From positions 1-64,000 of the forward strand of contig CANRFZ010000012.1 in assembly GCA_947630025.1 (NCBI GenBank): DNA of 64,000 nt. The letters are read 5' to 3'. Position numbers and translations under genes: made by a program. The notes under the pieces are model-generated. The model was not told where the DNA came from and did no database searches. It worked only from the letters and a program-made list of their open reading frames with translations. Of the stretch, positions 1 to 64,000 are shown one piece after another. The first letter of the stretch is position 1; the number at the start of each line of letters is the position of its first letter. This DNA is from an uncultured Lachnospiraceae bacterium. GTDB taxonomy: Bacteria > Bacillota > Clostridia > Lachnospirales > Lachnospiraceae.

Positions 1-24
1 CGGAAAAACCACACACATACAAGG

Positions 25-52
25 AAATGGAGCCGAAAAAAGGGCTCCATTT
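25..52 (+). terminator. possible terminator hairpin AAATGGAGCC...GGGCTCCATTT
   Basis: Inverted repeat seen in sequence; only a weak T-tract. Confidence 0.4.
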
Positions 53-78
53 CGCATATACAAGTGGCAAACTCGGGA

Positions 79-160
79 TGTATCACATAGGAGTGGAAAG
101 TTCAAAAAAAATAAGATGAAAAAGAATGCTTAATTGAAGTTAATATCTACAATCATATAT
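79..160 (+). repeat. ~80-bp imperfect direct repeat, copy 1
   Basis: tgtatcacataggagtggaaagttcaaaaa...cttaattgaagttaatatctacaa matches 3770-3855 with few differences. Confidence 0.8.
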
Positions 161-254
161 GGTGAATGCTTTTGACAAAAGTATTGGATATAAAATAGGA
201 TATGTGCTAATATATCTATATAGTTTAACTTTAGTAATTTAAGTGGGTGATGTT

Positions 255-416
255 ATGGAATTACATGAAAAAATTGGGCTTGATAAAGTGAAGCCGGAAA
301 ACGATCTGTTTCACGAACTTGATAAAGGCATAGACGCTATGGAAAGCGGACATACCATGCCGCATGATGAGGCTATGCAAATGATACGGGAGAAATTAAA
401 GGAGTATGCAGTATAA
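255..416 (+). CDS. small antitoxin-like protein (53 aa) of a type II TA pair
   Basis: MELHEKIGLDKVKPENDLFHELDKGIDAMESGHTMPHDEAMQMIREKLKEYAV; stop overlaps start of a RelE/ParE-like toxin ORF. Confidence 0.65.
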   Translation: MELHEKIGLDKVKPENDLFHELDKGIDAMESGHTMPHDEAMQMIREKLKEYAV

Positions 417-746
417 CGTAATACAAACGATAGAAGCGGCTGATGATGTTGTAAACTTTGCAATCTATATGATAAAGGAGTTGAAAAATCATAAAGCCGC
501 TATTGATTTTTTGAGTCGATACGATGAAGAAGTGAAGAAACTTGGCTTTTTCCAACCGGATACAGAGGGATCGGCTTAGAATATCGTGGTTATGAAATCC
601 GCATAAAGCCGTTTGGAACGTATAATATATTTTTTACGATTGATTATGCAGAACAGGAAGTTATTGTTTTGCGGGTGCTAAAGGATAGACAAAATTGGAA
701 TGAAATTCTAAAATTGCAGGTTACATACCGCTTTGATGATATTTGA
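406..746 (+). pseudogene. RelE/ParE-family toxin, frameshifted
   Basis: MQYNVIQTIEAADDVVNFAIYMIKELKNHKAAIDFLSRYDEEVKKLGFF then frame change at a T5 run (547-551), continuing GYRGIGLEYRGYEIRIKPFGTYNIFFTIDYAEQEVIVLRVLKDRQNWNEILKLQ. Confidence 0.75.
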
Positions 747-756
747 CATATAAAAT

Positions 757-1000
757 GTGGATTCTTTCGACTGGCAAGATTACGGCGTGGATTCCATTAT
801 CAAGACGGTGACGGAGCACAAGCATCTGGAAGACGGCAGGCAGTATCCTTTGCCACAACGGAGCCAAGTACACGGCGGAGGCGCTGGATGAGCTGATCAC
901 GGCGCTGCAGGAAAAGGGGTATCAGATCGTGCCGATTTCGGAGCTGATCTACCGGGACAATTATCATTTGGATCATGAGGGAAGGCAGATCAGGAATTAG
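757..1000 (+). pseudogene. 3' remnant of a polysaccharide deacetylase gene
   Basis: DSFDWQDYGVDSIIKTVTEHKHLEDG / frameshift / LCHNGAKYTAEALDELITALQEKGYQIVPISELIYRDNYHLDHEGRQIRN*. Confidence 0.7.
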
Positions 1001-1258
1001 GGCGAAATATGTCCTATGAGAGCGTGCGGCAGATTCGGCGTCGAGCACAGGAAAGCGGTCTGCATGACAATGGTTGAACGCATTGATTTAGTAGAAAGCG
1101 GGGATATGAAGTAGAGTGAAGTATGACTCATAGAGACGTAGAAATACCTAGGCGTGATACCTAGGTATTTTTGCACGGTATTCATAGATAGGACATATAC
1201 CTATAATTAATGAGAAACAAAATTTGTGTTCCCGTCGGGGCATATATTACGGAACATT

Positions 1259-2950
1259 TTATTTGAGTTTTTCCTCCAGTACTCGATAGTTGATCTTTCC
1301 ACTTGACAAAAGCGGCATTTTTTCTATTATCACATATCCCACTGGGCGATTATATGGCTCTAATCGTTCGGCAATATGCTCTTTTATTGTTTCTACTGGG
1401 TTTTTACAATCTTTTTTTAATTCTATAAATGCAATTGCTTTATTAATTAACTTACTATCTTCAACTACAACGATTGCCGCACGATTTACAATAGGGCAAT
1501 TATCAATTTCACCCTCAATATAATCTGGATACATCTTAAATATCATATTGCTTTCAAAATCAAACACTTGATAAATTCTTTTCAGTCTGCCTACTACATA
1601 GATATACCCTTCCTGATCAATATAACCTACATCGCCAGTATGTAACCAACGTACCCCATCTGAATCGACATCTATGACTTTGTCCGTTTCGTTTTTGTTA
1701 TTTCGATATTCCAACATCATGCTTGGACTGCTGATTAGTATTTCTCCGGTTTTACAGTATGTAAGTTCTTTTTGTGTCTCAATATCCACTATTTTTGCAG
1801 ATGCGTGACTTAGGGGAATCCCTATACTATTTATATTCTCTATGCCTTTTTGCTCGGTAATTACGGAAGAACTTAGTTCTGTCATCCCATATCCTGTAAT
1901 CAGCTTTATTTTGGCACCGTGTTCCGTAAGATAATGGTTTATTTGGTTGCGTTCTTCCGGAGAAATGCTTTCTCCTCCAATGGCAAAATTTTTTAAGTTT
2001 GACAAATCCATATTTTGTGTTAGCGGACTTGCGGCAATTGCTTTAACGTGAGCAACTCCGGCCATAAAATTATTGGGATTATAAGCGGCAAACATCGCAA
2101 CAACTTTTTGCGGATCGGCATCCAGACCAATAATAGAACGTAACCCCAAACATAACGGCGTATGCATTTGTAACGTAAATCCCACTGCGAGATGCGGCGG
2201 TACGATTTCTAGGAAAGTTTCACCTCGTATGAAATCCAAATTTGCAATATTATATTGCCAAACAACACTATTAATATTTTTATTTGTTAATACGACTTTT
2301 TTAGCAATTGCAGTAGTGCCTGAAGTCTGCACAATAACCGCCGGTTCATTTTCGGAGAAGTGATATGTACTGTTGGCAATCTGTTGGTTTTCTGATAAAC
2401 CTATAAATGCTTCAAATGTCAGATATTTGTCTACAGATAAATTGAAGCTAGGCATAGACTGAATATTAGTTCTTAATATGATTACTTTTTTTAATAACAC
2501 ATTGTTCAATGTTTGAGCATATGCTTCGTAAAATATATCTAAAACCAAAATTATTTTTGTATTGGTTTCTTGTAATGATTGCTCTAGTAATTGATTGGTT
2601 TGGGTAATGGGTTCCATAGAAACAATCGCCCCAATTTTATTAAGCGCATAAACACTAGCTATTGTTTCTGGAGTGCATAAAGATAAAACGGAAACAATAT
2701 CCCCTTGTTTAACGTCCAACAATCGAAACGAATTAGCTGCGCCTTCGATCATTTGAAATAATTGTTGATAGGATATTGTTTTGCCAAAGTACATAATCGC
2801 TATATCATCAGTATAATCTTTATTACACGATAGCAGATATTCATATATTGACGCTTCGGGTATAGCTGATGTAATAGCTTCTTCTGTATAGTATTTCAGC
2901 CACGGTTTGTCTATCGACGGGTAACCCGTCATATTTTTTGCTTTACTCAT
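1259..2950 (-). CDS. AMP-dependent acyl-CoA synthetase/ligase (adenylate-forming enzyme)
   Basis: ORF 568 aa; VIVQTSGTTAIAKKVVLTNKN, TGYGMTELSS, WLHTGDVGYID, GRLKR and SSGKINYR motifs; start at MSKAKN preferred because of GGAGG upstream. Confidence 0.88.
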   Translation of the reverse strand: MSKAKNMTGYPSIDKPWLKYYTEEAITSAIPEASIYEYLLSCNKDYTDDIAIMYFGKTISYQQLFQMIEGAANSFRLLDVKQGDIVSVLSLCTPETIASVYALNKIGAIVSMEPITQTNQLLEQSLQETNTKIILVLDIFYEAYAQTLNNVLLKKVIILRTNIQSMPSFNLSVDKYLTFEAFIGLSENQQIANSTYHFSENEPAVIVQTSGTTAIAKKVVLTNKNINSVVWQYNIANLDFIRGETFLEIVPPHLAVGFTLQMHTPLCLGLRSIIGLDADPQKVVAMFAAYNPNNFMAGVAHVKAIAASPLTQNMDLSNLKNFAIGGESISPEERNQINHYLTEHGAKIKLITGYGMTELSSSVITEQKGIENINSIGIPLSHASAKIVDIETQKELTYCKTGEILISSPSMMLEYRNNKNETDKVIDVDSDGVRWLHTGDVGYIDQEGYIYVVGRLKRIYQVFDFESNMIFKMYPDYIEGEIDNCPIVNRAAIVVVEDSKLINKAIAFIELKKDCKNPVETIKEHIAERLEPYNRPVGYVIIEKMPLLSSGKINYRVLEEKLK

Positions 2951-2973
2951 TGTATTTACCTCCAAAAAAATTT

Positions 2974-3005
2974 AACTATATAGATATAAAATAGCCTATA
3001 TAGTT
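2974..3005. promoter_or_regulatory. inverted repeat AACTATATA-N14-TATATAGTT, candidate operator
   Basis: Perfect 9-bp arms in the divergent intergenic region between the ligase and the XRE regulator. Confidence 0.55.
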
Positions 3006-3070
3006 CATAGAATTATAGCATAATAGCCCATACAATTCAAGTAAAATTAAACTGAAAGGGCGAATGAGAA

Positions 3071-3403
3071 GTGGATTATTATGCAATCGGACAAAAAATA
3101 CGAAAAATAAGGAAAGCAAGGGGACTGTCACAAGAGGACTTAGCGGAGAAAGTCGGCATATCTATTACTCACATGAGTCATATCGAAACCGGAAATACAA
3201 AAATGAGTTTGCCAACTTTTGTAGAAATCGCATCGGCGTTAGAAGTACGAACTGATGAAATTCTTTATGAAGACAGTGCGGGAAGCCGCAGCGCTTCCGT
3301 TGCCTATATCGCAGAGCTGCTTGATAACTGCACTACTCAGCAAGTGCGCATTATCGAAGATATTGTCAAGGCGGCAAAAGAATCCTTAAAGAAAAATATG
3401 TAA
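3071..3403 (+). CDS. XRE-family helix-turn-helix transcriptional regulator
   Basis: IGQKIRKIRKARGLSQEDLAEKVGISITHMSHIETGNTKMSLPTFVEIASALEV. Confidence 0.9.
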   Translation: MDYYAIGQKIRKIRKARGLSQEDLAEKVGISITHMSHIETGNTKMSLPTFVEIASALEVRTDEILYEDSAGSRSASVAYIAELLDNCTTQQVRIIEDIVKAAKESLKKNM

Positions 3404-3495
3404 CGGGAGAAAAATTTTTTTTCAATAATAAGGCTGTTCTACATATATTATTTTGCCATTGAATGGTGCAGAAATATGTGATATATTGTCTATAT

Positions 3496-3759
3496 GGGAA
3501 AGTCATAGAGCCAAAGGCGGCTTTACCCCTCTGATTTTTCGGAGGGTTTGAGTAGCCCTCCAGACGAAAGAAAGGAGGGCGATTACAATGGTTACATATG
3601 CGGATTTATTCCAACTACTGTTACTGATTGTCGCCCTTGTCGGTCTGGTATACCAGATCTGCAAAGGAAAGAGATAGCCGCCACTACTCGCAATAGTGAC
3701 GGCTTGATGTAAGTTAAGCTAACTATGGGGTAGAGCCGCTTCTATGACTTTCCCTTTTT
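3496..3759 (+). ncRNA. structured type I toxin transcript with pairing 5' and 3' ends
   Basis: GGGAAAGTCATAG (3496-3508) is the exact reverse complement of CTATGACTTTCCC (3742-3754), followed by TTTTT; further inner complementarity AAGGCGGCTTTACCCC / GGGGTAGAGCCGCTT. Confidence 0.6.
3588..3677 (+). CDS. putative holin-like toxin (29 aa hydrophobic peptide)
   Basis: MVTYADLFQLLLLIVALVGLVYQICKGKR with GGAGGG RBS; matches the known Firmicutes holin-like/type I toxin pattern. Confidence 0.8.
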   Translation: MVTYADLFQLLLLIVALVGLVYQICKGKR

Positions 3760-3769
3760 GTAATCTAAA

Positions 3770-3855
3770 TGTATCACATAGGAATGGAAAATTCAACAAA
3801 AAAATTAAGATGAAAAAAGACTGCTTAATTGAAGTTAATATCTACAAGCATATAA
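3770..3855 (+). repeat. ~80-bp imperfect direct repeat, copy 2
   Basis: Matches 79-160. Confidence 0.8.
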
Positions 3856-3982
3856 TGATATAATATTTGTATCACACAATTCAGACGGAGCGATTTGATT
3901 TTTTATTCGTTGTTCAGGAGCCGATGGTTTATGTCCGAAGCACCATACAACACTCTTGCGACAATAACCAGATTTTTTCATA

Positions 3983-4294
3983 TCAGTGTTCTTTCCTGAA
4001 TTTTGCAAATGCTGATGCGGCGTTCTGCACTTTGCCGGCGGATATGTCATCATAACCTGTCTGTAATGCGGTGTGCAGTCCCTCGGCACTCATAAGATCG
4101 GCGTTGATAGAGTGTGGCGCTTTGGGGAGAGCCACATTAAAAGGTATGCCGCCGGTCAGAGAAATCTGGTTCAGATACATATCAATAGCAGTTGACATGG
4201 GAATTCCCAGTTGTGCCAATACGTCCTCTGCTTTCTGCTTGACGATAGGATTTACTCTCAAATTTAAGGTTGCGGTTTTTTCCATGTTCATCAT
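3983..4294 (-). CDS. RelB/DinJ-family antitoxin, apparently orphan
   Basis: MEKTATLNLRVNPIVKQKAEDVLAQLGIPMSTAIDMYLNQISLTGGIPFNVALP. Confidence 0.85.
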   Translation of the reverse strand: MMNMEKTATLNLRVNPIVKQKAEDVLAQLGIPMSTAIDMYLNQISLTGGIPFNVALPKAPHSINADLMSAEGLHTALQTGYDDISAGKVQNAASAFAKFRKEH

Positions 4295-4440
4295 CTCCTA
4301 CACATAATTGTAACGCCGTTGTCGTTACTTATCAATATATTTTGTGAACATATTTTGGAAATAATACTATGTTTCATTAACCTTAAATCATATGTAGCAA
4401 AATGCGGGTGTGTATGATACACAAAACATGATATTTCGTT

Positions 4441-4490
4441 TGAGACGGCAGGCATCATCCTCTGCCACAACGGAGCCAAGTGCATAGCGG
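4441..4490 (+). pseudogene. short second polysaccharide deacetylase remnant
   Basis: gagacggcaggcatcatcctctgccacaacggagccaag (TAGIILCHNGAK) resembles 828-880. Confidence 0.6.
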
Positions 4491-4511
4491 CACCTGCGCT
4501 GCCCCATAAAC

Positions 4512-5507
4512 TCAGCGTTTCCGAGGGCGCATCAGGAAGCCGCACAGATAATAGGAACAGAGCGATATGCCAATAGAGGCGCCAAAGAACACGAGCAGCG
4601 ACTGTGCCAGATTCCAGGCATCCAGGCAGCCGTAACAGACAAGGACGTTGAGCACAATCCAGTGATATAAAAAGAGGTGGTAAGTCAGGTCGGGTTTGAT
4701 ATGGATCTCGCCCAGCTTGTAGGCCAGCCCGACAGTGATCACGGGGAGGCAGATCCCGGTGACGATATCTGCATAATAGCCGATGACCTGTATGGGGCTG
4801 AGCCGGTAGAGCGTGTAGAGGACGAGGAGCGGCAGGACATATCTGCGGGAAAGAACGAGAAACCGATCCCGGTAAATATACAGAAATACGCCGATATAGA
4901 ACCAGAGCGCGTAGGGCAGAAAAAGCCGCTCGATCATCTTAGCGGTGAGATAGCCGCAATCCTGCAGATAAAAGGCACAGAGGTTGCAGCCTGCCAGCAG
5001 AAGGCCGAAAATGCACCAGCCGCGGAGCGACAGTTTTTTTACCAGTCGGTAGGTGAACGCCAGCACGACATATAACTGTATCTGCGTAAAAACAGTCCAG
5101 AGGGCGCCGTTGATGCTCCCGGTGGCAAAGTGTTTGAGCGACGCGGGAGTATTGGCGATTCCGATAATCTGCGTGCCTGCCCAGAGGAGCATCTCGCGGT
5201 TGAAAATATCCTGTCCCAGACAGTATAAAACGATCAGGTTGACAATCGTGCACAACCATAGCGCGGGATAGATGCGCAGGATTCTTTTGCGGAAAAATTC
5301 TTTGACGGAAGCGCTGTTTTCATAAGAGGCCGCAATCAGAAAGCCGCTTAAGGAAAACAGGATGACAACGCCGGGAAACAGGCGGACGAGCCCGCGGTAC
5401 CCTAGGTGCATACCGGGGCGGTTTTGATAAAAAAAGGCGTTAAAATGTAGCGTCATAACCTGTATGACGGAAAAAAGTCTTAAAACATCGAAAGCATTTC
5501 TTTTCAT
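4512..5507 (-). CDS. acyltransferase family 3 membrane protein
   Basis: MKRNAFDVLRLFSVIQVMTLHFNAFF...GVVILFSLSGFLIAASY...FFRKRILRIYPALW. Confidence 0.87.
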   Translation of the reverse strand: MKRNAFDVLRLFSVIQVMTLHFNAFFYQNRPGMHLGYRGLVRLFPGVVILFSLSGFLIAASYENSASVKEFFRKRILRIYPALWLCTIVNLIVLYCLGQDIFNREMLLWAGTQIIGIANTPASLKHFATGSINGALWTVFTQIQLYVVLAFTYRLVKKLSLRGWCIFGLLLAGCNLCAFYLQDCGYLTAKMIERLFLPYALWFYIGVFLYIYRDRFLVLSRRYVLPLLVLYTLYRLSPIQVIGYYADIVTGICLPVITVGLAYKLGEIHIKPDLTYHLFLYHWIVLNVLVCYGCLDAWNLAQSLLVFFGASIGISLCSYYLCGFLMRPRKR

Positions 5508-5700
5508 CCCGAAGCGCAATCCTTTCCTATCCAAGCAGATACAGTATAATCTATTTTGCCCATAAAAACAATCCGAACCCTGCCAAGCAAAATATATTGC
5601 CCCTGAAACGGAATATGTGCTAACATATTGATATCATCCTATTTGTAATGATATCGCGTCATGATATCTATTCTATCTAAAGAAGCGGAAGGAGCGGCAG

Positions 5701-6525
5701 ATGAAAAAACTGGGTTTTATCGGTATGGGAAATATGGCGCAGGCATTGGTGCGGGGCTTTCTGGCATCGGGGCAGATCGCGGCGGCGGATGTCTATGCGT
5801 ATGCGCCGCATCAGGAGAAGCTGCGGGAAAATGCGGCCCAAATCGGGTTTCAGCCGTGCGCTGATCCGGAGGAACTGGCGGACGCTGCGGATACGCTGAT
5901 TATGGCGTGCAAGCCGTATCAGATCGAAGATGTCCTGCGGAGGCTGGGGGCACGCCTGAACGGAAAGGCGCTGATCTCCGTCGCGGCGGGCTGGGGTTAT
6001 GCCAGATACAGGGAGCATCTGGACGACTCCGTGCGGGTGCAGTTCGTCATGCCGAACACACCGGCTATGGCGGGAGAGGGCGTTATGCTTTTTGAGACAT
6101 CGCATTCCCTCCTGCCGGCAGAGCGGGAAGAAATCATGCAGTTGTTTGGCTCGGTGGGGATTGTGGAGGAGATGCCGGATCATCTGATGGAGATCGGCAG
6201 CGCGGTGACGGGCTGTGGCCCGGCTTTTGTCGATCTGATGATGGAGGCGTATGCAGACGCGGCGGTGAAGTACGGCATTCCCAGACAGACGGCGTACAGG
6301 CTGGTGTCCCAGACGGTGCTCGGCGCGGCGAAGCTGCAGGCGCAGACGGGAGAGCACCCCGGCATTTTGAAGGACAATGTCTGTTCGCCGGGCGGTTCGA
6401 CGATCCGCGGCGTGGCACAATTGGAAAAGTGCGGTTTCCGGGATGCCTGTATTTCCTCCATCGATGCGATTATGTCATGGAAAGGCGCGGCTCCCGGGAC
6501 GCCGGCATCTCCTTCGCCGACGTAA
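5701..6525 (+). CDS. proC: pyrroline-5-carboxylate reductase
   Basis: MKKLGFIGMGNMAQALVRGFL...FVMPNTPAMAGEG...DNVCSPGGSTIRGV. Confidence 0.93.
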   Translation: MKKLGFIGMGNMAQALVRGFLASGQIAAADVYAYAPHQEKLRENAAQIGFQPCADPEELADAADTLIMACKPYQIEDVLRRLGARLNGKALISVAAGWGYARYREHLDDSVRVQFVMPNTPAMAGEGVMLFETSHSLLPAEREEIMQLFGSVGIVEEMPDHLMEIGSAVTGCGPAFVDLMMEAYADAAVKYGIPRQTAYRLVSQTVLGAAKLQAQTGEHPGILKDNVCSPGGSTIRGVAQLEKCGFRDACISSIDAIMSWKGAAPGTPASPSPT

Positions 6526-6617
6526 TTATGACATAAGTGTCAGGCGCGTGCGGAATACCGTCACGGCAATACCTTTGCCGCATAGGATAGGATAAGGTGT
6601 TACGACGGAGTATTGCC

Positions 6618-7502
6618 ATGAGACAGTGTATTACCAAATGTGAGGAGATTCCCGCGCCGTTTCCGCCCCAGCATCAGGATGTGCAGCCGGGCTTGGAATA
6701 TGTGATGGTGCCGGGGCCGGTGTCGGAATGCGGCAGGGAGAAGATGAAGCTGGCGGGCCGGGCGGCGCTGATTACCGGCGGCGATAGCGGGATCGGCAGG
6801 GCGGTGGCCTACGCTTTTGCCAGAGAGGGCGCGCACGTAGCCGTAGCGTATCTGAATGAGGAGAAGGACGCGCGCTGCACGGCGGAGCATATCGAGCAGA
6901 GCGGCAGGAAATGTTATTTGTTCCAAGGGGATCTGCGGGATCGGGAAACTGTCCGGCGGTGTGTCGCGGAGACGGCGGCCTGTTTCGGTGGACTGGATAT
7001 TCTGGTGAACAACCATGCGGTGCAGTATCTTGCGGGAAGTATTATGGATATCAGTCCCGAACAGTTGGAAAATACGTTTCGGACGAATGTATTTTCCTAT
7101 TTTTATCTGATTCAGGAGGCGCTGCCCTATATGAGCGAGGGCGCGAGCATCATCAACACGACGTCGGTCACTGCCTATGCGGGCAACCGTGATCTGATCG
7201 ACTACAGCGCCGCCAAAGGCGCTATCGTGTCGCTGACGCGCTCCCTTGCGCTATCGCTGGTGGGCAAGGGAATACGTGTCAACGCGGTGGCCCCGGGGCC
7301 GATCTGGACGCCGTTTATTCCCGCCAGCTACCCAGCGGAGGCGGTCAGGACATTCGGCAGCGGAACGGCACAGGTGCCGATGATGCGGGCGGGGCAGCCG
7401 GGCGAAGTGGCGCCGTGCTACGTTTTTCTGGCTTCGGACGACGCCAGCTATATGACCGGGCAGGTATTGCATCCCAACGGCGGCACTATCGTGGGCGCGT
7501 AG
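6618..7502 (+). CDS. SDR-family oxidoreductase
   Basis: LAGRAALITGGDSGIGRAVAYAFAREGAHVAVAYLNE...YSAAKGAIVSLTRSLA...QVLHPNGGTIVGA. Confidence 0.9.
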   Translation: MRQCITKCEEIPAPFPPQHQDVQPGLEYVMVPGPVSECGREKMKLAGRAALITGGDSGIGRAVAYAFAREGAHVAVAYLNEEKDARCTAEHIEQSGRKCYLFQGDLRDRETVRRCVAETAACFGGLDILVNNHAVQYLAGSIMDISPEQLENTFRTNVFSYFYLIQEALPYMSEGASIINTTSVTAYAGNRDLIDYSAAKGAIVSLTRSLALSLVGKGIRVNAVAPGPIWTPFIPASYPAEAVRTFGSGTAQVPMMRAGQPGEVAPCYVFLASDDASYMTGQVLHPNGGTIVGA

Positions 7503-7620
7503 GCCGACGGGATACACGGGAGCTCTCCGCTAATCGAACTGCCGCCGTCCGCCGATATATCATATAGGCAGGCGGTATGCGGCAGGCATATCATTAAATA
7601 ACGAACGTTATCACACGGAG

Positions 7621-8238
7621 GTGAAGCGCATGAAGATCGGAGAGGCACAACAGTTATACCGGGAGCAGGTCAAGGCATATCAGGAGCAGAAGTCCCTGTT
7701 ATCCAAGCAGATGCAGGATATCAAATCCAGATTAAATTCTGCGTCGAGCGAACACGACAAGCAGCTATTCAGCGAGGAAGCCGCAGTTCTGGAGCTTTCC
7801 CTCGGAGAGCTCAACGACAAACAGAAGGAGTATCAGGATTACCTGAGCCAACTGACGGAGCAGTATGCCGCTTATTTCAATGCGGCGGCAGGCGAGCAGC
7901 AGGCTGACGCCTACAAAGAGTACGGCGAGGAGATGGGCAAGATCATGGAGGTGGCGCGCCGCATTATGAAGGGCGCGTCCGTTCCGCCGCAGGATGAAAA
8001 GAAGCTGATGGATTTTGACTATGAGCTCTATACGGCGGCCAAGAGCGTGGGCGAGATGGTGCGCCGGATGAAAAAGGAGAAAGAGCGGGAAGAATACGAT
8101 TCCCTCTGGGGCGACGAGGAAAAGAAAGAGTACGAGGACCCGGCGGAAATCGCCGAGAATGCGGAAGCGCAGGGCGAAGGCCCGGAGATCGTAAGCGTGG
8201 AGGACGCGCTGGCGGGCGTCTCCGTGCCGGAGGAATAA
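7621..8238 (+). CDS. coiled-coil hypothetical protein (205 aa)
   Basis: ORF with RBS; charged heptad-like sequence; no family recognised. Confidence 0.7.
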   Translation: MKRMKIGEAQQLYREQVKAYQEQKSLLSKQMQDIKSRLNSASSEHDKQLFSEEAAVLELSLGELNDKQKEYQDYLSQLTEQYAAYFNAAAGEQQADAYKEYGEEMGKIMEVARRIMKGASVPPQDEKKLMDFDYELYTAAKSVGEMVRRMKKEKEREEYDSLWGDEEKKEYEDPAEIAENAEAQGEGPEIVSVEDALAGVSVPEE

Positions 8239-8289
8239 GAACCGAGAAGATCTGTCATGTTTCCATGGATTTTTAAAGCCGTATATAGT

Positions 8290-8434
8290 AAGATGTAATA
8301 GTAAGAGTAATTAGGATAATGTAATTAGGATAATGTAATTAGGAAAATGTAATAGGAAAATGTAATAGGAAAATGTAATTAGGAAAATGTAATAGGAAGA
8401 TATCATTAGGAAGATATTATTAGGAAGATGTGTC
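8290..8434 (+). repeat. tandem repeat of 13-14-bp unit GGAAAATGTAAT(T)A
   Basis: Eight or more consecutive GGAWRATRTMATWA units in the intergenic region. Confidence 0.85.
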
Positions 8435-8456
8435 GGAGGGGTAAGGAGGAAGCGCG

Positions 8457-9131
8457 ATGAAAAATTATGTGATTGCGATCGGGCGCGGCTTCGGCAGCGG
8501 CGGCAAGGCGATCGGCACGAAGCTGGCGGAGGAGCTGGGCGTGCCCTGCTACGAGCGGCAGCTATTGGATATGGCGTCCGAATACAGCGGCATCAACAAA
8601 AAGCTATTCGCCGAAGTGGATGAGAAGCTGCGGGGCAGTTATCTGATGAAACATCTGATGAAGATTCCGTACACTTATGTGGTGGAGCCGCGGGACAAGG
8701 AATTTACCTCCGATATCAACCTGTTTAACATTCAGGCGGAAATCATCCGGGAGATGGCGAAGACGGAATCCTTTGTGGTGATCGGCAAATGCGCGGACTA
8801 TGTGCTGCGGGACCGGCCAAACGTGGTCAGCGTCTACGTGGAAGCGCCGGAAAAAGACTGTATAACAACTGTTATGGATAGAATGCAGGTGTCCGAGAGC
8901 AGGGCGAGAGAACTGGTGCACAAGACGGACAAGTATCGGGCGGACTACTATAAGTATTACACCCGCGGGAAAAACTGGAAAGATCCGTTAAATTATGATT
9001 TAATGCTAAACAGTTCCAAAATGGGCTGGGATAACTGCGTCAGACTGATTCGCGACTATCTGCAAATGAAACTCGAAAATATGCCGGAAACAGAGCGAAT
9101 AACAGATGTTATTGAAAAGAAAAACAGATGA
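8457..9131 (+). CDS. cytidylate kinase-like family protein
   Basis: MKNYVIAIGRGFGSGGKAIGTKLAEELGVPCYERQLLDMASEYSGI...RADYYKYYTRGKNWKDPLNYDLMLNSSKMG. Confidence 0.85.
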   Translation: MKNYVIAIGRGFGSGGKAIGTKLAEELGVPCYERQLLDMASEYSGINKKLFAEVDEKLRGSYLMKHLMKIPYTYVVEPRDKEFTSDINLFNIQAEIIREMAKTESFVVIGKCADYVLRDRPNVVSVYVEAPEKDCITTVMDRMQVSESRARELVHKTDKYRADYYKYYTRGKNWKDPLNYDLMLNSSKMGWDNCVRLIRDYLQMKLENMPETERITDVIEKKNR

Positions 9132-9295
9132 AGGCGGCATTTTTGACACGGAAATCCGGGTATCGGCCATTCGTGAGGGCAGCACATGATTAAATCATGA
9201 TTTAACTATTGGAATTTCTCGTAATGTAATATAGAGGCGGACAAAGACGGAGACAGATAGGAACAAGACTGAAAAAACAATAAAGGGGAGTGCCT

Positions 9296-10306
9296 ATGGA
9301 GGACAAGAGATTTGCAATTCTGATCGACACCGACAATATTTCCTCAAAATATATTGCGGCGATCATGGATGAAATGACGAAACACGGGATCGTTACTTAC
9401 CGGAGGGCCTACGGCGACTGGACAAGCACGCAGGCCAAGAGCTGGAAGACGAAGCTGGCGGAAAATTCCATCACGCCGATGCAGCAGTTCAGTAATACGG
9501 TGGGCAAGAACGCCACGGATTCCACGCTGATCATCGACGCGATGGATATTCTGTATACGGGAAATGTGGACGGCTTCTGCATTGTATCCAGCGACGGCGA
9601 TTTCACGCGGCTGGCGATCCGGCTGCGGGAATCCGGCATGGCGGTGGTCGGCATGGGCGAGGAAAAGACGCCCCGCTCTTTTCGGACGGCCTGTTCGCAG
9701 TTTACCGTGTTGGAGAACCTGATCGACGAGGACGAGGAGGAACTGCAGGAGGACGGCAAGAGCGCACCGGGCAAAAAGAGCGGCGCGGGCAAGGGCGCTT
9801 CCGGCAAGAAGGCTTCCAAGGGCGACAAGGAATCCGGCACGATCAAGAAGGACGTCATAGAGAGCGCGATTATCAATATTATTACGGAGAACGAGAACAA
9901 GGACAAGGAGACGGGGCTGGGCGAGATCGGCAGCAGGCTGCTGAATAAGTACCCCGATTTCGACGTGCGAAACTACGGCTACAGTCTGTTGTCGCGTTTT
10001 CTGGAGGAGATTCCCAGCCTGAAGCTGGTCAAGAACGGGCGCAGCATCAATGTGGAGCTGGTGGAGAACCGGGAGACGCAGGCGGAAGTCACCGATTATA
10101 TCAGAAAGGTCGTGCAGGACAAGGGCAAGAAGGGTGTGCGCGTCGGCGAGCTGAGCAATAGCGTACACCAGAAATACACGTTGTTTAAACCGCAGAATTA
10201 CGGCTATTCACAGTTTACCAAGTTTCTGCAGGCGATACCGGAGCTGGAGCTCTACGGCGCCGCCAATGCCCGCATGGTGCGTATCGCGGAGGGTGACGAT
10301 GACTGA
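9296..10306 (+). CDS. NYN-domain RNase-like protein with C-terminal OST-HTH/LOTUS repeats
   Basis: FAILIDTDNISSKYIAAIMDEM...GKNATDSTLIIDAMDILYTGNVDGFCIVSSDGDFTRLAIRLRESG; two C-terminal NYGYSxxxxFLxxIPxL repeats. Confidence 0.85.
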   Translation: MEDKRFAILIDTDNISSKYIAAIMDEMTKHGIVTYRRAYGDWTSTQAKSWKTKLAENSITPMQQFSNTVGKNATDSTLIIDAMDILYTGNVDGFCIVSSDGDFTRLAIRLRESGMAVVGMGEEKTPRSFRTACSQFTVLENLIDEDEEELQEDGKSAPGKKSGAGKGASGKKASKGDKESGTIKKDVIESAIINIITENENKDKETGLGEIGSRLLNKYPDFDVRNYGYSLLSRFLEEIPSLKLVKNGRSINVELVENRETQAEVTDYIRKVVQDKGKKGVRVGELSNSVHQKYTLFKPQNYGYSQFTKFLQAIPELELYGAANARMVRIAEGDDD

Positions 10307-10661
10307 TCTGTGGTGTCTGGCGGCGGCGGCGCTGGCCGCTTTGTGTATGGCGCTGCTCGTGCTGCGGCGGTATCTCCGGCTGCGGACGGTGCGCATCTAT
10401 AATTGGAACGGCAGACGATACTGCTATCTGGGGCGTGGCCGCGTGCGGCGGGCCGGCGGCGGCTATCGTGTGCGGCTGACGGAGAGGCTGGCAGATCTGT
10501 CCTACACGACGTTGTACCGGATCTGTCCGTCGCGGGAGTTCGTGCGCAGGCATCTGTATGCGGATCTGGCGGTTCTGGCGGGCGCGGAGCAGCGGTTATT
10601 GGCGGTGGAGCCCCATATGCAGCTATCCGTCTACTACCGCAGGGAATGGAGCGGCTTATGA
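10299..10661 (+). CDS. small membrane-anchored hypothetical protein
   Basis: MTDLWCLAAAALAALCMALLVLRRYLRL...; ATGA-overlapped with upstream gene. Confidence 0.6.
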   Translation: MTDLWCLAAAALAALCMALLVLRRYLRLRTVRIYNWNGRRYCYLGRGRVRRAGGGYRVRLTERLADLSYTTLYRICPSREFVRRHLYADLAVLAGAEQRLLAVEPHMQLSVYYRREWSGL

Positions 10662-11671
10662 TAACAGTCAGTCTGTGCATGATCGTCAAAAATGAAGAAC
10701 GGGTTCTGGCGCGGTGTCTGGATAGCCTTGCCGGACTGATGGATGAGATCGTCATCGTGGACACGGGTTCGACGGATGCGACGAAGCAGATCGCCGCACG
10801 CTACACGGACAGGATCTACGACTATGTTTGGACGGGGGATTTCGCGGCGGCGCGGAATTATGCCTTTTCCAAGGCGACGATGGAGTACATTTATTCCGCC
10901 GATGCGGACGAGGTGCTGGACGAGCCCAACCGGGAGGCGTTCCGCAGGCTGAAAGAGGCGCTGCTCCCGGAGATCGACGTGGTGCAGATGTACTATGCGA
11001 ACCAGCTTGCCAATAACACGATCTACAATTTTGACCGGGAACTGCGGCCCAAACTTTTTAAAAGGCTCCGCACGTTCCGCTGGCAGGGAGCGATCCACGA
11101 GCAGATCGGGCTGGAGCCGGTAATTTATGACAGTGATGTCGAAATTTGCCATATGCCGGAGACGAACCATAAGGACAGGGATCTGGCGGCCTTTGCGCGC
11201 ATGACGGGCGAGGGCGTCAGGCTGGACAGAAGGCTGCACGGCATCTATGCCAGAGAGTTGTTTGTCTCCGGGGAGGAGCGGGATTTTATCGCGGCTGGCG
11301 CATTTTTCCGACAATCGTGTCAGGATACGGACAGGAGCCTCGACGAGATTCGGGAGGCGGCGTGCGTGGCTGCCCGGGCAGCGCGGCTTAGCGGCGATGT
11401 GGAGGATTTTTTTAAATATGCGATGAAAGTCGTCGCCAGCGACGGATGCGCGGAGATCTGCTGCGAGCTGGGGGAATTTTATCTGGCCAAAAAGGATATG
11501 GACGAAGCGATCGTCTGGTTTTATAATGGGGCATATGAGACGGAAAGCATCCTGAATATCCATTACGGCGGCGACATTCCGCTGCGCGGACTGGCCAGAT
11601 GCTACCGGGAGGCCGGCCACGCGGAGCAGGCGGCGGCGTATGAGAAGCTGGCGCGGGAATGGAAGGCTTAG
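10658..11671 (+). CDS. family 2 glycosyltransferase with C-terminal TPR-like region
   Basis: MITVSLCMIVKNEERVLARCLDSLAGLMDEIVIVDTGSTDATKQIA...YIYSADADEVL; true start is internal to ORF 10403. Confidence 0.88.
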   Translation: MITVSLCMIVKNEERVLARCLDSLAGLMDEIVIVDTGSTDATKQIAARYTDRIYDYVWTGDFAAARNYAFSKATMEYIYSADADEVLDEPNREAFRRLKEALLPEIDVVQMYYANQLANNTIYNFDRELRPKLFKRLRTFRWQGAIHEQIGLEPVIYDSDVEICHMPETNHKDRDLAAFARMTGEGVRLDRRLHGIYARELFVSGEERDFIAAGAFFRQSCQDTDRSLDEIREAACVAARAARLSGDVEDFFKYAMKVVASDGCAEICCELGEFYLAKKDMDEAIVWFYNGAYETESILNIHYGGDIPLRGLARCYREAGHAEQAAAYEKLAREWKA

Positions 11672-11794
11672 CGTCAGCGCCCGCGCAGGAACGGATGACA
11701 TCATTGTCAGTATAGGCAGGCCGCGGCGCGGCATCGGCGGACGGGCCGGAGGCTATCGCGGCCAGGATCGGAAAGGACGAGAGAACAGGCGGAA

Positions 11795-12856
11795 ATGAGC
11801 TGGACAGACAATGTACGGAAAGTGGTGCCCTACGTCGCGGGTGAGCAGCCCAGACGCCCGGGCGTGATCAAACTAAATACCAACGAGTGCCCTTATCCCC
11901 CGGCGCCGGGAGTGGCGCAGCGCCTGACCGAGATGGAGCCGGAGCAGATGCGGCTGTATCCGCAGTTTCCGGAGCAGTCGGAGCTGGCGCGGGAGCTGGC
12001 CGCCGCTTACGGAATCGACACAGAGCGGCTTTTTATCGGGGACGGCTCGGACGACGTGCTCTCGCTGGCGTTCCAGACCTTTTTCCAGTCGGGGAAGCCG
12101 GTCTTTTTTCCGGATATCACGTATTCGTTCTACGACGTATGGGCGGATCTGTACCGCATTCCTTATGAAAAAAAGCCGCTTGACGCGGATTTTCGGATCA
12201 GGGTGCAGGATTATGTGCAGCCAAACGGCGGCGTCATCTTTCCCAATCCCAACGCGCCTACGGGCATCCTGATGGCGCTGTCCGACGTGGAGGCGGTCGT
12301 GGCGGCGAACCGTGATGCGGTGGTGATCGTGGACGAGGCGTATATTGACTTCGGCGGCGTAAGCTGCCTGCCGCTGATCGAGCGGTATGACAACCTGCTG
12401 GTGGTGCAGACCTTTTCCAAATCGCGCTCCATGGCGGGCATGAGAATCGGCTACGCGATGGGGAGTCCCGCGCTGATCCGCTATCTCAACGACGTGAAAT
12501 ATTCGGTCAATTCCTACACGATGAACTATGCGGCGCTGCAGCTCGGCGCTGCGGCGGTTCGGGACGAGGCATATTTCCGGCAGAACTGCGATAAGATTAT
12601 AAAGACACGCGAAAAGGCGGAAAAAGAGCTGGCGGCGCTGGGATTTACGTTTCCTGCGTCTTTGGCCAATTTTATTTTTGCAAGCCACGCGCGTGTGCCT
12701 GCCAAAGAGATTTATGAAAAGCTGAAAGAAAATGACATATATGTCAGATATTGGAACAAACCGCGGATTGACAACTATCTGCGCATCACGATCGGAACGG
12801 ATGAGCAGATGGAAGCGTTGTACCGCGCGCTGGAGCGCATCTGCGGACGGAGGTGA
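11795..12856 (+). CDS. hisC: histidinol-phosphate aminotransferase
   Basis: IKLNTNECPYPPAPGV...FIGDGSDDVLSLAFQTFF...VQTFSKSRSMAGMRIGYAMG. Confidence 0.9.
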   Translation: MSWTDNVRKVVPYVAGEQPRRPGVIKLNTNECPYPPAPGVAQRLTEMEPEQMRLYPQFPEQSELARELAAAYGIDTERLFIGDGSDDVLSLAFQTFFQSGKPVFFPDITYSFYDVWADLYRIPYEKKPLDADFRIRVQDYVQPNGGVIFPNPNAPTGILMALSDVEAVVAANRDAVVIVDEAYIDFGGVSCLPLIERYDNLLVVQTFSKSRSMAGMRIGYAMGSPALIRYLNDVKYSVNSYTMNYAALQLGAAAVRDEAYFRQNCDKIIKTREKAEKELAALGFTFPASLANFIFASHARVPAKEIYEKLKENDIYVRYWNKPRIDNYLRITIGTDEQMEALYRALERICGRR

Positions 12857-12858
12857 CT

Positions 12859-13359
12859 ATGGAGAAGCTGGCAGCCGCTTTTGCGGCCACATTGGGAAAA
12901 TATGTATCAAAGGAGATCGTGGTGTTCCTCATATCGATGGTGCCCATCCTAGAGCTGCGGGGCGGACTGATCGTGTCCTCGCTGCTGCAGGTGCCTATCA
13001 CCACGGCAATACCGCTTTGTATCATCGGCAATATCATACCGATTCCGTTTATCCTGCTCTTTATCAGACAGATTTTCAAATGGATGAAAAAGATCCGTCT
13101 GTTCCGCGGGCTGATCGAAAAGCTGGAAAAGCGGGCGATGAGCAAGAGCGACACGATCAAGCAGTACGAATTTTGGGGACTGGTGCTCTTTGTGGGGATT
13201 CCGCTGCCGGGCACCGGCGCGTGGACGGGCTCCCTGATCGCGGCGTTACTGGAGGTGGACTTCAAGAAAGCGGTTCTGGCGGAGCTGTTAGGCATCATCA
13301 TCGCCACGGTCATCATGTCGATAGTCTCCTACGGCCTGCTGGGGACGCTGCTGCACTAG
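12859..13359 (+). CDS. small multi-drug export family protein (COG2426-like)
   Basis: MVPILELRGGLIVSSLLQVPITTAIPLCIIGNIIPIPFILLFI...GIPLPGTGAWTGSLIAALL. Confidence 0.85.
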   Translation: MEKLAAAFAATLGKYVSKEIVVFLISMVPILELRGGLIVSSLLQVPITTAIPLCIIGNIIPIPFILLFIRQIFKWMKKIRLFRGLIEKLEKRAMSKSDTIKQYEFWGLVLFVGIPLPGTGAWTGSLIAALLEVDFKKAVLAELLGIIIATVIMSIVSYGLLGTLLH

Positions 13360-13476
13360 CCGGAGCCTTATACCGGAAGGCGGACGGATGTGCAGGATAG
13401 CTGCGCTGCGCCGTGCGGACGAGCCGGACAGACACGCCGCAGGTGCGCCGGGCAGATACGAAACGAGGAATGACAG

Positions 13477-14394
13477 ATGGAAATGGACGCATACACCGGG
13501 TTCGCGCAGGTATACGATACGTTTATGGACGACACGCCCTATGAGGAGTGGTGCGCCTGTCTGGTAAAACTGCTGGAAAAGTACCGCGTCCCGAATGAGA
13601 AAACAAAAAGTGACAATACTGTCACAAATGAAACAAACGCCGAAAAAGCTGCGAATCCCGCAGAAGGCGTGAGGGACGCTGATCCTGCGGATGACGCGCT
13701 CAGGCAGGAGCGCAATACGATCGTGGACTTGGGCTGCGGCACTGGCACGCTGACGGAGCTTCTGGCGCGGCGCGGCTACGATATGATCGGCATCGACAGT
13801 TCCGAGGAAATGCTGCAGATCGCCATGGAGAAGCGGGACAGATCCGGGCTGGACATTCTGTATCTGCTGCAGGATATGCGCTCTTTTGAACTCTACGGCG
13901 CGGCGGGCGCGGTGATCAGCGTCTGTGACAGCCTCAACTATCTTCTGGAGGAGCCGGATGTGACGGAGACTTTCCGGCTGGTCAACAATTATCTGCTGCC
14001 CGGCGGTCTTTTTCTCTTTGATTTCAATACGGTATATAAATATGAGACGGTGATCGGCGATGCGACGATCGCGGAGAACCGGGAGCGGTGCAGTTTTATC
14101 TGGGAAAACTATTATCATGCGGCGGAGCAGATCAACGAGTACGACCTGACGGTCTTTGTGCGGGAGCAGAGCGGGCCGGACGGAGACGGAGACGGCGATG
14201 CCGGATTCAGGCGGTTCCGGGAGACTCACTACCAGCGGGGCTACACGCTGGCGCAGATGCAGGCGTGTCTGGCGGAGGCGGGGCTGGTATTTCTGGAGGC
14301 GTTCGACGCGGACACCCACGGAGCGGTGCGGGACGTCAGCGAACGGATTTATGTGGCCGCGGCCAAACGCGGCGGAAGGACAGAAACGGTATGA
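13477..14394 (+). CDS. class I SAM-dependent methyltransferase
   Basis: YTGFAQVYDTFMDDTPYEEWC...IVDLGCGTGTLTELLARRGYDMIGIDSSEEML. Confidence 0.9.
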   Translation: MEMDAYTGFAQVYDTFMDDTPYEEWCACLVKLLEKYRVPNEKTKSDNTVTNETNAEKAANPAEGVRDADPADDALRQERNTIVDLGCGTGTLTELLARRGYDMIGIDSSEEMLQIAMEKRDRSGLDILYLLQDMRSFELYGAAGAVISVCDSLNYLLEEPDVTETFRLVNNYLLPGGLFLFDFNTVYKYETVIGDATIAENRERCSFIWENYYHAAEQINEYDLTVFVREQSGPDGDGDGDAGFRRFRETHYQRGYTLAQMQACLAEAGLVFLEAFDADTHGAVRDVSERIYVAAAKRGGRTETV

Positions 14395-15290
14395 GCGATT
14401 ATATGGTCAGGGCGACGGCGGCGGACGCGCAGATACGCGCCTTTGCCGTTACGTCCGCGGAGACGGTGGAATATGCGAGGAGCGCACACAATTTGAGCCC
14501 TGTGGTGACGGCGGCGCTGGGGCGGCTGATGACAGGCGGCCTGATGATGGGAAGTATGCTGAAAGGGCAGGACGATATGCTGACGCTGAAAATCAACGGC
14601 GACGGCCCCGTGCATGGGCTGACCGTGACGGCTGATTCCCACGGAAATGTAAAGGGCTATGCGGACAATCCGCAGGCCATGATGCCGCCGAATGCCGCCG
14701 GCAAGCTGGATGTGGGCGGCGTAGTCGGCGCGGGCACGCTCACGGTGATCCGGGATATGGGCCTCAAAGATCCTTATTCCTCCACGGTGAAGCTGGCCAC
14801 GGGCGAGATCGGCGACGACCTGACGTACTACTTTGCCGCATCCGAGCAGATTCCGTCGGTGGTGGCGCTGGGCGTGCTGATGGCCAGAAACAATACCGTG
14901 AAGCAGGCGGGCGGCTTTATGATCCAACTGATGCCCTATACGGACGAGGCGGTCATAACCGCGCTGGAACATAAAATGACACAACTGTCATCTGTGACGT
15001 CGCTGCTGGAGGAGGGCTGCACGCCGGAGCAGATTTTGGAGCTTGTGCTGGGAGAGTTCGGCGTGGAGATCACCGACAGGATTCCGGCGGCGTTTCACTG
15101 TAATTGCAGCAGAAGCCGGGTGGAAAAGGTGCTGGCGTCCCTGAGCCGGAAGGAGCTGCAGGAGATGATCGACGAGGGGCGCGACGTGACGCTGAACTGT
15201 CATTTCTGCAACACGGACTATGTTTTTACGCCGGCGGATATTTCCGGGCGATTGGGACAGACTATACAGGACGAAAGGCGGTATTCATGA
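14391..15290 (+). CDS. hslO: Hsp33 family redox-regulated chaperone
   Basis: MSDYMVRATAADAQIRAFAVTSAETV...FHCNCSRSRVEKVL...LNCHFCNTDYVF (CxC and CxxC). Confidence 0.92.
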   Translation: MSDYMVRATAADAQIRAFAVTSAETVEYARSAHNLSPVVTAALGRLMTGGLMMGSMLKGQDDMLTLKINGDGPVHGLTVTADSHGNVKGYADNPQAMMPPNAAGKLDVGGVVGAGTLTVIRDMGLKDPYSSTVKLATGEIGDDLTYYFAASEQIPSVVALGVLMARNNTVKQAGGFMIQLMPYTDEAVITALEHKMTQLSSVTSLLEEGCTPEQILELVLGEFGVEITDRIPAAFHCNCSRSRVEKVLASLSRKELQEMIDEGRDVTLNCHFCNTDYVFTPADISGRLGQTIQDERRYS

Positions 15291-17206
15291 GACACGGATT
15301 TGTCAAGGCTGCGGCGGTGACGCCCAGAATCAAGGTTGCGGATACGGAGTACAATGCGGAGCAGGTTTGCAGGGGGATCGGGAACGCCTTGGCCGGAGGC
15401 GCGAAGATCATCGTATTTCCGGAACTTTGTCTGACAGGATATACCTGCGGAGACTTGTTTTTGCAGGAGCTTCTGCTGGAACAGGCAAAGGAGGCGCTGC
15501 GCACTGTGGCGGAGCGCACGGAGGGGAGCGACGCGCTGGTGTTCGTAGGGCTTCCGCTGGAAAAAGAAGGGAAACTCTACAATACGGCTGCCGTCCTGCA
15601 GAACGGCGAAATCCTCGCTTTTGTCCCCAAGCGGTTTATCCCGTCCTATGCGGAGTTCTATGAGACGAGGCATTTTGCGCCGGGCAATACATCCGCAGAA
15701 ATGGTTCGGTTCGACGGCAGGGAAGTGCCTTTCGGAACGGACATTCTGCTCAAGACGGACGTCTGCGGCGGCATGACGGTGGCGTGCGAGCTATGCGAGG
15801 ATCTGTGGGCGCCGTTGTCGCCCTCGGTGTCCCACGCGCTGGCGGGCGCCAATGTGATTGTGAATCTCTCCGCCTCCGACGAGACGGTGGGAAAAGACGA
15901 GTACCGTCAGATGCTCGTGCGTTCCGCCTCGGCGAAGCTGATCGCGGCCTACATCTATACATCCGCGGCGGAAGGTGAATCCACGCAGGATCTGGTCTTC
16001 GGCGGACATAATATCATCGCGGAGAACGGCGTGATACTGGCGCAGACCGCGCGCTTCGCCCCGGAAACCGCCTATGCGGACATCGATATCCACAGACTGC
16101 GCCACGAGAGACGGCGGATGTCCACGTTCGGGGCGTGCGGCGGGCAGAACCGCACTTATCTGTCCGTGCCTGTCCACATGGAGACGGAAGAAACCGCGCT
16201 GGAGAGAACGTTTGACATGAGGCCGTTTGTGCCGTCGGACAAGGCGCAGAAAGAGAAACGCTGCGAGGAGATTCTGGCGATTCAGTCCTGTGGCCTGAAG
16301 AAGCGGTACGAGCACACGGGCTGCCGGTCAGCCGTCATCGGCGTATCCGGCGGGCTGGATTCCACGCTGGCGCTTTTGGTGACGGTGCGCGCCTTCGATA
16401 TGCTGGGGCTGCCGCGGGAGCAGATCACGGCGGTGACGATGCCGTGTTTCGGCACCACGGACAGAACCTATGGGAATGCCCATAAGCTGGCACAGGCGCT
16501 GGGCGTCACGCTGGAGGAGATCGATATCAAAGAGGCGGTTGCCGTGCATTTCAAAGAGATCGGACAGAGTCTGGAAGTGCATGACGTGACTTACGAGAAC
16601 GGACAGGCCAGAGAGCGCACCCAGATCCTGATGGATATCGCGAACCGCATGGGCGGCATGGTGATCGGAACAGGAGATATGTCGGAGCTGGCGCTGGGAT
16701 GGGCCACCTATAACGGCGATCATATGTCCATGTACGGCGTCAACGCGAGCGTGCCCAAGACGCTGGTGCGCCATCTGGTGCAGTACTGTGCGGACACGTG
16801 CGACCACGCGGAGCTGCGGATCGTGCTTTTGGATATACTTGACACACCTGTCAGTCCGGAACTACTTCCTCCCGCGGACGGGGTGATCTCCCAGCGGACG
16901 GAAGATCTGGTGGGCCCCTATGAGCTGCACGACTTTTTCCTGTACTATATGCTGCGCTGCGGTTTTGAGCCCGCCAAGATATACCGCATCGCCTGCCGGA
17001 CGTTCCAAGGCGTATATGACAATAGTGTCATATTAAAATGGCTCAAAACCTTTTATGCAAGATTCTTTGCGCAGCAGTTTAAGCGCTCCTGCCTTCCCGA
17101 CGGGCCCAAAGTGGGAAGCGTGGCGGTTTCGCCCAGAGGCGATCTGCGTATGCCCTCCGATGCGTGCGCGGCGGCATGGCTGAAGCAGGTGGAAGAACTG
17201 TCCTAG
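15287..17206 (+). CDS. nadE: glutamine-dependent NAD+ synthase
   Basis: N-terminal nitrilase domain (VFPELCLTGYTCGDLF) and C-terminal SGGLDSTLALLV, GTGDMSELALGW. Confidence 0.93.
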   Translation: MRHGFVKAAAVTPRIKVADTEYNAEQVCRGIGNALAGGAKIIVFPELCLTGYTCGDLFLQELLLEQAKEALRTVAERTEGSDALVFVGLPLEKEGKLYNTAAVLQNGEILAFVPKRFIPSYAEFYETRHFAPGNTSAEMVRFDGREVPFGTDILLKTDVCGGMTVACELCEDLWAPLSPSVSHALAGANVIVNLSASDETVGKDEYRQMLVRSASAKLIAAYIYTSAAEGESTQDLVFGGHNIIAENGVILAQTARFAPETAYADIDIHRLRHERRRMSTFGACGGQNRTYLSVPVHMETEETALERTFDMRPFVPSDKAQKEKRCEEILAIQSCGLKKRYEHTGCRSAVIGVSGGLDSTLALLVTVRAFDMLGLPREQITAVTMPCFGTTDRTYGNAHKLAQALGVTLEEIDIKEAVAVHFKEIGQSLEVHDVTYENGQARERTQILMDIANRMGGMVIGTGDMSELALGWATYNGDHMSMYGVNASVPKTLVRHLVQYCADTCDHAELRIVLLDILDTPVSPELLPPADGVISQRTEDLVGPYELHDFFLYYMLRCGFEPAKIYRIACRTFQGVYDNSVILKWLKTFYARFFAQQFKRSCLPDGPKVGSVAVSPRGDLRMPSDACAAAWLKQVEELS

Positions 17207-17211
17207 CCCGC

Positions 17212-17269
17212 GCCGCCTACTCCGTGCCGCCTATTCCGTGTTGTCTACTTCGTGCCGTCTATTCCTCGT
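17212..17269 (+). repeat. four degenerate copies of a 14-bp unit GCCGCCTAYTCCGT
   Basis: gccgcctactccgt gccgcctattccgt gttgtctacttcgt gccgtctattcctcgt. Confidence 0.75.
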
Positions 17270-17729
17270 CGTCGCCTTCGTTTTCCAGCGCTTTGTTTAA
17301 CGAGGCGGTGATGGCGTTAAAGAGCACGGTGGACGTGTATTTACTGTCGTCGGGATAGGTGATCCCCTCCAGACTCTGGTTTGCGATAATCTGATCCGCC
17401 AGATCTTCAAAGGACGGCTCTATCAGAGGATACATGGTAGCTACCGCCTCGTCCAGATTGACGAGCCGTATGGAATTGATATTCTTTTCGTCCACGGTCA
17501 CTTCGATCTCGACAACGTTGCCGTTCAGGATCAGCGACGTTGTATACACGCCGGGTATGTAGGTGCTGTCGGCTGCCTGCGTCGCGGTGGACAGAGTCGC
17601 CCTCTTTTCCTCTTTGGGCAGGAACATGATGATGAGCAGGACGATGAAAAGGATACCGAGCACGGCGAAGATTCCGGTATATATCAATTCTTTTACATGA
17701 AGCACGATGATCTTGGTCTTGGAACTCAT
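17259..17729 (-). CDS. membrane-anchored protein with possible FMN-binding-like domain
   Basis: MSSKTKIIVLHVKELIYTGIFAVLGILFIVLLIIMF...YIPGVYTTSLILNGNVVEIEVTVDEKNINSIRLVN. Confidence 0.6.
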   Translation of the reverse strand: MSSKTKIIVLHVKELIYTGIFAVLGILFIVLLIIMFLPKEEKRATLSTATQAADSTYIPGVYTTSLILNGNVVEIEVTVDEKNINSIRLVNLDEAVATMYPLIEPSFEDLADQIIANQSLEGITYPDDSKYTSTVLFNAITASLNKALENEGDDEE

Positions 17730-17848
17730 AGTGATATCCCCACAGAAAATCTTTTTAATAATGTATGAGGCGGGCGGGAAGATTATGTATCGGAAAAAGG
17801 AACTTTTGGATCGCCGCATGACCGCGGCTTTCCGGGGACGGATCGTTG

Positions 17849-17877
17849 TTGAAAGTCGGGCGTGTTTTTGCTATACT
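17849..17877 (+). promoter_or_regulatory. sigma70-type promoter TTGAAA-N17-TATACT
   Basis: Hexamers and 17-bp spacer seen upstream of 17943. Confidence 0.65.
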
Positions 17878-17942
17878 CAAAAAAGAAACGGGCGGAAAGA
17901 TTTTCCGCAGCGAAACTTGATCGATGGAGGAGAAAGCAAGAG

Positions 17943-19085
17943 ATGAATTTACAGGATTTAGAAGGAAGAATAGCGATATTTGGAGCTACCATGTGGGGTT
18001 GTCAGATTGCCGCAGTTTTAAGGAGGGCAGGAAAAAACGTCAGTATTTATGACAATGACAAGAAAAAGCAAGGGGGGGGGCACGTGATATATGATATGGT
18101 CTGTCTGCCGCCGGATCAAATACAGGCGGGGGATACCTGTATCATCGCAGTAAAAAATGAAACGTTTCAGGCGCAAATAGAGCATCAGGTGAGAGATATG
18201 GGGTGCAGCAGGATCATAATTCCGACTGCACAGGAAATGGAACGGTTAAATAATGAGATGAATGATGAGGATTTTATAAGATGCCTGTGGTATTGCAGAA
18301 TGGATTATGAACTTGATTTAGAAAATCCGAAAACTCTTTGCGAAAAGATACAATGGCTGAAATTGAACCATAAAAAACCTGAATATACAAAGATGGCGGA
18401 TAAATATGAAGTAAAAAAGTACGTGGCGTCGCAGATTGGGGAAGAATATGTCGTTCCGCTCTACCAAGTATGGGACAACGTGGACGATATAGATATTGAC
18501 AAGCTTCCGAATCAGTTTATTTTAAAATGTACGCACGACAGCGGTTCGTTTGTCGTATGCAAGGATAAGAAGAATTTTGATATGGATAAAGCGCGGCAAA
18601 TTCTGCGGCGGGGATGGGAAAAGAATTATTTCAATGAAAACCGGGAGTGGGTATATAAGAATATCAAACCGAGAATCATCGCCGAGCAGTACATAGATTC
18701 ACTGGGAAATCCGGATTCCATAGAGTACAAGGTAACGTGTATGAATGGCAAGGTTGAATTTATTACTATATGCACGGGAATCGCCCATGCGGAATTTGAA
18801 AAAAGGACGAACGATTCCTACGACGTCGATTTTCATCATATGCCGTGGTATGTATTTTATAAAAATTCAACCAAGAAGCTGGAAAAACCGGCTTTGTGGG
18901 ATAAGCTTATCGAGATAAGTGAGAAGCTGGCAAAGGATATACCGTATGTAAGGGTAGATTTTTATATTGCAGACGGAAAGCTTTATTTTGGAGAGATGAC
19001 GTTTTATACATGGTCAGGTTATATGAAATTTACCCCTATCGAGTGGGATCGCATTCTGGGAGACAGGCTTGTGCTCCCGGACTGA
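17943..19085 (+). CDS. TupA-like ATP-grasp polysaccharide biosynthesis protein with N-terminal Rossmann-like module
   Basis: IAIFGATMWGCQIAAVLRRAGKNVSIYDND...NPKTLCEKIQWLKLNHKKPEYTKMADKYEVKKYV...IAEQYID; contains in-frame G9 tract 18072-18080. Confidence 0.85.
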   Translation: MNLQDLEGRIAIFGATMWGCQIAAVLRRAGKNVSIYDNDKKKQGGGHVIYDMVCLPPDQIQAGDTCIIAVKNETFQAQIEHQVRDMGCSRIIIPTAQEMERLNNEMNDEDFIRCLWYCRMDYELDLENPKTLCEKIQWLKLNHKKPEYTKMADKYEVKKYVASQIGEEYVVPLYQVWDNVDDIDIDKLPNQFILKCTHDSGSFVVCKDKKNFDMDKARQILRRGWEKNYFNENREWVYKNIKPRIIAEQYIDSLGNPDSIEYKVTCMNGKVEFITICTGIAHAEFEKRTNDSYDVDFHHMPWYVFYKNSTKKLEKPALWDKLIEISEKLAKDIPYVRVDFYIADGKLYFGEMTFYTWSGYMKFTPIEWDRILGDRLVLPD

Positions 19086-19162
19086 ATGAGTACGATGTCT
19101 GTCCGGTGTGGCGCGGTTTGGCAAAGATCCGGTGACATACCCGGAAGTAAGGAGGACTTGCG

Positions 19163-19423
19163 ATGAACGCGGAATCCAGAATCGCCGTGATCGGCATTAT
19201 TGTGGAGAAGGAGAGCGCGGTGGAGGGGCTCAACAGTCTGCTGCACGCATACGGGCGCTATATTATCGGCAGGATGGGGATTCCCTATCCCAAGCGGAAC
19301 GTCCACATCATCAGCGTGGCGGTGGACGCGCCGCAGGACGTGATCAACGCCCTGTCCGGCAAGATCGGAAGCCTCGACGGGGTGAGCGCCAGAACGATCT
19401 CGTCCGGGGTATCGGGATCTTGA
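19163..19423 (+). CDS. TM1266-family iron-only hydrogenase system regulator-like protein
   Basis: SRIAVIGIIVEKESAVEGLNSLLHAYGRYIIGRMGIPYPKRNVHIISVAVDAPQDVINALSGKIGSLDGVSART. Confidence 0.82.
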   Translation: MNAESRIAVIGIIVEKESAVEGLNSLLHAYGRYIIGRMGIPYPKRNVHIISVAVDAPQDVINALSGKIGSLDGVSARTISSGVSGS

Positions 19424-19459
19424 CAGAACCGCCGCGAAGATGTATTCTGAGACAGAACG

Positions 19460-19498
19460 AGGGTGTTCTTTTCCTGCGGGATGAGAATGCCCTTTTTT
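19460..19498 (+). terminator. hairpin AGGGTGTTCT...AGAATGCCCT plus T6 upstream of glnA
   Basis: Stem with G-U pairs followed by TTTTTT, 66 bp before the glnA start. Confidence 0.65.
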
Positions 19499-19563
19499 CA
19501 AAAATCGGACGGCGGCGGAGGCCGCGCAGATTGTCCGGCGGTATGCCGGGAAAGGATGGGATC

Positions 19564-20898
19564 ATGAAAAACAATTATACCAAGCAGGACATCATCAGAA
19601 TGACGCAGGAGGAGGACGTGGAGTTCATCCGACTGCAGTTTACGGATATTTTCGGCAATATGAAGAATATGGCGGTGACGGCGAGCCAGTTGGAAAAGGC
19701 GCTGGACAACGCCTGTATGTTCGACGGTTCTTCGATAGAAGGATTCGCCAGAATAGAGGAATCCGATATGTGCCTGTGCCCGGATCTGAGCACTTTTAAG
19801 ATTTTTCCGTGGCGTCCCCAGCAGGGCAAGGTGGCGCGGCTGATCTGTGATGTGTGCAGGCCGGACGGCACGCCTTTCGAGGGAGATCCGCGGTATATTC
19901 TGAAGCGCGCGATCGGTGCGGCGCAGGAGTACGGCTATTCCTTCGAGGTCGGGCCGGAATGCGAGTTTTTCCTGTTTGATACGGACGAGAACGGCCTGCC
20001 GACGACCGTTACCCACGAGAAAGCGGGCTATTTTGATCTGGGCCCGGTGGACTTCGGCGAGAACGCGAGACGGGATATCGTGCTGACGCTGGAAGATATG
20101 GGATATGTGATCGAATCCTCTCATCATGAGATGGCGCCCGGCCAGCACGAGGTAGATTTCCGGCATGACGAAGCGCTGGTGACGGCGGACAATATCATGA
20201 CATTTAAGCTGGCGGTGAAGACGATCGCCAAGCGCCACGGGCTGCACGCCACGTTCATGCCCAAGCCCGCCTGCGGCGTCAACGGCTCCGGTATGCACAT
20301 CAATATGGCGCTGTTCCGGGACGGCAGGAATATTTTTGTAGATCAGAACGACCGGCTCGGCCTGAGCAGGGAGGCGTACTGTTTTATCGGCGGCATCATG
20401 AAGCATCTGAAAGGAATGACGGCTGTCACCAATCCCCTCGTCAATTCCTACAAGCGCTTGGTGCCGGGGTATGACGCGCCGGTCTACATCGCGTGGAGCG
20501 TGGCCAACCGTTCGCCCCTGATCCGGATACCGTCTTCCAAGACAAGCGGGGCCAGAATCGAACTGCGCAGCCCGGACCCGTCGGCCAATCCGTATCTGGC
20601 GCTGGCGGTCTGCCTGCGGGCGGGGCTGGACGGCGTTGTGAACGGGATCATGCCGCCGGAGACCGTGGACTGCAATATCTTTGAACTGACGGAGGAGCAG
20701 CGCAGGGAGCGGGCGATCGAGGCGCTTCCGGGCACGCTGATCGAGGCGGTGCAGGAGATGGAGAAGGACGCGCTGGTGCGGGATGTGCTGGGCGATCATG
20801 TTTACGGCAAGTATATCGAGGCCAAAAAAGCGGAGTGGCACCGCTACCGCTCGCAGGTGACGGCGTGGGAAATCGGCGAGTATCTGAATAATTATTAA
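19564..20898 (+). CDS. glnA: glutamine synthetase
   Basis: CMFDGSSIEGFARIEESDMCL...GPECEFFLF...HHEMAPGQHEVDF...NGSGMHINMAL; true start internal to ORF 19108. Confidence 0.95.
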   Translation: MKNNYTKQDIIRMTQEEDVEFIRLQFTDIFGNMKNMAVTASQLEKALDNACMFDGSSIEGFARIEESDMCLCPDLSTFKIFPWRPQQGKVARLICDVCRPDGTPFEGDPRYILKRAIGAAQEYGYSFEVGPECEFFLFDTDENGLPTTVTHEKAGYFDLGPVDFGENARRDIVLTLEDMGYVIESSHHEMAPGQHEVDFRHDEALVTADNIMTFKLAVKTIAKRHGLHATFMPKPACGVNGSGMHINMALFRDGRNIFVDQNDRLGLSREAYCFIGGIMKHLKGMTAVTNPLVNSYKRLVPGYDAPVYIAWSVANRSPLIRIPSSKTSGARIELRSPDPSANPYLALAVCLRAGLDGVVNGIMPPETVDCNIFELTEEQRRERAIEALPGTLIEAVQEMEKDALVRDVLGDHVYGKYIEAKKAEWHRYRSQVTAWEIGEYLNNY

Positions 20899-20963
20899 AG
20901 AACGGCGGCGGAGCCGTCCGGACAGTCTGAAAGCAGAATCGCGGACAGAGGGGAGGTGGACGT

Positions 20964-21512
20964 GTGGACAATATTGTTGTGGTTTTTTCCAAACCGGAAG
21001 ACGCCAAGGGCGTGAAAGGCCTTCTGGTCAAAAACGGTTTTTCCGTAGCGGCTGCCTGTACTTCCGGCGCGCAGGCGCTGGCTCAGATGGACGAGTGGAA
21101 TGACGGCATTGTCATTTGCGGATATAAACTGACAGACATGATGTATTCCGAACTGCACGGCTGCCTTCCCAAAGGCGTGGAAATGCTCCTGATGGCGCCC
21201 CAGCGGGTGATGCAGGAGTGCCTCGGCAACGATATCGTCTGCCTGTCCATGCCCCTGAAAGTGTACGATCTGCTCAACACCGTCTCGATGATGGCGCAGG
21301 CGGCGGCGCGCCGGCGCAGGAGGGCCAGACAGACGCCGCGGGTGCGCAGCGGACAGGAGATGGAGGCGATCCGAGAGGCCAAGGAGCTTCTGATGGCGCG
21401 TAACAATATGACGGAGGAGGAGGCGCACCGCTACATCCAGAAATGCAGCATGGACAGCGGCACCAACATGACGGAGACGGCGCAGATGGTGCTGGCGATG
21501 ATGAAAGGATAA
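20964..21512 (+). CDS. ANTAR-domain response regulator
   Basis: Receiver-like N-terminus then MEAIREAKELLMARNNMTEEEAHRYIQKCSMDSGTNMTETAQMVL; GTG start. Confidence 0.85.
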   Translation: MDNIVVVFSKPEDAKGVKGLLVKNGFSVAAACTSGAQALAQMDEWNDGIVICGYKLTDMMYSELHGCLPKGVEMLLMAPQRVMQECLGNDIVCLSMPLKVYDLLNTVSMMAQAAARRRRRARQTPRVRSGQEMEAIREAKELLMARNNMTEEEAHRYIQKCSMDSGTNMTETAQMVLAMMKG

Positions 21513-21669
21513 AACAAGAGCATTTTTTGCATAGTAAATTGCAATCAGTGTGTTTTATATGACCGCTTTCGGTGATATGATAGAACCGTAACAGGCACGG
21601 AAAGCGTTCCGCGGAGGGCTTTCCGGGTATATCGGACAGAGCGGGCGAACCGTTAGGCAGGAGGGCGCT

Positions 21670-22557
21670 ATGAAATTTACGAAAATGCAAGGGTGCGGCA
21701 ACGACTATATCTATATCGACGGAGCAAGGGAGCAGATCCCGGCGGCGCAGAAGCCTGCGCTGGTGCGGCGCATCAGTGACAGGCATTTCGGCGTGGGCGG
21801 CGACGGCGCGATCTTTATCAATCCGTCCGCGGAGGCGGATTTTGAGATGGAGATGTATAACGCTGACGGAAGCCGTGCGGAGATGTGCGGCAACGGCATC
21901 CGCTGCGTCGGCAAATACGTCTACGATTTTGGCCTGACGGACAAAAATGACATAAGTGTCATAAGTGCGGGCAAGGTGAAATATCTGCAGCTTTTTCTAA
22001 AGGACGGCAAGGTGGACACCGTTCGCGTGGACATGGGCGTGCCCATCCTGACGGCGGAGGACATTCCCGTGACGGCGGAGAAAGGCCGGGAAAAGGAGCG
22101 CGTCATCAACGAGCCGCTGACGATACAGAAGCAGCATCTGGCGGGAGAGTCGGTCATCGTCAAGCGGGAAGAATACAAAATGACGTGCGTGTCAATGGGA
22201 AACCCCCACGCGGTCATTTTTGTGGACGACGTGGACGGCCTCGATCTGGAGAAGATCGGCCCGGATTTTGAACATCACGAGAGATTCCCGAACCGCATCA
22301 ACACCGAGTTCGTAAAGGTCATCGACCGCAGTACCGTTAAGATGCGCGTGTGGGAGCGCGGCACGGGCGAGACGCTGGCCTGCGGCACGGGCTGCTGCGC
22401 GACGGTTGTGGCGTGTATTTTAAATGGTTTGACGGATCACACGGTTACTGTTAAACTGTTAGGTGGCGAGATCGAGATCACATGGGACGGCGTCGGCAGT
22501 CCGGTCTACATGACGGGGCCCGCGTCCACGGTGTTTACGGGAGAGTTCCCGATATAG
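21670..22557 (+). CDS. dapF: diaminopimelate epimerase
   Basis: MKFTKMQGCGNDYIYID...ADGSRAEMCGNGIRCVGKYVYD...ETLACGTGCCATVVA. Confidence 0.95.
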   Translation: MKFTKMQGCGNDYIYIDGAREQIPAAQKPALVRRISDRHFGVGGDGAIFINPSAEADFEMEMYNADGSRAEMCGNGIRCVGKYVYDFGLTDKNDISVISAGKVKYLQLFLKDGKVDTVRVDMGVPILTAEDIPVTAEKGREKERVINEPLTIQKQHLAGESVIVKREEYKMTCVSMGNPHAVIFVDDVDGLDLEKIGPDFEHHERFPNRINTEFVKVIDRSTVKMRVWERGTGETLACGTGCCATVVACILNGLTDHTVTVKLLGGEIEITWDGVGSPVYMTGPASTVFTGEFPI

Positions 22558-22578
22558 CCGTAAAAACAAACGGAAGGG

Positions 22579-23802
22579 ATGACACAGATGGTTAAAGTAA
22601 ACGACAACTATTTAAAATTGCCGGGCAGCTATCTTTTTTCCACCATCGGCAAAAAAGTAAACGCTTATGCGGCGGCGCACCCCGACAAAAAGATTATCCG
22701 GCTGGGGATCGGCGATGTGACGCAGCCCTTGTCCCCCGCCGTGATCGGCGCACTGCACAAGGCGGTGGACGAGATGGCGGACGCGGCCACGTTCCGCGGG
22801 TACGCCCCCGATCTGGGGTATGATTTTCTGCGGGAGGCGATCGCCGACAATGACTATAAGGCGAGGGGCTGCCGGATCGAGGCGGACGAGATTTTTGTCT
22901 CCGACGGCGCGAAATGCGATTCCGGCAACATTCAGGAGATTTTTGCACAGGACAATAAGATCGCGGTCTGCGACCCGGTCTATCCGGTCTATGTGGACAC
23001 CAATGTGATGGCGGGCAGAACCGGCGCTTACGACGCGGCCACGGGCAACTGGAGCGATGTGATCTATATGCCCTGCACGGCGGACAATGATTTTGCGCCG
23101 GAACTTCCCAAGCAGACGCCGGATCTGATCTATCTGTGCTTTCCGAACAACCCCACCGGTTCCACGATCACGAAAGCGCAGCTTCAGGAATGGGTGGACT
23201 ATGCCAACAAAAACGGCGCGGTCATTATCTACGACGCGGCTTATGAGGCTTACATCTCGGAGGACAATGTGCCGCACTCGATCTATGAGTGCGAGGGCGC
23301 CAGAACCTGCGCGATCGAGCTCCGCTCTTTTTCCAAAAACGCGGGCTTTACCGGCGTGCGTCTGGGCTTTACCGTCATCCCCAAGGAGCTGAAAGTCGGC
23401 GACGTGTCGCTGCACGCTTTGTGGGCGAGACGCCACGGCACGAAGTACAACGGCGCACCCTATATCGTCCAGCGCGCGGGCGAGGCGGTATACAGCGAGG
23501 CGGGCAGGCGTGAGACCAAGGAGCTGGTGGCCTACTATATGAAAAATGCCGCTTATATTCTGGACGGCCTGCGCTCGGCGGGCTATACCGTTTCCGGCGG
23601 TGTGAACGCGCCCTATATCTGGTTAAAGGCGCCCGACGGCATGACGAGCTGGGAATTTTTTGATTATCTGCTGGAAAAAGTGAACGTGGTCGGCACGCCC
23701 GGTTCGGGCTTCGGGCCCAGCGGCGAGACGTATTTCCGCCTGACGGCTTTCGGCAGCTATGAGAATACGGTGGAGGCCGTGGACCGGATCAAAAGGATGT
23801 AA
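22579..23802 (+). CDS. dapL: LL-diaminopimelate aminotransferase
   Basis: [21 protein letters not shown]...[11 protein letters not shown]...[13 protein letters not shown]...[19 protein letters not shown]. Confidence 0.95.
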
Positions 23803-23877
23803 AAGGCTGCTTTCCAAGCCGGCCTGCCGGAGAGGATCACCAAAGCAGTAAAAGAAAAACACGAGGAGGAGAAAAGT

Positions 23878-25004
23878 ATGTTTTGTACTAATTGTGGGGC
23901 AGAAATGCCCGACGGCGCAAAATTCTGTACGAGATGCGGCAGCAGCGTCGGGGGGGGGCAAGTGACTCCGTTCCTGAACCGATAGCAATTCCGGAAAAGA
24001 AAAAAACGACCAAAATCCTGATCGGGGTGACGGCGGGGATCGCCATACTGGTCGTCGCCGCCGTCCTGATCGTCCTTAATGCCAGCGCAAAAAGAGAGAA
24101 CGTTTATCATGCCCACATGGAGCAGGCGCAGCGCTATCTGGACGAGCTGGAATATGAGCAGGCGATCGCGGAATATGAAGCGGCGATCGAGATAGAGCCC
24201 AAGCGTGCGGAAGGCTATCAGGCTTTGGCGGAAGTATACGCTGAAATAGGAGACTATGAGGCGGCGATCGAAGTATTGGAGCAGGGCCTCGAACTGACGG
24301 ACGATCCGGAGCTGGACGACTACAGGGAAGAACTGCGGGAACTGGCGGCAGCAGAAGCGGCAGCGACAGAGGCAGCGGAAGCGGCAGAGATAGCCGAAGA
24401 AAACTCCACGGAACAGGACACGGCAGCGGATGAGCCAGAGGAGAAAGATGCCGATACTGCGGCGGCAGCGGCAGCGACAACCGATGAGAACTCCACGGAA
24501 CAGGACGCGGCGGCGGATGAGCCAGAGGAGGAAAGTGTCGATACTGCGGTGGAGGCAGGTACAGGAGAAGGCAGGACGGAACGTGTTGAGCTTGAGGATG
24601 GAATGTGTAGAATTGACGAATATGATGAGAATGGGCATCTGGTAAAACAAACTTTTTATGATGATGTGTCCGGAACTATGATATGCTATCAGATTAACGA
24701 GTATGATGAGAATGGGAATCAGATAAAATCTACTGTGTATGATGCCGCCGGAAGCATGGCATCCTATCTTATTAACGAGTATGAGGAGAATGGAAATCAG
24801 ATAAAATCTACTGTGTATGATGCCGCCGGAAATATCAGATCTTATTATATTCGCGAGTATGATGAGAATGGGAATATGGTAAAATTTACTGAGTATGATG
24901 CCGCCGGAAGTTATTCTATTGACGAGTTTGATGAGAATGGAAATCTGGTAAAAGATACTGTGTATGATGCCGATGGAAATATAACAGATTCTTATTCTTA
25001 TTAG
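23878..25004 (+). pseudogene. zinc-ribbon / TM / TPR / YDENGN-repeat protein interrupted at a G9 tract (possibly phase-variable OFF)
   Basis: MFCTNCGAEMPDGAKFCTRCGSSV-GGG then stop at 23983-23985; +1 frame continues ASDSVPEPIAIPEKKKTTKILIGVTAGIAILVVAAVL...TPR...YDENGN repeats to 25004. Confidence 0.8.
24615..25004 (+). repeat. five in-frame 69-81-bp repeats encoding (D/N/R)E(Y/F)(D/E)ENGN...Y repeats
   Basis: Repeat starts at 24615, 24696, 24774, 24852, 24921. Confidence 0.88.
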
Positions 25005-25025
25005 TTAGTGAATTGCATCAGGATT

Positions 25026-25060
25026 AAATTTACAGGCCCGAACCGGCCTGTAAATTTTTT
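25026..25060 (+). terminator. rho-independent terminator AAATTTACAGGCC...GGCCTGTAAATTTTTT
   Basis: 13-bp arms and T-tract. Confidence 0.85.
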
Positions 25061-25382
25061 GCGCTGGTTTTCTTAAAATACGTTGCATTTTCCGCATTTA
25101 TTTTTAGCTGGCGGAACTATGCCAGAGATATACGAAATAACATTTGTTTACAAGCTATGCTGCATATGCTACGATATAGCAAAGCATATTTTCTACAAAA
25201 GGATGCCCTCGGCATCCCGTCGGAACTTTCTGTAAAGTCTAAAGAACCAGTCGCGGAAAATCCCTGCTTTGATCCAGACAACAGACGAGAAGCAGGGGAA
25301 CGCGGGGCGGCGCACAGACGCCCGCAGGGTAGCGGCATGGCGGAAACGTTCCGGCGCGTCCTTCTGCAAAAAGGAGGACGAA

Positions 25383-26312
25383 ATGAGGAAGACGGAAGAC
25401 AGACGTACCAAGACGAAGAAACCAAAGAATGGCGCGGCTGCGCCGGGAAAAGGCGGAGCGAACCGGAACTACAAGGACACGTTGTTCCGGCTGCTATTTA
25501 AGGACAGGGAGAGCCTGTTGTGCCTCTACAACGCCTTGAACGGCACATCCTATACCGATGCGGACGGACTGGAGATCACCACGCTGGAGAATGCGGTATA
25601 CATGACTTATAAGAATGACGTGTCCTTCGTGTTCAACTATGAGCTGATGTTGTATGAGCATCAGTCCACGGTGAACCCGAATATGCCGCTGCGAAACCTG
25701 ATGTATGTATCGGACGTGCTGGGCCGGTGGCTGGAGGGGCGCAACCTGTATGGGAGCAGGCCGGTGAAGATACCGGCGCCGCGGTTTGTGGTGTTTTATA
25801 ACGGCAGGGAAGATCTGCCGGACAGGAGCGTCCTGAGACTTTCGGACTCGTATGAAAGAGCGCAGGAACATCCCGAGCTGGAGCTGGTTGTGACGGTGTA
25901 TAATATCAACTGGGGGCATAACCGGGAGATTATGGACACGTGCGAACAACTGGCGGGATATGCAAGGTTCGTGGCAAAGGTGCGGGAGTATGGGGAGGAG
26001 ATGCCCCGGAAGGAAGCGGTCGGGAAGGCGGTAGAATACTGCATCGGCAACGGAATACTGGAGGATTTCATGAAGAAGCACAGGGCGGAGGCGATAGAGA
26101 TGTGGTATGATTTCGATGCGGAGAGATACCTGGCAGATGAGAAGAAGTGGTCTTATGAGCAGGGCGTCAAGCAGAAAACGTGCACCGTCATCAGAAATAT
26201 GCTTGCCCAAGGTATGTCGGATGAAGATATCCTTTCCTTGGTGGAGTGCACGCCTGACTTGATACGCCGGATACGGACGGAAACGGATGAAAATGCCGTG
26301 ACGGTGAAGTAG
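25383..26312 (+). CDS. Rpn-like / PD-(D/E)XK nuclease family putative transposase
   Basis: NYKDTLFRLLFKDRESLLCLYNALNGT...YELMLYEHQSTVNPNMPLRNLMYV...FVVFYNGREDLPD. Confidence 0.8.
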   Translation: MRKTEDRRTKTKKPKNGAAAPGKGGANRNYKDTLFRLLFKDRESLLCLYNALNGTSYTDADGLEITTLENAVYMTYKNDVSFVFNYELMLYEHQSTVNPNMPLRNLMYVSDVLGRWLEGRNLYGSRPVKIPAPRFVVFYNGREDLPDRSVLRLSDSYERAQEHPELELVVTVYNINWGHNREIMDTCEQLAGYARFVAKVREYGEEMPRKEAVGKAVEYCIGNGILEDFMKKHRAEAIEMWYDFDAERYLADEKKWSYEQGVKQKTCTVIRNMLAQGMSDEDILSLVECTPDLIRRIRTETDENAVTVK

Positions 26313-26439
26313 TCGTAAAGGCCGGGTTTTGACGGCGGATTGTTTTTTTTTCAATACAATGCTTGCGTTTTGCGGGCCGGTATGTTATATATAATATCGG
26401 ATTGTATACATGAATTTTTGTATGTATGTAAATGCCATG

Positions 26440-26717
26440 AAGGAGACTCATCCTACGGAAAACGACAGGAATGCGGTGTCACCGACTGAGAGCGCCGCTC
26501 GCGGGAAATAGGAACGGGAACACTCCGGAGCAGATTATCCGAACCGCGCAGACAGAGGCTTGTGCGCTAGGATAATACGTCGCGCGCGTTAAGCGCTTAG
26601 AGAGGGCAGGGCGAAGCAAGCATCTTGTTGGAGATGCCGGCCTGTCAATGCGGGTGGTACCGCGGGTGAGTTAGATGATCCGTCCCGGAATGCAGTAAAT
26701 GCGTTCCGGGACTTTTT
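26440..26717 (+). promoter_or_regulatory. T-box leader (riboswitch) with terminator GTCCCGGAATGC...GCGTTCCGGGAC-TTTTTT
   Basis: Conserved AATGCGGGTGGTACCGCGG (26647-26665) and terminator 26683-26718 upstream of aspS. Confidence 0.9.
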
Positions 26718-26720
26718 TGC

Positions 26721-27073
26721 GCGTATCAGCAGAGCCGAAACGCATGACGAATAAGCGGCGGGCGGAGCCCGGCAGCGCATTTGTTATGCGTCTCGGCGAG
26801 CAACGCGAACGAGCGATGCAGGGCATCGCGAGTCTGCTGATACGCGCAAGTGGGGAAGCAGAGCGGGAATGCCAGACGGAGAAGCGGCGGGCAAAGCCCG
26901 GCAGCGCATTTGTTATGCGTCTCGGCGAGCAACGCGAACGAGCGATGCAGGGCATCGCGAGTCTGCTGATACGCGCAAGCGGGTAAGCAGAGCAGGAATG
27001 CCAGACGAATAAGCGGCGGGCAAAGCCCGGCGGCGCATTCATCATAAAATATGTCTCTGCTGATACGCGCAAG
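26721..27073 (+). repeat. 129-bp tandem repeat, two full copies plus a truncated third, with internal dyads
   Basis: aagcggcggg at 26753, 26882, 27011; each unit ends ctgctgatacgcgcaag; outer arms GCGTATCAGCAGA (26721-26733) / TCTGCTGATACGC (26833-26845). Confidence 0.9.
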
Positions 27074-27097
27074 CAGAGCAAAACAGGAGGAAATCAT

Positions 27098-28849
27098 ATG
27101 ACTGCAAAAAACATTTACAGAGACGTCACACTGCAGGAAATCGGCGAAAAGGATATCGGCAGAGAGATCCGCGTGGCGGGCTGGGTGGAGAATATCAGAG
27201 ATCACGGAGGCGTTTCGTTTGTGGATCTGCGCGATATGTACGGCGTCCTGCAGATCGTCATGCGCGACACATCGCTGCTGGACGGTTTATCCCGTGAGAT
27301 GAGCATCTCCGTGGAGGGGCTGGTAGAGCACCGGGACGAGGAGACCTACAACCCCCGAATCCCCACGGGCACCATCGAGCTGGAGGCGCATCAGGTAGAT
27401 GTCCTTGGCCGTGTATACAGGCCGCTGCCGTTTGAAATTATGACTTCTAAGGAGACGCGGGAGGATGTGCGGCTGAAATACCGCTATCTGGATCTGCGCA
27501 ACCAGAAAGTAAAGGACAACATCATTTTCCGCGCGCAGGTGATCGCCTTCCTGCGGCAGAAGATGACGGAGATGGGGTTCTTGGAGATCCAGACGCCGAT
27601 CCTGTGCGCATCTTCCCCGGAAGGCGCCAGAGATTACATTGTGCCGTCCCGCAAATACAAGGGCAAGTTTTATGCGCTGCCGCAGGCGCCGCAGCAGTAC
27701 AAACAACTCTTGATGGTGTCCGGTTTTGACAAGTATTTTCAGATCGCGCCCTGCTTCCGCGACGAGGACGCCAGAGCCGACCGCTCGCCTGGCGAGTTCT
27801 ATCAGCTGGACTTCGAGATGAGCTTCGCCACGCAGGAGGATGTGTTCCGGGTGGGTGAGGAGGTATTGTCCGCCACTTTTGAAAAATTTGCGCCGGAGGG
27901 CTTCGAGGTGACGAAAGCGCCCTATCCGGTGATCAGCTATAAGCAGGCGATGCTGGAGTTCGGCTCCGACAAGCCGGATCTGCGCAATCCGCTGCGCATC
28001 ATCGACCTGACGGAATTTTTCCAGCAGTGCACGTTTAAGCCGTTCCACGGCAGGACGGTGCGAGCCATCCGGGTGCACGCCGAGATGTCCAAAGGGTTTC
28101 ACGAGAAGCTGCTGAAATTTGCTACCGATATGGGAATGGGCGGTCTGGGCTATCTGGAGGTGGAACCGGATTTAAGCTACAGAGGCCCCATTGATAAGTT
28201 TATCCCGGAGGAAAAGAAGAAGGAGCTGGCAGAGCTGGCAGGCTTGGGCGCAGGCGACACGATCTTTTTTATCGCGGATAAGGAGGAGCGCGCGGCGTAC
28301 TACGCGGGACAGATCCGCAGCGAACTGGGCGAGAGGCTTGGGCTCACCGAAAAGAACGCCTACCGTTTCTGCTATGTCAATGATTTTCCGATGTATGAGC
28401 TGGACCCCGACACGAAACAGATCAGCTTCACCCACAATCCTTTTTCCATGCCGCAGGGCGGGCTGGAGGCGCTCAGGACGCAGAATCCGCTGGAAGTGCT
28501 GGCGTACCAGTACGATATTGTGTGCAACGGCGTGGAGCTGTCCTCCGGCGCGGTGAGAAACCACGACATGGATATTATGGTGGAAGCCTTCCGGATCGCG
28601 GGCTACGACGAGGAGACGCTGCAAAAGAAATTCGGCGCCCTCTATAGCGCGTTTCAGTTCGGCGCACCGCCCCATGCGGGGATGGCGCCCGGCGTGGATC
28701 GCATGATTATGCTGCTGAAAAACGAAGAAAATATCAGAGAGGTCATCGCTTTCCCGATGAGCGGCTCGGCGCAGGATCTGATGTGCGGCGCGCCCGGCGA
28801 TGTGACGGAGCAGCAGCTTCGGGAAGTGCATATTAAGATCAGGGCGTAG
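27098..28849 (+). CDS. aspS: aspartyl-tRNA synthetase, bacterial type
   Basis: [29 protein letters not shown]...[25 protein letters not shown]...[21 protein letters not shown]. Confidence 0.95.
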
Positions 28850-28877
28850 GCGGCAGCCGTGCCGGAACGGAGGAAAT

Positions 28878-29171
28878 ATGGCGAATATCATAAGCGACGA
28901 GACGATTGCATACGTCGGCATTCTGGCGAAGCTGGAACTGTCCGGCGAGGAAAAAGAGCAGGCCAAGAGGGATATGGGCAGAATGCTCGACTATATCGAT
29001 AAGCTGGGCGAGCTGGACACATCCGGCGTGGAGCCGATGTCTCATGTTTTTCCGGTGCAGAACGTGTTCCGGGAGGATGTGGTGACCAACGGCGACACCC
29101 GAGAGGAACTGCTGCGGAACGCGCCGGAGCAGAAGGACGGTATGTTCATGGTGCCGAGGACGTTTGAGTAG
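28878..29171 (+). CDS. gatC: Asp/Glu-tRNA amidotransferase subunit C
   Basis: [53 protein letters not shown]. Confidence 0.92.
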
Positions 29172-29286
29172 GAGACGGATTTTCCGGCGCTCATATGTTC
29201 AAGCAGGCTGCGGCTGCGCGCTGACTGCCGCGGGCCTGCGATTTTCGACAGGATGATGTAAAAGCAGCGCAGAAACGAGGAAAGAT

Positions 29287-30762
29287 ATGCGTATAACAGA
29301 TATGACGGCGGTGGAGCTGGCGGCGGCGATCCGGGCCGGTACGACCACTGCCGTGGAAGCGGCGGAAACGATGCTTGCGCGGATTCGGGAGCAGGAGGCG
29401 CTCTACCACTGCTATGTGACGGTGGACGAGAAAGGGGCGCTGGCGCAGGCGCGGGATGTGCAGGCGCAGATCGAGGCCGGTGAGCTGACGGGGCCGCTGG
29501 CGGGCGTGCCCGTGGCGGTAAAGGACAATCTCTGCACCAAAGGACTGCTCACCACCTGTTCGTCCAAAATTCTGTCCAATTTTGTTCCCGCTTATTCCGC
29601 CGAGGCGGTGGTAAATCTGCAGAAGGCGGGAGCGGTGATTCTGGGCAAGACCAATATGGATGAATTTGCCATGGGTTCCACCACGGAGACTTCCGCCTGC
29701 GGCGTGACGAAGAATCCCTGGAATACGGCTCACGTGCCCGGCGGTTCCTCCGGCGGCTCGGCGGCGGCGGTGGCGGCGGCGGAATGCGTCTGCGCGCTGG
29801 GTTCCGACACGGGCGGTTCCATCCGGCAGCCGGCGTCCTACTGCGGCGTGGTGGGAATGAAGCCCACCTACGGAACGGTTTCGCGGTACGGACTGATCGC
29901 CTACGGCTCGTCGTTAGATCAGATCGGCCCGCTGGCCAGAGACGTGACGGACTGCGCCGCTATGCTGGAAGTGATCGCCTCACATGACGAAAAAGATTCC
30001 ACTTCCGTGGAGCGGCAGGACACGGATTTTAGGACGGCGCTCATCGACGACGTACAGGGGATGCGAATCGGGATTCCCAACGACTATTTCGGCGACGGAC
30101 TGGACGGAGCGGTCGGGGCCGCCGTGCTGAAGGCGGCGGATACACTGGCGCAGAAAGGCGCGGTGGTGGAGCGTTTCGATCTCAGTCTGGTGGATTACGC
30201 GATCCCCGCCTACTATACGATCGCGTCGGCAGAGGCAAGCTCCAATCTGGAACGGTTCGACGGCATCAAATACGGCTACCGCACCGCCGAGTATGCGGGC
30301 CTCCACAATATGTATAAGAAATCCCGCTCCGAGGGATTCGGCGAGGAAGTAAAACGGCGCATTATGCTGGGCTCTTTCGTGCTCAGCTCCGGTTACTATG
30401 ACGCTTATTATCTGAAGGCGCTCCGCGTCAAGGCGCTGATCCGGCAGGCTTTTGACGAGGCGTTCTCGCGCTACGACGTGATACTGGGGCCGGTGGCGCC
30501 CACGACGGCGCCGCTTCTGGGCGAGAGTCTGGCTGATCCGATCAAGATGTATCTGGGCGATATCTATACGATTGCGGTGAATCTGGCGGGACTGCCGGGC
30601 ATCAGCGTGCCCTGCGGCACGGACGGAAACGGACTTCCCATCGGCCTGCAGTTGATCGGAGATTGTTTTCAGGAGAAAAAGCTGCTCCGGGCGGCATATG
30701 CCTACGAGCAGGCCAGAGGAAGATTTCCGCTGGCATCGGAAAAGGAGGGCGGAGCGATATGA
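29287..30762 (+). CDS. gatA: Asp/Glu-tRNA amidotransferase subunit A
   Basis: GVPVAVKDNLCTKGLLTTCSSKIL...VPGGSSGGSAAAVAAAECVCALGSDTGGSIRQPAS. Confidence 0.95.
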   Translation: MRITDMTAVELAAAIRAGTTTAVEAAETMLARIREQEALYHCYVTVDEKGALAQARDVQAQIEAGELTGPLAGVPVAVKDNLCTKGLLTTCSSKILSNFVPAYSAEAVVNLQKAGAVILGKTNMDEFAMGSTTETSACGVTKNPWNTAHVPGGSSGGSAAAVAAAECVCALGSDTGGSIRQPASYCGVVGMKPTYGTVSRYGLIAYGSSLDQIGPLARDVTDCAAMLEVIASHDEKDSTSVERQDTDFRTALIDDVQGMRIGIPNDYFGDGLDGAVGAAVLKAADTLAQKGAVVERFDLSLVDYAIPAYYTIASAEASSNLERFDGIKYGYRTAEYAGLHNMYKKSRSEGFGEEVKRRIMLGSFVLSSGYYDAYYLKALRVKALIRQAFDEAFSRYDVILGPVAPTTAPLLGESLADPIKMYLGDIYTIAVNLAGLPGISVPCGTDGNGLPIGLQLIGDCFQEKKLLRAAYAYEQARGRFPLASEKEGGAI

Positions 30763-32192
30763 GCAAGGAATATGAAACCGTCATCGGTCTGGAAGTGCAC
30801 GTGGAGCTGGCCACTAAGACCAAGATTTTCTGCGGCTGCTCCACGGCTTTCGGCGCGGCGCCGAATACCCAGACGTGCCCGGTCTGCACCGGGATGCCCG
30901 GCTCCCTGCCGGTGTTGAACAGACAGGTATTGGAGTACGCCATCGCGGTGGGACTGGCGACGGACTGTGACATCACCCGCTATGCGAAGTTTGACAGAAA
31001 AAATTATTTCTATCCCGACAACCCGCAGAATTATCAGATTTCCCAGCTCTATCTGCCCATCTGCCATGACGGTGGCGTGGAGATCACGACGCAGGAGGGC
31101 GGCGCCAAGACGGTGGGGATTCACGAGATCCATATGGAGGAGGACGCGGGCAAGCTGATCCATGACGAGTGGGAGGACTGCTCGCTGGTGGACTACAACC
31201 GCTCCGGCGTGCCGCTAATCGAGATCGTGTCGGAGCCGGATATGCGCAGCGCGGACGAGGTGATCGCCTATCTGGAAAAGCTGCGGCTGATCATACAATA
31301 TCTGGGCGCGTCCGACTGTAAGCTGCAGGAGGGTTCCATGCGCGCGGACGTGAACCTGTCGGTGCGGGAAAAGGGCGCGGACCGGCTCGGCACCAGAACC
31401 GAGATGAAAAACTTAAATTCCTTTAAAGCAATCACGCGGGCGATCGAGAACGAGACGGAGCGGCAGATCGATCTGCTGGCCTCCGGCGGACAGGTGGTGC
31501 AGGAGACGAGAAGATGGGACGACGCCAAAGGCGAATCCTACGCCATGCGCAGCAAAGAGGACGCGCAGGACTACCGCTATTTTCCCGATCCCGATCTGGT
31601 GCCCATCGTTGTCAGTGAGGAGATGCTGGCGCAGATCCGGGCGAAGCAGCCGGAGTTTCGGGATGAGAAGCGCAGACGTTACCGAGAAGAATATGGCATC
31701 CCCGACTACGATATCGAGATCATCACCGAATCCAAGCATATGGCGGATCTGTTCGAGGCCGCGGCGGATATCAGCGGACAGCCCAAGAAGGTGTCCAACT
31801 GGCTGATGGGCGAGACGCTCAGACTGCTGAAGGAAAAAGAGATGGACCCGCAGGACATCCGCTTCTCTCCGGAGCATCTGGCCGGGCTGATCGCCCTGAC
31901 CGACGCCAAAGCCATCAACAGCTCCGTGGCCAAGGAAGTGTTCGAGGCCATGTTTGACGAGGATATCGATCCGGAGCGCTATGTGGAGGAAAAGGGATTA
32001 AAGACCGTCAACGACGAGGGGGCGCTGCGCCGGGTGGTGGAGGAAGTCATCGCCGCCAACCCGCAGTCGGTGAACGATTACCGTAACGGCAAAGAGAAAG
32101 CCGTCGGATTTCTGGTCGGACAGACGATGAAAGCCATGAAAGGCAAGGCTGATCCGGCGGCGGTCAACCGGATGTTAAAGGAATTATTGTAA
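30759..32192 (+). CDS. gatB: Asp/Glu-tRNA amidotransferase subunit B
   Basis: YETVIGLEVHVELATKTKIFCGCSTAFGAAPNTQTCPVCTGMPGSLPVLN; ATGA overlap with gatA. Confidence 0.95.
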   Translation: MSKEYETVIGLEVHVELATKTKIFCGCSTAFGAAPNTQTCPVCTGMPGSLPVLNRQVLEYAIAVGLATDCDITRYAKFDRKNYFYPDNPQNYQISQLYLPICHDGGVEITTQEGGAKTVGIHEIHMEEDAGKLIHDEWEDCSLVDYNRSGVPLIEIVSEPDMRSADEVIAYLEKLRLIIQYLGASDCKLQEGSMRADVNLSVREKGADRLGTRTEMKNLNSFKAITRAIENETERQIDLLASGGQVVQETRRWDDAKGESYAMRSKEDAQDYRYFPDPDLVPIVVSEEMLAQIRAKQPEFRDEKRRRYREEYGIPDYDIEIITESKHMADLFEAAADISGQPKKVSNWLMGETLRLLKEKEMDPQDIRFSPEHLAGLIALTDAKAINSSVAKEVFEAMFDEDIDPERYVEEKGLKTVNDEGALRRVVEEVIAANPQSVNDYRNGKEKAVGFLVGQTMKAMKGKADPAAVNRMLKELL

Positions 32193-33020
32193 ATGGATAA
32201 AGCTGAGGAACCGGAGCGCATACTCCGGTTCTGCGTATGTGATGGGGATGCCTAGGACGGCCTCGGACGGATAGCCCTGATACGTGACGCCGTTGTCCGC
32301 CAGATAGTCATAGTAACCGGCGTCGGCGATCAGATTGTCCCGCGTCACGATGATTCCCACCGCCACGGGCTTTTCCATCGTGGAGGGGTCCCGGTGGTCG
32401 ATCGTCAGCGATGCCGGGTCCGTCAGTTCCGCTTCCGTATGGAACGTGTCGTCGTCGCCCATATCGAAGCCGGCGGCGTCCGTGTAATAGAAGTAAGGGC
32501 TGTACTGCCGGATTTCTTCCTCGGACAGAATGGCCGTCAAGTCATGGAAATATTCGTTCTGCGCGTATTTTTCAAATGTTTCCGTGTCCGCCACGATCGT
32601 GTGCACGACGCCGATCTGCAGCATGGCCAGCATTTTTTCCTGATTGGACACGGCGTACTGGCTGCTCGTGTCGTCGGAGACGGAGATGGAGGTATCGAAT
32701 CCTACCAGATATTCGCCGGGGTCGATTCCGGCGTACTCCTGAAAGGACGCGGCCCATTCGTCCGCCGTCTCATAATTGGCCTCGGTCAACTGCGCGTTGA
32801 TCAGAGCCGCATAGAAGCCGTAGTCCTTGTTGGTGGCAAACTGATAGACAAACATGACGGCAAAGGCGATCACCACGGCGGCCACGATGACGTGCACCTT
32901 GTAATAATACCAGAAATACCCCAGCTTCTGCCGGGTGTTCATGGTGCTTAACGCCTGCCGCTGCTCGGCTTTCAGCTCCTCGTGCATTTGTTTTTCTACG
33001 GACATATCTTTTGATGACAT
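32184..33020 (-). CDS. single-pass membrane protein of unknown function
   Basis: RQKLGYFWYYYKVHVIVAAVVIAFAVMFVYQF; 3' end overlaps convergent gatB. Confidence 0.75.
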   Translation of the reverse strand: MSSKDMSVEKQMHEELKAEQRQALSTMNTRQKLGYFWYYYKVHVIVAAVVIAFAVMFVYQFATNKDYGFYAALINAQLTEANYETADEWAASFQEYAGIDPGEYLVGFDTSISVSDDTSSQYAVSNQEKMLAMLQIGVVHTIVADTETFEKYAQNEYFHDLTAILSEEEIRQYSPYFYYTDAAGFDMGDDDTFHTEAELTDPASLTIDHRDPSTMEKPVAVGIIVTRDNLIADAGYYDYLADNGVTYQGYPSEAVLGIPITYAEPEYALRFLSFIHLQ

Positions 33021-33113
33021 GACAGTCGCCCTCTTTCTCCTATCTACTATATAATTCCGGCGCCAAACTGTCAACTTTAACCGTGCGGCCTCCGGAATTT
33101 AATGCGAATTTTA

Positions 33114-33142
33114 TTGTAAAGGCAGACGTTTTTTTGTATAAT
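33114..33142 (+). promoter_or_regulatory. promoter TTGTAA-N17-TATAAT
   Basis: Hexamers and spacer seen upstream of 33206. Confidence 0.65.
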
Positions 33143-33205
33143 AGAAATACAGTAGAAGCAAGCTATATTGTATCTTCTGCCGAATTGCAATAGCGAGGTG
33201 GTAAA

Positions 33206-34048
33206 ATGGCACAAAACACACCGAAGCGTAAAATAAAAGATAGCGTGTTCACAAATTTATTTCAGGACAAAAAATATTTACTCCGACTGTATAAGGCACT
33301 TCACCCAGAGGACAGTAATGTAACGGAAGAAGATATAAAAGATGTTACTATCAAACACATACTGGTAGACGCAGACTATAATGACCTTGGATTTTCGGTT
33401 GGTGACAGACTTGTCATTTTGGTTGAAAGCCAGTCAACATGGACATTGAATATTATAATACGTGCGCTGATGTATCTGATACAGACCTACCACGATTTTT
33501 TCAAGCGTACTAAGCAAAATTTATATGGTTCTAAAAAAGTCAATATGCCAAAACCTGAACTGTATGTGATATTTACAGGTGAAAAGCAGAAAAATCCGCC
33601 CGACACCATATCGCTTTCAAAAGATTTTTTTGATGGTGAAAAGATAGCGGTAGACGCAGAGGTCAAAGTGCTTTATCAAGAGGACGAGGGCAACATAATC
33701 GGGCAGTATATTATTTTCTGCAAAGTGTATAATGAGCAGAGAAAGAAATACGGACAGACAAAGAAAGCAATAACGGAAACAATCCGTATCTGTAAAAACC
33801 GAAACGTGTTGAAAGAATATCTTGAAAGTAAAGAACAGGAGGTTGTAGACATTATGATGACGTTGTTTGATGATGAGCAGATTTTGGAAGCATATGCAGA
33901 AGACATTAAAAACAGTGAAGCGAGAAAAACGGCAGAAAAGCTGATTAGAAAAGGCAGAATGTCACTTGAAGAAATTGCGGAGTGTATTCCGGCATTGACA
34001 TTTAATGAATTAAAGGAGCTTGAAGCCGAGGTTATGCAGTTGGCATAA
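33206..34048 (+). CDS. Rpn-like / PD-(D/E)XK nuclease family putative transposase
   Basis: IKDSVFTNLFQDKKYLLRLYKALHPEDSNVTEEDIKDVTI...LVILVESQSTWTLNIIIRALMYL. Confidence 0.82.
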   Translation: MAQNTPKRKIKDSVFTNLFQDKKYLLRLYKALHPEDSNVTEEDIKDVTIKHILVDADYNDLGFSVGDRLVILVESQSTWTLNIIIRALMYLIQTYHDFFKRTKQNLYGSKKVNMPKPELYVIFTGEKQKNPPDTISLSKDFFDGEKIAVDAEVKVLYQEDEGNIIGQYIIFCKVYNEQRKKYGQTKKAITETIRICKNRNVLKEYLESKEQEVVDIMMTLFDDEQILEAYAEDIKNSEARKTAEKLIRKGRMSLEEIAECIPALTFNELKELEAEVMQLA

Positions 34049-34085
34049 TCAATATCGCAATTTCATATCAAAATAATAGCGTAAA

Positions 34086-34125
34086 GGCGCATGGAAACAG
34101 TAAAATGTAAGCCATGCGTCTTTTT
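34086..34125 (+). terminator. terminator GGCGCATGG...CCATGCGTC-TTTTT
   Basis: Inverted repeat plus T5. Confidence 0.7.
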
Positions 34126-34279
34126 GCGTTCCAAAGGAGGAACATGAGCGACAACATTCAAACCAACACTGCCACTGCGGAAGGCTGAAACCAGATAGCT
34201 TAGGGAGAACGAAACCGCCCACTGTGGAAGAACGGAATCCTATTTGCATTTTAGCTATTGTTATTGTAAAATAGTACAT

Positions 34280-36796
34280 ATGAGAAAAAAAGAAATTTTA
34301 TCGGTGCTTGACTCGCTGCATCAGATCAATGAGCACATTATGAAAAATCTCGATGCCGGTGTCGCGGCTGATCCGTGTGTATTGGCCGACTGTCAGGAAT
34401 CCGCCATCGCGGTGGGGAATGAAATCGAGAATGCAAAAGGGGAAGGCGGGGAGGCCGTCCGGCTTCTGGAGGCCTACTGCGAGAATATCTATCGGATCAG
34501 CGCGCAGCCGGAAGATTATGCCGTTTGCAGGAAGCTCGGCAAGAAGATTCAGCGGCAGCTTGCACAGATACGGAATCTGGTCAAATATGATATGGCGGAT
34601 GACAGGAGACAGATCGTTTTCCTGCCCTATAAGGCGTCCATGTGGGATTCGCTGGAGAGCGTTTTCCGGGCGGCGGCAGCCGACCCGGACTGCGACGCCT
34701 ATGTGATACCGATCCCTTATTATGACAAGAATCCCGACGGCAGTCTGGGGCAGATGCACTATGAGGGAAATGAGTACCCGGCGGATGTTCCGGTCGTCGA
34801 TTACAATTCCTATGATTTTCAGGCCAGACATCCGGATGTGATTTATATACATAATCCTTATGACAAATACAACCATGTGACAAGCGTCCATCCGTTTTTT
34901 TACGCCCAGAATCTGAGGCAGTATACGGATATGCTTGTGTATATCCCGTATTTTGTGTTAAACGACATCAAGCCGGACAATGCTGCGGCCGTCAAGGGCA
35001 TGGAGCATTTCTGCGTGCTGCCGGCGACGGTTTACGCGGATCGGGTGATTGTGCAGTCGGAGGATATGCGCCGGATCTACATCAACGTCCTGACGGAGAC
35101 GATGGGGGCGGAAACGCGGGCCGTTTGGGAGAAAAAAATCTGTGGGTACGGTTCTCCAAAATATGACAAAGTGCTCCACACGTCGGCGGCAGACGCAGAG
35201 CTGCCGGAGGAGTGGCGGCGGGTTGTGGAGAAGCCTGACGGCGCCCGCAAAAAAGTGGTCTTTTATAATGTCACCGTTTCCGCGCTGCTCCAGTATGAGG
35301 AACGGCTGCTCTGCAAGATCCGTTCCGTCCTAAGTCTGTTCCAAGAAAATAGCGGGGAAGTGGCGCTATTGTGGCGGCCCCATCCGCTGATGCGCGCGAC
35401 CTTGGATTCCATGCGGCCCGCACTGGCCGAAGAATACGAGGAGATCGTCAGAGAGTACAGACAGGAAGGCTGGGGGATCTACGACGACAGTGCGGATCTG
35501 AACCGCGCGATTGCGCTCAGCGATGTGTATTACGGAGATACCAGTTCCGTAAAGAAATTATTTGAAACAGTCGGGAAACAGACGATCTGGCAGAATGTGG
35601 AGACGACCACGAGGTTCTACCCCATCGCGGACACGCGGGCCATCGCCTATGCCGACGGCGCGTACTGGTATCTGGAACGCGGGGATAACACTCTGTACCG
35701 ATTGTCGGCGGAGGAGTTCCGGGTGTCCCGGATCGGGACGGTGCCGGAGCCGAAATCCGTCGATCTGTATACCGACGCCGTTTCGGTGGGGGACAAGATC
35801 TTCTTCCTGCCGGGCCCGGCGCAGGCCGTCGCCGTATACGACAGGCGGCGGGAGAAACTGTATACGATCCCGCTCAGGGAGTACGGCGAGGGAGTGACTT
35901 CCAAGTTTTCGTCGGGAGTGGTGCAGGGGAAATATTTGTATTTGATCCCATGCACATATCCGGCTCTCGTGATAATCGATACGGAAACGGACGAGACGGA
36001 TTACTGCGCCTTGGACGGCCTGCGGAGCGGGGCGGCTCCGGGGACGTTATTCAGCACGGGAAAAGCCACCGTGGTGGGAGACGATCTGTTCTTCGCGTGT
36101 CAGGCCGGAAAGAGCATCCTGCGGTATCATATCCGGCAGCATACCATAGAGGAACTGTTCCCTCTGGGCCGGGCAGTGCCTTGGCTGCACATTTTCCATG
36201 CAGACGGCGGACTGTGGCTGGTTCCGTGCGATATCCGCGACGGCATCCTGCTCTGGAATTCGGCGACGGATCGGCAGGAGGCAATCCTGCATCTGCCGGA
36301 AAAGACCGTGGAAGAAGCCGTGGAACGCGGCATAGAGCGTTTTAACCTCGATGTCGGCGGCAGAATACGCAGCGGGGAACTGCCTTTGTTCGGCTATGGG
36401 GCGCTCTGCGGCGAGGATATTTATCTGTTTTCCAGAGTGGACGGCATCAATCTGGTGATCCATACGAGGGAACGGCGGTACGAGTTCTGGGATGTCGAGG
36501 TGAACTGGCCTTCGGAGCAGATAATCCGCAATCTGGGTTGGGCGGTGAAATTCATCCGCATGATAGAGCGGGAAGGCGAACGGTATCTGATCTGCGGCGT
36601 ATCGAGAGAATGGTACAAGCTATGCGGCGGCAGATGGGAGAGAGTCCGGCGGAACGTGTCGGATGAGGACAACGGCGGGCCGGTTTTTTATCTGGACACT
36701 CAGCGTGCGGTATGGGCGGCGGAGACGGATGCCGGCGCCGGGGAGCAGATCGGAGAGCGAATTCACCGGGAAATGAAGAAGCTGCTGGCGGAATAG
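34280..36796 (+). CDS. large protein with CDP-glycerol glycerophosphotransferase-like N-terminal region and repeat-rich C-terminus
   Basis: RRQIVFLPYKASMWDSLESVFRAAAADPDCDAYVIPIPYYDKNPDGS...GYGSPKYDKVL...LLWRPHPLM...DVYYGDTSSVKKLFE; repeated GD-x-LYRL / DKIFFLPG / YLYLIPC strands. Confidence 0.65.
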   Translation: MRKKEILSVLDSLHQINEHIMKNLDAGVAADPCVLADCQESAIAVGNEIENAKGEGGEAVRLLEAYCENIYRISAQPEDYAVCRKLGKKIQRQLAQIRNLVKYDMADDRRQIVFLPYKASMWDSLESVFRAAAADPDCDAYVIPIPYYDKNPDGSLGQMHYEGNEYPADVPVVDYNSYDFQARHPDVIYIHNPYDKYNHVTSVHPFFYAQNLRQYTDMLVYIPYFVLNDIKPDNAAAVKGMEHFCVLPATVYADRVIVQSEDMRRIYINVLTETMGAETRAVWEKKICGYGSPKYDKVLHTSAADAELPEEWRRVVEKPDGARKKVVFYNVTVSALLQYEERLLCKIRSVLSLFQENSGEVALLWRPHPLMRATLDSMRPALAEEYEEIVREYRQEGWGIYDDSADLNRAIALSDVYYGDTSSVKKLFETVGKQTIWQNVETTTRFYPIADTRAIAYADGAYWYLERGDNTLYRLSAEEFRVSRIGTVPEPKSVDLYTDAVSVGDKIFFLPGPAQAVAVYDRRREKLYTIPLREYGEGVTSKFSSGVVQGKYLYLIPCTYPALVIIDTETDETDYCALDGLRSGAAPGTLFSTGKATVVGDDLFFACQAGKSILRYHIRQHTIEELFPLGRAVPWLHIFHADGGLWLVPCDIRDGILLWNSATDRQEAILHLPEKTVEEAVERGIERFNLDVGGRIRSGELPLFGYGALCGEDIYLFSRVDGINLVIHTRERRYEFWDVEVNWPSEQIIRNLGWAVKFIRMIEREGERYLICGVSREWYKLCGGRWERVRRNVSDEDNGGPVFYLDTQRAVWAAETDAGAGEQIGERIHREMKKLLAE

Positions 36797-36831
36797 AGAA
36801 CGGCGCGGTTTTGGCCGGAATGGAGATTTTT

Positions 36832-38535
36832 ATGTGCGGAATATTGGGTGGAACGATTAGAGAATGGGATTATGAAAAGGGGATTATGGCGATCAGGCAC
36901 AGAGGGCCGGATGCGCAGAAAACGGTCTCCTATCCGTCGTGTACGCTGGCGTTTGCGCGGTTGTCCATTATGGATCTGTCCATGAACGCCATGCAGCCTA
37001 TGGATTCCCATGACGGCTCCGTGACGATTCTGTTTAACGGAGAAATCTATGGATATACGGAGCTCAGAGACAGACTGCAAAAGAAGTATCCGTTTAAAAC
37101 GACGTCGGACACGGAAGTCATCTTATATGCCTATATGGAATACGGCGACCGGTTTATCGATTACATCGACGGTATGTTTGCCATTGTCTTATATGACAGA
37201 CGGACGGAGATGTTCAAGATATACCGAGACAGATATGGGATTAAACCGTTGTACTATTATGACGGCGGCGGAGAATTTGCCTTTGCGTCGGAGCTGAAGG
37301 CAATCACCGCAGCCGCGGGTGACAGGAAATGGGAGATCGACCGCTCGGCCATCGTGGATTATCTGTGCTATCAGTATATCCCTGAGCCAAAGAGCATCTA
37401 CTCCGACATACATAAGCTCAACCCCGCCTGCTGCCTTTTTTATGATCTGAGAGAACACAGGATTGTGAAGAAAGAGAGATACTGGCGGCTGCACGTGTGC
37501 ACCAGAGCGCATGGAAACAGAAAGAAAGAGGATGTCGTAGAGGATGTGCGCTGCCTGATCCGGGAATCCGTCAAGGAGCAGATGGTAGCGGATGTGGAAG
37601 TGGGCACTTTCCTGAGCGGCGGCATCGATTCCAGCATTGTCACCTATGAGAGCGTGCAGCAGAATAGCAGCACCACCGCCTATTCTATTGGATTCCGGGA
37701 GAAAAAGTACGACGAAAGCGGCTATGCGAAGCTGCTGACGTCCAGATACCATATCAACCACCGGCTGAAAATTCTGTCGATCCATGACGTGCAGGCGTTA
37801 AGCGGCAGGCTGCGGGAATGGTACGACGAACCGTTCGCGGACACGTCGGCATTTCCCACCTATACTGTCTGCAAGCTGGCGGCGGAAGACGTCAAGGTCG
37901 TTCTCACCGGCGACGGTTCGGACGAAGTGCTGGGCGGTTACTTCCGTTATCGTTTCTATCATGACGCCCTGCAGAAGATGACGCCGGAAACGGTATGGGA
38001 CAAGGTACTGTGCCTGCTTCGCCGGGAGTTGTCCACAGAGGAGGCCGGACTGCAGCCTTATCTGCAGTATATCGGAAAGTTTGAGCCGGATATGTGCAAG
38101 GCGTGGATCAAAAAATACGGACTGCCAAAAGAGTATGATGTAAGCTGGTATCTGCGGAAATATTATGTGCCGGATCTGCCGCCGCTAACGAGAATGCGCT
38201 ATCTGGATTTTAAGACGTACCTTCCCAGCGATATTCTGACCAAGGTGGACAGGACGAGCATGAGCGTCTCGCTGGAGGCCAGAGTTCCGTTTTTGAACAG
38301 AAAGCTGGTGGAATATGTATTCGGGCTGGCAGAAGATGAATGCTGCAGCCCTCAATGTCTGAAACAACTGCTGAAAGAAGGCTATGACGGCATCATACCA
38401 GATGAGATTCTGTACCGCAAGAAATGGGGGTTCTCGATACCGGGAAGCTATCTGCGCGTCAGCCGGAACTGCCAGACCGTCTACGAGGAGATCCTGAAAC
38501 GAGAATGGCACGAACTGTTTGCGCAGCAGTATTGA
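36832..38535 (+). CDS. asnB: asparagine synthase (glutamine-hydrolysing)
   Basis: MCGILGGTIREWDYEKGIMAIRHRGPDAQ...LFNGEIYGYTELRD...FLSGGIDSSIVTY. Confidence 0.92.
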   Translation: MCGILGGTIREWDYEKGIMAIRHRGPDAQKTVSYPSCTLAFARLSIMDLSMNAMQPMDSHDGSVTILFNGEIYGYTELRDRLQKKYPFKTTSDTEVILYAYMEYGDRFIDYIDGMFAIVLYDRRTEMFKIYRDRYGIKPLYYYDGGGEFAFASELKAITAAAGDRKWEIDRSAIVDYLCYQYIPEPKSIYSDIHKLNPACCLFYDLREHRIVKKERYWRLHVCTRAHGNRKKEDVVEDVRCLIRESVKEQMVADVEVGTFLSGGIDSSIVTYESVQQNSSTTAYSIGFREKKYDESGYAKLLTSRYHINHRLKILSIHDVQALSGRLREWYDEPFADTSAFPTYTVCKLAAEDVKVVLTGDGSDEVLGGYFRYRFYHDALQKMTPETVWDKVLCLLRRELSTEEAGLQPYLQYIGKFEPDMCKAWIKKYGLPKEYDVSWYLRKYYVPDLPPLTRMRYLDFKTYLPSDILTKVDRTSMSVSLEARVPFLNRKLVEYVFGLAEDECCSPQCLKQLLKEGYDGIIPDEILYRKKWGFSIPGSYLRVSRNCQTVYEEILKREWHELFAQQY

Positions 38536-38548
38536 CAGGAGGGCGTCT

Positions 38549-39777
38549 ATGAATATCGCGATATTGATCAATAGTCTGAGCGGCGGCGGCGCGGAGCGCG
38601 TCGCCGCGCTGGTGGGAGATTATTATGTCGGGCAGGGACACAACGTATACTATTTTCTGGGAAATTACGGGCTGCGTCAAAAGTACGACGTCAAGGGTAA
38701 GGTCATCAAAAGCGACATCCGTTTTGGCATAAACCGCAGCGGCATCAGAGAACTGCTCTCAGACGCTGGAAAAGTCAGGAAACTGAAACGCGAGTATCGG
38801 ATCGACGTCGCCATCAGTTTTATGGAGGAGTTTAATTACCTCAATATCCTGTCCAAAGGAAGGGAAAAAGTCATCATCCGCATCTGCCGCATCCTCTCGG
38901 ACAGTTTTTATGAGATGCATTCGGTGTTTCTGAAACCATGGGTGCTGGGGCTTGTCTATAACAGGGCGGACAGAGTCGTCGTCATGTCGGACTATGCGGT
39001 TGCTGAGATGCGCAGGATGTATCGGATTAGAAAGCGCAGGATATGTAAAATCGCCAATCCCGTCACGGCGGCCGGCGAGACTGCGGCGGATGAACAGGAA
39101 TGGAACTATGGCAGCAAAACGGTGATCTGTGTCGGCAGACTGGCAGATGAAAAACAGATCAATGTTGCGGTGAAGGCTTTCTACGCCGTATGCCGGAAAG
39201 ACAAAGAAATACAGTTTATCCTGCTGGGCGAGGGCTACAACCGCAAGAAGATCCAGCGGATGATAACCGGCAAAGGGCTGGAAGACAGAATCCATATGCT
39301 GGGATTTCAGAAGGATGTGTATTTCTATCTGAAGCACGCCAGCATATTTGTGATGACTTCCCGATCGGAGGGCTTTCCCAATGCCATGCTGGAAGCGCTG
39401 AACGCCGGACTCCCGGTGGTCGCGACAGATGCACCGGGGGGGGCGCCGAAATATTGGGCAAAAGCAGGCCGGATGAAAAATACTGTAAGTATGGCATCCT
39501 GACGCCCTATGTGCACGACAGGGACTATCATATCGACAGGATCACGAAAGAGGAAGCCGAGCTGGGTGATACCATCTTAGAGCTTTTTGACAATGACGAA
39601 TTGTATCAGAATTATCACCGGCAGGCGTTGAAGCGCGCCAAAAGATATCAGGCAGACAGGATCATGCGGCAGTGGGACGCGCTGCTGCCGGACGGAACCA
39701 AACGTCAGGAGAGGAACTATGGCGGAACAGATCGCGGTCTGGGGGACCGACAGGGAAGCGGCGGAGATTTATTATAA
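38549..39777 (+). pseudogene. GT4 glycosyltransferase frameshifted at a G8 tract (possibly phase-variable OFF; current ORF ends 39502)
   Basis: MNIAILINSLSGGGAERVAALVGDYY...SRSEGFPNAMLEALNAGLPVVATDAPGG then shift; other frame AEILGKSRPDEKYCKYGILTPYVHDRDYHIDRITKEEAELGDTILELFDNDELYQNYHRQALKRAK. Confidence 0.8.
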
Positions 39778-40894
39778 ACTGGAACGCGACGGAAGCGGTG
39801 TGGCCGTCTTCTTTGACAATGCGGTGGCGGAAGATAGCCGCTTCTTGGACAGGTCGGTGCGGAAACCAACGGCGGAGAACACTGCGGGTTATTTTATCTA
39901 TATCGCCTGCAAGTCTCATGTATACAGGGCGATCGCCGACCAGCTGGAATCTTACGGACGGCGGGAGATGACGGATTATATCTGGTACGGCCTGTACCGG
40001 AAGAAAATTGTGCTCCTGCACGGCAACTGCCATATGACTCTCCTGAGGAAGTTATTGTTATCAACAAAAGATTTCGTGGGGGGGGGCTACGGCCTTTATC
40101 CCAATCCGATGATCTATGAAAATAGCAGGGGTTATATTGACGACAATGTGCTGCAGGCGTGCGACGTCCTGATCCAGCAGGATATCCGCAGGGACAATGC
40201 GTGCGGATACCGGCTGAGCGCGGAATATCTGTCGGAGCGGGCGAATCCCGATGCGCTGCAGATTACGATACCGAATCTGCACCCGAATCTCGGCGGGATG
40301 TTCTTTCCGTTACACGCAGGCAATCCGGACAATGCCCATCTGCGGAAAAACAGAGTCAACAAAAACGGAATGTTTCCCCGGTCGATCACGGCAATCGACG
40401 ATATGCTGGCACAGGGCATGACGGAACAGGATATCGTCGAGCGGCTGAACGACAGTGAACTGCTGCCGGAGGAGCAGATTATCCGGCAGTTTCAGGAAGG
40501 TATCGACAAGATCAGGCAGCGGGAGCAGAAATGCGACGTCAAGACAGCCGATTTTATCCTGCGGCACTACCGGGAGCGGCAGATGTTTTATGACGGCGGC
40601 CATCCCGCCAACTGCGTGATCAAAGAAATGTGGCGGCAGATCTGCCAACTCATGGGCATCCGGGCGGAACTTTCAGCCCCGGTAGACATGGAGCTTGACT
40701 CTTATGAGGAACCGATTCTGCCCTGCGTCAAAAAGGCGCTGGGCCTGCAGTACGGCGCAGGTTATATCAGGCGCTGGGAAGATACGTGCTACAGTCTGGA
40801 CCAGCCTATGGATCTGGCGGAGTATGTCCGGGAATATCTGTGGTGGAAGAAGAAAACGATAGCCGAAAGGCAGTGGAAAGGAGAGCAGCTATGA
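39719..40894 (+). CDS. WcbI-like putative polysaccharide acetyltransferase with N-terminal Rossmann-like module
   Basis: IAVWGTDREAAEIYYKLERDGSGVAVFFDN...KIVLLHGNCHMTLLRKLLLSTKDFVGGGYGLYPN; in-frame G9 tract 40078-40086. Confidence 0.72.
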   Translation: MAEQIAVWGTDREAAEIYYKLERDGSGVAVFFDNAVAEDSRFLDRSVRKPTAENTAGYFIYIACKSHVYRAIADQLESYGRREMTDYIWYGLYRKKIVLLHGNCHMTLLRKLLLSTKDFVGGGYGLYPNPMIYENSRGYIDDNVLQACDVLIQQDIRRDNACGYRLSAEYLSERANPDALQITIPNLHPNLGGMFFPLHAGNPDNAHLRKNRVNKNGMFPRSITAIDDMLAQGMTEQDIVERLNDSELLPEEQIIRQFQEGIDKIRQREQKCDVKTADFILRHYRERQMFYDGGHPANCVIKEMWRQICQLMGIRAELSAPVDMELDSYEEPILPCVKKALGLQYGAGYIRRWEDTCYSLDQPMDLAEYVREYLWWKKKTIAERQWKGEQL

Positions 40895-41379
40895 AAAAAG
40901 GAACAACGGCAGTCGTCTCAGCGCTCTTGGGCGCAGCGGCGGGAGCGGCGGCAGGAGGTATGGCGGGAGCGACCTCCGGCGCCAAAGAGACAAGAACAAA
41001 GAGCGAGGCGCTCAGGAAGATGCAGGTATTGTATCTGGCGTTTGACCGCTGGATGCAGATCCGTCAGGACGGAAGGACGTTAGCAGAGTATTTTGAAAAG
41101 CAGAACTATAAGACGGTAGCCATATACGGCATGAAAGAGCTGGGCGAGCGGCTTGTGGACGAACTGAAAAATACGGATATCTCGGTGCGGTATGCCATCG
41201 ACAGGAACGCGGACTCACTCTATGCGGATGTAGATCTCTATACGCCGGATGATGAGCTGGAGCCGGTGGACGTCGTCGTAGTGACCGCCATCTATTATTT
41301 TGATGAGATCGAAGAAGCGATGCGGGATAAGGTGGACTGCCCGATTATTTCGCTGGAAGACATCTTATATGAGATGTAA
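40891..41379 (+). CDS. stand-alone Rossmann-like module protein
   Basis: YKTVAIYGMKELGERLVDELKNTDISVRYAIDRNADSLYADVDLYTPDDELEPVDVVVVTAIYYFDEIEEAMRDKVDCPIISLEDILYEM. Confidence 0.75.
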   Translation: MKKGTTAVVSALLGAAAGAAAGGMAGATSGAKETRTKSEALRKMQVLYLAFDRWMQIRQDGRTLAEYFEKQNYKTVAIYGMKELGERLVDELKNTDISVRYAIDRNADSLYADVDLYTPDDELEPVDVVVVTAIYYFDEIEEAMRDKVDCPIISLEDILYEM

Positions 41380-41455
41380 CTTTGTGCCGGCGCAGCGCGG
41401 CGTAGAATAGCCGCCGGACGACGCTTGGCAGTAAAACGGTAAAGGGTTATCGCGT

Positions 41456-41878
41456 ATGGAGAAGGAAACGTTGTTTCAGGTCGATGAGCAGGCGGAAAAG
41501 AAAGATCTGGAAAAGTATGCCAATTTTACCTTTCTTTTTGATATCTGGATGAGAGATATGGAGGACGGAAAGCAGGCGGCGTCTTTTTTCCGGGAGAGAG
41601 GTTATAAAACCGCGGCGGTTTACGGAATGGGCCTGATCGGGAAACATCTGCTCCGGCAGCTGGAACATACCGGCGTGGAAGTGCTCTACACGATCGAGCA
41701 GGGCAGAATCAGCTACCGCGGCGGCAGCTATGAATTGGAACAGATCAAAACGGCGGCGCCGCAGCCGGATGTCATCGTCGTGACGCCGCTGCTGGAATAT
41801 GAGAGCATCCGGGATTCTCTGGAGAAGCTGACGGACTGTGCAATCGTTTCCGCTGAAGAAGTCATTCTGAGCATATAG
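41456..41878 (+). CDS. stand-alone Rossmann-like module protein, paralogue of 40891
   Basis: YKTAAVYGMGLIGKHLLRQLEHTGVEVLYTIEQGRISYRGGSYELEQIKTAAPQPDVIVVTPLLEYESIRDSLEKLTDCAIVSAEEVILSI. Confidence 0.75.
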   Translation: MEKETLFQVDEQAEKKDLEKYANFTFLFDIWMRDMEDGKQAASFFRERGYKTAAVYGMGLIGKHLLRQLEHTGVEVLYTIEQGRISYRGGSYELEQIKTAAPQPDVIVVTPLLEYESIRDSLEKLTDCAIVSAEEVILSI

Positions 41879-41888
41879 AGGACAGAAT

Positions 41889-43052
41889 ATGCACGTAGTA
41901 TATGTGACAACGGATTTTGTCGATAATGCGGGGCCGACAACGGGCCTGCCCAAATATCTGCTGCGGGTAGGACTCACGCTGCTGAAATGGGGGCATGAGG
42001 TGTCCGTCGTGACCTGTTCCAACCGGACGGTGGCTTATTCTTTCTATGGCATCGATGTGTACCGCGTCAGAAGGCCGCAGATCGTCAAGTACGGCAGCCA
42101 AGTGAAAGATACCTATGCCGCGTGCCAGCGGGACGGACATATTCTGAACTGCGCTTTACATGAGCTCGCCCGTAAAAAGAAGATCGATATCATACAGTAT
42201 GCGAGCTTGTTCGGCACCGCCCACTGCCATGATCTGCCGGTTCCGGCAGTCATGCGGTTATCGTCGTATGCGTGTATGTGGCCTGTCCGGGGGCGGGAAA
42301 CGGCGCAGAATACATTTGCCGAAATGGAAAGACTGGCATCCGAAAAATGCGATGCGGTATTCGGGCCGTCGTATGTGGTGGCCGACAGATTCCGGAGAGA
42401 CATCCACAGGCCCGTGGACGTGATCGAAACGCCGTTCGTGATGGAAAGCGGAGCGGACGACGATACATTGTATCGCGCCTTGTTATATGGGAAAAGATAC
42501 GTCTTTTTTTACGGAACTTTGGTGGAATATAAAGGGCTCGGCGTCATCGCACAGACCGTTTACGACCTGCTTTGCCGGGACAGAAGCCTGTTTTTTGTCC
42601 TGATCGGCGATGGAGATACCGGTCTGGTTGATGCGGTCAGAGCCGCGGCAAAAGAGTTTTCCGACCGGGTGATTTACCATCATGCCGTGGGATTTCCGCA
42701 GTTAAAACCTATCATCAGAAATGCGCAGGCGGTGGTACTGCCGTCGCTGATGGAAAATTTCGCAAATGCCTGCGTCGAATCCATGGCGCTGGGACAGATC
42801 GTGATAGGAACGGAAGGCGTCAGTTTTGAACAACTGATTACGGACGGTGTGAGCGGCTTCCTGTGCAGGCCCGGCGACGCGGGATCGCTGCTTCATGCCA
42901 TACGCAGGGCATTGGAACTGCCGGAGGAGCAGAAAGCCGCCATCAGAGAGAAAGCGCGGGAGCGCACAGAACTGCTTGCGCCTGAGCGTGTGGTTCGTCA
43001 GCTGGAAGCGTACTATGAGCAGATCATCAGACAGAAGCGTTCGGAGGTGTAA
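41889..43052 (+). CDS. GT4 glycosyltransferase
   Basis: MHVVYVTTDFVDNAGPTTGLPKYLLRVGLTLLKWGHEVSVVT...VVLPSLMENFANACVESMALGQIVIGTEGVSFEQLI. Confidence 0.88.
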   Translation: MHVVYVTTDFVDNAGPTTGLPKYLLRVGLTLLKWGHEVSVVTCSNRTVAYSFYGIDVYRVRRPQIVKYGSQVKDTYAACQRDGHILNCALHELARKKKIDIIQYASLFGTAHCHDLPVPAVMRLSSYACMWPVRGRETAQNTFAEMERLASEKCDAVFGPSYVVADRFRRDIHRPVDVIETPFVMESGADDDTLYRALLYGKRYVFFYGTLVEYKGLGVIAQTVYDLLCRDRSLFFVLIGDGDTGLVDAVRAAAKEFSDRVIYHHAVGFPQLKPIIRNAQAVVLPSLMENFANACVESMALGQIVIGTEGVSFEQLITDGVSGFLCRPGDAGSLLHAIRRALELPEEQKAAIREKARERTELLAPERVVRQLEAYYEQIIRQKRSEV

Positions 43053-43054
43053 TT

Positions 43055-44275
43055 GTGGAGAAAGAGCCGCTTGTTTCCGTTATCATTCCGATGTATAACA
43101 GGGCCGGAACGATCAGAAGGGCGATCGACAGTGTTCTCCGGCAGACTTATCGGAATATCGAGCTTATTGTCATAGATGATGCGTCCACGGACAACTCTGT
43201 GCAGATCGTGCAGGAATATGCAGAGAGCAGGCTCCGTCTGATCATCCTGCCGCGGAATGCGGGTGCGGCGCGGGCGAGGAATGCCGGGATGAAGGCGGCC
43301 CAAGGGGAATATATCGCGTTTCAGGACAGCGACGACGAGTGGCTTCCCGACAAGATCCGCATCCAGATGGAGTATATGCTACGGGAGGGCTTTTTGGTTT
43401 CGTTCTGCCCCTATCTTCTCGTGCTGGACGACGCCACCGTCCGGATATGGCCGGCGGAGAACGTGATACGGCTGATCAAGGAGCGGGGCGCGGGTGTGGT
43501 TCTGCCAAATCAAAATGTCATCGGAACTCCTACGCTGGTCATGCACCGGGAGGTTATGGACAGAATCGGCTATTTTGACGAAGACTTTTCCAGCATAGAA
43601 GATTATGACTATGCGATCCGCATCGCCAAGGAATACAAGGTGGGCTTTTGGGAAGAGCCCCTGATGAAAGCCTACAGGCAGGAAGTGAGTCTGACCACCG
43701 ATCAAAAGACCTACAGGGAGAGCGCCCAAAAGCTGATTGTCAAACATAGCGATTATATGGATGCGGAGGACAGAATCAGGGGAACGCAGCTTTTCCACAC
43801 GATGCGGTATGAGGAGGAATTTGAGCCGGAATACCGCGGGTTCCGCGAGGCGTACAGTAAAGGGGATGCGGACAGGCAGCGGTATTTTGATGAAGTTCTC
43901 CTGAAAAATCTGGCGAAAGCGTATATCAGACTAAAAAGAGTCACGGCCTATCAGAGGGCCGTCAGGCTGCGGAATCTGCGCACCGGGCAGTTTGCCATAT
44001 ACGGAACCGGCAAAATCGGCAGAGAGATTTACGGCAGATTAAAGCAGCGCCGTCTGCTGCCGCGGTTCTTTCTGGTGAGCAGCTATGGCGGCGGTACGGA
44101 GCGCATTTTAGACGGAATCCCGGTACGGGAGCTTGCGGAGATCGCGGATCGGGGAACGGAGATTATCGTGGCGGTGTCTCTGGAAACGCAGGAGGCGATC
44201 CTGCGAAATCTCCGCCAAGGAGGATTTGAAAACTACTTTATTCTGGATGATCCGGAGGAGCTGGACAAGTATTGA
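43055..44275 (+). CDS. GT2 glycosyltransferase with C-terminal Rossmann-like module
   Basis: PLVSVIIPMYNRAGTIRRAIDSVLRQTYRNIELIVIDDASTDNS...GQFAIYGTGKIGREIYGRLKQRRLLPRFFLVSSYGGG; GTG start. Confidence 0.9.
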   Translation: MEKEPLVSVIIPMYNRAGTIRRAIDSVLRQTYRNIELIVIDDASTDNSVQIVQEYAESRLRLIILPRNAGAARARNAGMKAAQGEYIAFQDSDDEWLPDKIRIQMEYMLREGFLVSFCPYLLVLDDATVRIWPAENVIRLIKERGAGVVLPNQNVIGTPTLVMHREVMDRIGYFDEDFSSIEDYDYAIRIAKEYKVGFWEEPLMKAYRQEVSLTTDQKTYRESAQKLIVKHSDYMDAEDRIRGTQLFHTMRYEEEFEPEYRGFREAYSKGDADRQRYFDEVLLKNLAKAYIRLKRVTAYQRAVRLRNLRTGQFAIYGTGKIGREIYGRLKQRRLLPRFFLVSSYGGGTERILDGIPVRELAEIADRGTEIIVAVSLETQEAILRNLRQGGFENYFILDDPEELDKY

Positions 44276-44278
44276 AGC

Positions 44279-45013
44279 ATGACAGAGAAAGGCAGTCACA
44301 TGAATATCGCTATGATTATCGCGGGCGGTGCGGGCAGCAGGATGCACCAGGATATCCCCAAACAGTTTTTGACCGTAAATGAAAAACCGGTCATTGTCTA
44401 TACGCTGGAGGTTTTTCAGAAACACCCGGCGGTGGACGAGATTATTGTCGTCTGCATCGAGGGGTGGGAACAGATCTTGTGGGCCTATATCCGGCAGTTT
44501 AATCTCTCTAAGGTGACTGCGGTGGTTCCCGGCGGCGACTGCGGACAGGCGTCGATCTACAACGGGCTTGCGGCGCTGGAGCCGAACCATGAGGCGGAGG
44601 ACATTGTCCTGATCCATGACGCGATCCGTCCGATGGTCTCCGAGGAGATTATCTCCGACTGCATCAATACCACGATCGAGCATGGGTGCGCGGTGGCGTG
44701 CATCCCCTGTGCGGAGGCGATGCTGGTGACGGAAGATCAGGAGAGTTCCGGGCGTATTTTTACACGGGAAAATCTTAAGAGAACCCAGACGCCGCAGGGA
44801 TTCAAAATCGGGCAGCTTCTGGAAGTGCACAGGAGGGCCAGACAGCAGGGAATCGTCAATTCGGTGGCGTCCTGCACCCTGATGGTGGAGATGGGCGAAA
44901 AGGTTTATTTTTCCAAGGGTTCGGAAAAAAACCTGAAGCTGACCACCGTGGAGGACATCGATATTTTTAAGGCGCTGCTGCTCGCCAAGCGCGCCGAATG
45001 GCTGAAGGAATAG
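44279..45013 (+). CDS. IspD/TarI-family cytidylyltransferase
   Basis: MNIAMIIAGGAGSRMHQDIPKQFLTVNEKPVIVYTLEVFQKHPAVDEIIVVC...VLIHDAIRPMVS. Confidence 0.88.
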   Translation: MTEKGSHMNIAMIIAGGAGSRMHQDIPKQFLTVNEKPVIVYTLEVFQKHPAVDEIIVVCIEGWEQILWAYIRQFNLSKVTAVVPGGDCGQASIYNGLAALEPNHEAEDIVLIHDAIRPMVSEEIISDCINTTIEHGCAVACIPCAEAMLVTEDQESSGRIFTRENLKRTQTPQGFKIGQLLEVHRRARQQGIVNSVASCTLMVEMGEKVYFSKGSEKNLKLTTVEDIDIFKALLLAKRAEWLKE

Positions 45014-45019
45014 CGGCAT

Positions 45020-46048
45020 ATGGAATACATGGAGAACAAACTGTACGCCGCCGATATTGCGACTGCGGCGGAACAGACGCGGCATATGGAATATTTTGCC
45101 GGCAGGCGGATATGGATTCTGGGCGCGTCCGGGCTGATCGGTTCTTTCCTCACGGACTGTCTGTTGTATGCGGACCGCGTCGGAGGGCTGGATCTGCATA
45201 TCTGTGCGGTGGGAAGGAGCAGGGAGCGTCTGGAGAGACGTTTCGGGCCGGAGACGGCGCGCCTGCGCTATGTGGAGCAGGATGTCAGCACATGGGAGAC
45301 GGATGCGCGCGCCGACGTCATCATCCACGGCGCGGGTTACGCCTATCCGACGGCGTTCCGCATAAGGCCCGTGGAGACGATGCTGGCGAATATACGCGGC
45401 CTGCAGAATGTGATGGAGACAGCCGGACGTAACGAGGGATGCCGCGTCGTGTATCTCTCCTCCGGGGAAGCGCAGGAACAGATCGACCATCTGACGGTGA
45501 GAGCCTGCTACCCGATGGGCAAAAAAGCTGCGGAAACGCTCTGTATGGCCTACGGGCAGGAGTATGGCACGGATGTTGTCATAGTGCGGCCCTGCCATAC
45601 GTTCGGCCCCAACGTGACAGACCGGGATAACCGGGCTGCGGCGCAGTTTATCGCGAAGGCTGCCGCCGGCGAGGATATCGTACTCCATAGCGCCGGGGAG
45701 CAGAGACGTTCCTATGCGTATGTGGCGGACTGCGTTTCGGGGATTCTGACGGCAGCCGCGTGCGGGCAGGCGGGACAGCTATACGGAGCCGCCTCGGACG
45801 AAGTCTGCTCGATCCGGCAGTTCGCAGGAATGTGCGCGGAGGCGGCGGGCGGACAGGTGGTTTTTCGGGATGCGGATGAGACGGAACGGGCGGAGGCATC
45901 CCCGATCCGGGAGCAGATCATCGACAATACGGAACTGAAGCGGCTGGGCTGGCGTCCCGTCTTCTCCCTGCGCAGCGGGATTGCACATTCCATAGCGGTT
46001 CGGAGAGGGATGCAGGGCGGTATGGGAAGCGAAAACGCGCGGGAGTAA
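45020..46048 (+). CDS. NAD-dependent epimerase/dehydratase
   Basis: RRIWILGASGLIGSFLTDCLL...VVYLSSGEAQEQID...CYPMGKKAAETLCMAYGQEYGTDVVIVRPCHTFGP. Confidence 0.88.
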   Translation: MEYMENKLYAADIATAAEQTRHMEYFAGRRIWILGASGLIGSFLTDCLLYADRVGGLDLHICAVGRSRERLERRFGPETARLRYVEQDVSTWETDARADVIIHGAGYAYPTAFRIRPVETMLANIRGLQNVMETAGRNEGCRVVYLSSGEAQEQIDHLTVRACYPMGKKAAETLCMAYGQEYGTDVVIVRPCHTFGPNVTDRDNRAAAQFIAKAAAGEDIVLHSAGEQRRSYAYVADCVSGILTAAACGQAGQLYGAASDEVCSIRQFAGMCAEAAGGQVVFRDADETERAEASPIREQIIDNTELKRLGWRPVFSLRSGIAHSIAVRRGMQGGMGSENARE

Positions 46049-46054
46049 GAGGCG

Positions 46055-47266
46055 ATGGGGAAATTTTACATCAAGAGCATGATCGGCGAGGTCGCGTCGG
46101 GAATCAGTCGGCTGATCGAACAGAATGTCATCCGACATGACAGGCGTGTCATCCTGTACGGACTGGACAGATATGCGTTCGCGATGCGCACGATTCTGGC
46201 CAATCTGGGGTTTCACAATGTGGAGTGCTATCTGTCCGACGACGAGGCGGCGGTCATCGCCGTGCAGCGGGATATCGAGAATTTCAGGTGCCGGTTTCTC
46301 AACACGTCGCAGGAACTGATCCGGGCGGCTATGGTAACGGAGCGTTTGTGCCCGTTTGACGATGGGGCGCTGATCCTCATAGCGTCGGCGGATTACGGAC
46401 AAATCCGGGAGCGGCTGGAAAAGCTGGGATACCGTGAGGAGATCCATTTTTACAAAGTCTGTGATTTCGCAGATCCTGAGCTTCGGGCGATGACTGCGGG
46501 CGCGGCGGAGATGACGCTTCGCGAGATACAGGATATCCTCAAGGGGATATTGGCCTATGTGGACGGCCTGTGCGCGCAGCATCATCTGCGGTACTGGGTC
46601 TGCGGCGGCACGTTATTGGGAACGGCCCGCCACCGGGGATTTATTCCATGGGATGACGACGCGGATATCTTTATGCCGTGGCAGGATTATCTGCGGTTCT
46701 TCGCACTTTTCCAAGAGACGGAGCGCTTCACGGCGCTGGGGATGGGAACCGGGGAGGTCAACGACTTCTGCGATCCTTTTGCCAAGATCGCGGATAAGAG
46801 GACGCTGCTCATAGAGGATATCGGCACCGTCAAAAAAATAAATCCGCTGGCGCTGGATGTGTTCCCGCTGGTGGGGATGCCCGCCGACGCCGAACAGAGG
46901 AAGTTGTTCTTTGCGCAGTATCAGGAGCTGAACCGGTCGATCTGGCAGGATTTTTATGCCAATAATGGTGATCCGTCGGTGTTTGCCGGATGGTACCGGA
47001 AACAGAGGGAGTATCTGGGCCAGTATGATTTTGATGCGTCGGAATGGGTGGGCGTGCTGGGTACGGCATACGGAGAGCGGGATTGTACCGGACGCGGCGT
47101 ATATGACACCACTGTCAGAATGCCGTTTGAAGATATCGAAGTGAATGTTCCCGCGGGATACCGGGAGTATCTTGACAACCTGTACGGCAGAGACTGGATG
47201 AGTCTTCCGGAGGAAAGCAAAAGACATTCTCATCACAATGTGGTTTCTTTCTGGCGTCCTGTATAA
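46055..47266 (+). CDS. LicD-family phosphotransferase with N-terminal Rossmann-like module
   Basis: VILYGLDRYAFAMRTILANLGFHNVECYLSDDEA...AQHHLRYWVCGGTLLGTARHRGFIPWDDDADIFMPWQDYLRF. Confidence 0.88.
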   Translation: MGKFYIKSMIGEVASGISRLIEQNVIRHDRRVILYGLDRYAFAMRTILANLGFHNVECYLSDDEAAVIAVQRDIENFRCRFLNTSQELIRAAMVTERLCPFDDGALILIASADYGQIRERLEKLGYREEIHFYKVCDFADPELRAMTAGAAEMTLREIQDILKGILAYVDGLCAQHHLRYWVCGGTLLGTARHRGFIPWDDDADIFMPWQDYLRFFALFQETERFTALGMGTGEVNDFCDPFAKIADKRTLLIEDIGTVKKINPLALDVFPLVGMPADAEQRKLFFAQYQELNRSIWQDFYANNGDPSVFAGWYRKQREYLGQYDFDASEWVGVLGTAYGERDCTGRGVYDTTVRMPFEDIEVNVPAGYREYLDNLYGRDWMSLPEESKRHSHHNVVSFWRPV

Positions 47267-47295
47267 GATTGTGGATGAAGTTAAGGTTGTGCGGC

Positions 47296-47425
47296 TGGTA
47301 TCAAAGGGGCTGCCGCTAAGCGGCATAGACATCTTGCACAAGAAATCAGCATGGCAAGCTAGCTTGCCAGATGATTTTTGTGCAAGATACACGCATCACT
47401 CCGTGATGCGTGCCCTTTGATACCA
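47296..47425. repeat. cloverleaf-like structured element (outer stem plus three internal hairpins)
   Basis: TGGTATCAAAGGGGC / GCCCTTTGATACCA outer arms; TGCCGC-TAA-GCGGCA; TCTTGCACAA...GGCAAGCTAGCTTGCC...TTGTGCAAGA; ACGCATCAC-TCC-GTGATGCGT. Confidence 0.9.
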
Positions 47426-47545
47426 GTATCCAGTATCCAGTATCCACCGGAAACCCCGGCGGACACACATTTTCGTCATTGTCTGTACAGAGAACATCAC
47501 AGGCAGTCCTGTAAAATACAAATGTTCTCAGAATGGGGATCGATT

Positions 47546-48208
47546 ATGGAATTTGAATTGATGGCGTCCATGATGTGCGCCGATTATGGAAATCTGGAAA
47601 GGGAAGTCAGAAATCTGGAAAAGGGAGGCATAGACTCTTTTCACATCGATATTATGGACGGGCGCTACGTACCGAACTATGCGATGTCGCTCAACGATAT
47701 GCGCTATATAGCAAGCGCCACGGACAGGCCGCTGGACGTGCACCTGATGGTGGAACATCCCAACAACACGATAGCGTTATTTCTGGAAAATCTGCGCAGC
47801 GGTGACACGGTATACATCCATCCGGAGGCAGAATACCATCCGTCCACTACGCTGCAGAAAATCATCAACGCGGGCATGGTGCCGGGGATCGCGATCAATC
47901 CGGGCACCAGCATAGAGACCATTATGGAGATGCTCCAGATCGTCAGAAAGGTGCTGGTCATGTCTGTCAATCCGGGAAATGCAGGCCAGATGTATCTGCC
48001 GTATGTGGGCAATAAAATTCTGAAACTCCTCGCCATGAAGGAAGAAATGGGCTTCGAGATTTATTGGGACGGCGCCTGCGGCGCGGACAAGATCCAAGCC
48101 TATGCGCCCAAGGGCGTAAAGGGGTTTGTGCTGGGCACGACGCTTCTGTTCGGCAAGAAAGAGCCGTATGAAGTGACGTTAAAGAACATACGGAACATGA
48201 AATTTTAA
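47546..48208 (+). CDS. ribulose-phosphate 3-epimerase family protein
   Basis: LMASMMCADYGNLEREVRNLEKGGIDSFHIDIMDGRYVPNYAMS...LDVHLMVEHP...VLVMSVNPGNAGQMYLP. Confidence 0.87.
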   Translation: MEFELMASMMCADYGNLEREVRNLEKGGIDSFHIDIMDGRYVPNYAMSLNDMRYIASATDRPLDVHLMVEHPNNTIALFLENLRSGDTVYIHPEAEYHPSTTLQKIINAGMVPGIAINPGTSIETIMEMLQIVRKVLVMSVNPGNAGQMYLPYVGNKILKLLAMKEEMGFEIYWDGACGADKIQAYAPKGVKGFVLGTTLLFGKKEPYEVTLKNIRNMKF

Positions 48209-48250
48209 CCGCGGATGCGGTGAGGCGGATATGCCGGAAAGTCGGTCAAT

Positions 48251-48973
48251 ATGAATGTGGCGTTACTTTTGTCCGGGGGAACCGGAACACGGATCGGATC
48301 GGACATACCGAAACAGTATATGGAGGCAGGGGGCAGGCCGATCATCGTGTACTGCATGGAGACGCTTTTTCTGCACTGCGGAATCGACGCGGTGCAGATT
48401 GTCGCGGACGGACCGTGGCGGGAACTGCTCCTTGGGTGGGTGGAAACGCTTGCAGACGGAAAATGTCCGTCGGCAAAGGATAAATTCCGGGGATTCTCGA
48501 ACCCCGGCGCCAACAGGCAGCTCTCTATCTGTAATGGGCTGGCGGATATCCGGCAGTATGCGGAGGAAACGGATTATGTCCTGATCCATGACGCGGCCAG
48601 ACCGAGGTTGTCGGAGCAGCTGATAACGGCGTGTCTGGACGCCGTCAGAGGACATGACGGCGTGCTCCCGGTGCTGCCGATGAAAGATACCGTCTACAGG
48701 AGCGGCGACGGCGCCACCATCACGTCTCTGGTGGACAGGGAGCAGATCTACGCAGGGCAGGCGCCGGAACTGTTCCGGCTGGGCCCCTATGATGCGGCGA
48801 ACCGTGCGCTGCTGCCGGACAGAATACGGACGATCCACGGCTCCACCGAACCGGCGGTGCTGGCAGGCATGGATATTGCCATGATTCCGGGGGACGAGGA
48901 AAACTTTAAGATTACCACCGCCGCGGATCTGGCCAGATTCCGGGAACTTACGTCGCATCTACAACATAGCTGA
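48251..48973 (+). CDS. second IspD/TarI-family cytidylyltransferase
   Basis: MNVALLLSGGTGTRIGSDIPKQYMEAGGRPIIVYCMETLF...YVLIHDAARPRLSEQLI. Confidence 0.88.
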   Translation: MNVALLLSGGTGTRIGSDIPKQYMEAGGRPIIVYCMETLFLHCGIDAVQIVADGPWRELLLGWVETLADGKCPSAKDKFRGFSNPGANRQLSICNGLADIRQYAEETDYVLIHDAARPRLSEQLITACLDAVRGHDGVLPVLPMKDTVYRSGDGATITSLVDREQIYAGQAPELFRLGPYDAANRALLPDRIRTIHGSTEPAVLAGMDIAMIPGDEENFKITTAADLARFRELTSHLQHS

Positions 48974-49020
48974 TACGCGCGATGCCGCGATAGGGCATCG
49001 GAAATCGGAAAGGAAAAAGG

Positions 49021-50040
49021 ATGGAAAAGGAAATTGTTTTGAGCATCTGCGTCTCCGCTTACAACAGGAAGGAGATGACCTGCCGGAATATCAAAAAGAT
49101 GCTGCGTTATCCGGGAGAGGATATCGAGATCATTGTAAGCGATAACGCCTCTGAGGACGGCACTTACGAGGCGCTGCAGCAGATAGAAGACGGACGGCTG
49201 CGGATATACCGCAACGAAGTCAATATCGGACTGGGCGGGAACTCACTCCGGCTGATGGCCTACGCGCGCGGCAAATATGTGACTATTATCAATGAGCGGG
49301 ACTGGATGGACCCGGTGGGGATCAAGAGCTTTGTGAAGCGGTATCGGGACAGTGACTGCGATTTTATACTGGCATCCTATGAAACGCCCGAGGAGTTCGC
49401 CAAATATAAGGATTCCGTTGAAGGACACACTTTTTTGGGCATTTACTACTGTCATCCGGGATCACAGATCGTCAGACGGTGCGTTTACGAGGAGCTGAAT
49501 GCGCTGATCGGGCAGATGGCTCTAAGCGACTTTACGGCGGAGCGGCAGGGTGATCTCGGCGCGCGCAGGATGGCGGCGTGGATCTATGCGCCTAAGTGGG
49601 ACTCCCATAAGCAGATCATCAGAATGCCTCTCGGAAGGCAGCTTGCGCGGATCGAGCAGCTGCGCGGGACAGTCAGCAACGACAAAATTTATTTTACGCC
49701 GGAGTCCAGACTATACCGGTTCAAATTATATCTGGACAACGGCTATATCAGGGAGACGGACAGAGAGGCGTATTTTGCCGGATCTTACCGGTGCAACGTC
49801 CACTGTGCATTGACTGATTTTTTCTATGCCAGAAAAGATCCGTCCCTTCTTGCCCGTTATCACTATGTGCCGGATAAGTCCGTATGCTGGATCGGGGTGG
49901 CCGTGAAGTTTTATCTGGCTGCTTTGGCAGCGCTGAGAGAAAAAAAACTGTGCTCTGTGAAGCTGGCCGCCGCATTGGGCGCAATTACGGCGGAAGAATA
50001 CCTGAGCCTGATCCGCGTGATTGCGCGGGATCGCCGTTAG
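49021..50040 (+). CDS. GT2 glycosyltransferase
   Basis: VLSICVSAYNRKEMTCRNIKKMLRYPGEDIEIIVSDNASEDGTYEAL. Confidence 0.87.
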   Translation: MEKEIVLSICVSAYNRKEMTCRNIKKMLRYPGEDIEIIVSDNASEDGTYEALQQIEDGRLRIYRNEVNIGLGGNSLRLMAYARGKYVTIINERDWMDPVGIKSFVKRYRDSDCDFILASYETPEEFAKYKDSVEGHTFLGIYYCHPGSQIVRRCVYEELNALIGQMALSDFTAERQGDLGARRMAAWIYAPKWDSHKQIIRMPLGRQLARIEQLRGTVSNDKIYFTPESRLYRFKLYLDNGYIRETDREAYFAGSYRCNVHCALTDFFYARKDPSLLARYHYVPDKSVCWIGVAVKFYLAALAALREKKLCSVKLAAALGAITAEEYLSLIRVIARDRR

Positions 50041-50071
50041 GCGGGATTTGGGAGAAAGCGTGAAACCGCCC

Positions 50072-50100
50072 TTGCAACTTTGCTCATTTTGTTATATGAT
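50072..50100 (+). promoter_or_regulatory. promoter TTGCAA-N17-TATGAT
   Basis: Hexamers and spacer seen upstream of 50174. Confidence 0.6.
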
Positions 50101-50173
50101 AATCCTATATTTTTACGAAGCGTCCGGCACATCACAGGGCGCGGAAGAATCGTGATTTTCGGAGGTGTCTTAG

Positions 50174-50674
50174 ATGGGCGAGACATATGTGGAGTGTCTG
50201 GTGGCGCGTAAGCCGTCGATCACAATGAAGTTCTTCAAGATTCTGCTGATCATGATAACAGTGGTATTCCTGCTGCTCGGCGTGGCTATGTATAATGCGG
50301 TCGGGCTGATCATAGCGGCTGCAGCCGGCGTCGGCGCTTATTTTGTCTCGATCAACGCCGATATCGAATACGAATACCTGTATGTGGACAAAGAGATCAG
50401 CGTGGACAAGGTGCTGGCAAAAAGCCGGAGGAAGAAAGCCGGAACGTTCCAGCTCGAACAGATGGAGATCTTTGCCCCGCTCAATTCCCACAGGCTGGAT
50501 TCCTATCGGAATGCCGGCGGGAAAGTCATCGATTACAGTTCGGGGATCGCAGCGCAGCCGGAGCGGAGATATATGATGGTGTGCAACGGAAACACCAAGG
50601 TGATTCTGGAACCGAACGAGGAGCTGGTTCGGGCGGTTCGGAATATTGCGCCGCGCAAGGTTTTTGACGACTGA
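50174..50674 (+). CDS. membrane protein, DUF6106-like
   Basis: MGETYVECLVARKPSITMKFFKILLIMITVVFLLLGVAMYN...IEYEYLYVDKEISVDKVLAKSRRKK. Confidence 0.75.
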   Translation: MGETYVECLVARKPSITMKFFKILLIMITVVFLLLGVAMYNAVGLIIAAAAGVGAYFVSINADIEYEYLYVDKEISVDKVLAKSRRKKAGTFQLEQMEIFAPLNSHRLDSYRNAGGKVIDYSSGIAAQPERRYMMVCNGNTKVILEPNEELVRAVRNIAPRKVFDD

Positions 50675-50700
50675 AACCCGCAGAGCGTGTTTTATCCTGA

Positions 50701-52194
<1,494 letters not shown>

Positions 52195-52209
52195 GAGCAG
52201 GGTATCAAT

Positions 52210-52923
52210 ATGGACAACAGATCTTTGGCACAGGAACTTGCAGGCAACAGTTATCCGGGAAGGGGTATCGTGCTCGGCAGGTCGGCGGACGGCAGATATG
52301 CGATAGCAGCCTATTTTATCATGGGCAGGAGCGCCAATAGCCGCAACCGCATCTTCGTGGAGGACGGCGAGGGCATTCGGACGCAGGCTTTCGATCCGTC
52401 CAAGCTGGAAGATCCCAGCCTGATTATCTATGCGCCCGTCAGGGTGCTCGGCAACAAGACGATCGTGACGAACGGCGACCAGACCGACACGATCTATGAA
52501 CTGATGGACAGGCAGCAGACTTTTGAACAGGCGCTGCGGACACGCACGTTTGAGCCTGATGCGCCCAACTATACGCCCCGTATCTCAGGTATCATGCACG
52601 TGGACGGAGGCCGCTATAATTATGCGATGTCCATTCTAAAGAGCAATCACGGCGATCCCGATTCCTGCCGCCGGTTTACCTTTGCCTATGAAAATCCCAA
52701 GGCCGGCGAAGGACATTTTCTGCATACGTATCAGGGCGACGGCAGTCCGCTGCCCAGCTTTGAAGGAGAGCCGGTTCCGGTGGGGATCGAAGGCGGTATC
52801 GACGAGTTTACGAAGCTGATATGGGATCATCTGAATGAGGAAAACAAAGTCTCCCTCTTTGTCAGATATATCGAGATCGCAAGCGGAAAATACGAGACGC
52901 GGATCGTGAATAAGAATCAGTAA
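52210..52923 (+). CDS. stand-alone IMP cyclohydrolase (PurO-like)
   Basis: SYPGRGIVLGRSADGRYAIAAYFIMGRSANSRNRIFVEDGEGIRTQAFDPSKLEDPSLIIYAPVR. Confidence 0.85.
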   Translation: MDNRSLAQELAGNSYPGRGIVLGRSADGRYAIAAYFIMGRSANSRNRIFVEDGEGIRTQAFDPSKLEDPSLIIYAPVRVLGNKTIVTNGDQTDTIYELMDRQQTFEQALRTRTFEPDAPNYTPRISGIMHVDGGRYNYAMSILKSNHGDPDSCRRFTFAYENPKAGEGHFLHTYQGDGSPLPSFEGEPVPVGIEGGIDEFTKLIWDHLNEENKVSLFVRYIEIASGKYETRIVNKNQ

Positions 52924-52938
52924 CACACGGAGGAAATC

Positions 52939-54120
52939 ATGAACGAACTGGAGCTGAAATACGGCTGCAATCCGAACCAGAAGCCGTCACGCATCTTTAT
53001 GGCGGACGGAAGCGATCTGCCGATCAGAGTGCTCAACGGCAGGCCGGGTTACATCAACTTTCTGGACGCTTTTAACGGCTGGCAGCTTGTAAAAGAGTTA
53101 AAGAAAGCCACGGGGCTGCCGGCGGCGGCCTCTTTTAAACACGTGTCGCCCGCGGGCGCGGCGGTAGGACTGCCGTTGTCCGACGTGGAGCGCAAGATCT
53201 ACTGGGTGGACGATCTGGACATGGAGTTTACGCCGTTAGCCAACGCCTACGCGAGAGCGAGGGGCGCGGATCGTATGAGCTCTTTCGGGGATTTTATTTC
53301 GTTCTCCGACGTCTGTGACGAAGCCACCGCCAGAATCATCAAGCGGGAGGTGTCCGACGGCGTGATTGCGCCGGGTTATGAACCGGAGGCGCTGGAAATC
53401 CTGAAAGCCAAGAAAAAAGGCGCTTACAATGTGATCGAGATCGACGAAAACTATGTGCCGGCGCCGACCGAAGTCAAGCAGGTGTACGGCGTCAGCTTCG
53501 AGCAGGGCAGAAACGAGCTGGTCATCGATGCACATTTCTTTGACCATATCGTGACGGAGTCCAAGGAACTGCCGGAGCAGGCGAAGATCGATCTGGCGAT
53601 TGCCATGATCACGCTGAAATATACGCAGTCCAATTCCGTCTGCTACGTGAAGGGAGGCCAAGCCATCGGCATCGGCGCGGGGCAGCAGTCGCGCATCCAC
53701 TGTACCAGACTGGCGGGCTCCAAGGCGGACAACTGGTTTCTGCGGCAGTCGCCGGAGGTATTGAATCTGCAGTTCGCGGACGGGATCGGACGCGCCGACA
53801 GGGACAATGCCATCGACCTGTATATCGGCGAGGACTACAGGGATGTGCTGGCGGAAGGCGCATGGCAGAAGACGTTCCGGGTAAAGCCGGAAGTGTTTAC
53901 CGCTGAACGGAAGCGCGCGTGGCTGGATCGTATGACGGATGTGGCGCTGGGCTCCGACGCATTCTTTCCGTTCGGAGACAATATTGAGCGCGCCCACAGA
54001 AGCGGCGTGAAATATGTGGCGCAGCCGGGCGGCTCCGTGCGGGATGACAATGTGATCGAGACGTGCAATAAGTACGGCATGACGATGTGCTTTACGGGAA
54101 TCAGGCTTTTCCATCATTAG
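52939..54120 (+). CDS. stand-alone AICAR formyltransferase (PurH C-terminal domain equivalent)
   Basis: ELKYGCNPNQKPSRI...VLNGRPGYINFLDAFNGWQLVKELKKATGLPAAASFKHVSPAGAA...SVCYVKGGQAIGIGAGQQSRIHCTRLAG. Confidence 0.92.
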   Translation: MNELELKYGCNPNQKPSRIFMADGSDLPIRVLNGRPGYINFLDAFNGWQLVKELKKATGLPAAASFKHVSPAGAAVGLPLSDVERKIYWVDDLDMEFTPLANAYARARGADRMSSFGDFISFSDVCDEATARIIKREVSDGVIAPGYEPEALEILKAKKKGAYNVIEIDENYVPAPTEVKQVYGVSFEQGRNELVIDAHFFDHIVTESKELPEQAKIDLAIAMITLKYTQSNSVCYVKGGQAIGIGAGQQSRIHCTRLAGSKADNWFLRQSPEVLNLQFADGIGRADRDNAIDLYIGEDYRDVLAEGAWQKTFRVKPEVFTAERKRAWLDRMTDVALGSDAFFPFGDNIERAHRSGVKYVAQPGGSVRDDNVIETCNKYGMTMCFTGIRLFHH

Positions 54121-54138
54121 GAATCGCTATCATATCTG

Positions 54139-54187
54139 AAAAAGCGGCGTACATAGTTAATCTGACAACTATGCTGCGCCGCTTTTG
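54139..54187. terminator. bidirectional terminator AAAAGCGGCG...CGCCGCTTTT
   Basis: Nested inverted repeat also containing ATAGTT/AACTAT, between convergent genes. Confidence 0.8.
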
Positions 54188-54224
54188 ATTTACACTGTTT
54201 TTTGCTATGGAAGCACCGTGCGGT

Positions 54225-55292
54225 TTAGTACGTCATCGCCTGCTCCTCGCCGTTTAAGACGCGCAGGCCGCCCTGTACCAGCGCCAGCAGCTCGTCTTCG
54301 CCCGGATATACAGTGACGGGGGCGATCCACCCCGCCTGTTTTTTCAGGCCGTCTACAACGTATTTATCATAGGCGATACCGCCGGTAATGACGATCTGGT
54401 CTACTTTGCCTTCCAGCACGCAGGCCATGGAGCCGATATCTTTGGCCACCTGTCTGACAAAAGCGTCCCGTACCTCGGCTGCCTTGGCATCGCCGCCGTC
54501 CGCCATTTTATCCACATCGCGCATATCGTTGGTGCCGCAGTAGGCGTTGAAACCGCCGCCGCCGACCAGCTTCTTGTATACTTCTTTTTCCGTATACTGG
54601 CCGGAGAAGCACATCTTAATAAGTGCGCCGCTGGGAACCGCGCCCGCCCTCTCGGGAGAGAATGCGCCGTCGCCGTCCAGCGCGTTGAATACGTCTACCA
54701 CCTTGCCCTGTCTGTGCGCGCCGACGGACACGCCGCCGCCCATATGCACCACGATCAGATTTAAGGCATTGTAATCCCTGCCGTTTTCCTTGGCATAGCG
54801 CTTGGCCACCGCCTTCTGGTTCAGCGCATGGAACACGCTGGTTCTCGGCAGCTCCGGTACGCCGGAATAGCGGGAGACAGGCTCCAGCTCGTCCACTACG
54901 ACGGGATCTACGATGTACGAGGGAACGCCGATAGAATCGCCGATCTCTCTGGCGAGGATGCCGCCCAGGTTGGAGGCGTGCTGCCCCTGCCTGCCGATTT
55001 TCAGATCCTCCAGCAGATCGTCGCTGACCGCGTAGGTGCCGCCCGGAATGGGTTTCAGCATACCGCCGCGGCCCACTACCATATTCAGGGATTTGATGTC
55101 AAAATTCTTTTCTTTTAACAGATTGATAATAATTTCCTTGCGAAAATCCTTCTGATCCACGATAGACGCATACCGCGCGATTTCCTCCGTGGAGTGTCTC
55201 AGCGTCTCCTCGAATAACAGGTTCTCATCCTCAAATACGCCGATTTTGGTGGAGGTGGAACCGGGATTGATGATCAAACTTTTTACAGACAT
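54225..55292 (-). CDS. buk: butyrate kinase
   Basis: [30 protein letters not shown]...[19 protein letters not shown]...[37 protein letters not shown]. Confidence 0.93.
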
Positions 55293-55319
55293 TTTGAACC
55301 GCCTTTCTTTGTCATATTT

Positions 55320-56240
55320 CTACTGCATCTGTTTCATGCTCTCCGCGACAACCGCGCCGAGGGCGATGGAGTTGACCTTTGTCTCAAAGTCGTCGGAACG
55401 CGAAGTCAGGATGACAGGGGCCTTGGTGCCCGTCAGGATATTGCCGTTCTTGACGTCCGCCGTATGTACCAGACATTTGTAGACCAGATTGCCCGCATGG
55501 ATATCAGGGAAAAGCAGCATATCCGCGTCGCCGACGATCTTCCGGCCCTCCGCCCCTTTGTGCTTGGCTGCCTCCGGGTCGATGGCGAGATCCAGCGAGA
55601 GCGGGCCGTCCACGATGCAGCCTTTGATTTCGCCGCGCTCGCACATCTTGGTCAGTTCGTCCGCCTCCACGGTGACGGGCATCTTGGGATTGACCACTTC
55701 CACCGCCGCCAGCGGCGCCACCTTGGGATTCGGAATGCCGCAGGCGTGGCACACCTCTACGGTGTTCTCGATAATGTGCACTTTTTCCTCCAGAGAGGGG
55801 TAGGTCAGAAACGCCACATCCGACAGGAACAACAAATGGTCGATGCCTTTCACCTCGAATACGCACACATGGGAGAGTGTTTTGCCGGTTCGGAGGCCGA
55901 CTTCCTTGTCCAGTACGCTCTTTAAGAAGGATTTGGTATCGATCAGGCCCTTCATATACATATCGGCCTTGCCGGTGTGTACCAGCTCGACGGCTTTGAG
56001 CGCCGCCGTATAGTTGTCCTTCTCGTCGATGATCTCAAAACCGCTTACGTCAACGTGGTCGGCTGCCGCCACTTCCCTGATTTTGTCCGCGTCGCCGACT
56101 AAGATCGCCTCGGCGATATTGCGCTCTTTCGCCGCTGCCACCGCTTCCAGCACGGCGCTGTCCTGCGCCACCGCAACGGCCACTTTCTTGACGCTGCACT
56201 CAGACACTTTTGATAACAGGTCGTCAAAACTCTTGCTCAT
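55320..56240 (-). CDS. ptb: phosphate butyryltransferase
   Basis: MSKSFDDLLSKVSECSVKKVAVAVAQDSAVLEAVAAAKERNIAEAILVGDADKI...VDGPLSLDLAIDPEAAKHKG. Confidence 0.9.
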   Translation of the reverse strand: MSKSFDDLLSKVSECSVKKVAVAVAQDSAVLEAVAAAKERNIAEAILVGDADKIREVAAADHVDVSGFEIIDEKDNYTAALKAVELVHTGKADMYMKGLIDTKSFLKSVLDKEVGLRTGKTLSHVCVFEVKGIDHLLFLSDVAFLTYPSLEEKVHIIENTVEVCHACGIPNPKVAPLAAVEVVNPKMPVTVEADELTKMCERGEIKGCIVDGPLSLDLAIDPEAAKHKGAEGRKIVGDADMLLFPDIHAGNLVYKCLVHTADVKNGNILTGTKAPVILTSRSDDFETKVNSIALGAVVAESMKQMQ

Positions 56241-56468
56241 TTTGTCCTCCATTCCGAAACGCCCGCCGATACCGCGCGGGGCGTCTTCTGTTTTTGTCTC
56301 TATAGCAGATAGTACCACTTTCGAGGGTAAAAAGCAAACGCGGGATTGCCGGATGTGTGCATTCCCGCCCACCACCGCCCGGATTCCGTATGCTAGAATA
56401 TCGGTAAACGGCGGAAATATGCCTTTTTACAGAGAAACAAAGAGGAAGTTACGAAAGGAAAGGATGCT

Positions 56469-57047
56469 ATGAGACAATGTCCCAAAGGTCATATCTATGA
56501 CGAGAAGATGAGCAAGGAATGTCCTTACTGCAATAACGAGAGCGGTTTTGTGCCGATCGGTCTGGGCGGGCAGCCAGATTTCCCGAAGACCGTACCCATC
56601 GCCGGCGGGGAGGACAATGCGTTTCCGCCTACCGTGCCGGTGGAGAGCAGCGCGCCTGCCTCCGCCATGAGCGTGACCGTGGCGCTGGAGGAGACGGAGA
56701 GCGGGATCAATCCCGTGCGCGGCTGGCTGGTGGTCACTGACGGAGAGAAGAAAGGGTTGTCCTTTGAAATACACGGGGAGCAAAATTCCGTGGGCAGGGG
56801 AGGCAGATTCGACATCAATCTCTCCTTTGACAAGGCGGTTTCCTCGGACGGAAACGCGGTGATTGCCTACGATTCCAAGAACGACAAATTTTTCTTAAGC
56901 CCCGTGCTGGGAAAAGGCAAGAACAATATCTATCACAATGACGCCATGCTGCTCATGCCGGTAGAGCTGCACGATTACGACAGGATTCAGATCGGCGCGG
57001 CGACCTATGTGTTCAGAAGTTTCTGTAACGAAGACTTTACCTATTAG
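56469..57047 (+). CDS. FHA-domain protein with N-terminal zinc-ribbon-like motif
   Basis: CPKGHIYDEKMSKECPYC; RGWLVVTDGEKKGLSFEIHGEQNSVGRGGRFDINLSFD. Confidence 0.82.
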   Translation: MRQCPKGHIYDEKMSKECPYCNNESGFVPIGLGGQPDFPKTVPIAGGEDNAFPPTVPVESSAPASAMSVTVALEETESGINPVRGWLVVTDGEKKGLSFEIHGEQNSVGRGGRFDINLSFDKAVSSDGNAVIAYDSKNDKFFLSPVLGKGKNNIYHNDAMLLMPVELHDYDRIQIGAATYVFRSFCNEDFTY

Positions 57048-57053
57048 GCGGAA

Positions 57054-57848
57054 ATGATGAGACGCGGTGAGTTGGCGGTCCGCATGAGATTTGCGGATTC
57101 GGAAGTAAAAAGAATAGCGATCGGCTGCGTCAGCGACCGGGGCGCCAGAGAGTATCAGGAGGACAGTTTCGGTTTCTCCTCCGTAGACAAGGCGGAGATT
57201 GAGAAGTACGGTTTTGCCGCGGTGGTGGCGGACGGTATGGGCGGTCTTGCGGACGGCGGGCGCGTCAGCGCCTATGTGGTGTCCGAGATGCTGGCCATGC
57301 AGAAACGCCGTGACAGAAATATGCCCGTGCACCTGTATCTTTCCCGCGCGCTGGTAGAGATTAACCGGAATGTGCAGGCCAGCGGCGTGGGCGGCGGTTC
57401 TACGGCAGTGGTGATCCTGTGCACGCCGGAGGGCATCCACTGGTGCACCGCGGGCGACAGCAGGGTTTATCTCTGCCGGGACAGTGCCCTGACGCCTCTC
57501 AACGAGGACGGCGACTACATGAACAACCTGATGGATCGGATCATCGCCGGCGACCTGACGTTTGACGAGGCGGGAGAGGACGCGCAGAAGGATTCGCTGG
57601 CACAGTATATCGGCTGTCGGGGAACGCTGACGCCGGATGTGAACGCCAAGCCGCTTATCCCGCGGAGGGGCGATAAACTGCTGCTATGTACCGACGGGGT
57701 ATACAACGCGCTGACGGAGGAAGAATTGTGCGCGGCGCTTTCGGCTCCGGCAGGGGCTGCGGCGGAAGCGGTCAAAAGCGGCGTGGCGGCCAAGGGATAT
57801 GCGCATCAGGACAACTTCACGGCGGTGGTGCTGGAATTTACCAGATAG
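57054..57848 (+). CDS. PP2C-family protein phosphatase
   Basis: IGCVSDRGAREYQEDSFGF...FAAVVADGMGGLADGGRVSAYV...WCTAGDSRVYLCRD...DKLLLCTDGVYNALTEEEL. Confidence 0.92.
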   Translation: MMRRGELAVRMRFADSEVKRIAIGCVSDRGAREYQEDSFGFSSVDKAEIEKYGFAAVVADGMGGLADGGRVSAYVVSEMLAMQKRRDRNMPVHLYLSRALVEINRNVQASGVGGGSTAVVILCTPEGIHWCTAGDSRVYLCRDSALTPLNEDGDYMNNLMDRIIAGDLTFDEAGEDAQKDSLAQYIGCRGTLTPDVNAKPLIPRRGDKLLLCTDGVYNALTEEELCAALSAPAGAAAEAVKSGVAAKGYAHQDNFTAVVLEFTR

Positions 57849-57854
57849 TAAGGG

Positions 57855-57921
57855 CTGACCATTCGTAAGAACTGACAATTCATAAGAATGAACACTTTAA
57901 CAAAAACTGACAATTCGTAAA
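57855..57921 (+). repeat. three copies of CTGACMATTCRTAAR
   Basis: 57855-57869, 57872-57886, 57907-57921, upstream of the protease-FHA gene. Confidence 0.75.
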
Positions 57922-57932
57922 AGATAACAACG

Positions 57933-59369
57933 ATGACAGGAGAGGACAGAGGTATGAATGTGAAAAAGAGCGCAAAACGTATTTTGGCGGCAGCGGCGGC
58001 TATCCTGTGCGCCGCCTGCATGGGAAAGGCAACGGCATATGCGGACGGCGGCGTGAACGCCGTCCGGGAGGGAACGGCGGCGATCGTGTTCGCGGTCAAA
58101 AACGCCAGCTTCTACTATACCTATGACGGCGTCAATTTTGAGAAAGGCGAGAGCCTCGGCAATCAGGAGATCAGCAGCGGCTCCGGCTTTTTTATCGGGG
58201 CATCCGGCGAGAACCCCAAGTATCTGGTCACCAACCAGCACGTGATCGATGCGTACATGGATGCGGGTGAGGGAGACGCGGTGATGATTCCCTACGACGT
58301 GCAGGTGGATGAGCAGGGGAATGTCTATGTCAGATGTATCGCCGGAACGGAGTGCGAACTGAGAGTCTACTTTGCGAAGAACGACTACGAGTACGCCACC
58401 GTGGTGTCCGAAGGCGACAGCGACAAGGTGGATCTGGCGGTGCTGGAGCTGGTGGACGGCCCCACCGCGAAGCGGCACGCCCTGCAGCTCATGGCGCCCA
58501 CGGAGGATATGGCGGGCGACACGGTCTATGCGGTGGGGTATCCGGGTAACGCGGAGAACGAGCTGAGCAGCGCCAGCAAGTACGGCGTCAATGATTCCAC
58601 AATTACAAAAGGTATCATCTCCCGCTTTGTCAAGGATGTCAAAAAAGGCGTGGATCGGATCGCTATCGACGTGGATATCAAACACGGCAATTCCGGCGGC
58701 CCGCTGGTCACGGAGGACGGCTATGTGATCGGCATCAACAATGCGAGCGTCATCAATACGTTGTATGAGAGCGCGGAGGAGAACAATTACGCGATCAACG
58801 TGACGGAGCTGACGCATTTTCTGGATCAGAATAGCCTTCCTTATGAGATGGCCGGAGAAGGCGAGGCGGTGGCAGCCGGCTCGGATGCGGTGGTGTCCCG
58901 GAGCGCTTCTTCTGTTCCCATCGTCCTTATCGCGGTCATCGCAGCCGTGGTCGTAGTGATTCTCGTCATCGTGATCGTTCTGGCCAGAAAAAAGAAATCG
59001 GCGAAGCAGGCCGGACACGGCGCGGGCGGATCGTATACCCCGGCGGCGTCACAGGCGCGGGGCGCGGTGATCACGGGCATGAAGGGAATGCTCGCGAACC
59101 AGAGCTTCCCGGTGGGCGGCAGTCTGGTGCTGGGGAGAAATGCCCAGAAGTGCAACGTCTGCTTCCCGATGGACGCGCAGGGCATCTCCGGCGTACACTG
59201 CCAGATCCGGCAGGCGGGCGGCGGCTATGAGATCGTGGACTTAGGCTCCAGCAACGGCACCTATCTGGGCAGCGGGCAGAAACTTACGCCCAATGTGCCG
59301 GCGGCTCTCCCGGACGGTATGTTTTTCTATCTGGGCAGCGCGGAGCAGCTTTTCCAGATCAAGTATTGA
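57933..59369 (+). CDS. secreted/membrane trypsin-like serine protease with cytoplasmic FHA domain
   Basis: Signal sequence; VTNQHVIDAYM, DLAVLEL, IKHGNSGGPLV triad context; TM VLIAVIAAVVVVILVIVIVL; FHA LVLGRNAQKCNVCFPMDAQGISGVHCQI...SSNGTYL. Confidence 0.88.
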   Translation: MTGEDRGMNVKKSAKRILAAAAAILCAACMGKATAYADGGVNAVREGTAAIVFAVKNASFYYTYDGVNFEKGESLGNQEISSGSGFFIGASGENPKYLVTNQHVIDAYMDAGEGDAVMIPYDVQVDEQGNVYVRCIAGTECELRVYFAKNDYEYATVVSEGDSDKVDLAVLELVDGPTAKRHALQLMAPTEDMAGDTVYAVGYPGNAENELSSASKYGVNDSTITKGIISRFVKDVKKGVDRIAIDVDIKHGNSGGPLVTEDGYVIGINNASVINTLYESAEENNYAINVTELTHFLDQNSLPYEMAGEGEAVAAGSDAVVSRSASSVPIVLIAVIAAVVVVILVIVIVLARKKKSAKQAGHGAGGSYTPAASQARGAVITGMKGMLANQSFPVGGSLVLGRNAQKCNVCFPMDAQGISGVHCQIRQAGGGYEIVDLGSSNGTYLGSGQKLTPNVPAALPDGMFFYLGSAEQLFQIKY

Positions 59370-59400
59370 GGCGTAACGGTGGCACGGAAAGGATTTTCCT

Positions 59401-60270
59401 ATGATAGTGGATTCATTTCAATATACCTGTGAAGGCGGGCGGGAGACCAATGAGGATTCCCTCCTGTGCAGCGCCGAGCGCGGCATCTATGTCGTGGCGG
59501 ACGGTCTGGGCGGCCATATGGACGGTGAAAAGGCATCTTCCGCAGCGGTGGCGTATTTTCGGGACAACTGCCGCGGCGGGTATACGGGCGCGGCGGTGGC
59601 CGAGCTGCTGGAGGGCGCCAACGAGGAAGTGCTGCGCAAAGGCGAGGGCGGCAAGACGACGGTGGCCGCCGGATTTCTGGAAAACGGGCGGTTCGTCTAT
59701 GCCAATGCGGGCGACAGCAGAGTCTATTATTTCAGGGAGAATAAGATCGTCGCGCAGACAAAGGATCACTCGGTCTGTCAGGCGTCGGTGGATATGGGGC
59801 TGCTCAGGCCGGAGGACATCCGCAGCAGCGAGGATCGCTCCCGGCTGCTGAAAGTACTGGGCAGCGAGGAGAGACTGAACATCAAGCTGAAATATCCGCC
59901 CATCCGCGTACAGAACGGCGATGCCTTTCTGGTGTGCAGCGACGGCTTCTGGGAATATGTCTATGAGGCGGAGATGGAGGCGGATCTGCTGAAATCCGAC
60001 TGCGCCGAGGTGTGGATGAAGCATATGCTCAAACGCCATATCCTGCGGGGACAGAACCGGGGAGACAATTACACCGCCATCTGCGGCATCATCCATCTCG
60101 ACGGCGGCGAGGAATACGAGGAGCTGCCGGAGGAACGGGAGGATGGGGCGTCCGGGAAGCGGAAGCGGCCCCGCAGGGCGCACGGTGGAGGACGCAAACT
60201 CTTAACAGCCGCAGCTATAGCGGTTGTTCTGGCGGCGCTGGCAGGGCTCCTGTTGTGGTTGTTTCTGTAG
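59401..60270 (+). CDS. PP2C-family protein phosphatase with C-terminal TM anchor
   Basis: CEGGRETNEDSLLCSAERGIYVVADGLGGHMDGEKASSAAV...YANAGDSRVYYFREN...FLVCSDGFWEYV; TM at C-terminus. Confidence 0.92.
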   Translation: MIVDSFQYTCEGGRETNEDSLLCSAERGIYVVADGLGGHMDGEKASSAAVAYFRDNCRGGYTGAAVAELLEGANEEVLRKGEGGKTTVAAGFLENGRFVYANAGDSRVYYFRENKIVAQTKDHSVCQASVDMGLLRPEDIRSSEDRSRLLKVLGSEERLNIKLKYPPIRVQNGDAFLVCSDGFWEYVYEAEMEADLLKSDCAEVWMKHMLKRHILRGQNRGDNYTAICGIIHLDGGEEYEELPEEREDGASGKRKRPRRAHGGGRKLLTAAAIAVVLAALAGLLLWLFL

Positions 60271-60279
60271 GGATGCAGG

Positions 60280-60309
60280 TTGAAATAAGTGCCTGCTTTC
60301 ATGTATAAT
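60280..60309 (+). promoter_or_regulatory. internal promoter TTGAAA-N18-TATAAT upstream of the kinase genes
   Basis: Hexamers and spacer seen 18 bp before the start at 60327. Confidence 0.7.
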
Positions 60310-60326
60310 AGAGGAGAAGCGGTAGT

Positions 60327-61388
60327 ATGGTCACACTGGGAAACAAAGTGTTGTGCTCGGGCTGCTTTGCACCCATCAAAAAAGAGCCGTGCAGAAAATG
60401 CGGTTTTTCCGAGGAAAGCTATGTGCCGGACAGTATGACGCTTCCCGTGGGCACTGTGCTGATGGGAAATTTTGTCATCGGCAGGGTGCTGGGACGCGGC
60501 GGCTTCGGCGTCACTTATCTCGCCTACGACGTCAAGTACGGCAAGGTGATCGCCGTCAAGGAGTATTTTCCGATCGAGCTCGCCCTGCGCAGGCCGGGCG
60601 AGACCGGGCTGATGGTACGGGACAGGAAATCCGCGGAGCTTTTTAAGAGCGGCGTTTTAAAATTTTACAATGAGGCGGGCTTTATCGCCAGATTTGCCGA
60701 AGATGCGGGAGTCGTCCGAGTCTATCAGTTTTTCTATGAGAACAACACCGCTTACTTTACGATGGAATATCTGACCGGCATGACGTTAAAAGACTACGTG
60801 ACAAACTGCGGCAGGCTGACGGCGGGACAGGCGCTGCGCGTCGCGGAACAGGCGGCGGCCACGCTGCGCCAGATTCACAGTCAGAATGTGCTGCACCGGG
60901 ATGTCTGCCCGGACAATATCATGTTGTGCAGTGACGGCAGCGTCAAAATTCTGGATTTTGGTTCCGCCAGACAGGTATTCCCCGAAGGCTCCCAGCTCCT
61001 GACAGTCATCCTCAAGCCGGGCTTCGCCCCTATCGAACAGTATATGCGCAAGGGCAGACAGGGAGAGTGGACGGACATCTATGCTCTGGCCGCCTCCGTC
61101 TATTACGGGCTCACCGGCCAGATTCCGGAGAACCCGCAGAACCGTCTGGAGGACGATTCGGACATGGCGGACAACCGATATCGGATCGACCCGCAACTGT
61201 GGGCGGTTCTGTATAAGGCGATGATGCTGAAATACACTGACCGGTATGCCACCACGGAGGCATTCTGCGAGGCGCTGGCGGCAGTGCCGCTCAGACGGCA
61301 GAATATCCGGATATCCGGCAGGATGATCCGCAGGAGCGATGCGGACAGTCCCCTCCGGCAGCTTCTGGCGAAGTTGTGGAAAGGCTGA
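60327..61388 (+). CDS. Ser/Thr protein kinase with N-terminal zinc ribbon
   Basis: LCSGCFAPIKKEPCRKCGF; GRVLGRGGFGVTYLAYDVKYGKVIAVKEYFP...LHRDVCPDNIMLCSDGSVKILDFGSAR. Confidence 0.93.
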   Translation: MVTLGNKVLCSGCFAPIKKEPCRKCGFSEESYVPDSMTLPVGTVLMGNFVIGRVLGRGGFGVTYLAYDVKYGKVIAVKEYFPIELALRRPGETGLMVRDRKSAELFKSGVLKFYNEAGFIARFAEDAGVVRVYQFFYENNTAYFTMEYLTGMTLKDYVTNCGRLTAGQALRVAEQAAATLRQIHSQNVLHRDVCPDNIMLCSDGSVKILDFGSARQVFPEGSQLLTVILKPGFAPIEQYMRKGRQGEWTDIYALAASVYYGLTGQIPENPQNRLEDDSDMADNRYRIDPQLWAVLYKAMMLKYTDRYATTEAFCEALAAVPLRRQNIRISGRMIRRSDADSPLRQLLAKLWKG

Positions 61389-61416
61389 CAGCGGGAAAGG
61401 AGCGTTGGCATTGTTT

Positions 61417-63177
61417 ATGATAGAGACAGACGGCAAAAAACTGTGTGAAAACTGCTTTGCCGAGATCACGGAAGAACCGTGCCGCTATTGCGGTTACGAC
61501 GGCAGACAGGGCGACGCGGATCGCGCGATCCTGCCGCCGGGCACGAAGCTGAACGGCAGAATACTGATCGGCAGGCTGATGGGCAAGGGCGGCTTCGGCA
61601 TCACCTATCTGGGCTATGACCTGCGGATGGACAAGGTGATCGCCGTCAAGGAGTACTACCCCAACGGCATCGCCTACCGCGCCGCCAGCGGCGTTACGGT
61701 ACAGATCGCGGACGCGGGCGCAGGGGAAGCCTTTGCAAAGGGCGCGGACAAATTTTACGACGAGGCGCAGATGGTGGCGCAGTTTAACGGTAATCCCAAT
61801 ATTGTCAGCGTGTACGACTATTTCCGGGAAAACAACACCGTCTATCTGGTGATGGAATATCTCAGCGGCGTCACGCTGAAAGATTATGTCAGGAACCACG
61901 GCAGGCTCACGGACGGGCAGGCGTTGTATGTCCTGAACAAGATGGCGGCGGCGCTGAGCATCACCCATAGCGCGGGCGTGCTGCACCGGGACATCTCGCC
62001 GGACAATATCATGCTCTGCACCGACGGCAAAGTGAAGCTCATCGATTTTGGCGCGGCGCGCCAGATCATGGCGGAGAGTTCCTCCAATCTGACGGTAGTC
62101 CTCAAACCCGGCTACACGCCCGTAGAGCAGTATACGAAGAAGGGCAGGCAGGGCGCGTGGACGGATATCTATTCGCTGGGCGTCTCTCTCTACTATGCGC
62201 TTACCGGCGTGGTGCTGGACGATCCCTACGAGCGGATGGAGGACGACAAGGAACTGGAGGAGAACGGCCACGGCATCAATGCCGATCTGTGGGAGATCCT
62301 GAAAAAGTGCACTATGGTCAGCGCTTCGGAACGGTACAACAACGCCATCGAGCTGCGCAAGGCGCTGGCAGGCGTCTCCACGCCGGTGAAGCCCGAGCCG
62401 ATCCCGATCGATCCGGAGGAGGTCAGGCGGATCGCCCGCGACAACGCCGGAACTACGGGCAGTCTCCCTGTGACCGCGCCCGCGGATCATGCCGGGCAGC
62501 CGGAGACGGACGAGGGAGACGCCGGGGCGGAAAATACAACGGACGGCGTGCCGGAGGAGAACCTGACGGACGGCCTGCCGGTGGACGACGCCGGTTACGA
62601 TCCCGCGGTCAATGTCTACCGCAGGGCGGATGCCGGACGGCGCAGGAAGCGGCTTATTCTGTGCGCGGCGGCGGTGGCTGCGCTGCTTTGTGCGGCGGGG
62701 ATTTTCCTGTGGGCGGGAAATCGGGGGCCTAAGCCTGTTGTGGTCGAGTTCGACGGACAGTATGCCGGATTTTATCACTTTGACAACCTGATTCCCAAGG
62801 AGGATCTGGAGAGCTTCGGCGGAGACGTGCGGGTGACGCTTTCCATCGAGACGGGCGACTGGTCGCCTGAGCCGGTCGACGGCGAAACGTTCCTCTATAC
62901 GATCCAGATGCACACCGGAATGCCCAGCAGGGGTGTGCCCGTGGAGCGTGTGGATATGACGGATGTCTGGCTGGTCGAGGAGAGCCCGGGCGCGGACGAG
63001 GACTGGCTGACCTATCATCTCAACGGCGGCACGGAGCAGTTTTCCTTTGTCATTACGGCGGAGGAGATCGCAGGGCTGGAGCGGGGTGATACCAGCGGCG
63101 AGTTGGCGCAGGCCGGACTGTATTTCAGCGGCACCAACGTGATCATACACTCGGCCCGTCTGGAGGCGGCACAATGA
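61417..63177 (+). CDS. Ser/Thr protein kinase with N-terminal zinc ribbon, TM and extracellular domain
   Basis: LCENCFAEITEEPCRYCGY; GRLMGKGGFGITYLGYDLRMDKVIAVKEYYP...LHRDISPDNIMLCTDGKVKLIDFGAAR; TM LILCAAAVAALLCAAGIFLWAG. Confidence 0.93.
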   Translation: MIETDGKKLCENCFAEITEEPCRYCGYDGRQGDADRAILPPGTKLNGRILIGRLMGKGGFGITYLGYDLRMDKVIAVKEYYPNGIAYRAASGVTVQIADAGAGEAFAKGADKFYDEAQMVAQFNGNPNIVSVYDYFRENNTVYLVMEYLSGVTLKDYVRNHGRLTDGQALYVLNKMAAALSITHSAGVLHRDISPDNIMLCTDGKVKLIDFGAARQIMAESSSNLTVVLKPGYTPVEQYTKKGRQGAWTDIYSLGVSLYYALTGVVLDDPYERMEDDKELEENGHGINADLWEILKKCTMVSASERYNNAIELRKALAGVSTPVKPEPIPIDPEEVRRIARDNAGTTGSLPVTAPADHAGQPETDEGDAGAENTTDGVPEENLTDGLPVDDAGYDPAVNVYRRADAGRRRKRLILCAAAVAALLCAAGIFLWAGNRGPKPVVVEFDGQYAGFYHFDNLIPKEDLESFGGDVRVTLSIETGDWSPEPVDGETFLYTIQMHTGMPSRGVPVERVDMTDVWLVEESPGADEDWLTYHLNGGTEQFSFVITAEEIAGLERGDTSGELAQAGLYFSGTNVIIHSARLEAAQ

Positions 63178-63605
63178 GCCTGTTTTGGACAGACGCGCCC
63201 CGGAAAGGAAGGATGGCCACGGACACACGGGATTTGGAGAGAAAACTGAGGGAGGAGCACTTTTTCGACGAGAGTGCGGTGCTGGATTCCCAAGCGCCGG
63301 ACATCCATGTGCTGATTAACCGCCATCTCGCCGCGTGCGGGTTGTCCCATGCGGAGGTGATCCGCCGGCTCAATGTGGAGCGGAGCTACGGCTATCAGCT
63401 TTTGAACGGCAAGCGTGTTCCCACGAGAGAGCAGATGATTAAGCTGGGACTTCTGTTCGGGCTGGCGTTAGAGGAGATGCAGCGTTTTCTAAAGACGGCG
63501 GGCAAGCCGATCCTCTATGTGCGCAACCTGACGGACGCGCGAGTGATCTACGCGGTGGAGCACGGTTTTGATTTTGACAAAGCCTGTGATTTTGTGTGGG
63601 GGTGA
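63174..63605 (+). CDS. helix-turn-helix (XRE-like) protein within the kinase operon
   Basis: INRHLAACGLSHAEVIRRLNVERSYGYQLLNGKRVPTREQMIKLGLLFGLALEEMQRFLKTAG; ATGA overlap with upstream kinase. Confidence 0.8.
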   Translation: MSLFWTDAPRKGRMATDTRDLERKLREEHFFDESAVLDSQAPDIHVLINRHLAACGLSHAEVIRRLNVERSYGYQLLNGKRVPTREQMIKLGLLFGLALEEMQRFLKTAGKPILYVRNLTDARVIYAVEHGFDFDKACDFVWG

Positions 63606-64000
63606 ATAAGAATATGGAGGAAGCGTCTGTGGCGCTGGCGGCAGGAACGGTGCTGGATGACCGCTATGTGCTGGGCAGGGTGATCGGCACAGGCGGTTTC
63701 GGCATCACCTATCTCGCCTACGATACCGAACTGGACAAGACGGTGGCCATCAAGGAATACTATCCAAAGGGCATGGCCGTGCGCGGCGAGGACAATCTCA
63801 CGATAGAACCGCTCGCCTCTCTGCAAAGGGAGGCTTTTTTGCGTGATATGGAAAAATTCCGCAGGGAAGCGCGTCTGTTGGCCGAGCTGGAAAATGCGTC
63901 CGCGGTCATCGGGATGTACGGCGTCTTTTCCCAGAACGGCACGGCTTACTATGTGATGGAGTATGTCCACGGCATGACGCTGCGGGAGTACGTTGCGCAG
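63602..64000 (+). CDS. third Ser/Thr protein kinase (truncated by window end)
   Basis: Not in ORF track; GTG at 63602 (or ATG 63614): LDDRYVLGRVIGTGGFGITYLAYDTELDKTVAIKEYYPKGMAV...YYVMEYVHGMTLREYVAQ. Confidence 0.9.
   Translation, partial: MNKNMEEASVALAAGTVLDDRYVLGRVIGTGGFGITYLAYDTELDKTVAIKEYYPKGMAVRGEDNLTIEPLASLQREAFLRDMEKFRREARLLAELENASAVIGMYGVFSQNGTAYYVMEYVHGMTLREYVAQ

Follow-up and report, generated by a model that had tools for sequence, protein, structure and literature searches.

Miniature mobile repeats offer the closest described counterparts of the element reported here. QMITE2 of Coxiella burnetii, a bacterial MITE, is short, non-coding and intergenic, with terminal inverted repeats (TIRs), 7-9 bp direct repeats and a stable predicted fold; the bacterial MITE review that describes it makes no mention of Clostridia or Lachnospiraceae (PMC10969869). 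Our element lies in a window of 64,000 nucleotides from an uncultured Lachnospiraceae bacterium (contig CANRFZ010000012.1), and its relatives in two further genomes, G251 and G315, have the short non-coding form, TIRs, direct repeats and stable fold of QMITE2-type MITEs. Unlike those, it presents one four-way-junction core that occurs within different TIRs, across genera, and is inverted at common loci; neither a target duplication nor a second copy, moreover, is seen for the copy in the window. We class the element as a new repeat family. That its core inverts and is common to different TIRs makes it a variant among MITEs.

Other bacterial repeats, including bcr1 of Bacillus cereus, ERIC and RUP-type repeats, measure approximately 100-160 bp and have conserved predicted folds. 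They belong to different hosts, and none of them is known to us to have a four-way junction with a GCTAGC tip. REP and BIME sequences, linked with RAYT transposases, are likewise dispersed palindromic extragenic repeats that often lie near gene ends (PMC2817692, PMC3733652). REPs are described as 20-40 bp long with GTAG/CGTC-type tags (PMC3733652), in contrast to the four stems and ~120-135 bp of the present element, which falls outside that 20-40 bp palindrome range.

A mutational process is also relevant. Template switching at quasi-palindromes homogenises arms and inverts spacers between short inverted repeats (PMC8604942), and is able to give rise to hairpins and preserve them through compensatory changes (PMC8794818). 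The same two signatures, arm homogenisation and spacer inversion (see also PMC7202029), are found in our repeat; however, template switching is a process rather than an element, and the spacers inverted in that yeast work comprise a few bases (PMC8604942), as against ~100 here. Searches of non-subscription literature found no description of this repeat.

A near-perfect cloverleaf between two genes

In the window, 132 bases are predicted to fold into a near-perfect cloverleaf, with an outer stem and three hairpins meeting at a four-way junction (Table 1). The minimum free energy is -82.9 kcal/mol, compared with -40.5 +/- 3.6 kcal/mol in dinucleotide shuffles, none of which (0/200) folded as well. 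The linkers at the junction read GC, TAGAC and A, and the 5' outer arm is composite, AAAGGG being part of the conserved core and CTGGTATC being copy-specific. The original prediction had named the outer stem, the three hairpins and the 16-bp palindrome: all are present, their coordinates displaced by one or two bases at most, the fold is indeed far stabler than its shuffles, and the proposed placement between licD and an Rpe-like gene agrees with the positions of the open reading frames (ORFs). The element starts 28 nt past the stop codon of the LicD-like ORF, in the sense direction of both neighbours.

Table 1. Features of the cloverleaf element and its neighbours, in window coordinates
Feature	Position	Strand	Basis
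Whole cloverleaf element	47295..47426		fold z -11.8; homologues in other genomes
Outer stem, 5' arm CTGGTATCAAAGGG	47295..47308		pairs with 3' arm, 14 bp perfect
Hairpin 1, TGCCGC-TAA-GCGGCA	47311..47325		fold; 6/6 pairs covary in relatives
Linker TAGAC, unpaired	47326..47330		fold; largely conserved among relatives
Hairpin 2, long imperfect palindrome	47331..47388		fold; covariation
Hairpin 2 tip, perfect 16-bp palindrome GGCAAGCTAGCTTGCC	47353..47368		sequence; relatives' alignment
Hairpin 3, CACGCATCAC/GTGATGCGTG	47390..47412		fold; 10/10 pairs covary in relatives
Outer stem, 3' arm CCCTTTGATACCAG	47413..47426		perfect 14-bp match with 5' arm
Upstream neighbour, LicD-like ORF	46055..47266	+	name judged from sequence
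Downstream neighbour, ribulose-phosphate 3-epimerase-like (rpe-like) ORF	47546..48208	+	name judged from sequence

A dispersed repeat family of gut Lachnospiraceae

A second species of the window's genus has a copy with 76% identity and a conserved fold, though not at a related locus, and a covariance model built from these two copies identified the element in a third species. Across a partial sample of 397 Lachnospiraceae genomes the covariance search was positive in 14, some matches being weak, and most of the genomes sampled lacked the element. Copy numbers can be high: G251 gave 88 matches over both strands, corresponding to ~45 places, and roughly 6-13 places were found in each of G132, G382 and G315. 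When 392 genomes representing the order were searched with the model, almost nothing was detected outside the family. Scanning GTDB genomes for the pattern returned 93 stretches, nearly all from Lachnospiraceae; the other names (e.g., Undibacterium, Aquidulcibacter and Chloroflexi) gave no match with the model and occurred in about the number expected by chance. No match was found in phage and plasmid collections compared at the DNA level, and no viral contig carried the core pattern. The analysis throughout treats ORFs as genes, establishes orthology by BLAST of flanking sequences and draws on sampled copies. Judged by sequence comparison, the element is a dispersed non-coding repeat family of gut Lachnospiraceae, so far uncatalogued. 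The covariance search proposed with the original prediction thus recovered relatives at unrelated loci with strong covariation, so the element is neither unique nor devoid of compensatory changes; as for further copies, many are dispersed in relatives' genomes, and BLAST found no second copy in the window's own 2.64-Mb assembly.

Terminal repeats, target duplications and a candidate transposase

The family has the attributes of a MITE, being short, devoid of coding capacity and dispersed in several copies, with TIRs common to the copies in G251, C77, 3-1, G315 and others. In G251, elements of ~200 bp hold the core within the TIR TTGAGTTTCCCCATTTTT, which has 144 matches in that genome, and are bordered by direct duplications of 8-10 bp. 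A GGGGCTGTCGCAC-type TIR encloses the core at L071, L080, L168, L178 and L182, and a GATGTYRGGGTC-type TIR occurs with 7-bp duplications at L018 (TTGTTAC), L036 (ATTTATT), L137 (ATAATAT) and L044 (ATATCAT, determined from the flanks). Hence one core is found with at least three different terminal repeats, as well as nearly naked, and target duplications across relatives span 7-10 bp. Outside G251 we also observed one clean empty site, in which AATTTACAAG at L181 corresponds to TTTACAAG/TTTGCAAG around the element at L068. The MITE-like nature suggested at the outset is therefore upheld by the relatives, through their dispersed copies, terminal repeats, target duplications and empty site.

Several variants accompany the complete elements. 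Three 61-bp MITEs of G251 (L087, L088 and L089) possess the same TIRs and their own target duplications and have no cloverleaf, and a version with hairpin 3 only also occurs in this genome. One-ended copies are numerous in G251 (e.g., L092, L098, L099 and L101-L104), with a good TIR on one side and the cloverleaf cut at varying points. Additionally, another inverted-repeat sequence interrupts the hairpin 3 loop in two copies of RGIG4815 (L140:5924-6051 and L132:5763-5898)—a nested insertion.

G251 further contains an apparently intact 1570-bp IS4-like element (L204:400-1969, G251:C11), the ends of which, TTGAGTTTCCGC/GCGGAAACTCAA, match the TTGAGTTTCC MITEs. It encodes a 417-aa DDE transposase matching Pfam DDE_Tnp_1, with NCBIfam IS4-type matches below their cut-offs. 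An imperfect duplication, GATTGTCCTT/GATTGTACTT, flanks the IS4-like element. A search of nine further carrier genomes detected no relative of this transposase at E<=1e-20; if the model holds, the remaining TIR classes must therefore depend on different transposases. The window genome is among these nine, and the linked transposase sought there was not found with this single IS4-like query in an assembly that is 82% complete.

Inversion of the core and extension of the outer arms

At each of the four loci where the sister genomes G382 and G790 both have the full core, its alignment is better in inverted than in direct orientation, with identities of 97 versus 72%, 83 versus 73%, 76 versus 69% (the weakest pair) and 81 versus 67%. 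Two more cross-species pairs, L163/L156 and L139/L147, are likewise inverted (93 versus 78% and 85 versus 67%). Independent insertions in opposite orientations are unlikely at four loci of one genome pair, and are possible for L163/L156 and L139/L147.

In the stand-alone class, to which the window copy belongs, the stem often extends outward into copy-specific inverted repeats. Outer-arm scores in RGIG4815 were 52, 29, 18, 17 and 16, where pairings with the flanks of other genomes average ~7-8; the mean was 14.2 in G790 versus 9.1 with swapped flanks, with a smaller excess in G382 (13.3 versus 10.6). G315 gave no excess over swapped flanks, since its copies have one common TIR. A perfect, copy-specific inverted repeat of 52 bp surrounds the core at L179:2961-3222. 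At the locus common to G382 and G790 as L221/L217, the arms differ strongly between the sisters yet are still partly inverted repeats. The element at this locus directly adjoins an apparent tRNA-Leu gene, as judged by sequence.

The outer-arm pattern is compatible both with template switching where the element lies and with its insertion into palindromes. We favour the former because some copies lie between operon-like genes, where a long terminator stem would be unexpected. These operon-like positions, together with outer arms that are still inverted although they differ from sister to sister, weaken the notion that every copy entered a terminator hairpin already in place. Of the options first put forward, a recombination or replication structure is partly borne out by the homogenisation of arms and by the inverted cores at common loci.

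A probable mobile DNA repeat with proposed self-templated pairing

Taken together, we consider it likely that the cloverleaf represents a non-autonomous palindromic DNA repeat of MITE-like character, of which it is one copy, with near-perfect pairing maintained at the DNA level by template switching. The constant part would be a core of ~120 bp, able to form a four-way junction on either DNA strand, carried between TIRs; its insertion, which duplicated 7-10 bp of the target, would most likely be the work of DDE transposases supplied in trans. Replication would stall at the hairpins and the polymerase would switch template, copying one arm onto the other and thereby generating apparent compensatory changes; the same switch could extend the inverted repeat into the flank or invert the core. 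The family, its TIRs, target duplications, empty site, covariation, lack of strand bias, arm rewriting and inversion can be read directly from the sequences; we infer template switching as the mutational cause where arms and orientation are concerned, the transposase that moved the elements, and the origin of the window copy in an insertion of this kind. With a common core, changing ends and inversion at common loci, the birth of MITEs and mutation templated by hairpins become open to testing in gut bacteria, of which some have isolate sequences.

Four points tell against this account. The window copy has no recognisable target duplication and no TIR common to other copies—its inverted ends are its own 14-bp outer stem only—and it is single in its genome, where no relative of the G251 transposase was detected. 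The inverted spacers are far longer than those in the cited yeast work, as noted above. That many genera have one and the same four-way layout amid differing flanks could also reflect selection for a function. Moreover, the copies are not independent, and flipping would weaken the strand test described below.

One alternative is that the DNA structure serves a specialised enzyme by which the core is moved or flipped, be it an invertase, a transposase of the hairpin-binding HUH/IS200-like type or some other recombinase, with a secondary role for the DDE terminal repeats. This appears unlikely, although it would accommodate a core that occurs nearly naked or with any of several terminal repeats, is inverted at 4/4 common loci and retains a conserved tip and several conserved stem positions. 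Against it, an unsystematic look noticed no candidate recombinase gene beside the copies examined, and there are surviving copies in which hairpins 1 and 2 are missing or the tips are altered. Site-specific recognition at the outer arms is further argued against because these vary from copy to copy. It is similarly conceivable, if improbable, that the cloverleaf is a structural module whose junction is a target for either an enzyme or the replication machinery itself; by duplicating its flanks in inverted form it would give rise to new MITEs, and by also flipping it would gain one set of TIRs and transposases after another.

Gene context and transcription termination

The position of the copies relative to genes differs between classes, as far as approximate, ORF-based placement allows. 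Copies in the mouse-gut set, mainly of the TTGAGTTTCC class, often have divergent genes on either side (25 of those placed), and none of ~22 in the stand-alone class, window copy included, does so; the latter tend to follow stop codons, many of them closely, and may therefore incidentally affect the 3' ends of mRNAs. Like intrinsic terminators, the window element offers a strong stem close after a stop codon; unlike them, it has no T-run 3' of the outer stem, is four-way and has relatives between divergent genes. Within it, a T-rich tail follows just one + strand stem, the hairpin 2 tip, and this tail is formed by the tip's own 3' arm. A bidirectional terminator or mRNA 3'-end stabiliser, arising from a gene-end hairpin grown elaborate or from an element inserting into terminator hairpins, would explain the placement of the stand-alone class and the copy-specific inverted repeats of its outer arms. 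We regard this explanation as quite improbable in view of the missing T-run, the frequent placement of the TTGAGTTTCC class between divergent genes and the copies within apparent operons (e.g., panB-panC at L146).

Covariation without a strand preference

An alignment of 25 representatives gave 96.4% paired cells, with double changes in 32 of 37 pairs; none of 500 shuffles equalled this (0/500), and slid controls of the alignment reached 35-44% paired. G-U pairs, summed over copies, numbered 198/5180 in the sense and 229/5318 in the antisense reading, a comparison that is supportive rather than absolute because the copies are non-independent and the core can flip. In the stems, no strand-specific preference for G-U over A-C was found. 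Where sister species share a site (L121/L162 and L145/L129), the core differences lie almost wholly in hairpin 2 and consist of matched multi-base changes in both arms, the flanks being mostly 96-100% identical. Orientation relative to tandem neighbouring genes was about even, and Rfam 15 yielded no match at the gathering score and only miRNA-like chance matches at a relaxed threshold.

This strong covariation does not point to RNA, because G-U pairs have no strand bias, arms are rewritten in pairs, the core inverts at shared loci and gene orientation is even. A new structured non-coding or cis-regulatory RNA on the + strand, in which selection on the RNA fold would have produced the compensatory changes, is accordingly very doubtful: the very stable fold, the covariation and the sense-direction position of the window copy just past a stop codon speak for it, and the symmetric G-U pairs, even orientation, core inversion, matched block changes, lack of an Rfam match and absence from most Lachnospiraceae genomes sampled speak against it. 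The structured RNA offered among the initial possibilities thus found no backing as a strand-specific one, whether in Rfam, G-U asymmetry or a fixed gene orientation. RNA-style covariation in a mobile DNA repeat, apparently free of RNA selection, is a warning for covariation-based RNA discovery.

The window copy and its surroundings

Within the family of mobile DNA repeats proposed above, the window copy is best read, from its sequence and context, as an isolated relic between the licD-like and rpe-like genes, and is probably immobile now; taken alone, it would not pass as a MITE. An empty site was sought within the genus, where the rpe-like gene is conserved, and no clean one was found because the sequence upstream of that gene is unmatched. 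As a by-product, the stable predicted fold could, within a licD-rpe mRNA, change RNA decay or downstream expression. Two ORFs resembling IspD/TarI nucleotidyltransferases (44279-45013 and 48251-48973, names judged from sequence) flank the segment with the licD-like and rpe-like genes. Finally, a short direct repeat, CCAGTAT/TATCCAG, of about three units lies at 47420-47442, directly 3' of the outer stem, and may be a trace of slippage or insertion.
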